Part shown: piece by piece, positions 1 through 64,000 of the stretch
Numbering within the stretch: the first letter of the stretch is position 1
Layout: the number at the start of each line of letters is the position of its first letter
From: Thermoplasmata archaeon
Lineage (GTDB): Archaea > Thermoplasmatota > Thermoplasmata > Thermoplasmatales > Thermoplasmataceae
DNA: 64,000 nt
Assembly (NCBI GenBank): GCA_021846395.1
Contig: JAJZXB010000004.1
Location: 1-64,000 of the forward strand
Direction: 5' to 3'
Made by a program: the position numbers and the translations under genes
The notes under the pieces: model-generated
Told to the model about the DNA's origin: nothing
What the model saw: the letters and a program-made list of their open reading frames with translations, nothing else
Databases searched by the model: none

Positions 1-83
1 AAACATTAAATATTACTCATTTAGTAGAAAAGTAGTCAGAAAGGTAGTAGGACAGTAGTTGTAGGATTTATATAAGGTAGGAA

Positions 84-1358
84 TTATATAATTATATGGT
101 ATATAATAGGGTGATGATAAACACACATAATTTTAATTTTATTTCCATTATATGTTATTTCATTATTTATATCATAAGATACTAAGATTATATTTTTACA
201 GTTTAGATTTAATGATGCCCTATCAAGAGCTTTTAATTTTCTCGCATTTATATCCCTTTCATCCGATACATATGATACGTTTATCAGTGCTGTTATTTTA
301 TTCCTGTACATTATTAAAAAATCAACTTCATTGTCGGTAAATTTATAAAAATAAATATATAACCCATAAAAATAATATTTTTTAATTCTCAATAAGTACA
401 AGGCAACAAGATTCTCCAGGATTACACCATAGTTCACGGAATTCGAATATGAAATTTTATTGAAAAGCCCTGTATCTATACAATATACTTTTTTATTTCC
501 ACTTTCTATCTCCCTTGGTTTGAAAGAGAATGGGTGTATAATAAATGTTAAATAGGATTCGTTTACATATTTTATATAATCTTTAACTGTATTGACACTT
601 TTTATATTAAAATAATTTTTTAATTTATTATAACTTATTAAATTAGAATTGTTACTTATAAGGCTCTGGGAAATTTCGTTGAATGAACTTTCCATTTTAA
701 TTTTACGTTTTATTATTATATCCCTTTCTATTATATCTGAATATAAATTTTCAAGAAATAATTTTGGATTTACATTGTTTACCACTATATCAGGGAACCC
801 ACCATTTATCATATATCTATCAAGATAATTGAACAATAAAGATCTGTTCATTGTTGTATCAGTTTCCATTTTTATGTTTTTAGACGATAAAAACTCATTA
901 AAACTAAAAGGGAAAAGATTTATTTTTAAATTTCTGCCGGTCAGCCTTGTTGCCAATTCGTCATCCATTAAAGAGGCATTTGATCCTGTTAAGAATACAT
1001 TATATCCCGCATCAAAAAAACGCTCAACAAGAAGTTCCCATTTATTTATATTCTGAATTTCATCAAAAAATATAGTATTTATATTTCCATATACTTCTCG
1101 AATTTTATAAAAAATTTCATTATGTTCCATATTTGCAAGATAAAAATTGTCAAAATTCATATATGCAAAATCTTTATTCAACATTAAATAGGTGAGTATA
1201 GACTTTCCTGATCGTCTAATTCCTGTTGTTACCTTAATTAAATTGTTATTTTTATAATCATTTAAATTCGATAAAATATCTCTTTTAACTATGTTTTGTC
1301 TTGATATTTTGTTGAATAGTTCTTCCCTCTGATCTTTTATCAAAATTTTTGAATCCAT
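84..1358 (-). CDS. P-loop ATPase, DUF4143 family
   Basis: Archaeal/bacterial AAA-type ATPase of about the usual length (424 aa). Visible are Walker A GIRRSGKS (residues about 46-53), Walker B IFFDE followed by IQ (about 97-102), a sensor-like TGSNAS segment, and a C-terminal half that ends in a nuclease-like block with NEVDFL, as in DUF4143 proteins. Family members are common in archaeal and bacterial accessory regions. Their cellular role is poorly defined and no substrate can be inferred here. The gene stands alone. Its ATG at 1356-1358 is preceded by a TATA-like stretch about 20-30 nt upstream, flanked by repeats described separately. Confidence 0.85.
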   Translation of the reverse strand: MDSKILIKDQREELFNKISRQNIVKRDILSNLNDYKNNNLIKVTTGIRRSGKSILTYLMLNKDFAYMNFDNFYLANMEHNEIFYKIREVYGNINTIFFDEIQNINKWELLVERFFDAGYNVFLTGSNASLMDDELATRLTGRNLKINLFPFSFNEFLSSKNIKMETDTTMNRSLLFNYLDRYMINGGFPDIVVNNVNPKLFLENLYSDIIERDIIIKRKIKMESSFNEISQSLISNNSNLISYNKLKNYFNIKSVNTVKDYIKYVNESYLTFIIHPFSFKPREIESGNKKVYCIDTGLFNKISYSNSVNYGVILENLVALYLLRIKKYYFYGLYIYFYKFTDNEVDFLIMYRNKITALINVSYVSDERDINARKLKALDRASLNLNCKNIILVSYDINNEITYNGNKIKIMCVYHHPIIYHIII

Positions 1359-1366
1359 ACATTATC

Positions 1367-1410
1367 AATGCAAGTTTTTATATAAATTTATGCATTGGAA
1401 ATGCAAGTTT
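1367..1410 (-). promoter_or_regulatory. TATA-like box flanked by repeated 11-mer, candidate operator
   Basis: An 11-bp sequence AATGCAAGTTT occurs at 1367-1377 and again at 1400-1410, one copy on each side of the AT-rich TATA-like block (about 1376-1388) that precedes the ATPase start at 1358. The upstream copy overlaps a perfect inverted repeat TGCATT-gga-AATGCA (1391-1405). This geometry suits a repressor that blocks TBP/TFB. The regulator is unknown. Confidence 0.4.
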
Positions 1411-1647
1411 AAAAAAACATTCCCTATAACCATTGAAAATGCAGGGATTTAATATTGCAGATAGGGGAAACAATACCATAGAACGAGAATAATCATTGCC
1501 ATGTGCTAAAATATAGGATATCGTGTTCACAATACACTAAATATTGGGAAAATTGTTCCTATTTAACGATCACACAGTATCCAAGAATCTTTTCTTATCC
1601 ACCAATAATATAAAAATATATATATGCAAATTAGCATTCTTTAAAGT

Positions 1648-3027
1648 ATGATACCCAAAAGCATGTTTATAGATAGGGAAGAAGAATTAAGCGCATTGGA
1701 AAAGTTAAACAACGAAAATAAAGCACAGTTAATTATATTTTATGGCAGAAGAAGAGTTGGAAAAACCGCCTTGCTGCAAGAATTCATAAAAAATAAGAAA
1801 AACTCACTTTTTTTTATGTCAGATATAAGTGAAAATATTTTAAGCATATTTTCCAGAGTGGTTTCAGAAAAATTTAGATACACAAATTTTGATAATTGGG
1901 ACGATTTTTTTGATTTTTTATTTGATATCTCACAAAATGAAAGATTTATCGTTGTTATAGATGAATTTCAATATTTATATACTGTTTTGAAGGCTTGGCC
2001 AACTATTTTACAAAGAAAATGGGAAAAATTAAAAAATTCTAAGATATTGTTAATACTTTCAGGTTCATTAATTTCTTCTATAAATAAAATATCCTTAGGC
2101 TATGGTAGTGCACTTTATGGAAGAAAAACCGGGGAAATTGAATTAAAGCCTTTAAAATACTATGACTCAATTAAATTTTTTAATGGTAAATTAAAAGAAA
2201 AAATTGAAGCTTACATGATTCTTGGCGGTGTACCGAGATATTTGGAAGAATTTACATATGACAATATTGACGATAATATTTTAGATAAAATTCTGAATAA
2301 AAATTCATATCTTTATAATGAGCCATTAAACATTTTATATGAAGAATTCAGGGATTTTTCCTCATATTTTTCTGTATTGTATTCCATTGCATCCGGTTCT
2401 ACAAGATTTAATGAGATATCTGACAAATCCAAAATTGCCCAGAATAAATTATCAAAAATTCTTATGATACTCGAAAGATCAGGCATTATAAAAAAGGAAG
2501 AATCTTTAATAAAAAATAGTGTAAAAAATAAGAGTTTATATTATATTAAAGATAATTATTTTTCATACTGGTTTAATTTTATTTATCCTAATAGAAGTGC
2601 ACTTGAATTGGAAGACACTCGTCCTGTTTTAAAAAATATTAAAGAACAGGAACATACCTTTTATGGAAAAAGATTTGAACTACTTTCCCGTGAAATCATA
2701 ATACAAAAGAGGATGGATTTTCCATTTATAATTTCCAATATAGGTTATTCATGGGGAAAGTTAAATAATATAGTTAATGGGAAAAATACGTACGAATTTG
2801 ATATAACTTTTGAAGATTTTAATAAGAAAAATATAGCCATATTTGAAGTTAAATATAAAACTCTTGATTATTTAGAAGCAATAAAAATAATAAAGGAAAA
2901 AATGGATATATACAATAATTTAAACCTACATAGAAAAGCCTTATTTGGAATTATAGCTTATAAAATAATTGGAAAAGAAAAAATAGAAAATTTTTATGCC
3001 TACGATTATAGGGATTTAAATTTATAA
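1648..3027 (+). CDS. Archaeal P-loop ATPase with C-terminal DUF234-type domain
   Basis: 459 aa, typical of archaeal ATPase (Arch_ATPase plus DUF234) proteins. Walker A GRRRVGKT lies at residues 33-40 and Walker B IVVIDEFQ at about 101-108. A helical arginine-finger region with LILSGS follows, then a winged-helix stretch around residues 240-300. The C-terminal part carries YEFDITFED...IAIFEVKYK, an acidic/E-x-K pattern like a PD-(D/E)XK nuclease fold. It is an intact paralogue of the broken gene at 10431-11830. Function in the cell is not established for the family. An AT-rich promoter region precedes it. Confidence 0.85.
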   Translation: MIPKSMFIDREEELSALEKLNNENKAQLIIFYGRRRVGKTALLQEFIKNKKNSLFFMSDISENILSIFSRVVSEKFRYTNFDNWDDFFDFLFDISQNERFIVVIDEFQYLYTVLKAWPTILQRKWEKLKNSKILLILSGSLISSINKISLGYGSALYGRKTGEIELKPLKYYDSIKFFNGKLKEKIEAYMILGGVPRYLEEFTYDNIDDNILDKILNKNSYLYNEPLNILYEEFRDFSSYFSVLYSIASGSTRFNEISDKSKIAQNKLSKILMILERSGIIKKEESLIKNSVKNKSLYYIKDNYFSYWFNFIYPNRSALELEDTRPVLKNIKEQEHTFYGKRFELLSREIIIQKRMDFPFIISNIGYSWGKLNNIVNGKNTYEFDITFEDFNKKNIAIFEVKYKTLDYLEAIKIIKEKMDIYNNLNLHRKALFGIIAYKIIGKEKIENFYAYDYRDLNL

Positions 3028-3186
3028 AATCTTTAACCTTATAGGTTCTTCGGACATATTATTTGAATTTTTAAACCCAAGAGATTCTACTAATGATTCA
3101 TAAACTTCATCACCGGTATATCCAAATGGAAACAGTGAAAATCCCACTGTTACCGTTCTAATAGCACCTTTTATTATATATCCTCA
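3022..3186 (-). pseudogene. Unidentified 3' gene relic
   Basis: Reverse-strand open frame of about 50 codons with no start codon, ending in TAA at 3022-3024. The translation looks protein-like (GFSLFPFGYTGDEVYESLVE, then LGFKNSN) but I do not recognise the family. The last bases overlap the 3' end of the plus-strand ATPase. It is best read as the tail of a gene whose 5' part was lost when the neighbouring transporter region was rearranged. It could also be a chance open frame. Confidence 0.3.
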
Positions 3187-3204
3187 CCTTCTTCCCCCAA
3201 TGCA

Positions 3205-4509
3205 TTATGCCTCAATTCTATCAGGCCTACCCCGTTTAAATGTTTCTGCAGAGAGTACCATTCCAAAGAGCATGATTGCCTCTGCTACGAAGAACCATAA
3301 AGTCCAGGATACAAAAAGGCTCCGTGTAAATGTGGAAGTATAAAGAACTAAGCTTATAGCAAAACCAGCTAGTATAGCTCCTCCATTATATGTGAATCCA
3401 ACACCTGTGGTTCTGTATCTTTTACTGAAGCTTTCAGCTAGAAAAGCAGGAAGTGTTGCAAAGATCATCGCCTCAAAAAATGCTTGTATGGAAAATACAG
3501 CAAAAGTTACGAATGCTGAACCATGGAATGCAAAGTAGGCGATGGGATATGTAATTATCGTGAATATGATTGAATATACCAATATGGCTTTTCTTCTGCC
3601 GCCAAAGAAAAGGGCAACAATTCCACCAATCCAAACACCGAAAAGGGATATGAGATTAATATAGGCATTGTACGTGTCTATTAATGGTATTGTCAGTGAG
3701 GAATGAAGTTCTCCCATAAGTGCAGGATAATATGAAAATGTTATTGAGTTTATGAAGAGCAACCCGCTAGTGAATATTAGGCCAAATAAAAGTGGCTTTC
3801 CTCCCTTTCTTATAAGGCCAGTAACTGGTTCCCTCAATATTTCCTTGTTTTTCTTCATATCAGTAAATATGCTGGTCTCACTGGTAATATACCTTATAAC
3901 CAGTGTAAGAATTCCTGGTATTATTGTGGTGAAAAAAAGAATTCTCCATCCAAATGAGGCAAACAGAGCACCACCATAGTAATTGGCTAGGCTTGCAGAG
4001 ACAAATGATACGATGAAAAAGCCCGTACCGAAACCACTCTGCACAAATGCACCCACGGGCATTCTTTTAGATGATGGAACACTTTCCATGGATAGTGTTG
4101 TTCCACCTCCATATTCGGCACCAGCAAATAAACCCTCAATGAATAAAATTATATAAAGCAAAATAGGGGCTGCAATGCCAATCTGTACATATGTTGGCAG
4201 GAGACCTTTGCTGGCTGCAAATATAGAAAAGCCAAGAATTGTAATTGTAAGCATTTTTTTTCTTCCTAGTTTATCACCCAGGAAATTCCCCATTATAAGA
4301 GAACCAAAGGGTCGGGCTATTTCTTCTACAGCCAGGCCAAGAAATGTGAATACAAGACCATAAATTTTCAAACTGCTGGGAAAAAATATTGTGGATATTG
4401 TAGAAGCAACCAGTGCATATGCTATTGTTGTATAACCATCCATCAACCATCCAGCATATGATGATATTATCTGAAACCATGTATTCTTTTTTAAACCATA
4501 AACTTCCAT
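3205..4509 (-). CDS. MFS transporter, metabolite:H+ symporter-like
   Basis: 434-aa, 12-helix major facilitator carrier in the cytoplasmic membrane. The loop after helix 2 has the signature GDKLGRKK and the second half carries GGRRKA. The segment EGLFAGAEYGGGTTLSMES followed by a proton-symporter-like QSGFGTGFF resembles the MHS (metabolite:H+ symporter) branch, which takes up organic acids and related solutes by proton symport. The substrate cannot be read from the sequence. A close architectural relative is at 40086-41255. Its ATG at 4507-4509 is followed upstream by an AT-rich promoter region. Confidence 0.85.
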   Translation of the reverse strand: MEVYGLKKNTWFQIISSYAGWLMDGYTTIAYALVASTISTIFFPSSLKIYGLVFTFLGLAVEEIARPFGSLIMGNFLGDKLGRKKMLTITILGFSIFAASKGLLPTYVQIGIAAPILLYIILFIEGLFAGAEYGGGTTLSMESVPSSKRMPVGAFVQSGFGTGFFIVSFVSASLANYYGGALFASFGWRILFFTTIIPGILTLVIRYITSETSIFTDMKKNKEILREPVTGLIRKGGKPLLFGLIFTSGLLFINSITFSYYPALMGELHSSLTIPLIDTYNAYINLISLFGVWIGGIVALFFGGRRKAILVYSIIFTIITYPIAYFAFHGSAFVTFAVFSIQAFFEAMIFATLPAFLAESFSKRYRTTGVGFTYNGGAILAGFAISLVLYTSTFTRSLFVSWTLWFFVAEAIMLFGMVLSAETFKRGRPDRIEA

Positions 4510-4726
4510 GGGGATTTATACGTTAGTTATATTTATAAGCTTTTAAAGAGATAATTAATAATATTATAATTAGCATAGGCTGGTTACCGGATGGAAGGCT
4601 GAAAGATATAAAAATAACAGAGAAATAATATTACGGAAGTGATCTGAAGAAATGAGTATTATTACGATTTTTATATAACAATACTTCTATATTTTCAGGA
4701 AATTTAATGCTTCAGAAAATACCATC

Positions 4727-5134
4727 ATGGTTAAGAAAAATAAATACAATAATGAATGGTCATTGAAAATGATGATGCAAACAAAATATGATTTGTTATT
4801 GGTAATACCTTTTTACAATTTATAGGAAAATGATGGGGATTCAATAGAAACTTTAAGAAAGTATGTAGAATATCTTCTAAAATTCATTCTTCAGTCAATT
4901 GGGAACACGGACTCCGTTTTTTCTGGACTCAGTAGTTCATTGAACAAAATCAATCCATCGGAATTCTTCCTTGACATGGAAAGAATGTATGGATTGATTA
5001 AACAAATTGTACCAAAGCCAAAAATATGGTTTTATTATTACGGCATAAAAATGAAAATTAATATTTCGCATCTAAATTTATCAGGAGTTGGAATAAACTT
5101 CATTGTAAGAAACAATCCGGAAATTATTTTTTGA
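4727..5134 (+). pseudogene. Unknown gene interrupted by an in-frame TAG
   Basis: Starting from ATG 4727 the frame reads 32 codons (MVKKNKYNNEWSLK...) to a TAG at 4823-4825. It then continues in the same frame for 102 more codons to TGA at 5132-5134 without another stop. The downstream part (LRKYVEYLLKFILQS..., VPKPKIWFYYYGIK) has normal codon use and composition for this genome. The simplest reading is a gene of about 135 codons killed by one nonsense mutation. I recognise no domain. A shorter protein starting at TTG 4940 is possible but less likely. Confidence 0.4.
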
Positions 5135-5314
5135 TTAAAAACCAGTAAAGAACGTAGAAATAGAAAGATAGGTAGTTTCCCACATTATAGTTCATTAAGT
5201 AGAAAGATAAATAATTCTTTTATTATGTTTAATTCTATTTTATCAGCATGAAAATTTAAAAAGTTGACTTTTATTCAAATAATCAATAGTTATAATATTA
5301 TGAGTGAAAAGATT

Positions 5315-5848
5315 TTAATTTTCAAACATTTTAGCACCGCAATTCGGACAAAATTTTACATTCTCGTCAACTAAAGATTTACATTGAGTACATCGTATTT
5401 TAATAATCTCATTTTGAGTTGTTGAAATTTCAGGCTTTGTTTGATTTTCATCCGGCATAGGGGGTTTTATGATTAAATTTGTAGTGTTGTTACTACTATT
5501 TATTCCAGTATTAGATAGGTTTCCACTTTTAGCAGCTGCTATTTGAGTAATCCAAACATGTGGTTCATTAACCCTAAATACTAAAATCTGGCCATCAGCA
5601 TTTATGGAAAATTCATGCTTTTTAAAAACAAAATCTTTTTTCTTATCAGCAATTAGTATATTAGTTAAGGGAACATTATACAATATTATATCTTTTTTCT
5701 GTTTACTAAATAATCCAGACTTCACATTTCTGGTTGTTTCAAGAACCATTCTTTTATTGGTTAAAATTAAAACTCCCATTTCACTCTTATTTTTTGTGGT
5801 AACACCATGTTCAGTAAAAACTAAAAACTCTCCAGAATCAAATAACAT
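5315..5848 (-). CDS. PH-like domain protein with C-terminal zinc ribbon
   Basis: 177 aa. Residues about 1-110 look like a bacterial-type PH/GRAM-like fold: a run of short beta strands with GVLILTNKRMVLET, typical of proteins whose loop TNKRLI follows a glycine-rich turn. A low-complexity linker rich in Asn, Pro and Thr follows. A zinc ribbon closes the protein: IRCTQCKSLVDENVKFCPNCGAK has two CxxC knuckles. The zinc ribbon suggests contact with nucleic acid or protein. No operon partner is evident, and the function is unknown. Confidence 0.7.
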   Translation of the reverse strand: MLFDSGEFLVFTEHGVTTKNKSEMGVLILTNKRMVLETTRNVKSGLFSKQKKDIILYNVPLTNILIADKKKDFVFKKHEFSINADGQILVFRVNEPHVWITQIAAAKSGNLSNTGINSSNNTTNLIIKPPMPDENQTKPEISTTQNEIIKIRCTQCKSLVDENVKFCPNCGAKMFEN

Positions 5849-6123
5849 AAAGGTTTATTTTTGTTCTATACTTAAAATTTTCTATATAAACACTTTAGAT
5901 ACTGAGCCTTGCAATTTTAATAATATTTTTAATTATAAATCCTTTAAAGGACATAAAAAAAATATTGATGATCCCTATACTATAGGTACTACACATTGAA
6001 GTTTTTCTGGGGTTAGTAAAATAATTAATAAACCAATAACTCTATCATAATAATCTAATGTTCATTGTCTAGCATACAATGAATGCATAATCTTATAATA
6101 TATTCTAGAAATTGACTTAGCAA

Positions 6124-7953
6124 ATGGAAAAGGGAGTAATAATAAATAAAGGAAAAGATGGACGTATTATCGTTTCAATTCCATACAATTCAGAATATAT
6201 TTCAAGATTAAAGAAAATAAAGGGTTACAGATGGCACCCAGATAATAAGTTTTGGAGTTTTCCATCGGATGACACTACTTTAAAAGAAATACTGGGATTA
6301 TTTGATGAAAGAGATATAAGTATAGCATGGTCTGTGGAACATGGTAACACACTTGAAACTCTTTCCTCTGACAATTTCAAATTTTTAACTATTAAACAGG
6401 CTGCTGAGTGGGCTTCTAACTATATGGGAAAAAAGGTTACGCCTTCAAACATATCCTACCTTATACAGTATGGAAGAATTCGGAAAATTAATCGCCATGG
6501 CAATACACTCGTTGAAAAGGAAGAGCTGATGAAGTATTATCAATCAGATAGGGGTAAACGTGAACTTGAATGGAAAGAACAACTCGGTGATGATTTGAAT
6601 TGGGCTTTATCATTTGATTATTTAAGTGAAGCTGATACCACCAAGCACGTTCATAGGTTACATTCATATAAAGGAAAATTTATCCCTCAAATGGTTGAAT
6701 ATTTTCTGGATGACCATGTTGATGATTTTAAAAAAGAAGTTTATTTTAGTAAGGGAGACATTGTATTGGACCCATTTTGTGGAAGTGCTACAACATTAGT
6801 GGAGGCAAATGAGCTGGGAATAAATGCTATTGGAATTGATGTTTCTACCTTTAATTCCATGATAGGCAACGTTAAAATCGAAAAGTATGACTTTTTTGAA
6901 TTAAAAACAGAAGTTGGTAAAGTTACTGAAGCCCTGAAAAATTTTGTTCAGCATTCAAATGAAATATCTTTTGAACAGAGACTCTCTGAGGAACTTGTAA
7001 GCTTTAACAACAAATATTTTCCATCGCCAGAATATAAATATAAATTGAGGCAAAAGGAGATAAATGAATCAGATTATGGAAAGGAAAAGGAAGGGGAATT
7101 TTTACCTATTTTTCAAAAATTAATTAATGGATTCAACATTCAATTGAAACAGGAAAATTGTAATACCTTTCTTGATAAATGGTATTTAGAACCTGTTAGA
7201 AGAGAAATAGAATTTACCTATAAACTCATAAACAATAGTGAAAAACCTATAATTCAAAAAGTGTTGATGATTATTTTAAGCAGAACAATTCGTTCCTGCA
7301 GGGCAACAACTCATGAGGATTTAGCTACACTAATTGAACCGATATTTTCACCATATTACTGTTCCAAACATGGAAAAATCTGCAGGCCATTGTTTTCTAT
7401 ATTTGGCTGGTGGGATAGATATAGCAAAGACACAATTAAGAGGTTGGAACAGTTTAGCAAGATTAGAACAAACACATTTCAGCTTTGCCTAACTGGTGAT
7501 TCTAGAATTTTAGACATTCTCAATGAAATAAAGAAAAACAACCCAAACTTTGAAGAATTAGTAAAAAAGCAGAAAATTAAGGGAATTTTTACCAGTCCTC
7601 CATATGTTGGGTTGATTGATTATCATGAACAGCATGCCTACGCTTATGATTTGTTTGGATTACAGAAAAATAGTGATGCAGAAATAGGCAATATGTCCTT
7701 AGGCCAGGGAAAAGAAGCACGGGAAAAATATGTTACTGACATTTCAAGCGTGTTGATTAACTGCAAAAAGTACCTTGCCGAGGATTATGATATATTTCTT
7801 GTTGCAAACGATAAATTCAATTTATATCCCTCAATTGCAGATAGAGCTGGAATGTATATAATGGATCAGTTTAAAAGGCCCGTACTCAACAGAACGGAAA
7901 AAAACAAGGGTGCATATTCTGAAACTATATTTCACCTGAAAGAGAGGGAATGA
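6124..7953 (+). CDS. DNA methyltransferase (SPPY type, probably N4-cytosine) with N-terminal DNA-binding modules
   Basis: 609-aa modification enzyme that would transfer a methyl group from SAM to an exocyclic amino group in a DNA target. An N-terminal module of about 60 residues, with a WHPDNKFWSFP core, resembles the small HARP-like/integrase-associated module. An excisionase-like helix-turn-helix follows (residues about 85-140). The SAM-binding motif DPFCGSATT is at residue 216 and the catalytic TSPPY at residue 490, with an insert of about 270 residues between them. The TSPPY form is typical of N4-cytosine enzymes. A truncated endonuclease-like frame starts 2 bp after the stop codon, so this was probably a type II restriction-modification pair and is now an orphan methylase. 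Confidence 0.88.
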   Translation: MEKGVIINKGKDGRIIVSIPYNSEYISRLKKIKGYRWHPDNKFWSFPSDDTTLKEILGLFDERDISIAWSVEHGNTLETLSSDNFKFLTIKQAAEWASNYMGKKVTPSNISYLIQYGRIRKINRHGNTLVEKEELMKYYQSDRGKRELEWKEQLGDDLNWALSFDYLSEADTTKHVHRLHSYKGKFIPQMVEYFLDDHVDDFKKEVYFSKGDIVLDPFCGSATTLVEANELGINAIGIDVSTFNSMIGNVKIEKYDFFELKTEVGKVTEALKNFVQHSNEISFEQRLSEELVSFNNKYFPSPEYKYKLRQKEINESDYGKEKEGEFLPIFQKLINGFNIQLKQENCNTFLDKWYLEPVRREIEFTYKLINNSEKPIIQKVLMIILSRTIRSCRATTHEDLATLIEPIFSPYYCSKHGKICRPLFSIFGWWDRYSKDTIKRLEQFSKIRTNTFQLCLTGDSRILDILNEIKKNNPNFEELVKKQKIKGIFTSPPYVGLIDYHEQHAYAYDLFGLQKNSDAEIGNMSLGQGKEAREKYVTDISSVLINCKKYLAEDYDIFLVANDKFNLYPSIADRAGMYIMDQFKRPVLNRTEKNKGAYSETIFHLKERE

Positions 7954-7954
7954 A

Positions 7955-8056
7955 ATGAGCTTAACGCAAAATCAAGTGAAGAATATAGAAAATATTTTAA
8001 AAAATAGTTTGAGAAATAAATTTCAAAATTACAAACCTGAAACAATAAAAATTTAA
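7955..8056 (+). pseudogene. Truncated N-terminus of a type II restriction endonuclease (TdeIII-like)
   Basis: ATG at 7955, 1 bp after the methyltransferase TGA, opens a 33-codon frame that ends at TAA 8054-8056. The peptide ends LRNKFQNYKPETIKI. From memory this matches the start of TdeIII-family type II endonucleases, where an NY-PE segment directly precedes a conserved MPFHxRLLGKDR block. That block and everything after it are missing. The tight spacing to the methylase is classic for a restriction-modification operon. The family name is a recollection, not a search result. The 300 bp that follow show no matching C-terminal part. Confidence 0.5.
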
Positions 8057-8355
8057 AATTGCCAAAATGGACTACAAACCATTCTTGATGGACTGAAAAT
8101 CACACAATCTTGATAATTGTGCAAATATCGTATAAACACCATAAGACACGGCATAATTTGAACTTTAATTAAATTTGATACTTGATTAACAAATTTCACA
8201 ATAAATTTGGTAGCCAGTATCAAAAATATTATTAAACTTGGTAATAGATTACCATATATGAACTTAACAGCAATAACAATTCAAAATCCATGGTAAAGAG
8301 ATAAAGATAAGGATGTTAAAGTTTAAGCTATTTATTCAAAAAAATATAATAAACT

Positions 8356-8781
8356 TCATTGATCTTTTTTATCAACTATTGAGTTTATGATATTAATAAT
8401 ATTATAAAAATCATTAATATCATTTTTTAGGAATTCATAAACCATCGAATCATCAATATAACTGTATCTGTGAACGATAATGTTTCTCAATCCTTTCATT
8501 TTCTTGATAATACCTGCTGTATTTTTATCTATTAAATTGTTTTTATTTAAATTATCAATCAAATTTGAATCATCAAATGGTGTACCTAAATGAAGATCGG
8601 AATTTAAAATATACAGTATATCTAATAAATTTTCAATTGAATATTCAAGTCTTTTGTAAATTCCATCTTTAACTATGCCCAAATTTAAAAAATCTTCATA
8701 GTTATTAACCATGTTTTTGTTTATTAATTCCAAGCTATCGTTTATTTCAATTATTTTATTTTTTATTTTATCCTTTCTCAT
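8356..8781 (-). CDS. hepT: HepT-like HEPN ribonuclease toxin
   Basis: 141-aa all-helical HEPN (DUF86) protein. The catalytic signature R-x4-H-x-Y is intact: R99, H104 and Y106 in GLRNIIVHRY. In the characterised HepT/MntA systems this motif cuts RNA, and the partner nucleotidyltransferase blocks it by adding AMP groups to the tyrosine. The start codon overlaps the stop of mntA by 4 bp (8778-8781), so the two are translationally coupled with the antitoxin first. All key residues are present, so the pair is probably functional. Confidence 0.88.
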   Translation of the reverse strand: MRKDKIKNKIIEINDSLELINKNMVNNYEDFLNLGIVKDGIYKRLEYSIENLLDILYILNSDLHLGTPFDDSNLIDNLNKNNLIDKNTAGIIKKMKGLRNIIVHRYSYIDDSMVYEFLKNDINDFYNIINIINSIVDKKDQ

Positions 8782-9158
8782 GATATCCGCTCTATGTTTA
8801 AATAATCATAATATCCTCTTTTAAAATCGTTAAACTCATCGATTGTATTTTTTGCAACATCATCCAGAAATAACTTATCATCATAATATAAAGTTTTACC
8901 TTTTAAAGTGTCAAATCTAATATATAACGGTAAATCCTGAAATATATGAACATCATATATATCATTGACTTCCGATAAAACTTGTAACCTGAACTTTTGT
9001 CTCTCAATGAGCCTGCCGTCATCGTAATAAACGCATAAGTCTATATCAGAACCGTTATGGGCGGCATTGTCAGCATATGATCCATATAATATAATGAATT
9101 TAACCTTATTTTTTCCAATTTCTTTAATTTTAATAATTGAATTATCTAAATTATACAC
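8778..9158 (-). CDS. mntA: MntA-like nucleotidyltransferase antitoxin
   Basis: 126-aa minimal nucleotidyltransferase. The signature G-S-x10-D-x-D is complete: G26, S27, D38 and D40. A third acidic position is available in DVHIF. In the known system this enzyme modifies the HEPN toxin with AMP from ATP. It is the first gene of the pair and overlaps hepT by 4 bp. The short length and lack of extra domains fit MntA. The upstream region 9159-9371 is AT-rich and presumably carries the promoter. Confidence 0.88.
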   Translation of the reverse strand: MYNLDNSIIKIKEIGKNKVKFIILYGSYADNAAHNGSDIDLCVYYDDGRLIERQKFRLQVLSEVNDIYDVHIFQDLPLYIRFDTLKGKTLYYDDKLFLDDVAKNTIDEFNDFKRGYYDYLNIERIS

Positions 9159-9371
9159 ATGTATAGATATTTTTTATCTTTAATAATTTTGCGATTATAT
9201 ATATTATTGAGTTTCTTGGGCAAAGTAAAATCAATTGAGAACAAACAAAAACATCATAATGGCAATACTTATCGTCAGTGAAGTGTTTACAGCCTATTCT
9301 TACCCTAAAAATTTAATACTTGTACGATGCGCTGAGATTATTTACCTTTGTAGAATTTTGATGGTTTAATA

Positions 9372-9968
9372 TTAAAATAACCCCCCTTTGTTGAGCAAGG
9401 ATAAAGCAACAGGAAAAAACCCCGCAAGGGATAGACATAATGCAAAAATTAAAAACGAATTAAGCTCGAAACCTACCATAGAGAATACGCCAGATAAACT
9501 ATATATCATTGTACCTGCAATTGGTAGCCATTTACCGGTGAGGTGTATTTTTCCAAATTTTGTTTTTAACCTTCTTGACAACACTGAAATATAAATTATT
9601 ACTGGAATAACATAATTCTCATCATCAATATTTATGTTAAGGCTATTCTTAAATGTATTGACATAGGCTATATGCTCGTTCCCATGATATATATCAAAGT
9701 TAATATTCTTATTTTTCAGATTTTTAATTCCAATTTTATCGATATTAAACTTATTATCACGATATTTCATAACAGAATTATTTTCAAGATAACCCTCATC
9801 TATAAAATTATGGGTTATAATATATTTTTTCCCCTGTTTTTCTAAAGTTATATTATCGCTTCCCTCCACGGTTATGTTCTTTCCATGTTCAAATTTAACG
9901 ATGTTAACAGAATAACCATTGGGCCCTGTAATTTTATGGTTTTCATAAACATACATTGTTTCTGCCAT
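9372..9968 (-). CDS. Membrane-anchored protein of unknown function, beta-rich N-terminus
   Basis: 198 aa. Residues 1-130 look like a run of beta strands (GPNGYSVNIVKF, IHLTGKW and a HIAYV strand). This is loosely reminiscent of the tubby-C-like/scramblase-like fold, but I would not assign it. Residues about 145-195 form two hydrophobic segments (AGTMIYSLSGVFSMVGF, FLIFALCLSLAGFFPVALS) that would anchor it in the membrane. The ATG lies at 9966-9968 with an AT-rich promoter region upstream. It sits between the HepT/MntA pair and a TnpB relic, with no operon partner. Confidence 0.6.
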   Translation of the reverse strand: MAETMYVYENHKITGPNGYSVNIVKFEHGKNITVEGSDNITLEKQGKKYIITHNFIDEGYLENNSVMKYRDNKFNIDKIGIKNLKNKNINFDIYHGNEHIAYVNTFKNSLNINIDDENYVIPVIIYISVLSRRLKTKFGKIHLTGKWLPIAGTMIYSLSGVFSMVGFELNSFLIFALCLSLAGFFPVALSLLNKGGLF

Positions 9969-10040
9969 ATATTATAATACATAATATAAAAGTACATAAA
10001 TTTTATCGGGTATATTCTTTGCAATTTATTAATTTTGGTT

Positions 10041-10318
10041 GGGCTTGCCTTAACGCCTGGAATATTGTTTAGGCATTCCACATGCAGGTATAGATTTTAA
10101 TTTCCATAGGCGTATATTCCCTGTGTTCCACAGAGTTGAATATTCTTTCTTTCAGAGGCATCTTCTGACTGTGATTTTCTTTAAAACATCCATTATTCCT
10201 CCTATTGCTGACCTTTGTATCTTCGTCCCCCACAATTTCATCAATCCCCTTATGAAATCATTCTGAAATGCAATTGTTTCAAAGCTATTTGTTATAATAT
10301 AGATTATCTTATTTAATA
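10041..10318 (-). mobile_element. tnpB: TnpB relic (IS200/IS605-type), zinc-finger deleted
   Basis: The reverse complement aligns collinearly with the 3' half of the TnpB gene at 35116-36363. The shared stretch runs from the AFQND segment through the KLWG-K-Q-SAIGGIM segment to the PGVKA tail. Two deletions of roughly 70-75 bp remove the zinc-ribbon and third RuvC motif, and several frames are broken. This is a decayed older copy of the same element family. It lies in the 462-bp stretch without a gene between 9968 and 10431; the rest of that stretch is AT-rich promoter DNA. Confidence 0.75.
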
Positions 10319-10430
10319 TCCCAATTTTAACAATAAATTACTATCATTATTTGCATAAAACAAATTATATACTTTAAAGTATATTACTTTAAAGTAGACT
10401 AAATTATATAAATAAATTAGAGGATGAGTA

Positions 10431-11830
10431 ATGAAATTTATTGACCGAATTAATGAAATTGAAACACTTGAAGGCAATTATAAGGACAGAAATTCAGCAT
10501 TTTTAGTGATCTATGGTAGAAGAAGAATAGGTAAAAGCGAACTTATAAAGCATTTTATGAGGGGAAAAAATGGCATATATATGCTTGCCAGGGAAGAACC
10601 AAAAAGTATGCAACTTGCTTATTTTTCATCTTTGATGGCACAATTTTTCCATGATAAGGTATTAGAAAAAAGTCCATTATTGAATTGAGATTCCTTTTTT
10701 TATTATATAGAGCAAAATATTAGAAAAACCAAAGAAAAATTTGTAATGGCGATAGATGAATTTCCCTATCTACTTGAAGAAGATGCTTCCATAGCTTCAA
10801 TATTGCAAAGCCATTGGGATACAACACTCAACGGTATGAATATAACACTTATCCTAAGCGGTTCTAGCATAGGAATGGTTGAGAAAGGCATTCTTGGTGG
10901 AAAATCGCCTCTATATGGAAGGCGTACTGGCCAAATTCTGCTTGGCCCATTCTCATTTGAAACTCTTTTATCTTACATTGGTGATTTTAAAAAGGCAGTA
11001 GGTGTGTATTCTGTATTTGGTGGTACACCGGCATATATCAAGGAATATAATAAAAAAACATCCCTTATTGAAAATATAAAGCAACTAATTGCCAGGCAAG
11101 ATGCTTTCATGCATAATGATGTTGAGTTCCTGCTTAGAACAGAACTTCGCGAACCAAGATACTATTTTGCGATACTCAAATCTATCGCAAAGGGTAATAC
11201 AAAATTTGCGAAAATAATTAATGATACAGGTATAAGCAAAAGCATTGTTTCTAAATACCTTGCAATTTTAGAAAACATGATGCTGGTCAAAAGAAAAATA
11301 CCCGTAACCGAGAACGTTTTACGAAGTAGAAATGGTATCTATATAATAAATGATAATTTCATTGATTTCTGGTTTAGATATATTTATGCTCAAGACCAAA
11401 ATATCAGCACAAAAAACCTTTTAACATTTATAGATAATGACCTTAATAATTACATAAGCGGAAATTTGAGGATATATGCAGAAGGGCCGTTATGGCGTTC
11501 GGAAATTACCAAAACGTAGGTTCCTGGTGGTATAAAGATATGGGAATAGATATTGTAGCAATAAATATACAAACCAGAGATATACTTTTCGGAGAGGTTG
11601 AATGGCGCAATAGAAAAATGGACGTTAAAGATTATATTCATCTAAGAGAGAAGGCGATAATGGTGCCCTGGAACAAATATAACAGAAACGAATATTATGC
11701 TCTTTTTTCAAGAGAAGGTTTCACAGATTCGATGAAGGAACTTGCCAAAAAAGAAAAAGTGTTGCTGTTTGATTCAGAATTAATACTTGAGGTTCTTGTT
11801 AAGCCGAAAAATACCCTTAATAAATCCTGA
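10431..11830 (+). pseudogene. Broken archaeal P-loop ATPase (DUF234 type)
   Basis: One gene split by two lesions. Walker A GRRRIGKS and the start of the ATPase are in 10431-10688, which ends at an in-frame TGA (10686-10688). The frame continues without another stop through Walker B (VMAIDEFPYL) and the LILSGSS sensor to about 11500. There a frameshift moves the reading to the frame ending at 11830, which carries the C-terminal SWWYKDMGIDIVAIN...LFGEVEWR nuclease-like domain. Domain order matches the intact gene at 1648-3027. The upstream TATA-like region is preserved (about 10380-10410), so inactivation is probably recent. Confidence 0.85.
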
Positions 11831-11956
11831 TTCTTCTGATAATTTTGGGTATAAATAAACAATCATAGCAAATAAAATGAGTCATGCAATGGATCATGAA
11901 TACCATAGCAATCCATTTTTAATATATTTATATATGTATCCAACATTCATATAATA

Positions 11957-12535
11957 ATGAGTAAGTTTAAACAAACACTATTGACACAAGAAGCTTATTC
12001 TGTGTTAAAAGACACTAAGGAATTAATGAAAAAGACCTTGGGAAGGAAAGTTTCATTTACGGAAATAATTAATAAATTCGTAAAAAAATCATATACTATT
12101 ATGAACATGGACCAGGACATTAAAAATTATATATTTGCCTTTAAAGATAACATTAGCCTTAACCCTCATATTCTTGGAATTATACTTTTTGGATCAATAG
12201 CAAAATGCAATTATAATACCTACAGCGATATAGATGTGGCTATTCTAACAGATTATAAATTCTTAGAATGCCTTGATTATTTAAATAATGAAATAAAAAA
12301 TCTGATGGAATACGAGGACAAATTGATAAAAAGGCACCTATCACTATATTTGAGCCCACTGATTATCACTCATGCCGATGCTGATAGATTCAATCCAATT
12401 TATTTGGATATACTGGATAATGGCATAATTCTTCATCAAAGGAAAAATACTGCATCCGACTTCTTGTTGTCACTTGCCAAAATTAAACACAAAAGGGTAA
12501 ACAGTAAGGAAGGTGAATTATTATTATGGCAATAG
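11957..12535 (+). CDS. Nucleotidyltransferase antitoxin with N-terminal ribbon-helix-helix-like segment
   Basis: 192 aa. Residues about 1-50 (KQTLLTQEAYSVLKD..., RKVSFTEIINKFVKK) have the strand-helix-helix pattern of VapB-like ribbon-helix-helix DNA-binding proteins. Residues about 55-190 form a minimal nucleotidyltransferase with a full G-S-x10-D-x-D motif (G79, S80, D91, D93). This combination suggests an antitoxin that also represses its own promoter. A TATA-like tract (ATATATTTATATATG) lies just upstream at about 11921-11936. The next gene, a HEPN protein, overlaps its 3' end by 10 bp. That partner is frameshifted. Confidence 0.75.
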   Translation: MSKFKQTLLTQEAYSVLKDTKELMKKTLGRKVSFTEIINKFVKKSYTIMNMDQDIKNYIFAFKDNISLNPHILGIILFGSIAKCNYNTYSDIDVAILTDYKFLECLDYLNNEIKNLMEYEDKLIKRHLSLYLSPLIITHADADRFNPIYLDILDNGIILHQRKNTASDFLLSLAKIKHKRVNSKEGELLLWQ

Positions 12536-12944
12536 ATATTTCAATGGGAGCTATAAAAACCGCTGAAAATTGGCTTATAACTGCAGAGTCAATGCTAAAG
12601 GTGAAATTTATAATACGGCACTGTACAGTGAAGAAATGGCAGTAGAAATATCTTTGAATGCCGTGATGCTGTCTTTTGGAGTTCAACCGCCAAAGGTGCA
12701 TAATATTTTGGAAAGTTTTGAGATAAATATATTAGAACATAGCACCCTACCTAAAGAATATAAAGAGCAATTAAAAAAAATAGCAAGATCGCTTTTACCT
12801 GATCTCCTTAGGATGAGGCGGGTCAGCGGTTATACTTTCAATTTCAACATAGGTGAAAATGATATAGAACAATTAGCTATAAGATATCTGGATGCCTCAA
12901 AGAATACTGTTAGAATCTGTAAAGAAATAGTAAACAGCAAATAG
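12526..12944 (+). pseudogene. HEPN-domain gene with a frameshift
   Basis: ATG 12526 lies inside the end of the nucleotidyltransferase gene and opens a frame reading MAIDISMGAIKTAENWLITA, a typical HEPN first helix. This frame stops early. The rest of the domain (YNTALYSEEMAVEISLNAVM, then LSFGVQPPKVHN) is in another frame running to 12944. The break lies around 12595-12605. A restored protein would be about 139 aa. If the frameshift is genuine, the toxin arm of this HEPN/nucleotidyltransferase pair is inactive. An internal ATG at 12570 could give only the C-terminal part. Confidence 0.65.
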
Positions 12945-13152
12945 ATACTTTCCTAAATTTTCCAATAACAGGACGTTTGAATCTCTTATTTTTATTTTAT
13001 CTTTCCTCCTGTTCAGTATGGATCAAAGAAAACCGTGTATTGTTTTGTATATTATTATAAAAATATAAGATTAAAATTCAAAAATTACTGTGAATTCCTT
13101 AAATGTATATTATATAAATATTTTATCAAGTTTAATTTTGGTTCATCATAAA

Positions 13153-13935
13153 TTAAATCTGGGAAATAAATTTTTTAATAAGTTCCTTAGCTCTTTCAAC
13201 AGAAATAAGGTCATACGTTGAATTCTTTTCCACAACACCCTGTTCTAAAAAACTTTTTAAAAAATCAAATTTGGAAATAATTAATGATAACCAATCAAAT
13301 TCGGCAAATTGAAATTTATTGCTTTGAAGTAATGCAATAATATCGCCACAATCTTTGGTAAATTTTTCTTCAAGATAATCATGGTATAAAATAGATTCGT
13401 CTTTTAGGTCATTGTATCTATCCCATGCGGCCTTTAATTTTAGTAACAAAAGCAGGGATATTTCCGGGGCAACAACTTGAAACTCAGAAGTAGATGAATA
13501 AGATATATTTTGTACAATAGTTCTATATTTAAGTTTAGTCAAGTCAAGTGTTTTATCTGTTCCATGGAAGCGATCACGTTTGGAAATAAAGTCTATATAA
13601 ATTTTACCAGAATCTAAAACTTTTAAGAAAATGTTGTTACCAGATGGGTCCCGTTCTTTGGTGTAATTTCTATTTGAATAGAGATAATTCTTTAATACAT
13701 CTTTGAAACGATTTGTAGCTAAAAAATCTATATCAAGGGAAAATTTCCATGGATTAAATGAATGCACTGCCCACCCTCCAATTAAAACAAGGTCCTCCTG
13801 TTTATAATTTTCTAATGCAAAACTCCAATTAAAAATATGTTTAAGCTCTTCAAACGAGTCAAATGGTAAACCTAGTTTTTTATTCATATCATTCACCAAT
13901 TTTTCTTTCCAATTCTTTAGCTGAGCCTCTTCCAT
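13153..13935 (-). CDS. AbiEii-like nucleotidyltransferase (putative type IV toxin)
   Basis: 260 aa. The nucleotidyltransferase core is seen as LIGGWAVHSF (G53, G54) followed by SLDIDF with D68 and D70. A further strand KIYIDFIS carries the third acidic residue. The C-terminal half is helical with KLKAAWDRYNDLKDESILYHD, corresponding to the conserved K..R..D block of AbiEii-like enzymes. The gene starts 47 bp inside the upstream gene (13889-14920), whose product carries AbiEi-like features, so the two form a co-translated pair. Known AbiEii relatives transfer nucleotides to RNA or protein and block growth. The substrate here is unknown. Confidence 0.75.
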   Translation of the reverse strand: MEEAQLKNWKEKLVNDMNKKLGLPFDSFEELKHIFNWSFALENYKQEDLVLIGGWAVHSFNPWKFSLDIDFLATNRFKDVLKNYLYSNRNYTKERDPSGNNIFLKVLDSGKIYIDFISKRDRFHGTDKTLDLTKLKYRTIVQNISYSSTSEFQVVAPEISLLLLLKLKAAWDRYNDLKDESILYHDYLEEKFTKDCGDIIALLQSNKFQFAEFDWLSLIISKFDFLKSFLEQGVVEKNSTYDLISVERAKELIKKFISQI

Positions 13936-14920
13936 CTATCCCAAGTCCTGCAAGGTCAAGTAAATTCTGACAAACATCTACAATCCTGACACCTTCAATA
14001 ATTTCAGAAGAGCCCATAATGTTTCTATCGGGTGCATATATATTTAAACGACAACTTCCTTTTTCCGCAGAAAAGGATCGAATAAATTTAGCATCTACAG
14101 GATTGGGCAGATAAACATATGCAGTATCCTCTCTTATTATCGATGAACCATAATAAACTGAAGATGAATGAGCTGTGAAAGCATAATCTATCCCAAGTTT
14201 GTTGAGATTCAAGGCTATTTCATTTATACATTCACCTGCAGTTTTAAAATTAGTGTTTATAGTTTCTACAAGTAAATCTTCAAGCGGTCTTTCCCATGAA
14301 ATTACATTTAACAATTTATTCACGTCCATTATTTTTAATACAAAGTCATGTGACAATATACCGGAATAAATAAGTTTATGTATTACCGAATTTGTCCAGC
14401 CATATGAAATGCCTGTTTTTTTTGAAATTGCAAGAATGCTAGAAGGTTTTTCCATGAGTACTGAACAGATGATTTTCCATGCTTTTTGAGAGCTAATCTT
14501 GTATGGAGAGGAAACAGGTCTTGTGGATGAAAAATTGTACCCCTCCGATTCAATTCTTGTCTGTGCCATAAAATTATAGACCTTTCCCGGAATTAGTAAT
14601 ATTTCTATTCCAAGTTCAGTGGAAAGTTCTCTGGTACTATATTTCATGGATTTTCCAGCACATACCAATCTTATTTTATTTCCTTCCAGTTGTTTGCTAT
14701 TTATTAAGTGGGAAAGGGAATACAACCGGTAAATGGATTCTTCGTTTACTATTGATTTAATTTCAACAAGCGTAAGAGTGCCTTTTGAATATATTGCCAT
14801 ATCTATCAACAATTCTCTATTACCAATTGTTATTCTGTAATCTTTTTCTATTTTTGCGTTTGGTTCAATTTTGAGTTTTTCTTTGATAAATTGATAAAAT
14901 GGCTCCAAATAATTTTCCAT
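13889..14920 (-). CDS. AbiEi-like regulator fused to a PD-(D/E)XK nuclease-like domain
   Basis: I place the start at ATG 14918-14920; an ATG 36 bp further upstream lies inside the candidate operator. Residues 1-110 look like a restriction-endonuclease fold, with D40 in LLIDMAIY and E53-I-K55 in LTLVEIKS, the PD-(D/E)XK pattern. Residues about 145-215 form a winged helix (ILAISKKTGISYGWTNSVIH). The C-terminus has a substrate-like strand region and ends with IVDVCQNLLDLAGLGIDGRG, close to the end of AbiEi antitoxins. The next gene overlaps by 47 bp. A nuclease-like domain on an AbiEi-type protein is unusual. It could serve in DNA binding rather than cutting. Confidence 0.65.
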   Translation of the reverse strand: MENYLEPFYQFIKEKLKIEPNAKIEKDYRITIGNRELLIDMAIYSKGTLTLVEIKSIVNEESIYRLYSLSHLINSKQLEGNKIRLVCAGKSMKYSTRELSTELGIEILLIPGKVYNFMAQTRIESEGYNFSSTRPVSSPYKISSQKAWKIICSVLMEKPSSILAISKKTGISYGWTNSVIHKLIYSGILSHDFVLKIMDVNKLLNVISWERPLEDLLVETINTNFKTAGECINEIALNLNKLGIDYAFTAHSSSVYYGSSIIREDTAYVYLPNPVDAKFIRSFSAEKGSCRLNIYAPDRNIMGSSEIIEGVRIVDVCQNLLDLAGLGIDGRGSAKELERKIGE

Positions 14921-14950
14921 ATATCTGTAATTAATGATAATATATAAATA

Positions 14951-15003
14951 TATCACTGATATATATCTGTAAAAACTGATACTTTAAATAGGTATCAGTG
15001 ATA
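14951..15003 (-). promoter_or_regulatory. Pair of odd palindromes, candidate operator of the AbiE-like pair
   Basis: TATCA-C-TGATA at 14951-14961 and TATCA-G-TGATA at 14993-15003 are perfect 11-bp palindromes around one central base. Their centres are 42 bp apart, four turns of B-DNA. A related half-site CTGATAC lies between them. They lie upstream of the start at 14920, where AbiEi-type proteins would bind their own promoter in other systems. Confidence 0.5.
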
Positions 15004-15300
15004 ACAGAGCAATATAAGCAATTACAACTTTATTGTAAATCGATAGGAATGAGATTTATATATACGAAACACGTAGGTAAAAATATATGTTTTTTATAAA
15101 TAAAAAATATCAATATTGATTTATGGTAACATTTTAATATTTTTTTATAAAAAATAAACGAAATTAAGAGTATATTTCCGATTTTTTAGATCAATTTCAA
15201 CCATACTATTTATAAGCAAATTCAAAAATAAAAAAACTTAGTGAAATGTAAAATAAAATTATTATATAACTTGCCTATGTATAATTTAAAGGCAATTTAA

Positions 15301-16065
15301 ATGGTGTGTAAAAAAATGAATAAAAATGAAGACGTAAAATATGAGTTAATTAATAAAATATTACCTTATGGTAAAAAATATTATGATGAATATTTAATGA
15401 AAGACCATAAGGACGTTAAAGAATATCATAAAAAACTTACAAACGATTGGAAATGTTCCTTAAACTTCTTATTTGCTCATATATTTTATCAAGGTAGATA
15501 TGATTCTGTATCTGATAAAGTAAAGAAAGCTGCTATGAACTCAATAGATGATAATAATATTAATCCGTGGGACAACCTTTGTTTAATATTTAATAATCTT
15601 AATAAAAATATAGGAAAAGGAAAAATAGGAAAAAAAGGCGATATAACAATGACAAAAGAAGTTCTAATATTTCTTAAAGATAAACCACAACACAACATAG
15701 TTAATTATTCTATAGATAAAATTAAAAGTTATAATATCTGTAATCTTTATAATAAATTAAGGAGAATATATCAGATTGGGGATAAAATCGCAACATTTTA
15801 CCTTCGAGATCTCATATCACTCTTCGAACTTCAGGAATATATAAAAGAAGATGAGTTAGAATATTTAATTCCAATCGATACATGGGTAAGACAAATAAGC
15901 AAGAAGGTTGAAATATGCCATGAAGAATTTAATAATAGAAACCATGATCAGGAGATACAAAGTGAAATTGCACGCTTACTTAATTATAATGCCGAGAAAA
16001 TAATTAATTTTGATGCAGGTGCTTGGTACATTGGGAAAAACGGATTGGTAAAAATTTTGATGTAA
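15301..16065 (+). CDS. Helix-hairpin-helix (HhH-GPD)-like protein, possible DNA glycosylase relative
   Basis: 254 aa, mostly helical and lysine-rich. The region around residues 157-200 reads RRIYQIGDKIATFYLRDL and later LIPIDTWVRQI. This matches the hairpin and following catalytic-aspartate segment of HhH-GPD glycosylases, where a GxGxKxA hairpin is followed by P-[IV]-D-T. The end INFDAGAWYIG also suits a small compact fold. If the match is right, it would bind damaged or modified DNA bases. There is no iron-sulfur cluster motif. It stands alone in the defence island. The family assignment rests on these short motifs only. Confidence 0.45.
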   Translation: MVCKKMNKNEDVKYELINKILPYGKKYYDEYLMKDHKDVKEYHKKLTNDWKCSLNFLFAHIFYQGRYDSVSDKVKKAAMNSIDDNNINPWDNLCLIFNNLNKNIGKGKIGKKGDITMTKEVLIFLKDKPQHNIVNYSIDKIKSYNICNLYNKLRRIYQIGDKIATFYLRDLISLFELQEYIKEDELEYLIPIDTWVRQISKKVEICHEEFNNRNHDQEIQSEIARLLNYNAEKIINFDAGAWYIGKNGLVKILM

Positions 16066-16088
16066 ATTTGTAAGGCCTTCATATTCCT

Positions 16089-16268
16089 TAATCTACCTCC
16101 ACATTTATATATTTGCTTCCTGTAATCTACTTCTCGTTGATATCCATCATTATTGGGAGATTTTTGTTAAAGATACCAGCAAGGATAAGGAATAAAATCC
16201 GTCAATGGAAAAAGACAGGAATCACAGAAATCAGTGAATACAACTCAGGCAAACACAAACTTAAATGA
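16089..16268 (+). pseudogene. Unidentified open frame without a start codon
   Basis: After TAA 16089-16091 an open frame of 58 codons runs to TGA 16266-16268. It begins with a hydrophobic stretch (FIYLLPVIYFSLISIIIG) and ends in a basic tail (KIPARIRNKIRQWKKTGITE). No ATG opens it. It may be the end of a lost membrane protein or transposase gene, or chance. The rest of the stretch to 16429 is AT-rich and shows nothing else. Confidence 0.2.
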
Positions 16269-16429
16269 TTAAAAATTTTAGTGAACTACACCAAAAACAA
16301 TTTTGTCCAAAAATCAATAAATTAGATAATAATGATAAATTCTGTTCAAATATTGTCATTATCAATAGTTTCAAATATTTTCTCATAAAATTTTTTTTTG
16401 AATAATCATGTAACAAAATCACCTAATTT

Positions 16430-17098
16430 ATGGATAAATTGTTACACAAAATATTTATAGTCAGTAAAAATAATATAGATATGGAATATAATAAAATTGA
16501 GGATGTTATATTAAAATTATATCAATATAATAAAACTTTTTTTACACTAAACGATGCAGCAAAATTGATGAACAAATCAAATAAATATACCTCAAAATTA
16601 TTGTCCAAAAACAAATATGTTTCAAGAATTGAAAATGGAAAATATTTAATAAAAATGGGGAATGGAATCGATTTATATGAAATTGCTTCAAACATAGTAT
16701 ATCCTTCTTATATAAGTTTATTTTCAGCATTTGAATATCATTCAATTACCGAACAGATTGTATCAAAATTTTCTGTTATTTCCCCCGTAAGACACAGAAA
16801 TATAATTATGGATAATTACGAAATTGAATTTAGATCCATTAAAAAAAATAAATTTTTTGGATATACCAGAATAAATAACACATATGTTGCAACTGTGGAA
16901 AAAGCGATAATTGATTCAATTTACTATAGCAGTCCTGAATTTTCATATGTTGAGGAGACATTTATAAATGCAATGAAATCCAGAAAAATCAATATAAAAA
17001 AGCTAAGGAAATATGCAAAAACAATGGATTCTAAAATTATAGAAAACAAAATTAATGAATTGATAAATTCATATAAAAATATAAAAGGGGCGGAATGA
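16430..17098 (+). CDS. AbiEi-family antitoxin / regulator
   Basis: 222 aa. An N-terminal winged helix (residues about 20-70: FFTLNDAAKLMNKSNKYTSKLL) is followed by YLIKMGNGIDLYEIASNI and SYISLFSAFEYHSITEQI. That layout is typical of AbiEi proteins, which repress their own operon and neutralise the nucleotidyltransferase partner. The ATG at 16481 (MEYNKIEDVIL) is an alternative start that would remove a 17-residue extension. The toxin gene begins 1 bp after its stop. Both genes are intact, so this type IV pair may be active. Confidence 0.8.
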   Translation: MDKLLHKIFIVSKNNIDMEYNKIEDVILKLYQYNKTFFTLNDAAKLMNKSNKYTSKLLSKNKYVSRIENGKYLIKMGNGIDLYEIASNIVYPSYISLFSAFEYHSITEQIVSKFSVISPVRHRNIIMDNYEIEFRSIKKNKFFGYTRINNTYVATVEKAIIDSIYYSSPEFSYVEETFINAMKSRKINIKKLRKYAKTMDSKIIENKINELINSYKNIKGAE

Positions 17099-17099
17099 A

Positions 17100-17879
17100 G
17101 TGATAGACGAATACGCTCTTTTGAAACAGTCATCAAGGTTTATGGATTTAAGGCAACTTGAAAAGGATTATCTTTTAACTCTCCTGTTGTATGAAATTTA
17201 CAGGGAGTTTAATGATGAGCTTATATTCAAGGGCGGGACGTCTTTAAAATATTTTTATAACTTAAACAGATTCTCGGAAGACCTTGAATTCTCTTTTAAC
17301 GGTAAGGATGATTCAAATAAAAAAATTATGAATAAAGTTGACAGGGCATTAAAACATGTAAATCTGCAGTATAACATACAAAAAATAGAACATAGAGGTC
17401 ATAAGGTTGAAAATAACGTTGTATGCATAAACTATGAGGTTAGAATTAAAGGCCCATTATACAATAGACACAAACAGATGCAAAATATAGATATCGATAT
17501 AAGTATAAGAAATGATATAATAAAACCACCCGACATAAAATATTTGATGCCTCCGTATATGGACATACCAGCATTTACAATTTCAGTAATGAACATATAT
17601 GAAATTATAGCGGAAAAGGTTACTTCAATAATTGAACGTGACAAAATGAGAGATATATATGACCTTTACTTTCTTCTTTCTTTTAAAAATATTGGGTTAG
17701 ATAAATCATTGATCATTCAAAAAATGGAATTAAGAAATGAGGAATTTAATGATAAAAAATTATTTGAAAAAATAAATAATGCCCTAAAAATAAGTAGATG
17801 GAAATTGGAATTATCCTATTTGATAAACCCTCTACCAGATAATAAAATAGTTGTTGAAAGTCTAATTAAAAATTTTTAA
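17100..17879 (+). CDS. AbiEii-family nucleotidyltransferase toxin
   Basis: 259 aa with a GTG start at 17100, 1 bp after the antitoxin stop. It has the family signatures FKGGTSLKYFY (residues 43-53) and RFSEDLEF (57-64), and a later ERDKMRDIYDLYFL block. The second acidic residue of the usual D-L-D is Glu (DLEF). Members are GTP-using nucleotidyltransferases that stop growth when not held by AbiEi. The next 300 bp (17880-18182) contain no gene that I can see. Confidence 0.88.
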   Translation: MIDEYALLKQSSRFMDLRQLEKDYLLTLLLYEIYREFNDELIFKGGTSLKYFYNLNRFSEDLEFSFNGKDDSNKKIMNKVDRALKHVNLQYNIQKIEHRGHKVENNVVCINYEVRIKGPLYNRHKQMQNIDIDISIRNDIIKPPDIKYLMPPYMDIPAFTISVMNIYEIIAEKVTSIIERDKMRDIYDLYFLLSFKNIGLDKSLIIQKMELRNEEFNDKKLFEKINNALKISRWKLELSYLINPLPDNKIVVESLIKNF

Positions 17880-18182
17880 ATTGAATATTAAAATTTATTA
17901 TATATCCGATTTATGTTATAATTTATACGTAATGTTTTGGAGGGGCTAAATTATTCCGGCACCCTGATTAATGTTTTGAATATTTAAAGTGTGAAAAGTA
18001 AAATTACTATATATCTCCATTGGTCATTATTTCTGAATGCGTTCTAGCAACGTTGTTATATTGTATACAGAATGTAATATGCATTTTTGCCACATTGGTG
18101 AGAGAATACTCTTTCACGTTTTCGGTGCCCAATTTTCACAATAGATTCAATAGATATTTTTATAAGCAACAGATTAATAAAA
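17880..18182. other. Non-coding stretch, nothing recognised
   Basis: AT-rich DNA between the AbiEii gene and a dehydrogenase relic. Frames are short and broken. A lost 5' part of the dehydrogenase could have lain here, but nothing recognisable remains. Confidence 0.5.
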
Positions 18183-18538
18183 ATGTATGAATTTGCATTT
18201 AACTCGGCAGGCAAAAGTAAAGGAAAACCATGTGGTGAAAAAAGTGTGACCTGCGTGGATAAGAGCAATGTTTTGAAAACATTCTTCTTTTTCAGAAAAG
18301 TATTCACTGAGATTTCAAAAAACTATGTGGATATAAGAGCAAAATACATGTTTGGTGATCTGTTGTCCGATCTTGGTGCTGCTCCCGTTGGCGGTCTTGG
18401 AATAGCTCCAGGTGCAAATCTATCAGACAGCCATGGAATGTTTGGCCTGTTCATGGATCGGCTCCCGACATAGCTGGCAGGAGAATGTCTACCGGAGATC
18501 TTGGCGGAAAATTAAATACCAGAGAATTCACCGATTAG
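18183..18538 (+). pseudogene. Decayed isocitrate / 3-isopropylmalate dehydrogenase
   Basis: Fragments of the beta-decarboxylating dehydrogenase family are clear: VTCVDKSNVLKTF (the conserved K-x-N-V-x-K segment), YMFGDLLSDLGAA, and GGLGIAPGANLSDSHGMF. After a frameshift near 18440 another frame reads PVHGSAPDIAGR and ends at TAG 18536-18538. About 25 residues are missing between the second and third blocks, and the N-terminal half and C-terminus are gone. The gene is dead. Confidence 0.75.
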
Positions 18539-18685
18539 GTACTAAAAACACTTTAAATTTATTCCATGGAAAAAATTAACACCCTGATACAACTATTGCA
18601 TTCCTGCGGTGGATGAATTATTGGTTAAGGAATTCTTATAAATACATTTCCCAAAAAATTAAATATACTTTTTTATTATTCAAAT

Positions 18686-19090
18686 ATGGATAATTTTGAT
18701 AAACCTACATCAGATAGGCTGGAGAGGCCTTTTGGCGTGTTGATTATAGGTATCGTGAACATTATACTGTCATTAATTTTTATTCTTGTTATACTGGCAT
18801 TTCCTTCAACTCAGACCACTACAGTCGTGTCAAATGGACAAATTGTTTCACATGTGACCAGACATTTAATACCGGAATATATAGTCCTTATTATGATGAT
18901 TATAATGGTATTCCCATTATTATTTTCAATATTATTTTTGCTAGGATATGAGTTCGCACGAATACTTATGATGGTTGGTGCAATCATCGAAATATTCACA
19001 ATAGTGTTGATACCTCTGGCAATAATTATCCTGTGGTATTTGTCGAGACCGAATGTGAAGGCATATTTCCAGCAGCCAAAGCATTTATAA
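18686..19090 (+). CDS. Small membrane protein of unknown function
   Basis: 134 aa with three hydrophobic helices (about residues 17-38, 66-87 and 93-117) and a charged N-terminus. The loop between helices 1 and 2 is Thr/Val-rich and would lie outside. I recognise no family. Codon use matches its neighbours. A TATA-like tract lies about 25 nt before the ATG. The gene ends 9 bp from the convergent acyl-CoA ligase gene. Confidence 0.6.
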   Translation: MDNFDKPTSDRLERPFGVLIIGIVNIILSLIFILVILAFPSTQTTTVVSNGQIVSHVTRHLIPEYIVLIMMIIMVFPLLFSILFLLGYEFARILMMVGAIIEIFTIVLIPLAIIILWYLSRPNVKAYFQQPKHL

Positions 19091-19098
19091 TTTTAAAT

Positions 19099-20643
19099 CT
19101 ATTTTTTCATAAAAAGTGATTTTAACTCTCTTTTGTTTATTTTTCCTGTTCCAGACAATGGAAAATTCTCTATGTTATATATTCTCTCTGGGAGCCACCA
19201 TTTGTTTAAGGTACCGTTATCAACAAGAGATTTTAGATAATTCATAAGCTCATCGTTGTTTATTCCCTCGTTTACTATTGCAACTGGCCTTTCACCCCAT
19301 TTCTCATCCTCAATTCCTACAACCGCACATAGATTTACACCCGTAAAACTAGATATTATGCTTTCCAATACTGCAGATGGTATCCATTCGCCTCCACTTT
19401 TAATAAGATCCTTTTCCCTATCCATCACAGTGAGCCTACCATCACTGTTCATCATTCCTATGTCCCCTGTGTAAAACCATCCATTTTTATAGTTTTCACG
19501 ATCATATAAATAATATTTATCGGGTAGCCATGGAGCACTGAAATATATTTTGCCATAATCTGAATTTTCCAACTTTTCAATTTTTACACTTGCAAATGGA
19601 GCTAATGTAACCGAAGTTCTGAGCTTTTCTTCAATATCTTCCAGTGAAAGATTTGATTCTGAACTATTTATCCTCCCAATGCCGGCTATTAGACCATCAG
19701 AAAAACCATAAATTGAGGCAAATTCCATGTTCAATTTAAGGATCTGATTTTTCAGTTTTTCAGATATTGAAGACCCTCCAAGAAGTATTTTCAAACCAGA
19801 CAATTCATTATTTTTTTGGTATGCCATTAAAAAATTTACCATTGTTGGAACTGCATTGATCCACGTCACATCGTTATTTTTAATTGTATTTAGGGCATCT
19901 GAAGGTACGAATTTTCCGTCCAGAACGAGATTAAACCCTATCAATTGAGGTATGTAAACCATGCCCCATCCAAAAATATGGTACATTGGTATAATTGCCA
20001 TTGCATTATCATTGCTTGTTAGTTTGGCAGGGCCTTCATACGTTGATAATAACGATGATATCGCCCATATTGCTTCAATGACCTGTTTATGTGTATATAA
20101 TATCATTTTGGGATCGCCAGTTGTTCCAGAGGTCAAAACGATCTGGGCGGGTTGATTCTCAGTTAAATAATCATAATTTATGGTTTCAATATTTTTATTA
20201 AAGTTCTCATATGACCATTTGCCATCTATGATTATATAATCTCTTCCTCGAATGATTTCTGATAACGTGGGAAACAGGATCTGATTTATAAATATCAAGT
20301 CTGGATCAATTTTATCTATAATTTTCTTTATATCCTTTGGTGATAGCATTATGTTCATGGAATTTATAATTGCTCCTGACATGGGAACTGCATTTTGCAG
20401 AATATAATGGTCAAGGGTGTTAAAATCCATTACCGTAACTATTGAATCCTTTCCTATGTCTTTTTTATTCAAAAACCTCACAGTACCATTAATAATTTTA
20501 TAGGCTTCTGAATAATCAATTTTTATATCCTTATATGTTATTTTTCCAGCACCATCGGATAAATAATGTGACCATATTTTATCTACTGTCAAACTCAAAT
20601 TATAAAACCCCCCTGTTTTTATACAACATAAAATATAAATCAT
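19099..20643 (-). CDS. AMP-forming acyl-CoA synthetase / ligase
   Basis: Adenylate-forming enzyme that activates a carboxylic acid with ATP and joins it to CoA. Visible are the phosphate loop LTSGTTGDPKMI, the YHIFGWG block, the hinge region YTGDIGMMNSDGRLTVMDREKDLIKSGGEW, and the catalytic lysine in GTGKINKREL. Fatty or other medium-chain acids are the usual substrates; the exact one cannot be told. The annotated ATG gives a Cys-rich start (MIYILCC). A TTG at 20596-20598, with a G-rich tract upstream, may be the true start. It is divergent from the debranching-like gene, with a gap of only 33 bp. Confidence 0.82.
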   Translation of the reverse strand: MIYILCCIKTGGFYNLSLTVDKIWSHYLSDGAGKITYKDIKIDYSEAYKIINGTVRFLNKKDIGKDSIVTVMDFNTLDHYILQNAVPMSGAIINSMNIMLSPKDIKKIIDKIDPDLIFINQILFPTLSEIIRGRDYIIIDGKWSYENFNKNIETINYDYLTENQPAQIVLTSGTTGDPKMILYTHKQVIEAIWAISSLLSTYEGPAKLTSNDNAMAIIPMYHIFGWGMVYIPQLIGFNLVLDGKFVPSDALNTIKNNDVTWINAVPTMVNFLMAYQKNNELSGLKILLGGSSISEKLKNQILKLNMEFASIYGFSDGLIAGIGRINSSESNLSLEDIEEKLRTSVTLAPFASVKIEKLENSDYGKIYFSAPWLPDKYYLYDRENYKNGWFYTGDIGMMNSDGRLTVMDREKDLIKSGGEWIPSAVLESIISSFTGVNLCAVVGIEDEKWGERPVAIVNEGINNDELMNYLKSLVDNGTLNKWWLPERIYNIENFPLSGTGKINKRELKSLFMKK

Positions 20644-20676
20644 AATAAATATTTAAATTTAATTATCTGGCAATAT

Positions 20677-22695
20677 GTGCAACAATATTATTTAAGTACG
20701 AAATTCAAGGATTTATTGAACGAATACAAAAAAATAATATATCCCCTAAATAGATTAAGGTATATCATGATACAAAATTATATTTTAGACGAATTTAAGA
20801 ACAATAGAAAGTTGAAAGATATGGACAATTATGCAATTATGGATGCATGGGTAAGGGAATTCAATACTTCACTGGAAAGCAACAATTATTCATTGTTGGC
20901 GAATAGAATTGGGCATTTCATTGCTTTTCAAAACGGTGATATTCAATCAGAAAATTTCAGGAGAAACAGAACCGGTTTATGGTTTGGCTTAACGGGCTTG
21001 ATCCGTTATATAAAATTCTCCGTTGATGGCAAACCTTTAAAGGAAAACATACGCAAATACGTGAGAAAACCTGAATATATCTATAGGGAATTTGAAAATT
21101 TGGAAAGAATTGATTACATGCCATTAAATAAAAAAATCTTAAATATGGTATTCAATCCTGGAACAAAATTAAACCTTGATATTGAAATGAATTTAATTCA
21201 GTCAAAACCATGGCCTTCAGAGTTAAGCATATACCCGGAAATAAAAATAGAAAACAGCAGTATACATGTAAAGAGTGAGTTAATAAATTATTATATTTCA
21301 TTTTCAAATACAGAAGGTACAGATATAAATTACAGAAATGGCATTTTAAATATCTCCTTTGTCACGGACCATGCCTTTGAAATTCAAATATATGAAGAGA
21401 ATGAAATGGAAGAAGAAAATGACCTTGGCAATATCACATCATATTATGAGAATATTAATAATGTTTCAAAGCTTTCCAGCAGTTCATTTGAACTGGATAA
21501 GGCATTTTACTGGGCAAAACATGATCTGTCACAGTTCTATTTTGAATTAAATGATGATTTGAAGGGTTTTTATGCAGGATTTCCCTGTTTCTCATGGATA
21601 TTTGGAAGGGACAGTTGCTGGATATCCATAGCAACTTCCTATATTGGAATGTGGAGTGAAACAAAGAATAATCTCATAACACTTTTAAGGAACTCGATAA
21701 ATGGCCGAATACCCCATGAGCTAGCACTTACTGATTTCAAACAGAACTATGAAGTCAGTGGAATAGATGTGGATACAAAATATATGTCCATTGATAGTAC
21801 GCCAATGTGGGCTATTGCCAATAACACATATTCAAACATAAGTGACGATAGATCAATGAATGATAATTTGCCCAGTATGATGGAATTTATAAAGTCATGC
21901 GATATTGATGGGGATGGATTTATTGAAAATGATTTCTCAAGGGGCTTGATTGGCTGGCCGGAAACATGGGCAAAGGATAGAAATGGCAAATGCATTGAAA
22001 TAAATGCATGGCTCATGGAAATGGAAAGAATTATTTCTGGGAAAAATAAAATTGATAAGGATAAGATAGAAAAATTTATGAAATTATTTTATAGAGAAAA
22101 AGGTACATTTGTGGATTCCATATATGGTGGTTCATCCAGAATAATCAAAAGCCCATTACTCTGCATTCCGGGCATTTATTTCAAATCTGATAAAAATAAA
22201 AAAATTCTTAAGAACCTATTTCAGGATGACAGTATGACGCCCTGGGGTATTCGTTCCATGTCTATTAATGACCCGATGTATGATGGTAGCTATCACAAGG
22301 GCACGATATGGCCCCTTATGACTGGATGGTATGGACTGGCATGCTTTAATCATGATTTAATTGATGAGGGGCAATATTCAATTAATACCTTTATTAAAAA
22401 TGCTTTTTCAGCCAAAGATCCAGGCAGAATAAATGAGACTTATACCCCTGATGCCTATAATGAAAGTGGCCAGTTTGCTCAAGGATGGTCCATATCATTA
22501 TTCATACAGTTAATATTTGAGGGAATCTTAGGGTTTAGGGATGTGAATATTGAGAACATCAAAAAGTCTATTGGCGGTGCCCATAACAGAATAAATGGAA
22601 TGGTTGATTATATTGAAATCACCAATATGAAAATTGGTAAAACTTATGTTTCTGTTTATATAGATCGGGAAACAGAAAAAATAAAGATAGAATAA
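20677..22695 (+). CDS. Glycogen-debranching-enzyme-like glycoside hydrolase
   Basis: 672 aa. The C-terminal two-thirds is an alpha/alpha-barrel of the amylo-alpha-1,6-glucosidase type. Landmarks are WIFGRDSCW at residue about 309, IDSTPMW, DIDGDGF, GWPETW followed by INAWLME, and YHKGTIWPLMTGWY near residue 540. The N-terminal domain of about 270 residues is beta-rich. The enzyme probably removes glucose branches or hydrolyses glucan/oligosaccharide in the cytoplasm. It starts with GTG. It is convergent with a GH15 enzyme and close to a sugar importer, which supports a role in glucan or disaccharide use. Confidence 0.75.
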   Translation: MQQYYLSTKFKDLLNEYKKIIYPLNRLRYIMIQNYILDEFKNNRKLKDMDNYAIMDAWVREFNTSLESNNYSLLANRIGHFIAFQNGDIQSENFRRNRTGLWFGLTGLIRYIKFSVDGKPLKENIRKYVRKPEYIYREFENLERIDYMPLNKKILNMVFNPGTKLNLDIEMNLIQSKPWPSELSIYPEIKIENSSIHVKSELINYYISFSNTEGTDINYRNGILNISFVTDHAFEIQIYEENEMEEENDLGNITSYYENINNVSKLSSSSFELDKAFYWAKHDLSQFYFELNDDLKGFYAGFPCFSWIFGRDSCWISIATSYIGMWSETKNNLITLLRNSINGRIPHELALTDFKQNYEVSGIDVDTKYMSIDSTPMWAIANNTYSNISDDRSMNDNLPSMMEFIKSCDIDGDGFIENDFSRGLIGWPETWAKDRNGKCIEINAWLMEMERIISGKNKIDKDKIEKFMKLFYREKGTFVDSIYGGSSRIIKSPLLCIPGIYFKSDKNKKILKNLFQDDSMTPWGIRSMSINDPMYDGSYHKGTIWPLMTGWYGLACFNHDLIDEGQYSINTFIKNAFSAKDPGRINETYTPDAYNESGQFAQGWSISLFIQLIFEGILGFRDVNIENIKKSIGGAHNRINGMVDYIEITNMKIGKTYVSVYIDRETEKIKIE

Positions 22696-22721
22696 GGAAT
22701 AATTGCCCTAATTTAAAATAA

Positions 22722-22742
22722 CACACATCTTTTCAATGTGTG
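22722..22742. terminator. Bidirectional hairpin terminator
   Basis: CACACAT (22722-22728) and ATGTGTG (22736-22742) form a perfect 7-bp stem with a 7-nt loop, followed by a T-rich run. It lies between the 3' ends of the two convergent glycoside hydrolase genes and suits both strands. Confidence 0.5.
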
Positions 22743-22829
22743 AATTTTCTTTTATTATTTTCATAATTGAAGATATATCCTCAGATTTAATTTGGCATAA
22801 TAGGATAAGAAAAACATAAATAGGACGCT

Positions 22830-24680
22830 CTATCTTTTAGAAATATATTTTCCCATGGTATTGTTTTTTAAAGCCAAATTTAATTTTACAATTGTCTTTA
22901 AAATACCAAGATGTGTTAGCGCCTGAGGAAAATTCCCTATCATATCCTTTGTCTTTAAATCAATTTCCTCAGAAAATAACATCAAATGGTTTGATTTGGT
23001 TAGAATGGATTCCAGGACATTTTTTGCTTTACTTACTCTATTCATTGCAATTAAATCCTCTATATACCAGAACGACAGCATGAGAAAGGCATTATCCTCT
23101 CCTGTAAATCCATCATAATTATTGTATCTCTTAAATAAATAGTCATCTGTCATTAGGTCATGTTCTATTTTATCTATCGTACCTATTAATCGTTTATCAT
23201 CAATTGGTAAAAATTCCATTATGGGAATGCTTAACAGTGAGGCATCCACGCAATCAGCCCCATAATATTGAACAAATGAGTTAACATCCTTGTTAAATCC
23301 CTTTTCAAGTATATCATTCTTAATTTCATTTTCAATTTTTTTCCATTTTTTGTATGGAGCAGAATATCCAAGTGATTTTCCCATGGATATAGCCCTGTGG
23401 AATGCAAGCCATGAAGTAAGCTTTGAATAAACATAATGTCTTGGCTCTGTCCTGATTTCCCATATGCTTGAATCTGGGAGTTTCCATACTGATTCAAGCT
23501 TTTCAAGAACCTCCTCAATAAAATCCCAAAAATGAACGGTTATCATGCCACCAATTAAATTGAAATGGTAAATCATGTTTATTATTGAGCCATATTGATC
23601 AACCTGAAGTTGGGAAGAGGCTTTATTTCCAATTCGGACGGGACTGGAATTCATATATCCTGAATAATCAAGAATTTGCTCTTCGAGGGAATTTTTAGAA
23701 TTTATTTCGTATATTGTTTTAATTTCCTTATCCTTATGGATTTTTTCCATCAGATCATATAAAAATTGGGTAGCCTCATTTTTTAAACCAATCATAGAGA
23801 ATGCTTCAATAACATAGGCAGTATCCCTTATCCATGTAAAACGGTAATCCCAGTTTCTTTCACCACCAATGGATTCAGGGAGGCTTGATGTTGGAGCCGC
23901 AACCATCATACCTGTGGGTTCATAAAATAATCCCTTTAATATCAATGCAGACCTCAATACATATTTGTGATATATACCATGATAATTTATATTATTTGTC
24001 CATTTTTTCCAGTAATCTCTTGTCTCTTCAAGCCTCTCATATGATTTGTACTCCTTAATATCATTTAAATGGCTGATATCCGAGGAAATAACAATCCATT
24101 CAAAAACACCTTTGTTTAAAGGGATTTTATCATTATATATCATATTATCAGTTTTAATAAATTTGAAATTTGAGGATATACCAACGTTATTTTCTGTTCC
24201 GTGGAATATGTATCCAAATTTTTTATGTTCTATCGTTGGAATCTCTCTTCCAAAATTAAAATTTGGTTTAAATTCAATTTTAATTTGAATATCTTCCAAA
24301 GCTTCAATAAATCTATGTATTTCTGGATAATTTGCCTTTGAATACTCAGAAATTGGGAGAAAGTCAGTAATTCTCATTATAAGTTTATTTTTATTGTAAA
24401 ATTCAGTAATTAATATATTCGTGAATTCTTCATAATACTGATTCATTGTAACATTATCACACAGAGGTTTTACGGAAAAATATCCTCCTTTTTTTGAATC
24501 AAGAATAGAGTCAAAAACGGTCTTTGAATCAAAGTCTGGAAAACATGCCCAGTCCATAGTTCCATCCATACCAATCAATACTGCAGTTCTATTGTTAAAA
24601 ATTGCTCCGTGATTTGCGATCTTTATGTATTCATCCACTTTGAGATTTTGCTGATTTTCCAGTCCGTTAAAGATTGACAT
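22830..24680 (-). CDS. GH15 glucoamylase / trehalase
   Basis: 616 aa, the length of GH15 enzymes of Thermoplasmatales. The N-terminal beta domain starts with IANHGAIFNNRTAVLIGMDGTMDWACFPDFDS. The barrel carries PESIGGERNWDYRFTWIRDTAY (about residue 270-290) and GFTGEDNAFLMLSFW near the end, both family hallmarks. GH15 proteins of Thermoplasma have been reported as trehalases as well as glucoamylases, so substrate choice (trehalose or malto-oligosaccharide) is open. Divergent trehalose/maltose-type transporter genes follow. The start ATG is at 24678-24680. Confidence 0.85.
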   Translation of the reverse strand: MSIFNGLENQQNLKVDEYIKIANHGAIFNNRTAVLIGMDGTMDWACFPDFDSKTVFDSILDSKKGGYFSVKPLCDNVTMNQYYEEFTNILITEFYNKNKLIMRITDFLPISEYSKANYPEIHRFIEALEDIQIKIEFKPNFNFGREIPTIEHKKFGYIFHGTENNVGISSNFKFIKTDNMIYNDKIPLNKGVFEWIVISSDISHLNDIKEYKSYERLEETRDYWKKWTNNINYHGIYHKYVLRSALILKGLFYEPTGMMVAAPTSSLPESIGGERNWDYRFTWIRDTAYVIEAFSMIGLKNEATQFLYDLMEKIHKDKEIKTIYEINSKNSLEEQILDYSGYMNSSPVRIGNKASSQLQVDQYGSIINMIYHFNLIGGMITVHFWDFIEEVLEKLESVWKLPDSSIWEIRTEPRHYVYSKLTSWLAFHRAISMGKSLGYSAPYKKWKKIENEIKNDILEKGFNKDVNSFVQYYGADCVDASLLSIPIMEFLPIDDKRLIGTIDKIEHDLMTDDYLFKRYNNYDGFTGEDNAFLMLSFWYIEDLIAMNRVSKAKNVLESILTKSNHLMLFSEEIDLKTKDMIGNFPQALTHLGILKTIVKLNLALKNNTMGKYISKR

Positions 24681-25001
24681 TCATACTTAAGTTACAAGTA
24701 TAATATTAATATTTCTATAGGTAAAGTAGTATCTACGTTTCTTTAAAACAGCTTTTAAAAATTTACACTTCCCTATTTCCAAATTACATAAAAATCCTAT
24801 TATTGAAATGTTTTATTGAAGAGAAGTATTGTGTTAGGTAATTATTTAAAATATATAGACAACAAAACCATCTAAACTTTATACCGATTATAATAAAACA
24901 TAATGTTTGAATTTAAAACTTATAAATTTATAGAAAAATTGGTTATTAAAAAAAAATATATTTTTTTTATTTATAAAAAATAAAAATTATTTAATTAGTT
25001 A
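24681..25001. other. Non-coding stretch with A/T runs
   Basis: Between the GH15 start and the binding-protein stop. The left end holds the GH15 promoter region. The right end holds dense A and T runs. No open frame of note is present on either strand. Confidence 0.6.
24948..24984 (-). terminator. Oligo-T terminator of the sugar-binding protein gene
   Basis: Read on the minus strand, this stretch just past the stop at 25002 contains several runs of 5-9 T, the standard archaeal intrinsic termination signal. Confidence 0.5.
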
Positions 25002-26417
25002 TCAGTTCACCATTATGGGTTTATACATGCCTGCTTCGAAGTTATTTGCAACAGTTGTGTTATAATTTTTTACTAAATATCCATACATCTCTGAATTAAC
25101 AGCGTTCAACGTTGTGTGAATTGTTGTGTAATTCTGTGCATGGCCACTTACTATTATGGTTTCATATGCGCTGTCCATCAATGTTTGCCACTCACTTATC
25201 CACGATACAGGATCCCTAATGAAAACACCTCCCTTAAGTGCCTGTATAGATATATTTGTTATTGAATTATTTCCAGAACTGTTGTATTTCATTCCAAGAG
25301 CGGTAAGATTGACTGAACCTGGCCACTGGTAATCCATTACTGAATATTTGTTTGAAGCAAGACCCTTGTATGTTGCCCAGTATGATGTCTTGTATTCAGG
25401 GCTGAAGTATTTGCTTAAGTTATAAAGACAGTACATTCCCTGTATATCCCCTGTATTATTGAGCAATACTGGATTGCCGTTAAATTGTGTCAGCATCTGG
25501 TAAAGTTCTGTTGCTGTGCTTGCTCCACCATGTCCCTGTATATTTATCATTCCAACTCCATATTTCTTATCCAGGATCTTTGCATCTGCAAGCATCTGAT
25601 GGTATGTCTTAGGCAAACTTGTTATACCAGCATTCTTAAGAGCATTGTAATTTAGCCAGACAAGAGGTGTATTTATAATCTGGGTTATAAATGGAACATT
25701 CCCGCTAAATATTTTTGACTCGTAATGTGTAAGATTAACTATGGATGAGATGGTATTGCTAGGTGTAATTGTTGATATTGTTCCGTTAATGTTATTAAGA
25801 TATCCACCATATGATGCTCCTCCATATGCAAGTTCTCCAATATCAAGATTGTCTATGGTCATAACTATGGGTGTTGTTGTTTTAGCTGCTACATCTGCTT
25901 TAACGTGACTAACAATGCTAGTTGCGACTGTATTTGATGGGTTTATTTTGATATTTGGATACGCTTTTTCAAAATTGGATATTGCTGTTTTTGTAAAGGC
26001 AGTATAATCCGAAGGTGATATGCTTGTAAAGTAATCTATTGTTACGGTAGCATTCCCTTTATGATATATATTTGGAACAGCGTAGTTAGCTATGTTATGG
26101 CTGCTTATTGGTATGAAACCAGTTTTAGCACTGCATTGGAACTGTACCGGAGGCGATAACATGTATGCCATAAACTGTTCTTCCGCATATTTCTCTTGGG
26201 CTGTCAGTCCGTGTGTGTGTGCTACTGCAAGTACACAACCACCTAGAATATGATCTGAATTAAGGCCTGCTGGTCCTGGGTATGCTTTTAATTCAGGTTT
26301 TGCCGGTGGCTGGAGATTTGGTAGCTCCACATAAATTACTGTACTGATCACAATTACCACTGCAATCACTGCAATAATTTTTAGCAATTTTCCGTTGGTA
26401 GCGATTTTACTACTCAT
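25002..26417 (-). CDS. ABC sugar importer, extracellular binding protein with rearranged segment order
   Basis: 471 aa with a single N-terminal hydrophobic anchor (residues about 11-30) and a Pro-rich linker, so the protein is tethered outside the cell. The body is a SBP_bac_1-type solute-binding protein. The normal N-terminal part (VTIDYFTSISP...FEKAYPNIKIN) begins only at residue about 112. Residues about 45-105 hold AYPGPAGLNSDHILGGCVLA and later YMLSPPVQF...GFIPIS, which in relatives lies near the C-terminus. The C-terminal FIRDPVSWISEWQ segment is in place. The gene is divergent from its permease/ATPase operon, and the cargo is probably a malto- or trehalose-type sugar. Confidence 0.85.
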   Translation of the reverse strand: MSSKIATNGKLLKIIAVIAVVIVISTVIYVELPNLQPPAKPELKAYPGPAGLNSDHILGGCVLAVAHTHGLTAQEKYAEEQFMAYMLSPPVQFQCSAKTGFIPISSHNIANYAVPNIYHKGNATVTIDYFTSISPSDYTAFTKTAISNFEKAYPNIKINPSNTVATSIVSHVKADVAAKTTTPIVMTIDNLDIGELAYGGASYGGYLNNINGTISTITPSNTISSIVNLTHYESKIFSGNVPFITQIINTPLVWLNYNALKNAGITSLPKTYHQMLADAKILDKKYGVGMINIQGHGGASTATELYQMLTQFNGNPVLLNNTGDIQGMYCLYNLSKYFSPEYKTSYWATYKGLASNKYSVMDYQWPGSVNLTALGMKYNSSGNNSITNISIQALKGGVFIRDPVSWISEWQTLMDSAYETIIVSGHAQNYTTIHTTLNAVNSEMYGYLVKNYNTTVANNFEAGMYKPIMVN

Positions 26418-26434
26418 AAAATAAGTATGAGTAT

Positions 26435-26445
26435 GTTATATAAAT
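26435..26445 (-). promoter_or_regulatory. TATA box of the binding-protein gene
   Basis: On the minus strand ATTTATATAAC lies 18-28 nt before the ATG at 26417, correct for a leaderless archaeal promoter. Confidence 0.6.
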
Positions 26446-26480
26446 AATTTTTCTTTATGGCTAAAAAATAATACTAAATT

Positions 26481-26508
26481 ATGTAAAATTAATAAAATTA
26501 ATTTACAT
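26481..26508. promoter_or_regulatory. Inverted repeat in the divergent sugar-transport promoter region
   Basis: Left arm ATGTAAAATTAA (26481-26492), spacer TAAAA, right arm TTAATTTACAT (26498-26508). The arms match except for one extra A/T in the left arm. It is almost in the middle of the 201-bp gap and lies between the two TATA boxes, well placed to regulate both directions. Confidence 0.5.
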
Positions 26509-26586
26509 AAATCATTTAAATGTTTTTCGACAAAAATTAACCTCAATCTAATATTTTTTTTCGGATTTTAAGCACAATAAAAAGCT

Positions 26587-26594
26587 TTATATAT
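26587..26594 (+). promoter_or_regulatory. TATA box of the sugar permease operon
   Basis: TTTATATA centred about 29 nt before the ATG at 26619, consistent with a nearly leaderless transcript. Confidence 0.6.
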
Positions 26595-26618
26595 GGTATT
26601 TTTATAGGTGATTTCGTT

Positions 26619-27464
26619 ATGAAAGTCTTTAAAAATTACAGGAACTATAAATATATATTGTTCGTACTACCGGCCCTTCTATATGTATTTCTGCTTTCCT
26701 TTTTTCCTGCTGCATCTGTAGTCTATTTAAGCTTTAGTTCTAAAACAGGCTTCACATTAAGCAATTATAGAGGAATAGAGCAGGCCAATCTGGGTCTTGC
26801 AATAATAGATACACTTATTGTTAGCGTTGGTGCACTTTTTATTCAGTTGTTTTTTGCACTTTTGATAGCTAATATATTGATTAAATCCCTAAAGGGAAAT
26901 AAACTGTTTTCAACTATATTCATAATACCTTATGGCGTTTCCACAGTTGTTTCCGCCTTTATCTTTTCACTTATATTAAGTCCCATAGGTGGATTTGCCA
27001 ACTCAACCCTCGTATCCTTTGGATTAAGACCCGTTAACTGGTATTCATCGTCGTTATCAGAACTGGCAGTTGTTATGTTTTCAGATTTCTGGAAAAATAC
27101 CCCTATAGTTGCACTTATACTGTACGGAGGTTTATCAGGAATCCCTGAATCTTTAAATGAGGCAGCTAGCGTTGATGGAGCTAATTCATTCAGAAGATTC
27201 ATCCATATAACATTGCCAAATCTTGCCCCATATATAGCTATTGCATTGCTAATTAGAGGGGTTAGTGAGTTCAATATTTTTGCAATGCCTTTAGTGCTTA
27301 TAGGCTATTTTCCACCATTAATGAATACGCTTGTTTATGAGTTCTTTTCATCATCTGCAACAGAATCTTATTCCTATGCAGCTGCTACAATCTTGCTTGC
27401 AATAATTTTAGGATTTGCTATATTAATAATTAAAATCGGAGGTGTAAAAAAATATGAAGAATAA
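26619..27464 (+). CDS. ABC sugar permease, MalF-like
   Basis: 281-aa inner permease with six predicted helices. The first follows a short basic N-terminus. The conserved cytoplasmic EAA loop is present as LNEAASVDGANSFRRFIHITLPNLAP (about residues 182-207), which docks on the ATPase. It forms the importer with the MalG-like gene that starts 11 bp before its end (27454), the ATPase and the divergent binding protein. Substrate as for the binding protein, probably a disaccharide or oligosaccharide. Confidence 0.88.
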   Translation: MKVFKNYRNYKYILFVLPALLYVFLLSFFPAASVVYLSFSSKTGFTLSNYRGIEQANLGLAIIDTLIVSVGALFIQLFFALLIANILIKSLKGNKLFSTIFIIPYGVSTVVSAFIFSLILSPIGGFANSTLVSFGLRPVNWYSSSLSELAVVMFSDFWKNTPIVALILYGGLSGIPESLNEAASVDGANSFRRFIHITLPNLAPYIAIALLIRGVSEFNIFAMPLVLIGYFPPLMNTLVYEFFSSSATESYSYAAATILLAIILGFAILIIKIGGVKKYEE

Positions 27465-28269
27465 AGATACTGTTTCGTACATAATTGCGATTATATTGTC
27501 CATTGTGTTTATTTACCCACTTTATGTACTCATACTTGTGACGTTTGAACCGGTCTATTTGACATTTGGAAGAATTTATCCTTTTCAGCTTCCAATAATA
27601 CTAACTCTTTCCAACTTGATAAATTCATTCCATCAGGTGGGACTGATCGTTCCTGTTATAAGAAGTGTTGAAGTTGCGATGCTTGTATCGATAATAGCTG
27701 TGTTGCTTTCTATTCCTGCTGGATATGGATTGCAAAAATTAACTTCAAGAGTAACAAACAAAATAATATTGTTGATGTTTGTAGTTAACATGATGCCAGG
27801 CGTTGTGGTTGCAATACCAATATCTGTTTACTTTATAAAACTTGGACTGGAAAACAGCATTTTTGGAATAGCGTTCGCGCAAGAACTCGTTGTGCTTCCA
27901 TTATCTGTTTTTATCATGCTTGGTGGTTTTAGAGCCTTGCCAAAAGATATTGAAAATCAGGCACATGTGGATGGTGCAAGATTGCACTCAATTTTTTCAA
28001 AGGTATTGATACCCCTTGTTAAAGTTCCAATTTTGATTACATTTTTAATCGCATGGATGACTTCATGGGACGAGTTCACATACGCAGTAATAATATCGCC
28101 TATAAATCCAACTTTTCCGGTTAAGTTATATGATTACGTAAGTAGAGGGGAGCCATTTGTTGCCTCTTCATTTGCACTGCTCGTGACTGTTCCGGTTGTA
28201 GTGCTGGTTATAATATTACAAAAGTATCTAAAAGGAGAATATTTAAGTGGTGGTTTAAATGGAGTATAA
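27454..28269 (+). CDS. ABC sugar permease, MalG-like
   Basis: 271-aa second permease with six helices. Its EAA-type loop reads IENQAHVDGARLHSIFSKVLIPLVK (about residues 168-192). The C-terminal YLKGEYLSGGLNGV is the usual end of MalG-like proteins, where SGA/GGxNGxKG follows the last helix. It overlaps the first permease by 11 bp and the ATPase by 11 bp, so the three are one operon. Confidence 0.88.
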   Translation: MKNKDTVSYIIAIILSIVFIYPLYVLILVTFEPVYLTFGRIYPFQLPIILTLSNLINSFHQVGLIVPVIRSVEVAMLVSIIAVLLSIPAGYGLQKLTSRVTNKIILLMFVVNMMPGVVVAIPISVYFIKLGLENSIFGIAFAQELVVLPLSVFIMLGGFRALPKDIENQAHVDGARLHSIFSKVLIPLVKVPILITFLIAWMTSWDEFTYAVIISPINPTFPVKLYDYVSRGEPFVASSFALLVTVPVVVLVIILQKYLKGEYLSGGLNGV

Positions 28270-29272
28270 ACTTGAATTGAAAGAAATAACAAAAATATAC
28301 GGAGAAAAAAAGGTTTTGAATAACCTAAATTTGAACATCGTTTCAGGGGAATTTATGGTTATTCTTGGACCTTCAGGAGAGGGGAAATCTACGCTATTAA
28401 GAAGCATTGTAGGTATTGAGAATATTGATTCTGGGAAAATAATGGTCAATGGGGAGGATGTAACAAATAATCCTCCAAATAAAAGAAATATTGCAATGGT
28501 ATTTCAGAATTATGCATTATACCCAAATATGACGGTTTACAAAAATATCGCTTTTCCACTCAAAATGAGTAAAATGCCTTCTGAGCAAATAAAGGAAAAG
28601 GTGAATAAGGTTTCAGAACTCTTAAAAATCACAGATGTACTGGACAAAAATTCAACAAAATTAAGTGGAGGCCAGAAACAGAGAGTCGCCATAGCCAGGG
28701 CTCTTGTAAGAGAACCTAAACTGTTCCTGCTTGATGAACCTCTGAGTAATATAGATGCAAGAACAAGATATACTTCTAGACAGGAACTCAAAAGGCTTCA
28801 AAAAGAATTGAACCATACATTTGTTTATGTTACACATGACCAGTCTGAGGCTGCAAATATAGCAGATAGAGTTGCAGTTCTTCACAATGGAGTAATAGAA
28901 CAGATTGGTACATATGAGGAGATTTATAATAAACCTGAGACAACATGGGTTGGTGATTTTATAGGAACATACCCTATGAATTTCATTGATGGTTCCATTT
29001 ATGATTATAAGGATAAAAAGATAGGATTCAGGCCATCATGGGTTGATGAATCTTTAAATGATTTTGAGCTTGAAATTTCATTGATAGAAAAAATAGAAAA
29101 TAATTATTTCATACACTGCAATTTAGGTGAAAAAAATATAGTAATCAGATCCAACAAAAATTACAATATTGGAGAAAAGATAAAGGTTGGGCTATCAAAA
29201 TTTAATGTTTATAAAGATGAAAAGCTTGAATCTGTTATAGAGAATAAAAAAGAGAAAGCATCAGCTGATTAA
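28259..29272 (+). CDS. ABC sugar importer ATPase, MalK-like
   Basis: 337 aa. Walker A GPSGEGKS (residues about 37-44), Q-loop in MVFQNYALYPNMTV, signature LSGGQKQRVAIARAL, Walker B LFLLDEPLSNID, and the H-loop in YVTHDQSEA are all present. The C-terminal 100 residues form the regulatory OB-type domain (MIGFRPSW..), somewhat shorter than in bacterial MalK. It powers import by the neighbouring permeases. The start overlaps the MalG-like gene by 11 bp. Confidence 0.92.
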   Translation: MEYKLELKEITKIYGEKKVLNNLNLNIVSGEFMVILGPSGEGKSTLLRSIVGIENIDSGKIMVNGEDVTNNPPNKRNIAMVFQNYALYPNMTVYKNIAFPLKMSKMPSEQIKEKVNKVSELLKITDVLDKNSTKLSGGQKQRVAIARALVREPKLFLLDEPLSNIDARTRYTSRQELKRLQKELNHTFVYVTHDQSEAANIADRVAVLHNGVIEQIGTYEEIYNKPETTWVGDFIGTYPMNFIDGSIYDYKDKKIGFRPSWVDESLNDFELEISLIEKIENNYFIHCNLGEKNIVIRSNKNYNIGEKIKVGLSKFNVYKDEKLESVIENKKEKASAD

Positions 29273-29364
29273 AATTCTTTTATATATTATCATAACACCA
29301 TACCAATTTTTTAATGAATATATACTACATTAATCTTTAAATATATTTTATAAATTTGAATATT

Positions 29365-30141
29365 ATGAACTTTAGGCTCAGGTACAACCTCTATATAGCA
29401 GTAGGATTATTCGTCATTTTTGATAGTGTATTATTTTACAATAAAAATTCAATTTTATTTTATCCAGCAAGCACAGCATATTCGTCTTCAGTGAAAATAG
29501 CAACATATCTTTCCATCATCACCGTCCTTATCATTTCTATAGCGTTGTTTTTATTTGGTTATGGAATCTATAAAACAATAAAATTGAATTATATGATTCC
29601 AAAATTGAAAAGGTTCTGGCTTATTACAACTGTTTATGGCATAATAATTGCAGTTGTTGGTGGGATGATACATATAGCTCCAAGGGGATTCCATTACCCT
29701 CATTATGTCATGTTTTTGTTTGGACTGCCAATGTTTGTACCAAATTTCATGTTCTATTACTCTGGAATAATCGGAATATATATTTATCCTCTTCAGGTTC
29801 TTTCATTAATTTCTGTTTCCCTAATAGGGGGTACAATTATGTCACTATCAATAATGGGCATAACATCAAAGAAAAAATCCACATTATCTATTGTTGGTGC
29901 TGTTGGAGTTTGCCCTGCCTGTGCTGCTGGCACACTATTTGGATTGGTCATAGGAGCAAGTCCATTTCTAAGTTCATTTTATTTTAATGTGCTTTTTGGA
30001 AAAACGCTTTATGAGATACTGATCAGCATATTCTCAATAATGTTGATGTTCATTTTTCTGATTTACATGATAGGAAAATATAGAATTGATACGAATTTAT
30101 CAAAACATAGAATACCCGGAAAAAAAATTTATCAGAAATAA
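29365..30141 (+). CDS. Polytopic membrane protein with CPxC motif
   Basis: 258 aa if it starts at the ATG 29365; a TTG 9 bp upstream is less likely. Six or seven hydrophobic helices. The motif GAVGVCPACAAGTLFGL near residue 185 puts a CPxC pair within or next to a membrane helix, which could bind a metal or act in thiol exchange. A related layout occurs in uncharacterised archaeal membrane proteins. A TATA-like tract lies about 25 nt before the ATG. It stands between the sugar importer and a DUF996-type gene with no operon partner. Confidence 0.6.
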   Translation: MNFRLRYNLYIAVGLFVIFDSVLFYNKNSILFYPASTAYSSSVKIATYLSIITVLIISIALFLFGYGIYKTIKLNYMIPKLKRFWLITTVYGIIIAVVGGMIHIAPRGFHYPHYVMFLFGLPMFVPNFMFYYSGIIGIYIYPLQVLSLISVSLIGGTIMSLSIMGITSKKKSTLSIVGAVGVCPACAAGTLFGLVIGASPFLSSFYFNVLFGKTLYEILISIFSIMLMFIFLIYMIGKYRIDTNLSKHRIPGKKIYQK

Positions 30142-30156
30142 AATAATTTTAAATAA

Positions 30157-30780
30157 TTACATGATTTGCTGTTCTTCCTGAGGTGGTGAATTCCTTCTGG
30201 CATGTTCTGGCAGCTCATTGAATCCCAGAATTATTATAATAATTCCTGCAAATATGATAAATATCCCCACAGCGATAATTATGAGAATTGCCCCTATAAG
30301 CAATAGCATCGCACCTGTATTGAAATGGTCTATTCCAGTAAGTTCATAAACGGACTTATATGCCAGGTACTGAAATATAACGGATATTATTAAACCAAGC
30401 ACTATTATACCAAAGAAGGCAAGCAACATGACAATAAAGGGAACGCCTGTAAAAGTAGAAGTGCCTGTTATAGGAGAACCGATGTTAGTGGATGTGTCCA
30501 GAAACCATCCAATAAAAATTATTAATACAAAAACACCAATAACTCCCATAACAATTCCAGAAACAACGCTATAAATCATATACCTGTAAGGTCTTTTATC
30601 ATTATAATAATCGGATATTTCTTTTAATGCGATGAGTATCAAAATTAAACCTATAACTGAAATTATAAATCCAAACCCATGCAGTAAAATATCAGTCATT
30701 GGACCAATAAACTCTAGTATCATTCCCAGTAAACCATACGTCCTTGCTGAATTGAATTCAGTAATATTGTTACTGTTCAT
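30157..30780 (-). CDS. DUF996-like membrane protein
   Basis: 207 aa with about five hydrophobic helices. The start region SARTYGLLGMILEFIG, followed by GFIISVIGLILILIALKEIS, matches the DUF996 family of archaeal membrane proteins, whose function is unknown. The C-terminus is hydrophilic and Pro/Glu-rich. It is convergent with the CPxC membrane protein gene (15-bp gap). The upstream TATA-like stretch is at about 30800-30810. Confidence 0.65.
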   Translation of the reverse strand: MNSNNITEFNSARTYGLLGMILEFIGPMTDILLHGFGFIISVIGLILILIALKEISDYYNDKRPYRYMIYSVVSGIVMGVIGVFVLIIFIGWFLDTSTNIGSPITGTSTFTGVPFIVMLLAFFGIIVLGLIISVIFQYLAYKSVYELTGIDHFNTGAMLLLIGAILIIIAVGIFIIFAGIIIIILGFNELPEHARRNSPPQEEQQIM

Positions 30781-31067
30781 ATACTATTAAAACAATTATA
30801 TATATAAATATTTCACATGTTTGCTCACGAAGAAAATATTATATTAATGTTCAAATTAATTTAAATGCAATACCTTTTTTTTGTATGGTGGAACCTTCTC
30901 GTTAAACACTTCGAAATCAATGTCCTGCCTGTTTCCTTTTATGCCTTAATTAATGTAAAATACCCAATTATTTAAAATTGTTTCCTGGGAAAACAATTTC
31001 ATACATATTTTGTTTTATAATAAAATAAATTACCCATCAATAATTTTCGAAAATTTAATAAGAAATG

Positions 31068-31207
31068 TAAGATTCAAGAATCAATAGGAGGAATAATGGA
31101 TGGTTTAAAGAATAAACCACGTACTCCTATTATTGTTGCAAGATATGCCCCAACATCACAAACATGCTCTAAATTCAATCATAGGCAGAAGATGCCTTTG
31201 AAAGTAT
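31068..31207 (+). mobile_element. tnpB: TnpB C-terminal relic
   Basis: Clear nucleotide similarity (by eye over 80%) to 36012-36147 of the TnpB pseudogene. It covers the SAIGGIMDxLK segment, the TSQxCSK knuckle and the NHRQKMPLK stretch. The second knuckle Cys is changed (CSKF instead of CSKC), and the frame ends soon after. Only about 140 bp remain. The rest of 30781-31266 holds the DUF996 promoter and no other gene. Confidence 0.75.
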
Positions 31208-31266
31208 GTGTGTTGTAATATATTTGAGATTGAATGAAGTTTTAATGTTGACTTCATAATGGACTT

Positions 31267-32544
31267 TCATCTCTGCTTCTGTAAAGATCCTGAGGGCAAT
31301 CCCGCGTTGTTCAGTCGAAATAAAATATTTAGCAATGGATTTTTTATTTTTCTTCCAGGGTCGACTAGATTTAGGAACGAAAATGATGTTATTATTCTAC
31401 CTATGGCTATAATTATTAATGTAAACGATACCGCCTTATATAAAGGTAAGAATGACATTAAATATTCCAGAAGAAAACCACCGGTCAACGATCCAAAAAA
31501 GTAAATAACTCCATTAAGCCCATTCATTATTGAGAGGTACTGTGCTCTTCTGCCATCAGGCAATAAATCCATTAAATATGAATTCATGGTTACATTTTGA
31601 ATTCCAGTCAAAATTCCCGCATATGCTTGCATTATTATAAATTCTTCAAAATTTGAGAATAATGCATACATTAAAGGAATACCACCTAAAAGTAACCTGT
31701 TTAGGAAAATATATGGCACCCTATTTTTATTATCTGCTATTTTTCCTGAATAAAACTGCATTATTATTGTTGAAAATATGTTAACTGCAGTTAAAATTGC
31801 AACCATGGGCAGTGTAAAATTTCTAACAAGTATAACTGTAATTGGAAAAATAGGCCATGCCATTGACCAGAAAAAACCTTGAACCATCATTGCTTTCAAA
31901 TATTTGTAAAAACCTTTCTGGTCTCTTATAGATTTAATATTGAGTTTCTGTTTGAATTCAGGTTTCTTTTTTGATTCCTTTATCAAGGAAACAGATATTG
32001 CAGATATAATATATCCAATAGAGGCTATGGAAAATGGAATTATTAAATACGATTTTTCATCACCCTTTAATAAAAAGGTCATTGCTATCAAGGTTATCAT
32101 ATTCCCTATAGAGGATATGTTGCTTATGCCAGCCATAAATGCCCCCCTATTTCCCTTCGATGTTATATCTGTTAATAAGGCAAACCAGTTAACAGTAACA
32201 ACTGCTGATGCAAGGGATATTAAAGCATATACAGCTATAAGGCCTACTGGTCCTGAAACAAACGACAATGACAGCCACAATATTGCAAGGATTATACTTG
32301 ATAATATAAGCCATGGCTTCCTGACACCGGAATTATCGCTTAATTTTCCAAAAAATATCTGCATTGCATTTGAAATAGAATTGCCTAGTGCAAGTAATAA
32401 ACCCATTTCCACAGGCGATGCACCCAGTATAACACCATATACACCTATAAAAGCTGATGCAGTTGTTGCTCCAGATGATATGAAAAAGGTTCTGATATTT
32501 ACGAGAAAAAGCGTCTTTCTGTGATTATCTGATCCTTCTTTCAT
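31267..32544 (-). CDS. MFS transporter
   Basis: 425-aa, 12-helix carrier. The helix 2-3 loop is FFGKLSDNSGVRKPW, and the second half has YSGKIADNKNRVPY, both degenerate forms of the MFS signature. The helices are rich in Ser/Ala/Ile. Substrate unknown; it could export or import a small solute. It ends with a basic hydrophilic tail. It stands alone, next to a TnpB relic downstream. Confidence 0.8.
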   Translation of the reverse strand: MKEGSDNHRKTLFLVNIRTFFISSGATTASAFIGVYGVILGASPVEMGLLLALGNSISNAMQIFFGKLSDNSGVRKPWLILSSIILAILWLSLSFVSGPVGLIAVYALISLASAVVTVNWFALLTDITSKGNRGAFMAGISNISSIGNMITLIAMTFLLKGDEKSYLIIPFSIASIGYIISAISVSLIKESKKKPEFKQKLNIKSIRDQKGFYKYLKAMMVQGFFWSMAWPIFPITVILVRNFTLPMVAILTAVNIFSTIIMQFYSGKIADNKNRVPYIFLNRLLLGGIPLMYALFSNFEEFIIMQAYAGILTGIQNVTMNSYLMDLLPDGRRAQYLSIMNGLNGVIYFFGSLTGGFLLEYLMSFLPLYKAVSFTLIIIAIGRIITSFSFLNLVDPGRKIKNPLLNILFRLNNAGLPSGSLQKQR

Positions 32545-32709
32545 ATTTGCCTCCCATTAAAGGTAAGGCATGCAATTTTAATATTTAATATTAATGAGAT
32601 TTTGAATAATATCCATATTATTTATAACATTATAACAGAGCTAAATTACTCTTAACAAAATATACATAATTTTGCAAAATATATTTATATAGTGATATTA
32701 TGTAAATTT

Positions 32710-33354
32710 ATGATAAATGACGAATATAAAATAAAGGAAGAATCTTTTAAAAAATTAAAACTCGGGTCATTTTTAAACATATTGAATGTATTTGTCGCTA
32801 TTGTTCTTGGAACCATTGTTGCTTATGCTGTTCTATCAATGGTGTTTAGTGCTGTTTCCCATAATATTCCACCAGGATCCATTGGAAAGTATATTCTAAT
32901 AAAAATTTATTCAGATATCTATCTTGTCATACTATTTTTTGCCGTTTATATTCTTTTAGCATCCATTGAGGTTTATTCAATTTACCTTTATTCAAAATCA
33001 GTCTCATTGCTATCGGCATTTAATGATAATTTAAAGGATGTTGCAAAATTTACGAAATATCTTTACCTTGTTTTTATTGGAACAGATGGTGCTGCGATAT
33101 TAGAAATCCTCATCAATTTCATATTTATAAAAAATATTCCAATTTTTATAATTTATGTAATATTGGTAACTGTAGAATTTTTCCTTTCGCTCTATCTTTT
33201 TATTGGAATATACAGAATAGGTGTAATTTACAATAGCAGCACACTTCGCCTTGGAACAATATTTTACTTTATCCCATTCCTGAATTTAGTTGCTCCCTTC
33301 CTGTTATATTCAGGTAGCAAAAAACTTATTGCCGAAAATAAAGATAGATTATAA
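32710..33354 (+). CDS. Membrane protein of unknown function
   Basis: 214 aa from ATG 32710; the GTG at 32692 is possible but lies too close to the TATA-like tract (about 32678-32690). Four to five hydrophobic helices, with a charged start (MINDEYKIKEESFKKLK) and a basic end. No family recognised. It is common in this lineage for such proteins to follow a single TATA box without a leader. It stands alone. Confidence 0.6.
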   Translation: MINDEYKIKEESFKKLKLGSFLNILNVFVAIVLGTIVAYAVLSMVFSAVSHNIPPGSIGKYILIKIYSDIYLVILFFAVYILLASIEVYSIYLYSKSVSLLSAFNDNLKDVAKFTKYLYLVFIGTDGAAILEILINFIFIKNIPIFIIYVILVTVEFFLSLYLFIGIYRIGVIYNSSTLRLGTIFYFIPFLNLVAPFLLYSGSKKLIAENKDRL

Positions 33355-33407
33355 AAATGGGAAAAATATAAATTTTTTATTTAACCAATGGTTATTTTAG
33401 ATCAAAA

Positions 33408-33440
33408 TTAATGGTGATGATGATGCGGCTCATGTGCCAT
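33408..33440 (-). other. His-rich decapeptide frame directly after the NifX-like stop
   Basis: Immediately after the TAA of the NifX-like gene, in the same frame, ATG opens MAHEPHHHHH and then a stop (33408-33410). A histidine-rich tail is known at the C-terminus of several metal-binding proteins, including some of this family. Here one stop codon separates it from the protein. It may be a separate tiny peptide, a tail reached by stop readthrough, or a tail lost by mutation. Confidence 0.4.
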
Positions 33441-33770
33441 TTAAGGGTCCGTTATTTCTTTCAATTCATTTTTTATATATTTATTTAGAGCATCCTCTAC
33501 TGTTGAATTTTCTGAAATAAATATTCTCGCCCTGCCGTTTAAAAATCTTACACCGGGAGCCCCAATTTCAGAAACTATAAATGCATTCACATTCCTGTCA
33601 AGTACAGACTTTATCATATAAATTCCTGGAGTTGAAATTGCTTTTATAGCAGGATTTTCATATTTTTCAATTAATTTGGGTAAATCATTGATCTCATAAA
33701 TGTATATTTCCTCACCTTTACCGGGGCTACTGACCATATTTTTAATTACAGAAATTGCTATTTTTTCCAT
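33441..33770 (-). CDS. NifX/NifB-like dinitrogenase cofactor-domain protein
   Basis: 109 aa of the FeMo-cofactor-binding domain family (NifX/NafY/NifB C-terminal type). Typical are the N-terminal strand KIAISVIKNMVSSPG, the central SVLDRNVNAFIVSEIGAPGVRFL and the C-terminal helix VEDALNKYI. In non-diazotrophic archaea such small proteins are thought to carry iron-sulfur or metal clusters; the exact role is not known. A His-rich ten-codon frame follows its stop directly. Confidence 0.75.
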   Translation of the reverse strand: MEKIAISVIKNMVSSPGKGEEIYIYEINDLPKLIEKYENPAIKAISTPGIYMIKSVLDRNVNAFIVSEIGAPGVRFLNGRARIFISENSTVEDALNKYIKNELKEITDP

Positions 33771-33988
33771 TAAAACGTTATTAGTATTATACCAAAATAC
33801 TTTACTATTTTCAAATTTTATAAAATATAATCTTTGTTTAAATGTTTATAGAGCCCCTTACTATTTCTACAGATGCAAATCAAAATAAAGGCACACAATA
33901 TATAAGTTTTCTATTAACCAATGCAATTGTAAATTTTAGTGGTTACCTTACCTCTAATTGGAAATTATTTTATCAAATAATTGCATAA

Positions 33989-34870
33989 ATGACCATGGCA
34001 AACAAAATAGGAATCGTTGGTTCAGGAATTATGGGTCAGGGTATAACACAGGTATTTTTAAGAAATAATTATCATGTTACGTTGATAGATATAAGCGATG
34101 AAATTTTGAAAAGTTCAAGGGAAAATATAATAAATGGAAAGTATGGCCTAAATAAACTGGTTGAAAAAAATATCATTTCAAATAATGATGTTAATAAAAT
34201 GATGGATAATCTTGAAACATCAGTTAATTATGAAAATTTAAGAGGTTGTGGCCTTATAATAGAAGCAGCTCCTGAAATAAAAAATTTAAAAATTTCCATT
34301 CTGGAAAATATAGAGAAAAATTGTAATAAAAATGCAATTATAGCCTCAAATACTTCAGGGATAATGATATCCGAATTATCATCTAAAGTTAAGAATAAAT
34401 CAAGGGTAATTGGAATGCACTGGTTCAATCCTGCACCATTAATGAAATTGGTAGAAATAGTAAAAACATCATTTGTTTCAGAAGAAACGGTAAATTTTAT
34501 AATTGATTTATCAAAAAAACTAGGTAAGGAACCTGTTGTTGTGAGGGATTATCCAGGTTTTTTCACAACAAATTTTGTACAGTCATGGTTATTTGAATCC
34601 ATAAGGCTTTATGAAAAGGGCATTGCATCAATAGAAGATATAGATAAAATGGCAAAACTTGGCTTTGGATTTCCAATGGGGCCATTTGAATTAATGGACA
34701 TAATTGGCATTGATACGGTAAATGAAATAGGAGATTACCTATATTCAGAAACTGGAGAAATGGGAAAAATATCACCTCCAATTTTAAAAGAAATGTTTTA
34801 TTCTGGCTATTATGGAAATAAAAAAATAAAGAAAAATAGCAATGGGGGTTGGTATGACTTGAATAAATAA
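33989..34870 (+). CDS. 3-hydroxyacyl-CoA dehydrogenase
   Basis: 293 aa, the normal length for the single-domain 3-hydroxybutyryl/3-hydroxyacyl-CoA dehydrogenase. NAD is bound at GIVGSGIMGQG (residues 8-18). The substrate and catalytic region is seen in SNTSGIMISEL and GMHWFNPAPLMKLVEIV, the latter with the catalytic His. The C-terminal helical dimerisation domain begins at about residue 185 with FVQSWLFESIRLYEKG. It oxidises 3-hydroxyacyl-CoA in fatty-acid breakdown, which would pair with an acyl-CoA ligase such as 19099-20643. It has its own promoter region. Confidence 0.88.
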   Translation: MTMANKIGIVGSGIMGQGITQVFLRNNYHVTLIDISDEILKSSRENIINGKYGLNKLVEKNIISNNDVNKMMDNLETSVNYENLRGCGLIIEAAPEIKNLKISILENIEKNCNKNAIIASNTSGIMISELSSKVKNKSRVIGMHWFNPAPLMKLVEIVKTSFVSEETVNFIIDLSKKLGKEPVVVRDYPGFFTTNFVQSWLFESIRLYEKGIASIEDIDKMAKLGFGFPMGPFELMDIIGIDTVNEIGDYLYSETGEMGKISPPILKEMFYSGYYGNKKIKKNSNGGWYDLNK

Positions 34871-35006
34871 GTCATTCAATTCTTTTTATTGTTGTAAATT
34901 TGCCATTTTACAACCTTTACAAATGATTTAAAGCACGAAAGCCACTGAGCTTGCGATGTGGATGAAGTGCAAATATTCATATTATTGAATTGCATAATTT
35001 CGATAT

Positions 35007-35123
35007 ATGAAGATATCACAGCTGATAAAGCCTACAGGTCATTTTATTGATAGGTATTCATCTGTGAGTCGAATAATATTGGAAACTGTAAATAAATATA
35101 TAGAGGAATAGAAACATGTCTGA
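35007..35123 (+). pseudogene. tnpA: TnpA (Y1 transposase) C-terminal relic
   Basis: The frame from ATG 35007 reads ...GHFIDRYSSVSRIILETV, then NKYIEE, then TAG (35109-35111), KHV and TGA (35121-35123). The ending resembles the last helix of IS200/IS605 TnpA, where a YIExQ pattern is usual; the TAG would replace the Gln codon. The TGA overlaps the start of tnpB. The catalytic part of the transposase is gone. The stretch 34871-35006 before it has only short broken frames. Confidence 0.5.
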
Positions 35124-36363
35124 GAAGAATGATGCAATCAGAAAGACCATATCGGAGACAAAGAAACGAAGGAAATCACAGACATGCATATCCTATGAAC
35201 TGAAAATAGATATATCACATCTTAGCACAAATAAAATAAACAATCTTAATCGTATCTTTCTTGAAGCAAAATGGTTTTATAATTATATCTTATCGGAAGA
35301 TGATATCTATAACCAGGATTATAGGATTAATAAAGTTAGGGTAAAGGTAAAGGGCCATTATGAAGATAGAGATATATTGTTATTATCATCACAGATGAAA
35401 CAGGAAATTATTGATAAAACTAAGGATAGCATAAAGGGCCTTTCAAATTTAAAAAAGAAGGGTAATAAGATTGGAAAACTTCATTTCAAAAAGAGAATAT
35501 ACTCAATACCTTTGAAGCAATATAAAAATACATAAAATATTTCAGACAAATATATCAAGATACAGAAGATAGGCAAGTTAAAGGTTTCCGGTATTGAACA
35601 GATACCAAAAGATGCTGATATAGCTAATGCAACACTTGAATCCAGAAATGGGGATTATTTTATCCATATATCAACATTTACAAAACCAAAGGATATAACA
35701 CATTCTGATAATGGTATTGGTATTGATTTCGGTATTAAAAGTTCATTAACACTATCAAATGGAATAATCATTAATGAAGATATACCACTAACAGGGAAGG
35801 CTATAAAACTTCATAAAGAACTATCACGTAGAAAACAGTATGGAAAGAACTGGTATAAAACACTGAATAAATTAAATAAAGAATATAAGTATATAACACA
35901 GAAGAAGAAGGATGAAATAAATAAGATAGTTAATATTATAACAAATAGCTTTAAAACAATTGCATTCCAGAATGATCCCATAAAAGGATGGATGAAACTG
36001 TGGGGAAGGAAGATTCAGGGATCAGCAATAGGAGGAATAATGGATGATTTAAAGAGAAAATCACGTACTCCTAAGGTTGTTCCAGGATATACACCCACAT
36101 CACAGGTATGCTCTAAATGCAATCACAGGCAGAAGATGCCTTTGAAGGAAAGAATATTCAACTGTGGATCATGCAACATTTATATTGATCGGGATCTAAA
36201 TGCATCAATAAATATATTAGAATATATGGTACCTGCGGAACGTAGGGAATATACGCCTATGGACATAAAAACCTATACCTACATGATGGAATACCTGAAC
36301 AGTATTCCAGGCGTGAAGGCAAGTTTTGTCGTTGATATAGGAAGCTTCATCGTTTTAACGTGA
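35116..36363 (+). pseudogene. tnpB: TnpB RNA-guided nuclease gene interrupted by one TAA
   Basis: 416 codons in one frame with a single TAA at 35533-35535. The rest is intact. RuvC-I has D204 in IGIDFGIK. RuvC-II reads AFQND with D287 in place of the usual Glu. RuvC-III has D358/D360 in IDRDLNASINIL. A zinc ribbon of CSKC and CGSC type precedes RuvC-III. The gene starts inside the end of the TnpA relic. Two older relics (10041-10318 and 31068-31207) come from the same family. A TnpB protein of about 415 aa would make RNA-guided cuts near the element's ends. Confidence 0.88.
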
Positions 36364-36373
36364 AGTAGTTCAC
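36341..36373 (+). mobile_element. Right end / guide-RNA hairpin of the TnpB element
   Basis: The end of tnpB overlaps an imperfect stem: CTTCATCG (36345-36352), loop TTTTAA, CGTGAAG (36359-36365), followed by TAGTTCAC (36366-36373). Archaeal IS200/IS605 elements end with such a hairpin and a similar AGTTCAC-like terminus. The TnpB guide RNA is usually made from this 3' region. Confidence 0.55.
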
Positions 36374-36478
36374 AGATGTCAATCAGAAAATATTTACATT
36401 TCATGCCTTCAATTCATAAAATAATTTATATAGGGATTTTTTGCACTGAATTTATATATAACGGTATTATTAAAATGA

Positions 36479-37795
36479 GTGTTTAGTTCACTTGACAATA
36501 GCAAATTAAAAAAATATCATATTAAAATAGCAACACTGTCTTCCACGGGTTCTCTTCTTGATGGTTATGACATCTCTGTTGTTTCTGTAGCAATTCTTGT
36601 TTTATCTTCCAAATTCAGCCTTGGTGCCCTTAGCCAAACTTTGCTCCTGGGATCAACATTAATTGGAATGATTTTTGGAGGGGTTACAATCGGCTATTTA
36701 ACAGATATAAGAGGCAGGAAAAAAATATACATGCTCGATATGTTCCTATTCATTATATTTACATTTTTAACCGCTGTTTCGTATAATTTTACTGAACTTA
36801 TTATATTCAGGCTATTTCTTGGGGTTGCCATCGGGGCAGACTATGCAATAAGCCCAACGATAATATCCGAATTTTCTCCCATAAAACATCGTGGACAGCT
36901 GTTAACTCTAAATGGAATATTTTTTTACATTGGTGCTGCAGCCTCATACTTCGCCGGGTTTTTATTAATACCCATTGGAGATATATCCTGGAGGTACATG
37001 TTTTTGCTTGGCATTATTCCTGCGGTAATTATCCTTGTGCTGAGGGCTTCAATACCGGAATCACCTAGATGGCTTGCTTCAATAGGAAGTTATAAGGATG
37101 CCGATAAGACGATGAAATCCCTTGGACTTGCTATTTACTATGATAATATTACTCCTGAGAAATCGTCTTTTAAAAAATTATTCCATGGCAAATATTTAAA
37201 GTATACAATTTTTATTTCAATAATATGGTTCTCCCTTGATTCGGTTGCATTTGTTTTTGATTTAATCGGGCCAAAAATTTTAACATCTTTGAAACTTTCA
37301 CCTTCCACTGCTTCTGGCACAGCTGCTATAGTGGCACTTTTGGCAATTATTGGTGCAGTGATAACCTTTTTATTAATTGATAAAATCGGAAGAAAAACCA
37401 TAACATCCGTGGGATTTTTGGGAATGACCGTTACCCTAATTATGGCTGCTTTGAGCTTTATTTATTTTCCTAGCATATTATTCATCGTCATTGTGATTAT
37501 ATTTTTGGAAATTTTTGAAGAACTTGGCCCAGGAATAACCACGGCAGTATATCCGCAAGAGTTATATCCAACTGAAATAAGGGCCACAGCACAGGGTTTT
37601 GGAACTACAATCAGCAGAATTGGGGCAATTGCAGGCATAGGGCTTTATTCACTGATTGCTGTTCCATACGGCAACGGTGGTGGCCTTATTTTTCTGGCAA
37701 TACTTTCTTTAATTGGTTTGATAACTGCCATTATCATGGGAATAGAAACAGTAAATAAATCTCTGGAAGAAACAAGCTCACCGGATTTTAATTGA
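36479..37795 (+). CDS. MFS transporter, sugar/organic-acid porter type
   Basis: 438 aa with a GTG start at 36479 and 12 helices. The first half carries GYLTDIRGRKK after helix 2 and RLFLGVAIGADY in helix 4. The central loop has PESPRWLASIG, a sugar-porter-like signature. The second half repeats the motif (LIDKIGRKT), and ELYPTEIRATAQG follows helix 10. It probably works by proton symport at low pH. The substrate is not determined. It lies just after the dead TnpB element and resembles 52944-54245. Confidence 0.85.
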   Translation: MFSSLDNSKLKKYHIKIATLSSTGSLLDGYDISVVSVAILVLSSKFSLGALSQTLLLGSTLIGMIFGGVTIGYLTDIRGRKKIYMLDMFLFIIFTFLTAVSYNFTELIIFRLFLGVAIGADYAISPTIISEFSPIKHRGQLLTLNGIFFYIGAAASYFAGFLLIPIGDISWRYMFLLGIIPAVIILVLRASIPESPRWLASIGSYKDADKTMKSLGLAIYYDNITPEKSSFKKLFHGKYLKYTIFISIIWFSLDSVAFVFDLIGPKILTSLKLSPSTASGTAAIVALLAIIGAVITFLLIDKIGRKTITSVGFLGMTVTLIMAALSFIYFPSILFIVIVIIFLEIFEELGPGITTAVYPQELYPTEIRATAQGFGTTISRIGAIAGIGLYSLIAVPYGNGGGLIFLAILSLIGLITAIIMGIETVNKSLEETSSPDFN

Positions 37796-37952
37796 AATTT
37801 ATTTTCACCAAATTTATATCAATATCCCACATATCAAGATAACTAATGCCGGTAAAATATTTTTATAATTCCATAATTGCTTAATAAAAAATTATAATTC
37901 AGAACATTTTTGATTTACAATACTTTATATATTTATGAATATTGTTTAATTA

Positions 37953-39182
37953 ATGGTTAAGAAATTGGTTAAAATTCCCCCATCACTGTGCATAAAATGC
38001 AGAAGCTCAAAGATGCTCTGTGGACTATCATATTGCCCAGTGAATATAACTGAAAAAATAAAAAAGGTTTATTCCTTTAAGGGGAATGAAATTTCAGGTT
38101 CATCTCCACCCTCTTTATTTGTTGGAAAATATGGGTATCCAAAAATTTCTGTTTATCCTTCACTTCCACCATTCAAAGGAAACACTTCATATTTTGAGGA
38201 TGAGAATTCCTGGCTTGGCATGGATTTAAATGATTTTATATCAACAAGAATGTCATTATTGAGAGGGCAAATAAATATGGATATTAACAGTGCCAAAAAT
38301 CCAGATTATAAACTCCAGGAAATACAGTTAACATCATTATCTGAAAAACCAGTTGACATAGAAATGACACTTAATAAGTCGTTCAATAAGGAGGTAATTC
38401 TTGATGAACATGTTACACCAATGGGCCCCTCAGCACCCATAAACAAAATAGTATATGAAAATTACAAAATTGACAACAGAATTGAGAAGATATATTATGA
38501 TAGAGATATGAAAGCATCGGATGGCATTTATGAGCTGTATAAAAAGGGTATGTCCATAACTGGTATATCAAAAGCTCTGAGTATAGGTTCAATGGGTATA
38601 AATAAAAATAGGAAAATAGTTCCAACCAGATGGTCAATAACTGCATCGGATCAGACACTTTCAAATGTACTCGTAAATAAATTAAAGGATTATTCTGCCG
38701 TAGATGATTACGAAGTCTTTATAAGAAAAACGGAGGGGAACCTATTCATAGGCATACTGGCTCCTGGAAACTGGATGTTTGAATGGGGTGAATCCTGGTT
38801 TCCTGGAAGCACATGGAATTATTTTGGAGATAAGGCTGAAGTGGAGCTTGATTATGAGGGGTATTATGGAAGAAAAACATATCCTGAAATTGGTGGGTGC
38901 TACTATTCATCAAGGCTTGCAGCTGCTGAAAAGCTAAATGAAATGCACAGGCAATCTTCTGTAATGCTGTGGCGGGAAATATACCCGGGATTCAACCTTC
39001 CCATAGGAGTTTGGTATGTGCGCGAAAATGTCAGGGAAATGTTTAAATCCAGACCAGAAAAATTTGATAATATTGACAATGCAATAAAATACATATCCAA
39101 ATTCACAAAAGTAAAAATAGAAGAGTGGAAGCATAAATCAAATAATATAAAATATATAAGGAGTAATCTGGATGCCTTCTAG
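37953..39182 (+). CDS. nreA: NreA-type DNA repair protein
   Basis: 409 aa, the archaeal Nre family. The N-terminus has a four-Cys zinc site (C13, C16, C23, C28), followed by GSSPPSLFVGKYGYP and the conserved GPSAPINK and ASDQTLSN segments. Family members act in repair of cross-linked or alkylated DNA and usually carry a PCNA-interacting motif at the C-terminus. Here the end (IRSNLDAF) has no good PIP-box. The following radical-SAM gene overlaps by 11 bp, a frequent archaeal pairing. Confidence 0.85.
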   Translation: MVKKLVKIPPSLCIKCRSSKMLCGLSYCPVNITEKIKKVYSFKGNEISGSSPPSLFVGKYGYPKISVYPSLPPFKGNTSYFEDENSWLGMDLNDFISTRMSLLRGQINMDINSAKNPDYKLQEIQLTSLSEKPVDIEMTLNKSFNKEVILDEHVTPMGPSAPINKIVYENYKIDNRIEKIYYDRDMKASDGIYELYKKGMSITGISKALSIGSMGINKNRKIVPTRWSITASDQTLSNVLVNKLKDYSAVDDYEVFIRKTEGNLFIGILAPGNWMFEWGESWFPGSTWNYFGDKAEVELDYEGYYGRKTYPEIGGCYYSSRLAAAEKLNEMHRQSSVMLWREIYPGFNLPIGVWYVRENVREMFKSRPEKFDNIDNAIKYISKFTKVKIEEWKHKSNNIKYIRSNLDAF

Positions 39183-40002
39183 AAAAATTACCATAAAAGA
39201 GATCGAAGCAAAACACGCACTTGGAATATCCGGAATGAAGGAATTGGATTATGCATTCAATCCGTATCTTGGGTGCTTTCATGGGTGCCTTTACTGTTAT
39301 GCAATTGATCTATCAAATAAAGAAATATCAAGTAACTGGGGAAACACTGTATATGTTAGAATGAATGTTCTGGATCTTTTAAAAAAAGAGATTCACACAT
39401 ATAAAAGAGGGATAGTCGGCGTATCCTCAATAACAGATCCGTACCATGCAATCGAGGGAAAATACAAAATAACAGGCAATGCAGTTGATTTTCTTGCATC
39501 AAATGGCTTTTATGTAACTGTACAGACAAAATCACCACTTGCACTGAGAGATATGGGCATTTTTATAAAGCATAGAAAAAATGTTGATATTGGATACACG
39601 ATAACCACTTTAAACAGTGAGATAAGCAAAAAAATAGAGCCATACGCCCCACTGCCTGAAACAAGACTCAGGGCAATAAAGAAATTTTCCAGCAATGGAA
39701 TAAATAGCTGGATATTTATGGGCCCTATAATAAAAAATATCAACGATAATCTGGATAATATTGAAAAAATCATCAAATTTGCCTCGGATAATAATATACG
39801 GGTTATTTATGATTTTTTTAAGGATTATTCCGGGCCCAGAAAATATATGGATAATACAGGCTATTTAGTGAGTGACAGTTCATGGTCAGCATATATTGAG
39901 AGAAATATTAAAAAAATAGCGGATATGTATGGCGTTAAATGTGTCAGTGAGTATGATGAATGGAAATACGAATTTGGTTTAAGGCAAAAAACACTGTTTT
40001 AA
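39172..40002 (+). CDS. Radical-SAM protein, spore-photoproduct-lyase-like
   Basis: 276 aa. The radical-SAM cluster motif C-x3-C-x2-C is C35, C39 and C42 in GCFHGCLYC. SAM-contact segments GVSSITDPYHAIEGKY and ALRDMGIF follow. The N-terminal stretch ALGISGMKELDYAFNPYLG is typical of the SplB-related group that accompanies DNA-repair genes in archaea. The substrate is not known; a damaged-base or tRNA/DNA target is a guess. It overlaps nreA by 11 bp and is the second gene of a two-gene operon. Confidence 0.82.
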   Translation: MPSRKITIKEIEAKHALGISGMKELDYAFNPYLGCFHGCLYCYAIDLSNKEISSNWGNTVYVRMNVLDLLKKEIHTYKRGIVGVSSITDPYHAIEGKYKITGNAVDFLASNGFYVTVQTKSPLALRDMGIFIKHRKNVDIGYTITTLNSEISKKIEPYAPLPETRLRAIKKFSSNGINSWIFMGPIIKNINDNLDNIEKIIKFASDNNIRVIYDFFKDYSGPRKYMDNTGYLVSDSSWSAYIERNIKKIADMYGVKCVSEYDEWKYEFGLRQKTLF

Positions 40003-40085
40003 AATAATGCTTATAGAATCAGTTGAGCCTATAAAAAAAATGGGGCAAATGGTAATTGTATTTACTGAAAAAAACATGGTAAATA

Positions 40086-41255
40086 TCAGCTAATATTTTG
40101 GGAACTTTTCCATGATATAATGGTGATGAGAACTGCCAGTAAAAGTACTATTGCAATAATATCTATAAGCATAATAAGAAATGGTGAATATCCATATATT
40201 CCTGCAAAAAAGCCAATACCCACTGAGATCACGCCGCCAATTAATGCTCCAAGATTGTATGAAATGCCTGATAATGTAGCTCTTATGCCTTCCGGCACCT
40301 CTTCTATCAACAGCATTGGAATCAGAGCCCAGTCTCCTGCGGAAAATGAATAAAGTACCACGCCAAAAACTGATAATCCGAATATATTGGTTATGAACGG
40401 CATTGATAAAAAAGCAGCGAAAAGCAACAATACAGTGGATATGATTATTAGAATTCTCTTGTTTATTCTACGACTTATTTTACCAAATAATACAAATGAT
40501 AATGACAGTATTATATTTACAAGAATCATTAAAGCCCCAACAATGGAGCTTTTAATGCCGTATACTGGTGCTATTGTTGGATAAAAAGAAAAAATCGAAA
40601 AATATGCCCCGAACATCCCCGACATAATTATCGTAATTTTGATTAAATATGATTTATAGGGTTTCAATGAGGGTTTATTATTCTTTATAACAAATTTTTC
40701 CTTTGGTATTTTCAATAAGGCATAGGGAACAATTAGCAATGGCAAAGTTCCTGTTAAAAGGAAATACCTCCAGTTCACTCCAATTGATGAGAGAAATAGG
40801 ATATACGTTAACCCTGTAAGTGCGTAACCCATGCCATATCCTGATTGGACCACTCCAATAACAGTGCCGACATTTTCCCTTGGTGCATATTCATAGCTTA
40901 TTACTGTGCCGGATGCCCATTCACCGCCCATGAAAATACCTTGTATAATTCTGGCTGAAAACAGCATGGCAACATTGGGGGAAAATGCCATTATTCCTGT
41001 GAATATTGCATAGCCCGCAGTGTTCAATAAAAGTACAGGTTTTCTTCCTATTTTGTCTGCTATATTTCCAAAAATTGAGCCGCCAATGAATCTTCCAATC
41101 AACCCAAGTGAAAATAACAGGGATACTAAAAAAATGTTGATGCCATAAGCCTTCTCAAGCTCAGTATAAATATATGTTATGAGTACAAGGTCATATATAT
41201 TGCCTGCCCATGCAAATGTTGAAGAGAACATTACGTGTAAATAGGATTTCATCAT
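40086..41255 (-). CDS. MFS transporter, MHS-like
   Basis: 389 aa, slightly short, with about 11-12 helices. Signatures are GNIADKIGRKPVLLLN after helix 2 and FMGGEWASGTVISYEYAPREN, the hallmark of metabolite:H+ symporters. The second half reads FGKISRRINKRI. Closest in layout to the gene at 3205-4509. Solutes such as organic acids or osmolytes are typical, but the substrate cannot be inferred. It has its own upstream region. Confidence 0.85.
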   Translation of the reverse strand: MMKSYLHVMFSSTFAWAGNIYDLVLITYIYTELEKAYGINIFLVSLLFSLGLIGRFIGGSIFGNIADKIGRKPVLLLNTAGYAIFTGIMAFSPNVAMLFSARIIQGIFMGGEWASGTVISYEYAPRENVGTVIGVVQSGYGMGYALTGLTYILFLSSIGVNWRYFLLTGTLPLLIVPYALLKIPKEKFVIKNNKPSLKPYKSYLIKITIIMSGMFGAYFSIFSFYPTIAPVYGIKSSIVGALMILVNIILSLSFVLFGKISRRINKRILIIISTVLLLFAAFLSMPFITNIFGLSVFGVVLYSFSAGDWALIPMLLIEEVPEGIRATLSGISYNLGALIGGVISVGIGFFAGIYGYSPFLIMLIDIIAIVLLLAVLITIISWKSSQNIS

Positions 41256-41571
41256 GCCTACATTGCAGAGAGTTATAAGAAATTTTATAAAAAAAGATTG
41301 TATGATATAATTGCTTTAAATGTAATATGTTTTTTCGTATTTATTTAGAAATGATAAGAATCCTATCCGATCATAAAGAAGAAAAGAAAGAGTTGCACAA
41401 TACTAAAAATACATGTAATTATAAAAAATGCCACAAAAAAAGTTTGAAATAAATCTAATTGTAGGAGAATACAGACCATATGTACCTTATCATGTTAGTT
41501 AACATGCCTGTGCTTATTGAAATAATGCTGAAAGTGAATAATATAATATATAGATAGATATTACAGAATGT
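41256..41571. other. Non-coding stretch with a palindrome before the FAH gene
   Basis: The left part holds the MFS promoter. On the right, a perfect palindrome (see next entry) lies about 40 bp upstream of a TATA-like run (about 41539-41552) before the FAH-family ATG. No frame over 40 codons looks real. Confidence 0.5.
41491..41506 (+). promoter_or_regulatory. Perfect palindrome, candidate operator of the FAH gene
   Basis: CATGTTA-GT-TAACATG has 7-bp arms around two central bases. It ends 65 bp before the ATG of the FAH-family gene, just upstream of its TATA-like tract. Confidence 0.4.
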
Positions 41572-42396
41572 ATGAAATTAACTGTTGTTTCCATAGGCAA
41601 TAAAAATGAACTTGCTCTATATAATGATGGAAAGCTTGCATTGTTAAAAAATTATGGCATTACAAAAAAAAGAATAAAGGATCTTGACCAGAAAGATTTT
41701 TCAGCAATTGAAAAGATTAAAGATTTCAGCACATATGAATACAAGTTTGAATCACTTGTTGATAAAACTTCAAATATAATATGCATAGGCCTGAATTATA
41801 GTAGCCATATAGAAGAAACAAAAGGCGATATACCTGAATATCCACTATTATTTTTAAAATCAAACAATGCTCTTGCCGGAAATACTGCAGAAATAATAGC
41901 GGGCAATGGTTTTGATGTTGATTATGAAGGAGAACTTGGAGTAATGATTGGAAAAAAAACCAGAAATATTCGTGAAGAGGATGCACTGGATAACGTTCTT
42001 GGATACTTTATCGGGAATGATGTAAGTTCAAGATTCATGCAATTCAAGACTTCCCAGTGGTTTATTGGGAAAAGCTTTGATAATTTCTTTCCCAATGGGC
42101 CATACCTTTTAACAGCTGATGAAATTCCTGATCCTCAGAATCTAAATATCAAAACATACCTTAACAATGAACTGAGGCAGAATTCAAACACAAAAATGAT
42201 GATATATCCAGTGGGAAAACTCATAGCATACATTTCAAAATTCATTACACTCATGCCTGGTGACGTTATATCAACAGGAACGCCTTCAGGTGTTATTCTT
42301 GGAATGCCTAAAGAAAAAAGGAATTGGATCAAACCTGGAGATGTTGTAACAGTGGAAATTGATAAACTCGGCACTCTTAAAAACAAGTTTGTATAA
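41572..42396 (+). CDS. Fumarylacetoacetate-hydrolase-family enzyme
   Basis: 274 aa. The C-terminal catalytic domain has the metal ligands in FDVDYEGELGVMIGK (E-x-E) and the Asp in GYFIGNDVSSR. The segments IGLNYSSHIEE and DVISTGTPSGV are also typical. The N-terminal 60 residues form the small strand domain. Family members break C-C bonds in 2-oxo acids or act as decarboxylases/isomerases in aromatic and sugar-acid pathways. The exact reaction is not clear. The gene is alone, behind the palindrome. Confidence 0.82.
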   Translation: MKLTVVSIGNKNELALYNDGKLALLKNYGITKKRIKDLDQKDFSAIEKIKDFSTYEYKFESLVDKTSNIICIGLNYSSHIEETKGDIPEYPLLFLKSNNALAGNTAEIIAGNGFDVDYEGELGVMIGKKTRNIREEDALDNVLGYFIGNDVSSRFMQFKTSQWFIGKSFDNFFPNGPYLLTADEIPDPQNLNIKTYLNNELRQNSNTKMMIYPVGKLIAYISKFITLMPGDVISTGTPSGVILGMPKEKRNWIKPGDVVTVEIDKLGTLKNKFV

Positions 42397-42636
42397 ATAT
42401 TTTTTTGGTAAAATGTTTTTACCTTACTTTGATCATTTAAGGGGTCAATAAAATGCAAAATTTATATGAAAAACTAAAATATCCAGAATATATAATTCGG
42501 AAAATGATAAGAAACATCTGGCTCACAATCCCAGAAAATCTTTAAAAAATGGGGCTAATAGATCTTAGGATTAATTTAAATGAATGAGATGTGATATCAA
42601 ATCCCCACTGATACCTATTAGGTATAAATAAAGAAT

Positions 42637-43012
42637 TTAGAGATTTTCTTTAAAGAGATACATTAGGATAATCCACGCATCCCTGATATCTATCTCATTG
42701 TATATCTGTGGACAAGTATCGTTATAGAAAGCATGGTATGCACAAGTATAAATTTTTAATATTACAGTATTATTGTATCCACATATTTTTTTAGGCAATC
42801 CGGGAACCTTGGATATTATTCTTTTATCCTCACAAACATATAAACCCAAAAAAACTCCGGACATTTTTAACTAAATTTATATTTCTTGGATTTTCACCAT
42901 AAAATGCCGCGGTTGTATCTACCTTTCCTGTACAGTCAAGACTCAATGGCATTCCTCTGCCAAAACAGAAGCAAACCGACCCTATTTTTTCTACATCATA
43001 AAGAGACTCCAA
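42637..43012 (-). pseudogene. Frameshifted gene of unknown family
   Basis: Two reverse-strand frames join smoothly. The upstream one (42830-43012) reads SLDCTGKVDTTAAFYGENPRN, and the downstream one (42637-42864) continues CEDKRIISKVPGLPKKICGY. They differ by one frame and overlap by 35 bp, so a single-base indel near 42845-42865 is likely. The reconstructed protein would be about 115-120 aa with several Cys. I recognise no domain. The rest of the 640-bp stretch 42397-43036 has only short frames. Confidence 0.4.
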
Positions 43013-43036
43013 ATAAAAAATAAAATTTATACAAAT

Positions 43037-43660
43037 TTAAAATTCGTCATTTTTAGCTGTATTTAATGGTGATCTGGCAAGTAAAAGGAAAATTCCAGTT
43101 ATAATCATACCAAATATTAATCCGAGTATTCCAAATAAAACTGAATTCGCTTTATAGGCCTGTAAGACATTTCCGGAATCTATATATTTTTTTATTCTGT
43201 TTATTCTTATAAGCATGAATATATCTACTATTAAAAATAACAATGCAATTATAAATGGTATAATAGATATCGCATATAAAAACGAAGCAGGAACGGATGA
43301 AGTTGAACTTAAACTGGAAATAGCAACTATAGCAAAAACCAGTGAAAAAATATAATAAATATATACTATCAATGCAATTATTGAAAATACCAAACTAACA
43401 GTAATATATGTTGAGGCTGTATTTAAGTAGTTATTTGAATTATTATAATTATTATGTTCCTTAAAACCACCGATTGTTTCGTCCTCCTTTACCATTAAAA
43501 CATATCTCTTTTCTTCATTATTTTTAATAAATTTCACTGCAACCCTCCAATTAGTACCAATTTTTGTGGAGGAGGTAACCGTTGCATCAGTAACAGAAAA
43601 ATTACCCTTTGCCCATTCTATAGCTATATGTGACGCATCGTCAGCTGTTTTTATTACCAT
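43037..43660 (-). CDS. Membrane protein with soluble N-terminal domain, unknown
   Basis: 207 aa. Residues 1-75 form a small soluble domain with beta strands (VTDATVTSSTKIGTNWRVAVKF), then an Asn-rich linker. Residues about 80-200 hold four hydrophobic helices. The order suggests a cytoplasmic N-terminus on a membrane anchor. I do not recognise the family. A TATA-like stretch lies upstream near 43685-43695. There is no operon partner. Confidence 0.55.
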   Translation of the reverse strand: MVIKTADDASHIAIEWAKGNFSVTDATVTSSTKIGTNWRVAVKFIKNNEEKRYVLMVKEDETIGGFKEHNNYNNSNNYLNTASTYITVSLVFSIIALIVYIYYIFSLVFAIVAISSLSSTSSVPASFLYAISIIPFIIALLFLIVDIFMLIRINRIKKYIDSGNVLQAYKANSVLFGILGLIFGMIITGIFLLLARSPLNTAKNDEF

Positions 43661-43912
43661 GTTATCATTAGTTTAAATAATTTTACTATATAAACGTATG
43701 CATAATCGCTATTTTAGCAATAGGCTATTGGATTTTTTTAAATTTCTTACTATTTGATGGACAAATTATAAGTTCTAAAATTAAAAAATCTGTATGATCG
43801 AGTTATGAAATACAGAAAATCAATTTTCTACAGAGCTTTATGTGGGATAATATCTAAAATTTGCCTAACAATGGATTGCCATCATAGTATGTGAGCGATT
43901 CTTAATTTTAAT

Positions 43913-44404
43913 TTATTTTAATTCAATGCAGTATAGCGGATTGTAGATTCTCTTTGCATCAAATATACTTTGATACAAGCATACACTGTCTATAACCACA
44001 TCATAATTCGCATGGACAACTTTTACTTTAACCATTTTTTTCATTCTGTAAAGTGTTATATGCGGAATAAAAAATCTATTTTTTATATCGAGTGTTTCCA
44101 TTATTTTTTGGAACAATGGGATGACATTGTAATCGAGTGTAAGGTATGCGATCTTAGCGCGATTCCTGTTGGGAAATCCATCCAGTCCATTAATTTTAGT
44201 GTGTATTTTATTATATTCCAAATTCTCCATTTTTTTAGAAATTGCATCAATTTGTTTATTCTCAATATTTCCAAAAAAATAATAGGTTAAATGCAACAGT
44301 GAAATTTCAATTTTCTTTCCATGAAGATTGAAGGAATCATAAAAATCCTGGCCAATATTTATTTTAGAACCAATAAATACTCTTAGCAAATTATTATTCT
44401 CCAT
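43913..44404 (-). CDS. thpR: 2H-family RNA 2',3'-cyclic phosphodiesterase (LigT/ThpR)
   Basis: 163 aa, usual length about 180. Both H-x-T motifs of the 2H fold are present: LLHLTYYF at residues about 37-44 and IPHITLYRM near 119-127. Between them is the typical GFPNRNRAKIAYLTLD stretch. The enzyme opens 2',3'-cyclic phosphates or joins tRNA half-ends in vitro; its physiological RNA substrate is unsettled. It lies upstream of a separate small membrane gene with a 38-bp gap and may share a transcript. Confidence 0.85.
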   Translation of the reverse strand: MENNNLLRVFIGSKINIGQDFYDSFNLHGKKIEISLLHLTYYFFGNIENKQIDAISKKMENLEYNKIHTKINGLDGFPNRNRAKIAYLTLDYNVIPLFQKIMETLDIKNRFFIPHITLYRMKKMVKVKVVHANYDVVIDSVCLYQSIFDAKRIYNPLYCIELK

Positions 44405-44442
44405 ATTGTTAAATAAATTATTCTAATTTATAATTATTCATT

Positions 44443-44679
44443 TTATAACATTTGTTTAAATTTCAGTTGATAATATTTTCTGAAGGCGATAAGGCTCCAT
44501 ATGGCTTCTATAATTCCAAAAGGCCAGGTTCCTGCCATAAATCCATATAACGATGTACCAACGCATGAAAAACCAAATAATAATGTAAAAATTATTGATT
44601 TCCTTTCCATAGAATAAAGTATCATCATTATGGTGAGTATTGAAATTCCATATATATTTAACAATGAAAATATTTCCAT
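44443..44679 (-). CDS. Small conserved membrane protein
   Basis: 78 aa with two or three hydrophobic stretches and a motif of YSMERKS, then FGFSCVGTSLYGFMAGTWPFGIIEAIW and a short basic tail. This WPFGxxExIW pattern recurs in small prokaryotic proteins of unknown function. The ATG at 44677-44679 is preceded by an AT-rich stretch. It may be cotranscribed with the 2H phosphodiesterase gene downstream. Confidence 0.7.
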   Translation of the reverse strand: MEIFSLLNIYGISILTIMMILYSMERKSIIFTLLFGFSCVGTSLYGFMAGTWPFGIIEAIWSLIAFRKYYQLKFKQML

Positions 44680-44783
44680 ATTCTGGAAGTTTAAAGTGTA
44701 ATATAAATATATATCAATTTCAAATTATATTTATAAACTTTATAAACTCAAATGTATATAAAACCACATTACATATATAAAAT

Positions 44784-44972
44784 ATGAAAATGTTATATGA
44801 AAATAAAAATCTTTTAATGTTCAACATTTCTAAAACCAGTTCAATAACAGCATTTATACCATTTGAAATTTATGCCATGTACTTCTTCAACTCATCACCT
44901 GTAGGAAGTTACATTTATTGAATTATAATTGGAATTGCCTGCTCCCTTGAAACAAATATGTTTTCAAATTAA
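44784..44972 (+). pseudogene. 5' relic of a membrane transporter
   Basis: From ATG 44784 the frame reads MKMLYENKNLLMFNISKTSS and then a first helix-like TAFIPFEIYAMYFFNSSP to a TGA at 44919-44921. It continues IIIGIACSLETNMFS to TAA at 44970-44972. The pattern resembles the N-terminus of an MFS carrier cut off after one or two helices. The stretch 44973-45061 that follows is empty. Confidence 0.35.
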
Positions 44973-45061
44973 TAATTTTTATAATATTATTAGCATCATA
45001 AATTCAGAGGATTTTGATTATTTACCCAAAAAAATATTTAGGAACAATATATTTATGAAAA

Positions 45062-46195
45062 ATGGACAGAAGAACATTTATAGCCATAGGTTTACTGACA
45101 ATGTCTTTCAATTCACTGTATCAATATTCATGGAATGTGTTCGAACCAATGTTAAAAACCGGGCTAAATGTTGGAATTGTAGAAATCTCCGTTGGATTCA
45201 CATTATTTGCAATATTTTCAACTTCATTCCAGAGCGTCGGCGGCTACTTCGCTGATACTGGAGGGCCAAGAATTATTGGGATCATTGCAGCGGTTCTTTC
45301 AGCACTTGGCTATCTGGGGACTTCATTTATAAACAATGTATATGACTTTTATATTCTGTGGTCTATTGGAAGTATCGGTGAAGGCATATTATATGGAATA
45401 GCAACAAACCTTGCTGTTAAATGGTTTCCTGAGAGCAGAGGCTTATCAACTGGTATCGTCTCACTGGGATTTGGTCTTGGTGCAACCATAGCAAATATAT
45501 TCATCGTCGCATTTGTATCATTCAGAACTCCCATGCTTATTATTGGAATTCTTGAAATTATACTGCTGCCATCAATGATGTTCATGGCTAAATATCCCGA
45601 AATTAAAAAATCCTCAAGAAAGCAGAATAAAAGAGATCTGTCAAATCCAAAATTCTGGTACATGTATGCCGCCTTTACCCTGTCTATTGTTCCGCTGACT
45701 GTTATTTCCTCCTCCTTCGGATATATAGGCAATAAGCTTCCATTGATAGAATTTACAATTCTCATATCACTATTTCCCTTATTCAGTGGAATCAGCAGGC
45801 CTATCCTTGGACATGTGTCCGATAAAATTGGAAGAATAAATACACTGCTGATTTCCAACATAATGATGGTTACGGGATCCATTTTTTTTATCTTAAAGAT
45901 GTATGCTTTAGCAATATCATTAATTGGATTTTTTGGTGGTGCCACAATATCATTGTATTTTGCTGCAGTTGGAGATCTATTTGGTGCTGCTTATTCTACG
46001 GTTTACAATGGAATAATATATACTGGAAAGGCTATTTCTGGAATTCTTGGGAGCACTGTTTTTGCTTTGTTATACATAATGGATAAGAATTATTCCTATA
46101 TATTCACATTGTTGACTGCACTGTCTGCCACTGCAATATTGATTGGAATTATAAGACATGATAAAAATAATTCATTAAAAAATGAAATGAGATGA
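45062..46195 (+). CDS. MFS transporter, OFA (oxalate/formate antiporter) type
   Basis: 377 aa with about 12 helices. The loop 2-3 motif is GGYFADTGGPRIIG and the helix-4 region ILYGIATNLAVKWFPESRGLSTG is the OFA hallmark. Second-half motif GHVSDKIGRINTL. OFA carriers exchange dicarboxylates or monocarboxylates. The substrate is not determined. Its last 47 bp overlap the 3' end of the convergent DUF1286-like gene. Confidence 0.83.
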   Translation: MDRRTFIAIGLLTMSFNSLYQYSWNVFEPMLKTGLNVGIVEISVGFTLFAIFSTSFQSVGGYFADTGGPRIIGIIAAVLSALGYLGTSFINNVYDFYILWSIGSIGEGILYGIATNLAVKWFPESRGLSTGIVSLGFGLGATIANIFIVAFVSFRTPMLIIGILEIILLPSMMFMAKYPEIKKSSRKQNKRDLSNPKFWYMYAAFTLSIVPLTVISSSFGYIGNKLPLIEFTILISLFPLFSGISRPILGHVSDKIGRINTLLISNIMMVTGSIFFILKMYALAISLIGFFGGATISLYFAAVGDLFGAAYSTVYNGIIYTGKAISGILGSTVFALLYIMDKNYSYIFTLLTALSATAILIGIIRHDKNNSLKNEMR

Positions 46196-46697
46196 AAAAC
46201 AGATTATAATCCATTAATGATATTAAAATGAGGGAAATTCCTGCAAATATGGCAATTCCATTAGCCATCTCATTATTGTATCTTAAATGCAATATTGAAA
46301 ACCTTTTCCATTTATTCCCTTTTTTTACAAATATTCCTGCCCCAGTGAATGAATCCAGAAACATATGAGATGGCCCAACCACTATTCCAGATATAATTAT
46401 AATGCTTAAAAATGCTATTCGGGATGTAAGGTAAAAGGGTATCATCACAATAGTAGAGGCAAGAAATCCCCACATAATGCTTCTTGAAAATGTATGTGTT
46501 ACTGGCGTCCTAATGGGAATTTTGCCATATTTTGTATACCTCTTTTTATGGCCAATTTTATCAATTATTATATTGCCCATGAATGATATGACAAGTGCAA
46601 TTAAAAAAGCCAGATAAAAGGATGTGAAAGATTTATCTATAACCGTTATAATTCCTGTGCTGAATATATAATGTGTTTTGAGTTTCATATATAACAT
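46149..46697 (-). CDS. DUF1286-like membrane protein
   Basis: 182 aa. Four or five hydrophobic helices and several conserved His positions: an N-terminal KTHYIFSTG, TPVTHTFSRS, and VGPSHMFLDSFT followed by GAGIFVKK. This matches the DUF1286/YdjM-like membrane family of archaea, some of which may bind metal. Function unknown. It overlaps the convergent MFS gene by 47 bp at their 3' ends, which permits antisense interference. Confidence 0.65.
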   Translation of the reverse strand: MLYMKLKTHYIFSTGIITVIDKSFTSFYLAFLIALVISFMGNIIIDKIGHKKRYTKYGKIPIRTPVTHTFSRSIMWGFLASTIVMIPFYLTSRIAFLSIIIISGIVVGPSHMFLDSFTGAGIFVKKGNKWKRFSILHLRYNNEMANGIAIFAGISLILISLMDYNLFFISFHFLMNYFYHVL

Positions 46698-46949
46698 CCT
46701 TATTGTATGACATTGTCGGATATTAATTAATGGAACTTATCCTTTTCCATTTTTAATCATGCTTTATAATAAATAAGCTATAATTATATTTATCTATGAC
46801 CACCTTATTTTTAAAAAATTATCTGAAGCTGCTATTTTGACTAACTTCAAAACTCTTACAGATTGAAAGGTTATTCATATCCAATCCCCATAATATTTCA
46901 GTTAAAAGCTCTATATCAACATTAATATTGTATTAATATATTATAGTGT

Positions 46950-47555
46950 ATGATAACTGGGATTATATTTGATCTTGATGGTACCTTATGGAATTCCATT
47001 CAATGGAGGGTTGAATCGTGGCAAAAAGCTTTCAAAGACTATGGAATTGACGCTGATCCAGAGATACTTAAATTGATGGTTGGTTATCCTGGATCAATGC
47101 TCATTAAGAAAATGCACATGCGTGACCCAAATATTGAAATGCTTGAAGAAAAATACTATAATGAACATTTAAGTGAGGTCAAATTCTTTCCAGATGTTGA
47201 GGATACATTCGATGAACTGCGTAAAAGGAAGATAAAAATAGCCATTGTGACCTCTTCTAGAAGAGAATTGATAAATAAGCTACATTTAAAAGCCGATGCT
47301 ATTGTTACAATTGATGATGTAAAAAATGGAAAACCGGATACGGAACCCTACCTTAAGGCAATAAATCAAATGAATATAAAACCCGAGCAAACTGTGGTTG
47401 TTGGTGATATTGACAATGATCTCATACCATCCAAAAATCTGGGATGCGTATCGGTTCTAGTAGATCACGGGCTTAAAAAGAAATCATCCCATAAGGATTA
47501 TGAAATCAAGGATATTCATGAAATTTTAAATATTATTGATGAAAAAAATATTTGA
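46950..47555 (+). CDS. HAD-superfamily phosphatase
   Basis: 201 aa, phosphoglycolate-phosphatase-like. Motif I is GIIFDLDGTLW with nucleophile D8 and D10. The small helical cap follows. Motif II is IAIVTSSR, motif III the Lys in VKNGKPDTEPYLKA, and motif IV VVVGDIDNDL. It hydrolyses a small phosphate ester in the cytoplasm; substrate not clear. A TATA-like run lies about 25 nt before the ATG. Confidence 0.85.
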   Translation: MITGIIFDLDGTLWNSIQWRVESWQKAFKDYGIDADPEILKLMVGYPGSMLIKKMHMRDPNIEMLEEKYYNEHLSEVKFFPDVEDTFDELRKRKIKIAIVTSSRRELINKLHLKADAIVTIDDVKNGKPDTEPYLKAINQMNIKPEQTVVVGDIDNDLIPSKNLGCVSVLVDHGLKKKSSHKDYEIKDIHEILNIIDEKNI

Positions 47556-47647
47556 ATTTTTATTCCGATGGTTTATTATGTATTTAAAAAATCTTAAAGT
47601 TATGGTTATGCCTTTTAAATTAAAAAAATATTTCAGATGTGCTGGAA

Positions 47648-47809
47648 TTAATCCCCATTTCCATGAGAAGTGTACATATCAAAGTTTTCATTTTTCCGAT
47701 TTGTTGCCTGCATATAACTTTTTAGCATATTGTTCACAAAATTGGATACGTTGAAATTGCCATCTGATATATATTTATATAAGCTATCTTCTATCTCAAT
47801 TTCTGTCAT
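47648..47809 (-). CDS. Small ribbon-helix-helix-like protein
   Basis: 53 aa, in a stretch otherwise without genes. It starts MTEIEIEDSLYKYISDGNFN and continues VSNFVNNMLKSYMQ. A strand followed by two helices, with NVSxFVN in the turn, suits the ribbon-helix-helix fold of CopG/VapB-type antitoxins. The ATG is followed upstream by a TATA-like run (about 47824-47838). There is no toxin gene beside it. It may be a stand-alone repressor. Confidence 0.5.
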   Translation of the reverse strand: MTEIEIEDSLYKYISDGNFNVSNFVNNMLKSYMQATNRKNENFDMYTSHGNGD

Positions 47810-48205
47810 TATTCATATTAATTAATTAGAGTATATATATTTTGTCTATTTTGAATTCGTTTATTGACGTTTAAAATAAGATAAATTTGGAAATAAAATA
47901 CTGCACTATAAAGAGTGTAGAACTCATTTATATAAATGTAAAATGGCTAATATACAGAATATTCATACACCGGATTTCGTATTTCTACTAGAGACTATTT
48001 ATGAATTCTTTCATCGTATTACACTGTTTTTTATTTCATTTTTTTGTCGATAAAACCGTATTTCCATTACTTTCTGAACCATTTCGATAAAAGCAATATA
48101 ATGATATTTTAATTATTTTAGTTGTTATTAATTTTACTGAGGTCAAGCAGATTCTTAACTGGATGACTCGATGAGTTAGTTATTATGTTTAAATTAACAG
48201 TTGTA
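47810..48205. other. Non-coding stretch, nothing recognised
   Basis: AT-rich stretch between the RHH-like gene promoter and the stop of the MFS gene. Frames on both strands are short. I see no tRNA-like or repeat structure. Confidence 0.5.
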
Positions 48206-49351
48206 TCAATATTTAAACCATCTGTATTTTACAAATAGCAATAAATCATAAAAGATCTTTATTCCACCGCCAAAGAACAGCAGGGAAGGTGGGTAAATTT
48301 CTATCAGTAAAGCCCCCAGTAAGGGTGATGGAATCTGCATTGTTGTTCTAACACTTGTGAATACAGAATTAGTTTTAACTCTCTCATCTTCAGGAATTAC
48401 TGTGTTTATAAAACTATCCCTTGGTGGAACGTCCATTTGGCTAGTTGTCTGTCTTAAATACAGAAAAATTTCACTGAATATCAAAATATGATATACGGGC
48501 ATTAGGATTAAAAATATATTGCTTATAAGATGGGTATACACCATAGTCCTGATCAGGCCAATTTTTCCTGATATTTTGGATGATATGATTATAGATACAG
48601 CTGTCAATATATTCACAATTATAAAAATAAAACCGGCACCAGCAAGGGAAATATGATAATAATATTTAAACCACAGAGTTAATAGAGAAGTGCTGACCAT
48701 TCCTCCACCGAAGGAATCCAGTGCAAAAAGTGATGATAACAAATAAACATGTTTTTTTGTATCAGTATTTAATTTTGTTTTAATTCGCATTTTGCTATAT
48801 TCCGGGAATTTTACAATAGTATATGGTATAATCTGCACAACGGATAAAATCAATGCAATTAGAAATAATAGTTTATAGTTGGAAAATGAATATAAATACA
48901 GCAATACGGCTGCAAGGGCAGCAGCCACGTATGAACCGAAATTATATACTGAAAATGCAAAATTTTTTTGCTTCAGTACAGGTTCAAACTTGCTGATAGA
49001 ATACTGTTCTATAGGCTGATACGCGGATAGGTCTCTGCCACTTAAAGAGATGCCTCCTACTATCAGAGCTATTACATAAAACACTGCACTGTTTGTCATG
49101 AAAATTACTATAAATGATATTATCATCAATACTGACAAAATTAATATTCTCACCTTAACTCCAATTTTTAAGTAATTGTAAAACAATACAAAAATAGCGG
49201 TTGCAGTGAGACTTATAAATATAACCACTCCTATATCGAATAGGGAAACATTTAAAGATGAAAGGTAATATGGCGTTAATATTGCAATCATTGAGAATAT
49301 AAATGCCCTTATTCCCTTTGAGAATGATAATAAAATGCTTTCCATTTTCAT
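48206..49351 (-). CDS. MFS-like transporter
   Basis: 381 aa with about 11-12 hydrophobic helices. The usual MFS signature is weak; the loop after helix 2 reads FYNYLKIGVKVR. The second half has ISSKISGKIGLIRT. The pattern YSISKFEPVLKQKNFAFSVYNF in the fourth-fifth helix region resembles uncharacterised archaeal carriers. The last helix ends with FVKYRWFKY. Substrate unknown. The ATG is at 49349-49351. Confidence 0.75.
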   Translation of the reverse strand: MKMESILLSFSKGIRAFIFSMIAILTPYYLSSLNVSLFDIGVVIFISLTATAIFVLFYNYLKIGVKVRILILSVLMIISFIVIFMTNSAVFYVIALIVGGISLSGRDLSAYQPIEQYSISKFEPVLKQKNFAFSVYNFGSYVAAALAAVLLYLYSFSNYKLLFLIALILSVVQIIPYTIVKFPEYSKMRIKTKLNTDTKKHVYLLSSLFALDSFGGGMVSTSLLTLWFKYYYHISLAGAGFIFIIVNILTAVSIIISSKISGKIGLIRTMVYTHLISNIFLILMPVYHILIFSEIFLYLRQTTSQMDVPPRDSFINTVIPEDERVKTNSVFTSVRTTMQIPSPLLGALLIEIYPPSLLFFGGGIKIFYDLLLFVKYRWFKY

Positions 49352-49491
49352 TATTCAACATTATTTTTTATTATAAATTCTTATATATTTCAGATATAAC
49401 TGAGTAATGATAAGATCACCTAATTCCTATTATTTAGAAAGGGTCTGTGCACTTTCTTCCTTAATTATCATTTTTAGTATTTTTCGCAATG

Positions 49492-50454
49492 TTAAATAAA
49501 ATGCATAAGTATTTTTCTAATTTTCATATCTATGCCAAAATCATTCATTGATTTTATTGCACTTCTTATTGCCATGATATTGCCAAAATTGAATGTCTTT
49601 CCATTGTTTATATTCTTTACAAGCCCATACAGCTTATCGTAATAACCGAACCTTTTCTTCATGTCATTTTGATAATGTTCCTTTATATCGTTGATGCTTG
49701 AATATTTTTTAATTGCCTGATATAATATTTCTGAACTCTCAATTGCCGGAACTATGCCCTCGCCGGTTAATGGGGAAACTGCACCTATTGATTCCCCTAC
49801 ACCTATAACATTATTATTGAACATATTGTCAAACAAAGGCCTCATACGTATCATTCTTCCTGTTATTTTTAACCTTCTGTAATCTTTAACCATTTTCATG
49901 TCTGAAATATCTGTAGAACCAACCCCCACATGATAATTTTTCTTAAGAGGAAAACTCCAAAAATATCCATTCCCGTTCTTCAAAAAATAGAAATAAAAAT
50001 CCTTTTTATCAGAAAAATCGGTAAGATATTCTACAGTATAGAATTTTCGATCATCCGGTATTTGCCCCAGATAATATCTTGATATTCCTGTTGCATCGAT
50101 AATTGTGTCATTTGTGCCCATATTTATTGTCTGCGTTGTATAATCTATATTTTTTAATAAGTCCCTTTCGTATAAATTTTTGTCAAATGTTATCAGACCT
50201 GATGAATTAAAATCCACTCCAGAAAAGCCATTTCCCTCAATTCTTATATTATCTGCGTGGGATAAAATGTAATCATCTATTTTAATACCAATATTTTTTA
50301 AAAGTGCATTGATTTTTATTTGATTTGTTGCATATGCACATGGTATGTAATAGTCATCCCTTTTTATTTCACTGGCCATAACATCAAATCCGGCATTTTT
50401 CAACCTGGAGTAAATATAGGAACCTGCAATTCCAAGACCAGCAATTTTAATCAT
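49492..50454 (-). CDS. Geranylgeranyl-reductase-family flavoprotein
   Basis: 320 aa. N-terminal FAD-binding GLGIAGSYIYSRL (GxGxxG at residues 6-11). In the second half, GVGESIGAVSPLTGEGIVPAIESSEI is the conserved FAD-contact segment of the geranylgeranyl reductase family. In archaea such proteins saturate isoprenoid side chains of ether lipids. At 320 residues it is shorter than the typical 380-450 aa, mainly in the C-terminal part. It may be a different branch of the family, so I give no gene symbol. Confidence 0.72.
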   Translation of the reverse strand: MIKIAGLGIAGSYIYSRLKNAGFDVMASEIKRDDYYIPCAYATNQIKINALLKNIGIKIDDYILSHADNIRIEGNGFSGVDFNSSGLITFDKNLYERDLLKNIDYTTQTINMGTNDTIIDATGISRYYLGQIPDDRKFYTVEYLTDFSDKKDFYFYFLKNGNGYFWSFPLKKNYHVGVGSTDISDMKMVKDYRRLKITGRMIRMRPLFDNMFNNNVIGVGESIGAVSPLTGEGIVPAIESSEILYQAIKKYSSINDIKEHYQNDMKKRFGYYDKLYGLVKNINNGKTFNFGNIMAIRSAIKSMNDFGIDMKIRKILMHFI

Positions 50455-50649
50455 GAATGATAAACATTCTGAGTATTATTAAATTTATTACTCTATTAAA
50501 TATTGTCTTTTTTTAAATATAGGGGTATTTTTTATATTTATCAGGCTAACATTATTTTTTAACTTATCTCTTTCAGTATTTCCTATCGAAAAAAACCCTT
50601 TCAATTGCAGATTCTTAAACTGTAATTATAATTGTATTTTCAAACGATA

Positions 50650-50769
50650 TCATTTTATTCTCATAAAATTTACAGCGTTTATTCTTGATACCATTATGTG
50701 TCCATAAGGCATACAGGGATTGTCATGTTTTGATGAAATATAATTTTCGATATATGATTCTTCCAGCAT
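50650..50769 (-). CDS. Possible small peptide gene
   Basis: 39-codon frame from ATG 50767-50769 reading MLEESYIENYISSKHDNPCM and ending FMRIK. The frame is open further upstream to about 50822 with plausible codons (KYFLSRLFYAIENF). It lies just downstream of the Cys-rich CWC gene on the same strand. No family recognised; it could be the end of a lost gene. Confidence 0.25.
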   Translation of the reverse strand: MLEESYIENYISSKHDNPCMPYGHIMVSRINAVNFMRIK

Positions 50770-50812
50770 TATAAAATTTTCAATAGCATAAAATAATCGG
50801 GAAAGAAAATAT

Positions 50813-50968
50813 TTAATTTTTTAGGCAATTCGGACACACACAACCTTGGACTTCATATGATAAATCCTTTCTTCTGGGTCCTGAAAGCGGAACAAATGCA
50901 CACCAGCATAGCAGCAATCCTCCACACATAAATGTTTTGCCGCACATACTGCATTTTTTTGTTGACAT
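50813..50968 (-). CDS. Cys-rich CWC-type small protein
   Basis: 51 aa. The pattern is CSMCGKTFMCG, then CWC (residues 21-23), then CVCPNCL at the end, eight cysteines in all. This is the layout of the Cys_rich_CWC family, which probably binds zinc or another metal. The function is unknown. The ATG (50966-50968) is preceded by a TATA-like TAATATAAA about 10 nt upstream. Not listed at coarse scale, but the Cys spacing makes it convincing. Confidence 0.7.
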   Translation of the reverse strand: MSTKKCSMCGKTFMCGGLLLCWCAFVPLSGPRRKDLSYEVQGCVCPNCLKN

Positions 50969-51068
50969 CTTTTTATATTAGCAGAAACTATAAAAAGCTT
51001 CAGAAATTCTTTATAGGTACCGGAAGTGTTTGCTTTTATTCATTACATGGCAAAATGAAAAGGTTAGG

Positions 51069-51587
51069 GTGATAGGAGTGGTTTGTGGGTGATGATGGCT
51101 CTGCATCATGGATTTCCAAAAAGGCGTTGAATATTGCCACAGGGGAATAGGATAATATTAATGAGTATAAAATCATGGCGAAGTCATCAGAGAAATATTT
51201 TAAAAAAGATTTCTGGGAGTTGATAGCGAATACAGAACAAAAACACGATAAAGAATGGTCGCAGGATTTGCACCCTATGTTTCAGAAATGGTTTATAAAA
51301 GGGATAAAATTGCACTGGGTATAATTGAGGAATCGGCTGAGTATATTTTATCAACAATAAATTCTATAAAAAAGCATTTCACAAAAAAACCTAGAATTTC
51401 CATACTTGGCGGTACTGTACTTGCAGGCAAATTATACACGGATTTAATTTCCAATAATATTACTGGAGATATTTTCACATATCCAGGATATCAAGTTGCA
51501 ATTGGCGGGATATTGATCTTGATGGAAAAACTCATAAAAGGACCAATGAAAACGGAATATAAAAAATATCTAAACACAATATTATAA
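51069..51587 (+). pseudogene. Broken BadF/BadG-type kinase (N-acetylglucosamine-kinase-like)
   Basis: Several frames carry pieces in the right order: GDDGSASWISKKALNIA (about 51088-51138, a hallmark block of BadF-type ATPase kinases), then SEKYFKKDFWELIANTE, then MVAGFAPYVSEMVYKRDKIA (51255 onward) with ILGGTVLAG. At least two frame breaks occur, and the N-terminal half is missing. The open part 51255-51587 alone would be 110 aa. It points towards the neighbouring SIS-domain sugar-phosphate gene, so it was probably an aminosugar kinase. Confidence 0.75.
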
Positions 51588-51640
51588 ATTATCCATAAAT
51601 TATATGATTTTTATGTATAAAAATGTTAATAGAAGATAAA

Positions 51641-52639
51641 TTAGGGTTTTACAACCTTTGTGAGTTTTTCAGGAATGTCAGGATTCAATCCGGTTATGAC
51701 CGAGAGGTTGTTTGCCAGCAAATAAATGGAAATCAGATAAAAAATTATTTTTAAATTTTTATCCAGTGAGTTATTTAAACGTATATCATCATCAGGGGAA
51801 TCACCAATTGTCAAAATATTGTTGGTAATTTTTGATATTTTGGATTTTACCCTATCACGGGATTTGTTTTTTGCCCCCAATAAAATAACTGTATCACTTC
51901 TGTTAAGAACCTGTATTGGACCATGCATGTATTCTCCTATTGGATATGCCTCTGTAATTCTATTTGAAGCTTCCTCAAATTTCAATGCACTTTCCATTGC
52001 AACTGCATGCAATAAACCATTTCCCAGAATAATTATTCTGCCACCAAGTTTTTCAGCTAATTTCATGATTTTATCCTCACCTTCCATGAAAAATCTCAAT
52101 TCCGATGAAAGTGCATCCATATTATACGGAGTTTTTGGTGATAATATGCACCCTGATATCATGTAAAGGGATATTATCTGGGCAATATGGCTTTTTGTTG
52201 CGGCCAAAGCTTTTTCATCGCCTGCTCCTGTGGTAATGGATATATCGGTATCAGTGGCAAGTGTACTTTTATTATTATTTGTAATACCAACGGTAAATAA
52301 TTTATTTATTTTAGCAAATTTCAGGGCCTCTATGGTATCATAGCTTTCACCTGACTGACTTATAAATATTGCAGTAACATTATTGTGAATCTTAATTAGA
52401 AAATTTTCAAATTCTGGAGCCCTAACAGCGATAGCTGGTATGTCTTTTTCCAGAAAATATATTTGCCCAACTAAAGCTGCATGGAAACTGGTTCCACTTC
52501 CAACAAGATATACTATCCTGGATTTTTTTAACCTTTCTGCTATGGTTTCAAAGACTGATTTGTCCATATCCTTTGCTTTAATAATAAAATTGGGTATTTC
52601 GTGGATTTCCCCGTACATGATAGTTTCATTATATTTCAC
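51641..52639 (-). CDS. SIS-domain aminosugar-phosphate isomerase/deaminase
   Basis: 332 aa with two SIS domains. The first has VYLVGSGTSFHAALVGQ and AIFISQSGESYDTIEAL, typical sugar-phosphate binding loops. The second has RIIILGNGLLHAVAMESALKF and EAYPIGEYMHGPIQVL, as in the isomerase half of GlmS and in archaeal glucosamine-6-phosphate deaminases. There is no glutaminase domain, so ammonia release or use is more likely than glutamine-dependent synthesis. A dead aminosugar-kinase-like gene lies convergent next to it. Confidence 0.82.
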   Translation of the reverse strand: MKYNETIMYGEIHEIPNFIIKAKDMDKSVFETIAERLKKSRIVYLVGSGTSFHAALVGQIYFLEKDIPAIAVRAPEFENFLIKIHNNVTAIFISQSGESYDTIEALKFAKINKLFTVGITNNNKSTLATDTDISITTGAGDEKALAATKSHIAQIISLYMISGCILSPKTPYNMDALSSELRFFMEGEDKIMKLAEKLGGRIIILGNGLLHAVAMESALKFEEASNRITEAYPIGEYMHGPIQVLNRSDTVILLGAKNKSRDRVKSKISKITNNILTIGDSPDDDIRLNNSLDKNLKIIFYLISIYLLANNLSVITGLNPDIPEKLTKVVKP

Positions 52640-52943
52640 AACAATACCCTAAATTGACAAATGTATTAATTTTTTTCCAGTATTATTACATATTCAGATT
52701 ATGGTCAAATTTAGCCAATGGAAATTTCTTCAATATCAGCATGTGGTGAAATACGAACAACTGAATGATATATATTTTCACTATCTGTTTATAATCATTT
52801 ATGCATTAGTTTTTCCTTGAAATTAAATACTGGTGGTTTAAGGATTTTATAAATAATCAAGAGGATTGGGACACGTGAGACTGCAATTGTTTAATTGAAA
52901 TCACATGTATATTTATTGCTTTTTATTCTTGAATTGTAATAAA
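52640..52943. other. Gap with one 39-codon open frame
   Basis: A plus-strand ATG at 52701 opens 39 codons (MVKFSQWKFLQYQHV..., ending hydrophobic) to TGA 52818-52820. It might be a small membrane peptide, but composition alone does not prove it. Nothing else is recognised in the gap. Confidence 0.3.
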
Positions 52944-54245
52944 TTAATTTTTATTTGGTTCAAATGTGTATTTTTCAGCATTTTTTTCAAGAGAGTTTCT
53001 ATTTGTTTCAGGTGCATATAATATCGCCATAATTAAACCAACCAGTGCAAAGGCTGCAAATATGGGTAGTGAATGAAATATTGGAAACAGTGGAAATATA
53101 ATGATGCCGATAATGGCCCCCACTCTTGAAACGGCGGTTGCTATACCCTGAATTGTTGATCTGATTGAAGTGTCAAATAGTTCAGTTGGATAAAACAGTG
53201 TCACTGCACCCACCCACTGCTCAAACAGTACAAACAGGAAGAAGTATAAAACTGTATATATACCAGTAATATGCATTATACTTCCAATTACAAGAAGAAA
53301 TGTCATTATAAAAAAACCAAATATTATGAGGAACCTCCGACCAATTTTATCTGCCAGTGGAAATGCAATTACATAACCTAAAATTCCACCAATTGATATA
53401 ACCATTGAAGCTTCTGCAATTGACCTGTACTGATCTTTAAATCCCAAAGTGCTGAATATTGTTGGGTAAAAGAACCCAATCCCGTAAGCGGCAACATCAA
53501 ATATAAACCATGCAATTATCACAAATAAAAATGTTGAGCCATATTTTGTTTTTGATTTTTTTGCCGTGAAATTGTCAATAGCATCATGTTTTCCAACTAT
53601 TTCATCCTCACTTTTTATAGCCTCATCTATTTTTCCGTGTCTGGCAAGCCATCTTGGGGATTCAGGTACACTGAACCTTAGAAGTACGATGGGAATAGCA
53701 AGCAATCCGCCAATGATAAATGTGTATCTCCAGAAATCTGGATATACCACGAAAAAATAATTTGCAACGGCAGAGAAGAAGGAGCCAATCCAGTACATGC
53801 CAACCATTGTTATTAGAAGCTTTCCCCTGCTCTTCCTGGGTGAAAATTCTGACATCATTGTTGAGCTTATTGGATAGTCACCTCCTATGCCAAAGCCCAT
53901 CAGTAATCGGGATAGAAAAAGCTCGATAAAGTTTGTTGACAGACCTGCTGTGATAGCGAAAAAAACAAAGAATATCAGGTCAAGACCAAATATTTTCTTT
54001 CTTCCAATTCTGTCCGAAAAAAATCCAAGAATCGGAGCCCCAATCAGCATACCGATAAAAGATGAAACGTCAATGAGTATGTATCCACTTCTACCAAAAT
54101 GCAGTTGAGTAGGCAAGACCAAAATTGCCATAGTTATTATTGATAGATCATAGCCGTCCAAAAAAAGTCCTGTTGAAGCAAGGACAAATAGCTTCTTTCT
54201 TGTTCTGTTCATTCCTGAATCGTCCATAGACACAAAATTATTCAT
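52944..54245 (-). CDS. MFS transporter, sugar-porter-like
   Basis: 433 aa with 12 helices. GFFSDRIGRKKIFGLD follows helix 2, LLMGFGIGGDYPISSTMMSEF is in helix 4-5, and the central loop has SVPESPRWLARHG. Second-half motif LADKIGRRFLI, then ELFDTSIRSTIQG after helix 10. It is the closest relative in the window of the gene at 36479-37795. It is probably a proton-driven carrier of sugars, phosphate or organic acids. The ATG is behind a TCCTCC-type (minus-strand GGAGGA) stretch, an uncommonly good ribosome site here. Confidence 0.87.
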   Translation of the reverse strand: MNNFVSMDDSGMNRTRKKLFVLASTGLFLDGYDLSIITMAILVLPTQLHFGRSGYILIDVSSFIGMLIGAPILGFFSDRIGRKKIFGLDLIFFVFFAITAGLSTNFIELFLSRLLMGFGIGGDYPISSTMMSEFSPRKSRGKLLITMVGMYWIGSFFSAVANYFFVVYPDFWRYTFIIGGLLAIPIVLLRFSVPESPRWLARHGKIDEAIKSEDEIVGKHDAIDNFTAKKSKTKYGSTFLFVIIAWFIFDVAAYGIGFFYPTIFSTLGFKDQYRSIAEASMVISIGGILGYVIAFPLADKIGRRFLIIFGFFIMTFLLVIGSIMHITGIYTVLYFFLFVLFEQWVGAVTLFYPTELFDTSIRSTIQGIATAVSRVGAIIGIIIFPLFPIFHSLPIFAAFALVGLIMAILYAPETNRNSLEKNAEKYTFEPNKN

Positions 54246-54406
54246 TTATTTTTCCTCCTATGTTTGAAAATCCATATGAGGATTTTAGATACAAAAATTA
54301 GAGCACTTCAATACAATTAATATTGTGATAAAAGTTATGTATATATAATTTATGTAATAGTAAAAAATAAGGAAAAATAATTTTAATGTGAAACGTATGG
54401 ACATTC

Positions 54407-55378
54407 ATGGAAAATAAATACGTGGAGGTAAAAGCATATCCCACCATAGGAATAATCCTTCTTGGTGGCGTTTCTGACAATAAAAACAGGCTACCGCTTC
54501 ATACAACAGCTGGCATTGCCTATACTGGAATAAATGATGATATATATGTAAAAACTGACCTGTATGTTTCTGATCAGGAAGAGGGTTTTATCAACGGTGA
54601 AAAGGTCAATGTTAATTCAGAAAGATCCCCATTCAGAGTTATCGACAAATATAAAAATGACATACTGTTGAGAGTGGGATACTCCGACAAAAACCTTTCA
54701 TTTAAATCGGAAAATGTTAATGTTCTGAGTGGTAGTTCAGATGCTGGAGCAGCCGCTTTGGGAGAATGCATTCAATCTATTTTTGAATACAATATAAATA
54801 TATTTACCTTTGAAAATGACCTGCAAAAAATTTCAGAAAGTGCAGGAAGAAGCCTCTATGGTGGATTAACCATAAACCATGCAAATGGAAAGGAATCCCT
54901 GACTGACGAAATTCTTGGAGAGAAATACTTCAAGGATTATGTAATAGTTGGTTGCCATTTCAGTGAAAAAAGAAAACCTTCAGATGAGATACATAAAAAT
55001 ATTATTAACCACCCTGATTATAGTGAACGTGTTAAAAACTCGGAGATAAAATCGAAGGAACTTGAAAAACTTGCAGATGCTCACGATGTAAAGAAAATAT
55101 TTGAACTTGGGGAACGGGACTCTGAAGAATATCATAAAATGCTTGTTGAGGTTGGAGTCCATATTATTCTTCCTGAAATGCAGGCATTCATAAATAGAAT
55201 AAAGGATATGAAAAATGATTTCTGGAATTCGTACATAGTCACGGGAGGGACTAATGTTTTTGTTGCAGTGGATAAAGAAAATAAAGAGAAAGTAGGCGAT
55301 GAGGCTAAAAAGTTCAATGCTGAACCGGTATATTTAAAGGTTGCAGGAAAACCGGAAGTAGTATCAAAAAATTTCTAA
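54407..55378 (+). CDS. Mevalonate-3-kinase (Thermoplasma-type mevalonate pathway)
   Basis: 323 aa. GHMP-type fold with KAYPTIGIILLGGVSDNKNR at the start, SGSSDAGAAALG (about residue 110-121) as the phosphate loop, SESAGRSLYGGLT at about 142, and YIVTGGTNVFVAV near the end. From memory these closely match Thermoplasma acidophilum Ta1305. That enzyme phosphorylates mevalonate at the 3-hydroxyl and was derived from diphosphomevalonate decarboxylase, losing the decarboxylase signature around this serine-rich block. It feeds isopentenyl phosphate and ether-lipid synthesis. A single TATA-like box precedes it. Confidence 0.88.
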   Translation: MENKYVEVKAYPTIGIILLGGVSDNKNRLPLHTTAGIAYTGINDDIYVKTDLYVSDQEEGFINGEKVNVNSERSPFRVIDKYKNDILLRVGYSDKNLSFKSENVNVLSGSSDAGAAALGECIQSIFEYNINIFTFENDLQKISESAGRSLYGGLTINHANGKESLTDEILGEKYFKDYVIVGCHFSEKRKPSDEIHKNIINHPDYSERVKNSEIKSKELEKLADAHDVKKIFELGERDSEEYHKMLVEVGVHIILPEMQAFINRIKDMKNDFWNSYIVTGGTNVFVAVDKENKEKVGDEAKKFNAEPVYLKVAGKPEVVSKNF

Positions 55379-55463
55379 AATAATTTAAATTTATAAAATT
55401 CTATGGCAATATGTTTTTATGTTAGTTTATAATATTGCATTGTGTGTTTAAGGCCAGACAGCC

Positions 55464-55503
55464 AAATGAGATGATGGTGGGGAGGATTCTCCTCCAGTCA
55501 TTT
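55464..55503 (+). other. Hairpin downstream of mevalonate-3-kinase
   Basis: GGAGGA (55481-55486), loop TTC, TCCTCC (55490-55495) form a perfect 6-bp stem. Outer pairing AAATGA (55464-55469) with TCATTT (55498-55503) extends it, with an unpaired 11-nt left side. It may be a terminator or a small RNA element. No box C/D pair fits well. Confidence 0.3.
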
Positions 55504-55747
55504 CAATTTTATTATGGAAAGGTTTTAATCTCATACCCATTGTAATTTCTAGATGTGGATTTATCTAGTTTGTTTAAGACCTTTCCAATAATTTGGTTTC
55601 AGTATGTTCAGACAGTTTTTAAAGGTATTATAACAATTCAACATGTTTATACCTCTTTAATTTTTTCTCTATACATTTCTTTTTAAATTCTTCAAACTTT
55701 GCAGATAAAACGAAAATTTTAAATTTTATAAGTCAATCATAAGGGTA

Positions 55748-55915
55748 ATGCCAAAGGATAATCAAAATGAAAATTTTCAATCAGGTGCGGGTTTAATTCG
55801 TTATTTTAATGAGGAAGAAATAAGAGGGCCTGCCTTAGATCCTAAACTCGTCATATACATAGGAGTTGCCATGGGTGTGATAGTAGAACTTGCAAAGGTC
55901 TTCTGGCCCCTTTAA
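55748..55915 (+). CDS. secG: Preprotein translocase subunit SecG (Sec61-beta)
   Basis: 55 aa. GLIRYFNEEEIRGPALDPKL is followed by a single transmembrane helix VIYIGVAMGVIVELAKVFW, the exact layout of archaeal Sec61-beta. It belongs to the SecYEG protein-export channel in the cytoplasmic membrane. The rest of this 610-bp stretch (55379-55989) is non-coding apart from the hairpin. A TATA-like AAATTTTATAAG lies about 22-30 nt before the ATG. Confidence 0.92.
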   Translation: MPKDNQNENFQSGAGLIRYFNEEEIRGPALDPKLVIYIGVAMGVIVELAKVFWPL

Positions 55916-55989
55916 TAAGATTACGATTTTATTCACATAATTGGTTTTCACATACCTTATATTGGGATTTATAAAAATTGATTGTAATA

Positions 55990-56619
55990 TTATTTAAATC
56001 CAACCCACAATAAAACAATTCCAATGAATTCTGCATAATACAGGAATACTGGTATTGCTGCAATGTATAATGTTCCTGCTGTACTAACCACAAGTACACC
56101 GGCAATGATGCTCAACAGTTTGGCATTTTTGCTTTTTCTATAGCTTATAGCAGCGATAATAATTATCAAAACCGCAGCAGGAAAAGTGATAGCTGAAGAG
56201 GATATTACAATCATTAACGGTAAAGGGCCAAATACAATGTGGTGTATAATTATGTGTCCCACAGGATAAATAATCAGAGTTATAATAAAAAAAATAATTG
56301 AAATTATAGAATATATATTATAATAGAACAAAAATTTCCTGTTGCCAAAAAGTGCGAAAGAACCAAGTGCAAGAAAATTAACAAGTATTGCCACAAGAAA
56401 TAGATAAAAATCTATCAAAAATCTTGAGAATATGTTAGCAGCCATGATTATTTCAAGCAAAACTGCAAAAGTAAAAACAATTATGCCAAGACTCCAGTAA
56501 AATAAACTTAAATATTGAGTTTTAAGGTATTTTTTCAACATCACCACAGTTAATCCAATCGTAAGTACAAAAATAATTATAACTGATATTAGGACAAAAG
56601 CTTCAGATGTTACAAACAT
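55990..56619 (-). CDS. Polytopic membrane protein of unknown function
   Basis: 209 aa with seven hydrophobic helices, an N-terminus outside or inside not clear. Between helices 4 and 5 is GHIIIHHIVFGPLP with three His, a possible metal or heme contact. Charged residues are few apart from the loop SYRKSKNAK. No family I can name, though similar seven-helix proteins occur in Thermoplasmatales. A TATA-like stretch is upstream at about 56640-56650. Confidence 0.6.
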   Translation of the reverse strand: MFVTSEAFVLISVIIIFVLTIGLTVVMLKKYLKTQYLSLFYWSLGIIVFTFAVLLEIIMAANIFSRFLIDFYLFLVAILVNFLALGSFALFGNRKFLFYYNIYSIISIIFFIITLIIYPVGHIIIHHIVFGPLPLMIVISSSAITFPAAVLIIIIAAISYRKSKNAKLLSIIAGVLVVSTAGTLYIAAIPVFLYYAEFIGIVLLWVGFK

Positions 56620-56734
56620 AATGCTTTATTGATAAATAATATATAATATGTTGCAGATATGGATTTTTATATTTTTAATTGCACTCAGAAGATTGAATAT
56701 CAATAATTTATATATTTGATTATGATGGAAGTAT

Positions 56735-57481
56735 ATGAAGAATTATGATGAAACAAAAAAATTCTTCAATAGCAATGCGTCAAATTATTCCAAAAGTGAT
56801 TCACATAAAAATGACATTGACCTTGAAATGTTGATAAATTCCATGGATCTTTCCAGTGATATGATTGGTCTTGATGTTGCTACTGGATCCGGTTTTACTG
56901 CAATCAAGATGGCAACATTTATCAAACGAGTTTATGCACTTGATTTTGCTGAGAATATGCTAAAGGAAACAAAGAAACTTGCCAATGAAAATGGGATAAA
57001 CAATATTGAGGTTGTCAAGGCTCCGGTTGAAGAACTCCCATATACTGACAATTTTTTTGATGTGGTTACATGCAGAAGGGCAGCACATCATTTTATGGAC
57101 ATGGAAAAATTTTTAAAAGAATCATATAGAGTTCTAAAAAATAATGGCATAATAGGCATAGATGACATGACTGCTTCTGATGAAAATATTGAAAATTTAA
57201 ATAAATTGGAAAAACTGAGAGATCACTCTCATATGCATGCAGAATCACCAGATGGATGGATACAGTTGTTAAAAGAGCAGGGATTCCGGAACATACATTA
57301 TAAAATTTATCAAAAAAGAGTTAAGTTCACAGAATGGATTTATCCCGTTAATGAAAGTGCACCGGAAGGTATTGAAAGCCATAATTTTATAAAAAACTCA
57401 GATAACGCATTCCGGGCCTATATAGATTTCAATAATGATTCGTTTATAAAAAGATGGATTATAATAACAGCCAGAAAATGA
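56735..57481 (+). CDS. Class I SAM-dependent methyltransferase
   Basis: 248 aa, UbiE/COQ5-like. Motif I is IGLDVATGSGFTAIKMA, the acidic ribose contact is D in VYALDFAENML, motif II EELPYTDNFFDVVTCRRAAHHF, and motif III VLKNNGIIGIDDM. The C-terminal part (HMHAESPDGWIQLLKEQGF) is typical of small-molecule methyltransferases. It may act on a quinone, lipid or amine; nothing in the sequence decides it. The next gene starts 56 bp later in the same direction, with its own TATA box. Confidence 0.8.
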   Translation: MKNYDETKKFFNSNASNYSKSDSHKNDIDLEMLINSMDLSSDMIGLDVATGSGFTAIKMATFIKRVYALDFAENMLKETKKLANENGINNIEVVKAPVEELPYTDNFFDVVTCRRAAHHFMDMEKFLKESYRVLKNNGIIGIDDMTASDENIENLNKLEKLRDHSHMHAESPDGWIQLLKEQGFRNIHYKIYQKRVKFTEWIYPVNESAPEGIESHNFIKNSDNAFRAYIDFNNDSFIKRWIIITARK

Positions 57482-57506
57482 TGTGGCACATTGTTTCAAA
57501 ATAAAC

Positions 57507-57518
57507 TTTTTTATATGG
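57507..57518 (+). promoter_or_regulatory. TATA box of the epimerase gene
   Basis: TTTTTTATATGG lies 19-30 nt before ATG 57537. It decides this start over an in-frame upstream ATG at 57483, which would add an unlikely hydrophobic 18-residue extension. Confidence 0.6.
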
Positions 57519-57536
57519 TATTATAATACCTTTTTC

Positions 57537-58463
57537 ATGGAAATTGAAAACAAAGAAATTTTGGTAACTGGCGGTGCCGGTTTCATAGGATCCAATCTTG
57601 TACACAGATTGTATAAAAAAAATCATGTTTATGTCATGGATGATCTACAGACAGGATCACTTGGCAATTTAAAGGATATAGTATCGGATGTGGACTTTAT
57701 CAAGGACAGAGTTGAAAACATTAAAAATTATTGCCTTGATGTCGATTATATTTTTCATATTGGAATTTATTCATCTTCACCAATGTACAGAGATAATCCG
57801 CTGTTGATAGGAAATGCGATAAATGATATGATTAATATTCTAGAACTTGCCAGGAAACACAAATCAAAGGTTGTATACGCCTCAACATCGTCAATTTACA
57901 ATGGCATAAATCCACCACATAGAGAGGATGTGATTCCAGCAGTATCAGATTTTTACACTGAAGCTAGAATACCAATGGAAAGAATATCTGAACTATACAA
58001 TAAATTATACGATATGGATATCTCAGCTATGAGATTCTTTTCAGTTTATGGTTATCATGAAAAATCCAAGAAGATATATGCAAATCTTGTGTCACAATTC
58101 CTCTGGGAAATGCATGAAAATAAATCACCAGTTCTCTACGGAGATGGGGAGCAGAGAAGAGATTTTGTATTCGTAGATGATCTTGTTGATGCCCTAGTAA
58201 TGGCTGCATTGAACAATAAGGATTTCAATGTATACAATGTTGGAACTGGAAAAAATTATTCCCTAAATCAGCTTGTTGATATAATGAATAAACATTTAAA
58301 GACCAGTGTAAAGCCAGAATATATAAAAATGCCAGTAAAAAACTATGTTCATGAAACCCTTGCAGATACAAAAAAATCCGAAGAAAAAATAGGGTTTAAA
58401 GCAAAAATATCGCTTGACGAAGGCATAGATAAGCTGATCAAATACTATAATTACCGATTATAA
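57537..58463 (+). CDS. NAD-dependent sugar-nucleotide epimerase/dehydratase
   Basis: 308 aa extended short-chain dehydrogenase. NAD motif VTGGAGFIGSNL near the start, conserved VYASTSSIYNG with the catalytic Ser/Thr, and DFVFVDDLVDALVMAA plus YNVGTGKNYSLNQLVDIM in the C-terminal domain. The catalytic Tyr-x3-Lys is replaced: Y140-T-E-A-R144. The gene shares a one-base overlap (TAATG) with the kinase gene, so the two are one operon, most likely in heptose or sugar-nucleotide synthesis for surface glycans. Confidence 0.82.
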   Translation: MEIENKEILVTGGAGFIGSNLVHRLYKKNHVYVMDDLQTGSLGNLKDIVSDVDFIKDRVENIKNYCLDVDYIFHIGIYSSSPMYRDNPLLIGNAINDMINILELARKHKSKVVYASTSSIYNGINPPHREDVIPAVSDFYTEARIPMERISELYNKLYDMDISAMRFFSVYGYHEKSKKIYANLVSQFLWEMHENKSPVLYGDGEQRRDFVFVDDLVDALVMAALNNKDFNVYNVGTGKNYSLNQLVDIMNKHLKTSVKPEYIKMPVKNYVHETLADTKKSEEKIGFKAKISLDEGIDKLIKYYNYRL

Positions 58464-59431
58464 TGATCATAACAAAAACTCCGTTAAGGATAGGTTTCGT
58501 TGGAGGGGGGACAGATATTCCTGCCTATTACAAAAAATATACAGGTTCTCTCATATCAGCTGCAATAAACAAATACATCTACATTATTGTAAATAAAAAA
58601 TTTGATTCAAAAATAAGAGTTTCTTATTCTACAACTGAAATTGTTGACACGGTTGATCAGATAAATCATCCTTCTGTTAGAGAGGCAATGAAGTTGCTTG
58701 ATATAGATGGAGGCATTGAAATTTTGAGCATTTCCGATATACCATCTCAGGGTACAGGCCTTGGATCTAGCTCCACATTTCTGGTTGGACTTCTGAACGC
58801 CCTTCATGCATATAAATCCGAATATGCATCCAAAGAACAGCTTGCTGAAGAAGCTATAAAAATTGAAAGGGAAATATTGAAAGAAGCGGGTGGAAAGCAG
58901 GACCAGTACATGGCAGCCTATGGTGGAATAAATCTCCTGACCTTCAATGAAAATGAAAGTGTTTTTGTTAATCCTGTTTCCCTTGATATTAATAAACTGG
59001 AAAAACTCAAGTCAAATATGGCTTTTTTTTATACTGGCATATCGAGAAAATCATCACATATACATGTTGATATGGAAAAAAAGATTAGCAATAACCTTGA
59101 TGCATATCATAAAATGAAAGGATTGTCCACAGGATTCTACAAGGCACTCTACGATAATGACATAAATAAGCTTGGTCAAATTTTAAATGAAAACTGGGAA
59201 TTGAAAAAATCACAATCAGAAAAAATATCCACAAATTTTATTGATGATCTTTACAAAAAAGCACTTTCCTTGGGAGCTTTGGGAGGCAATTTAATTGGAG
59301 CAGGCGGGGGTGGATTTTTCATATTTATCATTGACAGTGAAAATAAGGAAAAATTAAATGCTCTGAATCTAAGAGAGATACAATTTGATTTTGACTTTGA
59401 AGGGTCAAGAATCATTTATGTTTCAGAGTGA
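58463..59431 (+). CDS. hddA: Heptose-7-phosphate kinase-like GHMP kinase (HddA-like)
   Basis: 322 aa. GHMP features are RIGFVGGGTDIPAYY at the N-terminus (as in HddA and related fucose/heptose kinases), SQGTGLGSSSTFLVGLLNAL (phosphate loop), and GGKQDQYMAAYGGINLL plus LIGAGGGGFFIFI near the end. HddA converts D-glycero-D-manno-heptose 7-phosphate to the 1,7-bisphosphate on the GDP-heptose route. A fucose/other sugar 1-kinase is an alternative. The start codon overlaps the epimerase stop by 1 bp, and a GmhA-like gene lies convergent 2 bp past its end. Confidence 0.8.
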   Translation: MIITKTPLRIGFVGGGTDIPAYYKKYTGSLISAAINKYIYIIVNKKFDSKIRVSYSTTEIVDTVDQINHPSVREAMKLLDIDGGIEILSISDIPSQGTGLGSSSTFLVGLLNALHAYKSEYASKEQLAEEAIKIEREILKEAGGKQDQYMAAYGGINLLTFNENESVFVNPVSLDINKLEKLKSNMAFFYTGISRKSSHIHVDMEKKISNNLDAYHKMKGLSTGFYKALYDNDINKLGQILNENWELKKSQSEKISTNFIDDLYKKALSLGALGGNLIGAGGGGFFIFIIDSENKEKLNALNLREIQFDFDFEGSRIIYVSE

Positions 59432-59432
59432 G

Positions 59433-59981
59433 TTAATATTTTTCATCTATAAGTGCGCAAACCATATGGATTATTGTGATGTGCATTTCCTGTATTATGG
59501 AGGTTCTGTCTGAATTTACTGCTATTGTTTCATTGCATAAATTTTTCATTTTACCTCCTGTCTTTCCGGTCATACCAAGGGTAAAAGCTCCTATATCTTT
59601 TGCTCTTTCAAGAGCGAGAATTACATTTTTTGAATTGCCAGATGTGCTTAATCCAGTGACATAATCGTCTTTATTGCATAAAGCTTCAATCTGCCTTGAA
59701 AAAATAACATCGTAATTATAATCGTTTGATATTGCGGTTAATGATGATGTGTTTGTAGTAAGTGCAATGGCAGGCAATGACCTCCGGTCCTTGAGAAAAT
59801 GTCCTGTCAATTCAGCAACAAAGTGTTGAGCGTCTGCAGCTGAACCACCATTTCCAAATACAATCAACTTTCCGCCATTATCAAATGATTTCAATATGCC
59901 ACTGGCGACATTTTTAACCTGATTCAGGTCAATTGTTCTGCGTGCTTCAATGCCCTCATCTATATATTCTTTTAAATCCAT
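59433..59981 (-). CDS. gmhA: Phosphoheptose isomerase (GmhA-like)
   Basis: 182 aa, the usual size. SIS fold with LIVFGNGGSAADAQHFVAEL (substrate loop with the catalytic Glu), FSRQIEALCNKDDYVTGLSTSGNSKNV, and the C-terminal IIQEMHITIIHMVC with the catalytic Glu/His. It turns sedoheptulose 7-phosphate into D-glycero-D-manno-heptose 7-phosphate, the substrate of the HddA-like kinase next door. A GlmS-like or DiaA-type SIS protein is less likely because of the length and EMHxxxxH end. Confidence 0.87.
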   Translation of the reverse strand: MDLKEYIDEGIEARRTIDLNQVKNVASGILKSFDNGGKLIVFGNGGSAADAQHFVAELTGHFLKDRRSLPAIALTTNTSSLTAISNDYNYDVIFSRQIEALCNKDDYVTGLSTSGNSKNVILALERAKDIGAFTLGMTGKTGGKMKNLCNETIAVNSDRTSIIQEMHITIIHMVCALIDEKY

Positions 59982-60007
59982 AGGTATTGATTATTTTTAA
60001 GTATAAA

Positions 60008-61282
60008 TTATATTTGCTTTTCAAAAATTTTTTTAACGTTAACCACCTTGAAAAATATCAAAATAAATCCTATAAAATAAAAAATTGAAGATATTTCAAA
60101 TAATCTATCATATGCTATTTTACTTTGGCCTTTAATAAAAAATAATATAAGGCCATATATCAATGGCGATAAAGCTGAACCAATCCCAGTAGACGTGGAA
60201 AACAATGCCATGAATTTTCCTGGATATCCACCAGGAACAATATGGCTGATGAATGAATTGGAAAGTGAGAGGTAATTGCCAAAGGATATCCCAATCAGTG
60301 AACCAAGAATTAGAAACATATAAAAATTATTGATGTATGCGATCATGAATATGCTTATGCCACCAATTAATGGCAATATTAATAAAAAAATTTCCCTGCC
60401 AACCCGATCCGAAAGTATACCAATAAAAACAGTTGAAAGCGCAGAAACCGACAGTATTACCAGGCCTGCTATTGCAACATATATTGCACTGTTCCTCAAA
60501 TTCAAAACATATCTAAAATAATAAAATTCAAAAAATGTCAATCCCATACTTCCCAGAATTATAAAGAAATTGGAAATTGACATCCATTTAAATTGTTTTA
60601 TATCATTTATTCTCCTGAAAATTTTTGAGAAATGCTTCATAAACCTATCCGCATTCGTTCTTATATCCTCCCTCCTCACAGTAATCACTGTGGTAACTGT
60701 TGATATAGCAATAGTGACCATTATAATGATTATTGCGGGCATTAATTGATTTATGCTGAGCAATAACCCAGAAATGCCAAAGCCTGCAGCAGTCCCCATC
60801 AATGTGTAGAAGCCACTAATTCCAGATGATGTCCCCCTTTGATATTCTGGTATGATATCCCTTATCAGTGGAAAATACGAACCATATGCAATGTTTGAAC
60901 CTATTTCAATTAATATGTAAACCAGAATTACAAGAAAAAGCGACAATTTAAACGTAATAAAAATCATAAGAGAAATAACGGTAATTATTGAACCGAGTAA
61001 AATCATTGGCCTCCTTCTTCCAACTTTTGACTCAAGGTTATCTGTTACAATGCCAGATAACAAGTTGAATGTAATGCCAAAAATAATTCCAACAAATGCA
61101 ATTATGCCAAGGTATATAGACTGAAGATTTACAGGCAATATAATTTCCATCAAATATGGCAAAAATAACGATTCAAAAGATATCCATAAATAATTATTCC
61201 CAAGAAATATTGAATTCATGCCAAACATGTACCTGAAGGACTTTTGGGAATATTTCTCCATGAATATGTATTGTGTCCCCAT
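60008..61282 (-). CDS. MFS transporter, GPH/SLC45-like, tandem copy 1
   Basis: 424 aa with 12 helices. Motif SGIVTDNLESKVGRRRPMILLG after helix 2 is typical of the glycoside-pentoside/SLC45-like carriers; the second half has GILSDRVGREI. It shares a start pattern (SFRYMFGMNSI, NYLWISFES) and gene order with the next gene 12 bp upstream, so it arose by tandem duplication. An internal ATG (MEKYSQKSF, 61261) may be the true start. Sugar or sugar-like substrates are likely. Confidence 0.83.
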   Translation of the reverse strand: MGTQYIFMEKYSQKSFRYMFGMNSIFLGNNYLWISFESLFLPYLMEIILPVNLQSIYLGIIAFVGIIFGITFNLLSGIVTDNLESKVGRRRPMILLGSIITVISLMIFITFKLSLFLVILVYILIEIGSNIAYGSYFPLIRDIIPEYQRGTSSGISGFYTLMGTAAGFGISGLLLSINQLMPAIIIIMVTIAISTVTTVITVRREDIRTNADRFMKHFSKIFRRINDIKQFKWMSISNFFIILGSMGLTFFEFYYFRYVLNLRNSAIYVAIAGLVILSVSALSTVFIGILSDRVGREIFLLILPLIGGISIFMIAYINNFYMFLILGSLIGISFGNYLSLSNSFISHIVPGGYPGKFMALFSTSTGIGSALSPLIYGLILFFIKGQSKIAYDRLFEISSIFYFIGFILIFFKVVNVKKIFEKQI

Positions 61283-61293
61283 ATAAAATTATT

Positions 61294-62511
61294 TTATTTT
61301 TTTAGGGTAATATAAAAAAATATGAATCCAATTATAAAGAAACTTCCAGCAACATAAAATATTAATTTGAATCCAGTTGTATATGAATTTACAAAATAAA
61401 GTATCAGTCCGTATATTAATGGAGATAATGATGATGCGCCACCTGTGGCAATATTGTAGTATGCCATAAATTTTCCCGCATCGGATTTGGGTGACATGTC
61501 ACTTGCAAGAGCCTTTGAAACGCTCATGAATATTCCATAGGAAATGCCTATCATGGATCCAAATATTAAAAAATAATCAAATCTTTCAAATTCCGGTATG
61601 AGAAACATTCCGGCTGCCCCAATAACTGTGGTTATAACCAGTATTTTCTTCCTTCCAATCTTGTCAGAAAGATAGCCAAAAACTATTGAGCCGAACGCAG
61701 AAACGGCAAGCACAACAATACCCGCCACAGAAACATAATATGCTGGATTTGAATAATTCAATACGTATTCAAAAAAATATATTTCAAAAAATGACAGGCC
61801 AATAATGCCGGAAAAAACCATAAAACTCCCCATAACAACATAAATATAATCTTTCATTCCATTTTTGAGGTTAAATATATCCAAAAAAATTTTAAATATA
61901 TTATCCCTCGGTGTTTTTTGGGCTTTATCGTCGTTTTTTATCGTGTAAGAAGTTATCAATGCGGTAGCAAGCAAAGCAAGAGCTAATCCATACAGTGCAT
62001 ACTGTTCATGACCGGATGAGATGAAATAGCCAGTTATTGCATATCCCATCACCGATCCTAGGATAATAAACAGCCCATCTATTCCAGCAGCAGTTCCACG
62101 CTGATCCTTCTTTAAAATATCCACAAACAATGGCTGGTATGCACCCACAGATATGTTTGACGAAACCTGGATTATCAAATATCCTGTAAGAATGCCAATA
62201 ACAGTTATTCTTATTTCATTGTTGATGAATATTGCTGCTATTGCTAAAATAGCACCTATGAGAATATATGGCCCTCTTTTCCCCCATAATATATTGTATT
62301 TGTCACTGGATGTTCCGGATAATAATCCAATAAAAACACCAGCTGATGTGCCAATAAAGGCAATTAAGCCAAGAAAAAGACTGTTTTGATGGTATATTAT
62401 CAATTCAAGAGGGAGAATATATGATTCAAATGAAATCCACAGATAATTGGTTCCCATATGAATTACATTCATTCCAAACAGGTAATGCAAACTTTTTTTT
62501 GACCGAATCAT
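61294..62511 (-). CDS. MFS transporter, GPH/SLC45-like, tandem copy 2
   Basis: 405 aa, about 40% similar by eye to its neighbour. It starts SLHYLFGMNVIHMGTNYLWISFES, carries LSGTSSDKYNILWGKRGPYILIG after helix 2 and GYLSDKIGRKKILVI in the second half. The gap to the downstream copy is 11 bp, so both genes are on one transcript. The two copies could have different substrates or together form a two-subunit transporter. Substrate not determined. Confidence 0.83.
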   Translation of the reverse strand: MIRSKKSLHYLFGMNVIHMGTNYLWISFESYILPLELIIYHQNSLFLGLIAFIGTSAGVFIGLLSGTSSDKYNILWGKRGPYILIGAILAIAAIFINNEIRITVIGILTGYLIIQVSSNISVGAYQPLFVDILKKDQRGTAAGIDGLFIILGSVMGYAITGYFISSGHEQYALYGLALALLATALITSYTIKNDDKAQKTPRDNIFKIFLDIFNLKNGMKDYIYVVMGSFMVFSGIIGLSFFEIYFFEYVLNYSNPAYYVSVAGIVVLAVSAFGSIVFGYLSDKIGRKKILVITTVIGAAGMFLIPEFERFDYFLIFGSMIGISYGIFMSVSKALASDMSPKSDAGKFMAYYNIATGGASSLSPLIYGLILYFVNSYTTGFKLIFYVAGSFFIIGFIFFYITLKK

Positions 62512-62661
62512 ATATAATAACTTTTATCCCATTCGGTTATTTAAGATAGCGTTTTTCAGAATTGCCCTGAAATATCAATACCTCTAACTTACCATGATAT
62601 TGTAATTTCAATACTTTACAATAAAATCATAAATACAGGTATTTAATTAACATACAATAAA

Positions 62662-63417
62662 ATGATGATAAAAATAATGAAATATCCCGGTGCAAAGAAT
62701 GCAGCAATAGATGATATAAATTACAACTACATTAAAACTGGCAAGAAATATTTTATTGATATATTTGGTGGCTCTGGCACAGTACTGTTAAATATAGATT
62801 CTGGAAATAAGGTATATAATGATAAGGATCCAGAGTTGGCAAATTTATTCAAGGTTATTAAATACAGTTATCCAGAATTAAATTCAATGCTTATGAAAAT
62901 AACTAAAACTAAGGAAACATTCCTGAATTATTATGAAAATAAAATAGCCATTGACTTTCCAAGGGATAATGTTTACAGTGCTTTTTTAACATTCTATAAA
63001 TATAACGTGAGCTTTGGCGGGATGGGCGAAACATACAATACAAGGGAAAAATCAATCTATACAAATTTAGTTAGAAAAATAGATCTGCTTGACCATATCA
63101 AAATGGAAATTAAAAAATGGACAGTAGAAAACAGGGATTATGCCTATATATTAAAAAAATATGACAGTGAAGATGCGTTTTTTTATCTTGATCCCCCATA
63201 TCCCGGAAAAAATTGGTATAATTTTAATTTTACACATGAGGATTTTATTCAGTTAAAAAAACTTCTCATGGAAATAAGTGGGAAATACCTGCTCAACTTT
63301 TATGCTGGGGAAGAAATTGAAAAATTATTTGGAAACCCATCATTTAAAAGAAAATACCGGACAGGAAATAATCAGAATGATGGCTATAAATACGTGTATT
63401 TCTACACGAATTTCTAA
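62662..63417 (+). CDS. D12-class adenine-N6 DNA methyltransferase (Dam-like)
   Basis: 251 aa. Starts with the D12 hallmark KYPGAKN, then SAM motif DIFGGSGTVLL (residues 33-43), and catalytic DPPY at residue 177-180 (LDPPYPGKNWYNF). The middle NVSFGGMGETYN segment corresponds to target recognition. It methylates adenine in a short DNA site, either as an orphan or as part of a lost restriction pair. No endonuclease gene lies beside it. The first two ATGs are close together and the third (MKYPG, 62677) also fits. Confidence 0.85.
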   Translation: MMIKIMKYPGAKNAAIDDINYNYIKTGKKYFIDIFGGSGTVLLNIDSGNKVYNDKDPELANLFKVIKYSYPELNSMLMKITKTKETFLNYYENKIAIDFPRDNVYSAFLTFYKYNVSFGGMGETYNTREKSIYTNLVRKIDLLDHIKMEIKKWTVENRDYAYILKKYDSEDAFFYLDPPYPGKNWYNFNFTHEDFIQLKKLLMEISGKYLLNFYAGEEIEKLFGNPSFKRKYRTGNNQNDGYKYVYFYTNF

Positions 63418-63498
63418 ATCGAAGATTCTATTTCTTTTAAATAATAGATCATGGTAATTTTACAAAAATATTATATTGAAAAAATTCATATTTATATT

Positions 63499-64000
63499 AT
63501 GAGAAATATTATTTTAACTGGTGTTGGAAATGGAATGAGCTGCAGCATAGCCAAACTGCTCTCTGAGAGTGGAAATAACCTTTTTTTGGTGGGAAGGTCA
63601 GAAACTGTAAAAATTATTGGTGAGCGTTTTGACATTCCCTATGCAATGTGCGACCTGAATAATTACGGCGAATTAAAAAACAGGTTAAATGAAATATTAA
63701 AGACATTTAATATAACAGACATTGTCCACTGTGCTGGCAATTATTTTAGTACTGAAGATATTTTCAATACTGATATTGATTTTTTTGAAACCGCGTTGAT
63801 GAACAATGCAAGAACATTTTTCAATGTGGTTAAATTAATATCACCTTATATGAAAAATAATGGCGGGTCAATTACTGTAATAGGTGCAGCAAAAAATGTT
63901 TACTACAACAGCAATCCGGGCTATGCAGCCGGAAAAGGTGCAGTTATCTATATGATGAAATCACTTGCAAGCCAGCTGGCTAAATACAACATTCGGGTGA
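63499..64000 (+). CDS. Short-chain dehydrogenase/reductase, 3' end outside the window
   Basis: Partial: 167 codons are visible from ATG 63499. The N-terminus NIILTGVGNGMSCSIAKLL is a Rossmann TGxxxGxG with one changed Gly (Gly-Val-Gly-Asn-Gly-Met). HCAGNY is the usual NNAG equivalent. GSITVIGAAKN is followed by the catalytic Y-A-A-G-K (GYAAGKGAV). It would be a NAD(P)H-dependent oxidoreductase of unknown substrate. A TATA-like tract lies just upstream. Confidence 0.8.
   Translation, partial: MRNIILTGVGNGMSCSIAKLLSESGNNLFLVGRSETVKIIGERFDIPYAMCDLNNYGELKNRLNEILKTFNITDIVHCAGNYFSTEDIFNTDIDFFETALMNNARTFFNVVKLISPYMKNNGGSITVIGAAKNVYYNSNPGYAAGKGAVIYMMKSLASQLAKYNIRV

Follow-up and report, generated by a model that had tools for sequence, protein, structure and literature searches.

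A solute-binding protein gene in the stretch of archaeal DNA analysed here (64,000 nucleotides, hereafter the window) encodes a protein whose conserved blocks stand in an unusual order. The protein reads anchor-B-A-C, whereas relatives with the usual SBP_bac_1 layout read anchor-A-B-C. Sequence comparisons indicate that this swap, which was found in one family of acid-loving archaea, is a real and probably a working natural rearrangement. The overall best explanation is a B-A-C protein that goes back to a single ancestral swap and has kept the ancestral fold, and we regard this explanation as likely. The protein is predicted to serve a CUT1-type (maltose/glucose-like) ABC importer as its membrane-tethered solute-binding protein. 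The segments of the protein and the adjacent importer genes are the following:

26325..26390 (-): N-terminal membrane anchor helix, residues ~10-31 (KLLKIIAVIAVVIVISTVIYVEL preceded by lysines)
26094..26294 (-): block B, residues ~42-108, moved to the N-terminus (profile matches, shuffles, 9xf5/9lff)
26058..26093 (-): new linker between blocks B and A, residues ~109-120 (between two profile matches)
25290..26057 (-): block A, residues ~121-376 (match to profile positions 49-304; homology up to LGM, residue 376)
25266..25289 (-): joint at the former site of block B, residues ~377-384 (A-to-C distance; joint sequences)
25005..25265 (-): block C, residues ~385-471, C-terminal helices (GGVFIRDPVSWISEW...) (match to profile positions 387-473)
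26418..26618 (no strand): divergent promoter region between binding protein and importer (TATA-like box; imperfect inverted repeat)
26619..27464 (+): ABC importer permease, MalF/GlcT-like (Pfam BPD_transp_1, E 3e-12)
27454..28269 (+): ABC importer permease, MalG/GlcU-like (Pfam BPD_transp_1, E 1.1e-10)
28259..29272 (+): ABC importer ATPase, MalK/UgpC-like (Pfam ABC_tran, E 1.3e-36)

Segment order in the binding protein

The binding-protein gene (25002-26417, minus strand) is a single intact reading frame of 471 codons (471 amino acids), as had been claimed in an earlier reading of the sequence alone. The Pfam model SBP_bac_1 (PF01547) matches with 38 bits at a cut-off of 26 (E 2.5e-9). The match covers only residues 137-371, which is expected if the order of the segments is disturbed and which illustrates how profile searches clip such proteins. 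When a profile built from eight canonical relatives is aligned to the window protein, the match breaks into three pieces whose order differs from that of the profile. Profile positions 315-373 fall on residues 43-104 (block B), positions 49-304 on residues 121-372 (block A, E 2.6e-61) and positions 387-473 on residues 385-470 (block C, E 6e-17). These matches bear out two statements of the sequence-only reading, namely that the motifs of block B lie at the N-terminal end and that the order is B-A-C instead of A-B-C. The reciprocal comparison, with a profile made from the swapped proteins, gave matches in the order A, B, C on canonical proteins. Moreover, a block-B profile scored 27.0 bits on residues 32-120 and 1.9 bits on residues 121-471 of the window protein, and the best of 1000 shuffles reached 7.8 bits.

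At the N-terminus, the anchor and a short linker precede block B (ELKAYPGPAG... to GFIPISSH), and a second linker of some 12 residues leads from there into the usual first strand of block A. The anchor region was modelled as a helix comprising residues 5-31, in an AlphaFold model of low overall confidence. The landmarks of block B follow in the order LKAYPGPAG, HILGGCVLAV, a helix, SPPVQ and TGFIPIS, and the linker from B to A varies in length among the swapped relatives. Block A contains the normal first strand, the FEKAYPN helix, the first lobe, a crossing, most of the second lobe, YQWP and LGM. Its start had been placed at about residue 112 and has to be corrected to about residue 121, with the FEKAYPN helix at residues 149-155. 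In family f15, the canonical joint reads ...QWPYIYSDLLSLGMTNS, followed by block B from EIGVYPGPSG to about NAAAYNGL and then by NASTLKVYGPLEQAIQNPVFRPPVAW. The joint of the window protein, where B is missing, reads ...QWPGSVNLTALGMKYNSSGNNSITNISIQALKGGVFIRDPVSW; the homology extends up to LGM and resumes just past the missing block. The stretch that is left at the usual place of B runs from M376 (LGM) to about residue 385, which is a further correction to the sequence-only reading.

Three binding proteins of known structure (9xf5, 9lff and 1eu8) are canonical in order. The swapped-family profile matches block A at 36-208 in 9xf5 and at 36-196 in 9lff, and block B at 310-376 and 317-376, respectively, i.e. 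after block A. By the established classification, SBP_bac_1 proteins belong to Type II / Cluster D. The window protein has all parts of such a protein and lacks their canonical A-B-C order; on its sequence, it is filed as a rearranged SBP_bac_1 variant and not as a regular member. A rotation of the whole chain, as in proteins of the TpMglB-2 kind ('Type Ic'), was not found either, and only the A-B part is rotated. The earlier statement that the protein is not a simple circular permutation is correct for the whole protein, but the A-B part taken by itself is circularly permuted, with block C fixed. The genome to which the window belongs carries a single copy of the swapped gene; a second copy was searched for in this genome and not found, and no relatives of the protein were detected among viral contigs.

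Distribution and origin of the swapped order

Searches in the order and the class yielded 26 distinct full-length swapped proteins from 26 genomes, which represent ten genera of the family of the window (g1, g2, g4, g7, g10, g12, g13, g17, g18 and g19). Swapped-type fragments were also obtained from g3, g8 and others. It had been proposed to align relatives to see whether a lineage shares the order, and a lineage within this family indeed does. The 36 canonical proteins represent this same family, a further family of the order (f3) and two families of the class (f14 and f15), and the order read by the profile matched the label in every row of both sets. The distance between the end of block A and the start of block C is 22-25 residues in all swapped proteins vs 93-104 residues in all canonical proteins, and the two ranges are disjoint. 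As the short distance is common to all swapped proteins, block B must have been moved and not copied, in agreement with the earlier claim that the block is absent from its usual place. The presence of the block both at the N-terminus and at the usual place had been named as an observation that would speak against a swap, and a second block B occurs in none of the 26 swapped proteins. Intermediates with two B blocks (B-A-B-C or A-B-A-B-C) were found neither among the swapped nor among the canonical proteins.

Three loci deserve a separate remark. One swapped-type gene (L014 and L021, G009:C8:85807-87215) is split into three frames in a genome that is 50% complete, which reflects either sequencing errors or a decaying gene. 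In the genome G018, a swapped binding protein and a close canonical one occur together (L008, L022), and each is located beside an importer of its own. Compared with the near-identical L112, the canonical protein L113 (G206:C20) has an open frame extended by about 100 N-terminal residues, and the extra length is probably an unused upstream frame.

A tree was built on blocks A and C only, leaving out the trait itself. In this tree, the swapped proteins form one side of a branch with a support of 100/100. When rooted on the distant canonical group, the swapped clade is nested among canonical proteins, with weak support for its sister group (53/17). Thus, the swap arose once from the A-B-C order. 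The same direction of change is suggested by the solved SBP_bac_1 proteins, which are also canonical in order. The tree of block B divides into the same two groups. Block B is 33-36% identical to the nearer canonical relatives and 24% identical to the distant canonical group, and the values for the nearer relatives are 35-48% for block C and 41-43% for block A. Since the identities of B are comparable to those of C and slightly lower than those of A, B comes from the same protein family.

The A-B-C order thus changed once to B-A-C, in an ancestor of a part of one archaeal family, and the new order was retained afterwards. The circular permutation of the A-B part with C fixed makes an ordinary genetic route available. 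Most likely, A-B would have been duplicated in tandem within the gene, and the first A and the last B would then have been lost; the gene may have left its place at the operon head in the same course of events.

The dN/dS values of the swapped proteins (pooled from four close pairs) are 0.16 for B, 0.14 for A and 0.34 for C, and those of the canonical proteins are lower (0.04 to 0.08). By these estimates, block B is under purifying selection in its new place. The mean identity within the swapped clade is 57% for B, 62% for A and 54% for C, and the motif YPGPxGPxNSxHLLGG is largely retained in both swapped and canonical proteins. Residue 61, which follows the conserved GG in block B, is C in most swapped proteins and H in L006; at this position, the canonical and some early-branching swapped proteins have D. 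It aligns to a tryptophan of 1eu8, which we take to be a sugar-contacting residue, and the sugar specificity may have shifted at residue 61.

Importer and predicted fold

All 36 canonical genes head an SBP-permease-permease operon, with the permease genes following immediately in the same direction. A related importer is in view at 19 of 21 swapped loci, and in these 19 cases the swapped gene is divergent (7), convergent (9) or downstream (3), and it leads the permease genes in none. As the swapped gene never leads the permease genes, it has also been displaced from the operon. A permease tree unites the importers that neighbour swapped genes in a single clade (SH-aLRT 100). The sequence-only reading had described a good promoter and a complete divergent importer in the window. 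A TATA-like box (TTTATATA) can be read by eye about 20-30 nt before the ATG, and two permeases and the ATPase are indeed present. The best NCBIfam matches of the permeases are GlcT and GlcU, each far below its cut-off, and that of the ATPase is UgpC with 359.6 bits, under the cut-off of 432. The same reading had suggested a folded and functional protein; good indirect support comes from the intact frames in 26 genomes, the purifying selection on block B and the regular association with a co-evolving importer.

An imperfect inverted repeat lies between the two divergent promoters (26463-26487, TATGTAAA, and 26502-26526, TTTACATA); its arms are 72% complementary and 14 nt apart. The repeat could be a candidate operator for a sugar-responsive regulator, and it was not seen in the divergent relative L063. 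Beside the importer, a GH15-type protein is encoded (22830-24680, minus strand), which is closest to the archaeal trehalases TreH1 (404.6 bits) and TreH2 (376.2 bits) and scores far below their cut-offs of 820 and 1000. This neighbour recurs near both swapped and canonical importers. Next to the GH15 gene lies a gene for a debranching-like protein of the GDE_C type (20677-22695, plus strand), for which NCBIfam gave no match. The GH15 and debranching-enzyme type neighbours hint at alpha-glucosides or trehalose as putative substrates.

In maltose-binding protein, the N-lobe comprises residues 1-109 and 264-309 and the C-lobe residues 114-258 and 316-370; the lobe boundaries of the window protein were taken from this homology. 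The C-lobe strand GVTVLPTF of maltose-binding protein would be the counterpart of the start of block B. Block A would provide most of the C-lobe, the first piece of the N-lobe and the first crossing between the two. Block B would begin with the C-lobe strand and then cross to the N-lobe and supply its second piece, and block C would cross back to the C-lobe. By folding back into its ancestral place, block B would preserve the three-dimensional fold and the ligand cleft of maltose-binding protein. Each new joint would be located within one lobe: the B-to-A joint would connect two stretches of the N-lobe and the A-to-C joint two stretches of the C-lobe, so that both could be short and local. By analogy, the N-lobe should become contiguous, the hinge crossings should decrease from three to two, and the anchor should be attached to the other lobe, with a C-lobe strand following it rather than the first strand of the N-lobe. 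The full-length AlphaFold model has a mean pLDDT of 39.5. For an N-lobe construct (residues 40-262), a mean pLDDT of 47.2 and a pTM of 0.52 were obtained. This model contains, with local confidence of about 50 to 86, a strand, two helices, beta-1, alpha-1 and beta-2, which is the order expected for an N-lobe made of B and A. A Foldseek search with the same model retrieved a phosphate-binding protein as the best match (E 0.05, TM-score 0.31) and nothing at E < 0.001. At this quality, neither model confirms a two-lobed Venus-flytrap fold with a ligand cleft.

Other explanations of the swapped order have to be weighed. The swap could have occurred as described, but via recombination between two different binding-protein genes. 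Several genomes have more than one related importer (G018, G030), and the location of the swapped gene off the operon head suggests a larger rearrangement. However, block B, with 71 columns, is not clearly closer than A and C to any other sampled group, and we consider this route possible but rather doubtful. It is unlikely that block B docks into a neighbouring molecule to form a segment-swapped dimer or a higher assembly, of which the new order would be a by-product or the cause. Such an arrangement would be in line with the linker of about a dozen residues between B and A and with an engineered lobe of ribose-binding protein that dimerised by segment swapping (PMC9815098), but the joints appear to lie within single lobes, so that B reaches its own site without a swap between molecules.

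The N-terminal block could also be an independent extra domain that resembles B in a non-canonical binding protein or a sensor that has lost the true B. AlphaFold assigns moderate local confidence to B and does not pack it reliably on A, as would be expected of such a domain. However, the match to the canonical block reaches E values down to 1.4e-17 and extends over most of B in relatives, and the trees of B and of A plus C show the same split into two groups. In addition, the internal block is missing from every swapped protein, as expected of a move, and B as an unrelated domain was ruled out by the profile scores and the shuffles. We therefore regard an extra domain as very improbable. There is next to no chance that errors in the assembly or binning of metagenome contigs produced the order. 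Draft assemblies are common among the genomes, and some are of low completeness, but the same order, with joints at the same positions, recurs in 26 genomes from ten genera, and two of these genomes (G014 and G096) are single contigs; an assembly artefact was ruled out on these grounds.

As to why the single ancestral swap was retained, the sequence-only reading had suggested an adaptation that changes the attachment of the membrane anchor. The map drawn by homology would indeed place the anchor beside a different lobe, but anchoring alone does not explain the swap, because the canonical relatives are also anchored by an N-terminal helix. Tentatively, the swap might have changed the coupling of cleft closing and importer docking, besides yielding a contiguous lobe, two crossings and a moved anchor, so that it was kept by selection and co-evolved with the permease clade; this idea is more speculative than the swap itself.

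Comparison with known systems

In the open-access literature, no published work on this protein group was found. Documented cases of natural proteins whose reordering goes further than a circular permutation are rare. Non-cyclic permutations have been little studied; the cases include the engineered Arc repressor and one proposed natural case with 42 aligned residues, and the natural origin of such permutations has been posed as a question (PMC2096629). As in these cases, the blocks of the window protein are reordered beyond a rotation of the chain. Unlike these cases, the homology is clear in the sequence, the origin lies on one known branch and both orders occur within one archaeal class and even in one genome (G018). 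Moreover, the partner permeases of both orders are available for comparison. The system makes it possible to ask directly whether three hinge crossings are necessary in a binding protein. According to an RNA paper, numerous protein domains occur in rearranged forms (PMC10085705), and for this reason we do not claim a first case.

The canonical relatives in the class (L083, L013, L112 and others) have the same blocks A, B and C, the same type of anchor and the same kind of importer. However, they have the order A-B-C and their gene heads the operon, neither of which applies to the window gene. The trehalose/maltose-binding protein TMBP (PDB 1eu8) and 9xf5 are likewise homologous over A, B and C and have the canonical order. 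In the ribose-binding protein constructs RBP-CPN and RBP-CPC, a lobe was made contiguous by rejoining its two pieces, as here (PMC9815098). These constructs are single lobes made in the laboratory, whereas the window protein is a whole natural protein in which the two pieces of the N-lobe are reversed.

The nearest precedent is the group of TpMglB-2 (Tp0684) from Treponema pallidum, a circularly permuted binding protein of Type I / Cluster B, in which the first strands have moved to the C-terminus and a fourth hinge crossing has been gained (PMC4990184). The permuted part shows only 13% identity, binding was kept after the permutation, and the authors suggested that the permutation relates to membrane anchoring (PMC4990184). 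The archaeal swap also permits a test of this idea, which ties the change in topology to the anchor. In both cases, the segments of a tethered sugar-binding protein that serves an ABC importer have been reordered in nature, and relatives share the new order. However, TpMglB-2 is bacterial and of Type I, whereas the window protein is archaeal and of the SBP_bac_1 type (Type II / Cluster D). Furthermore, TpMglB-2 gained a crossing, whereas the window protein keeps its C-terminal block in place and should lose one, and its canonical sister groups, unlike those of TpMglB-2, are known and can be aligned by sequence.
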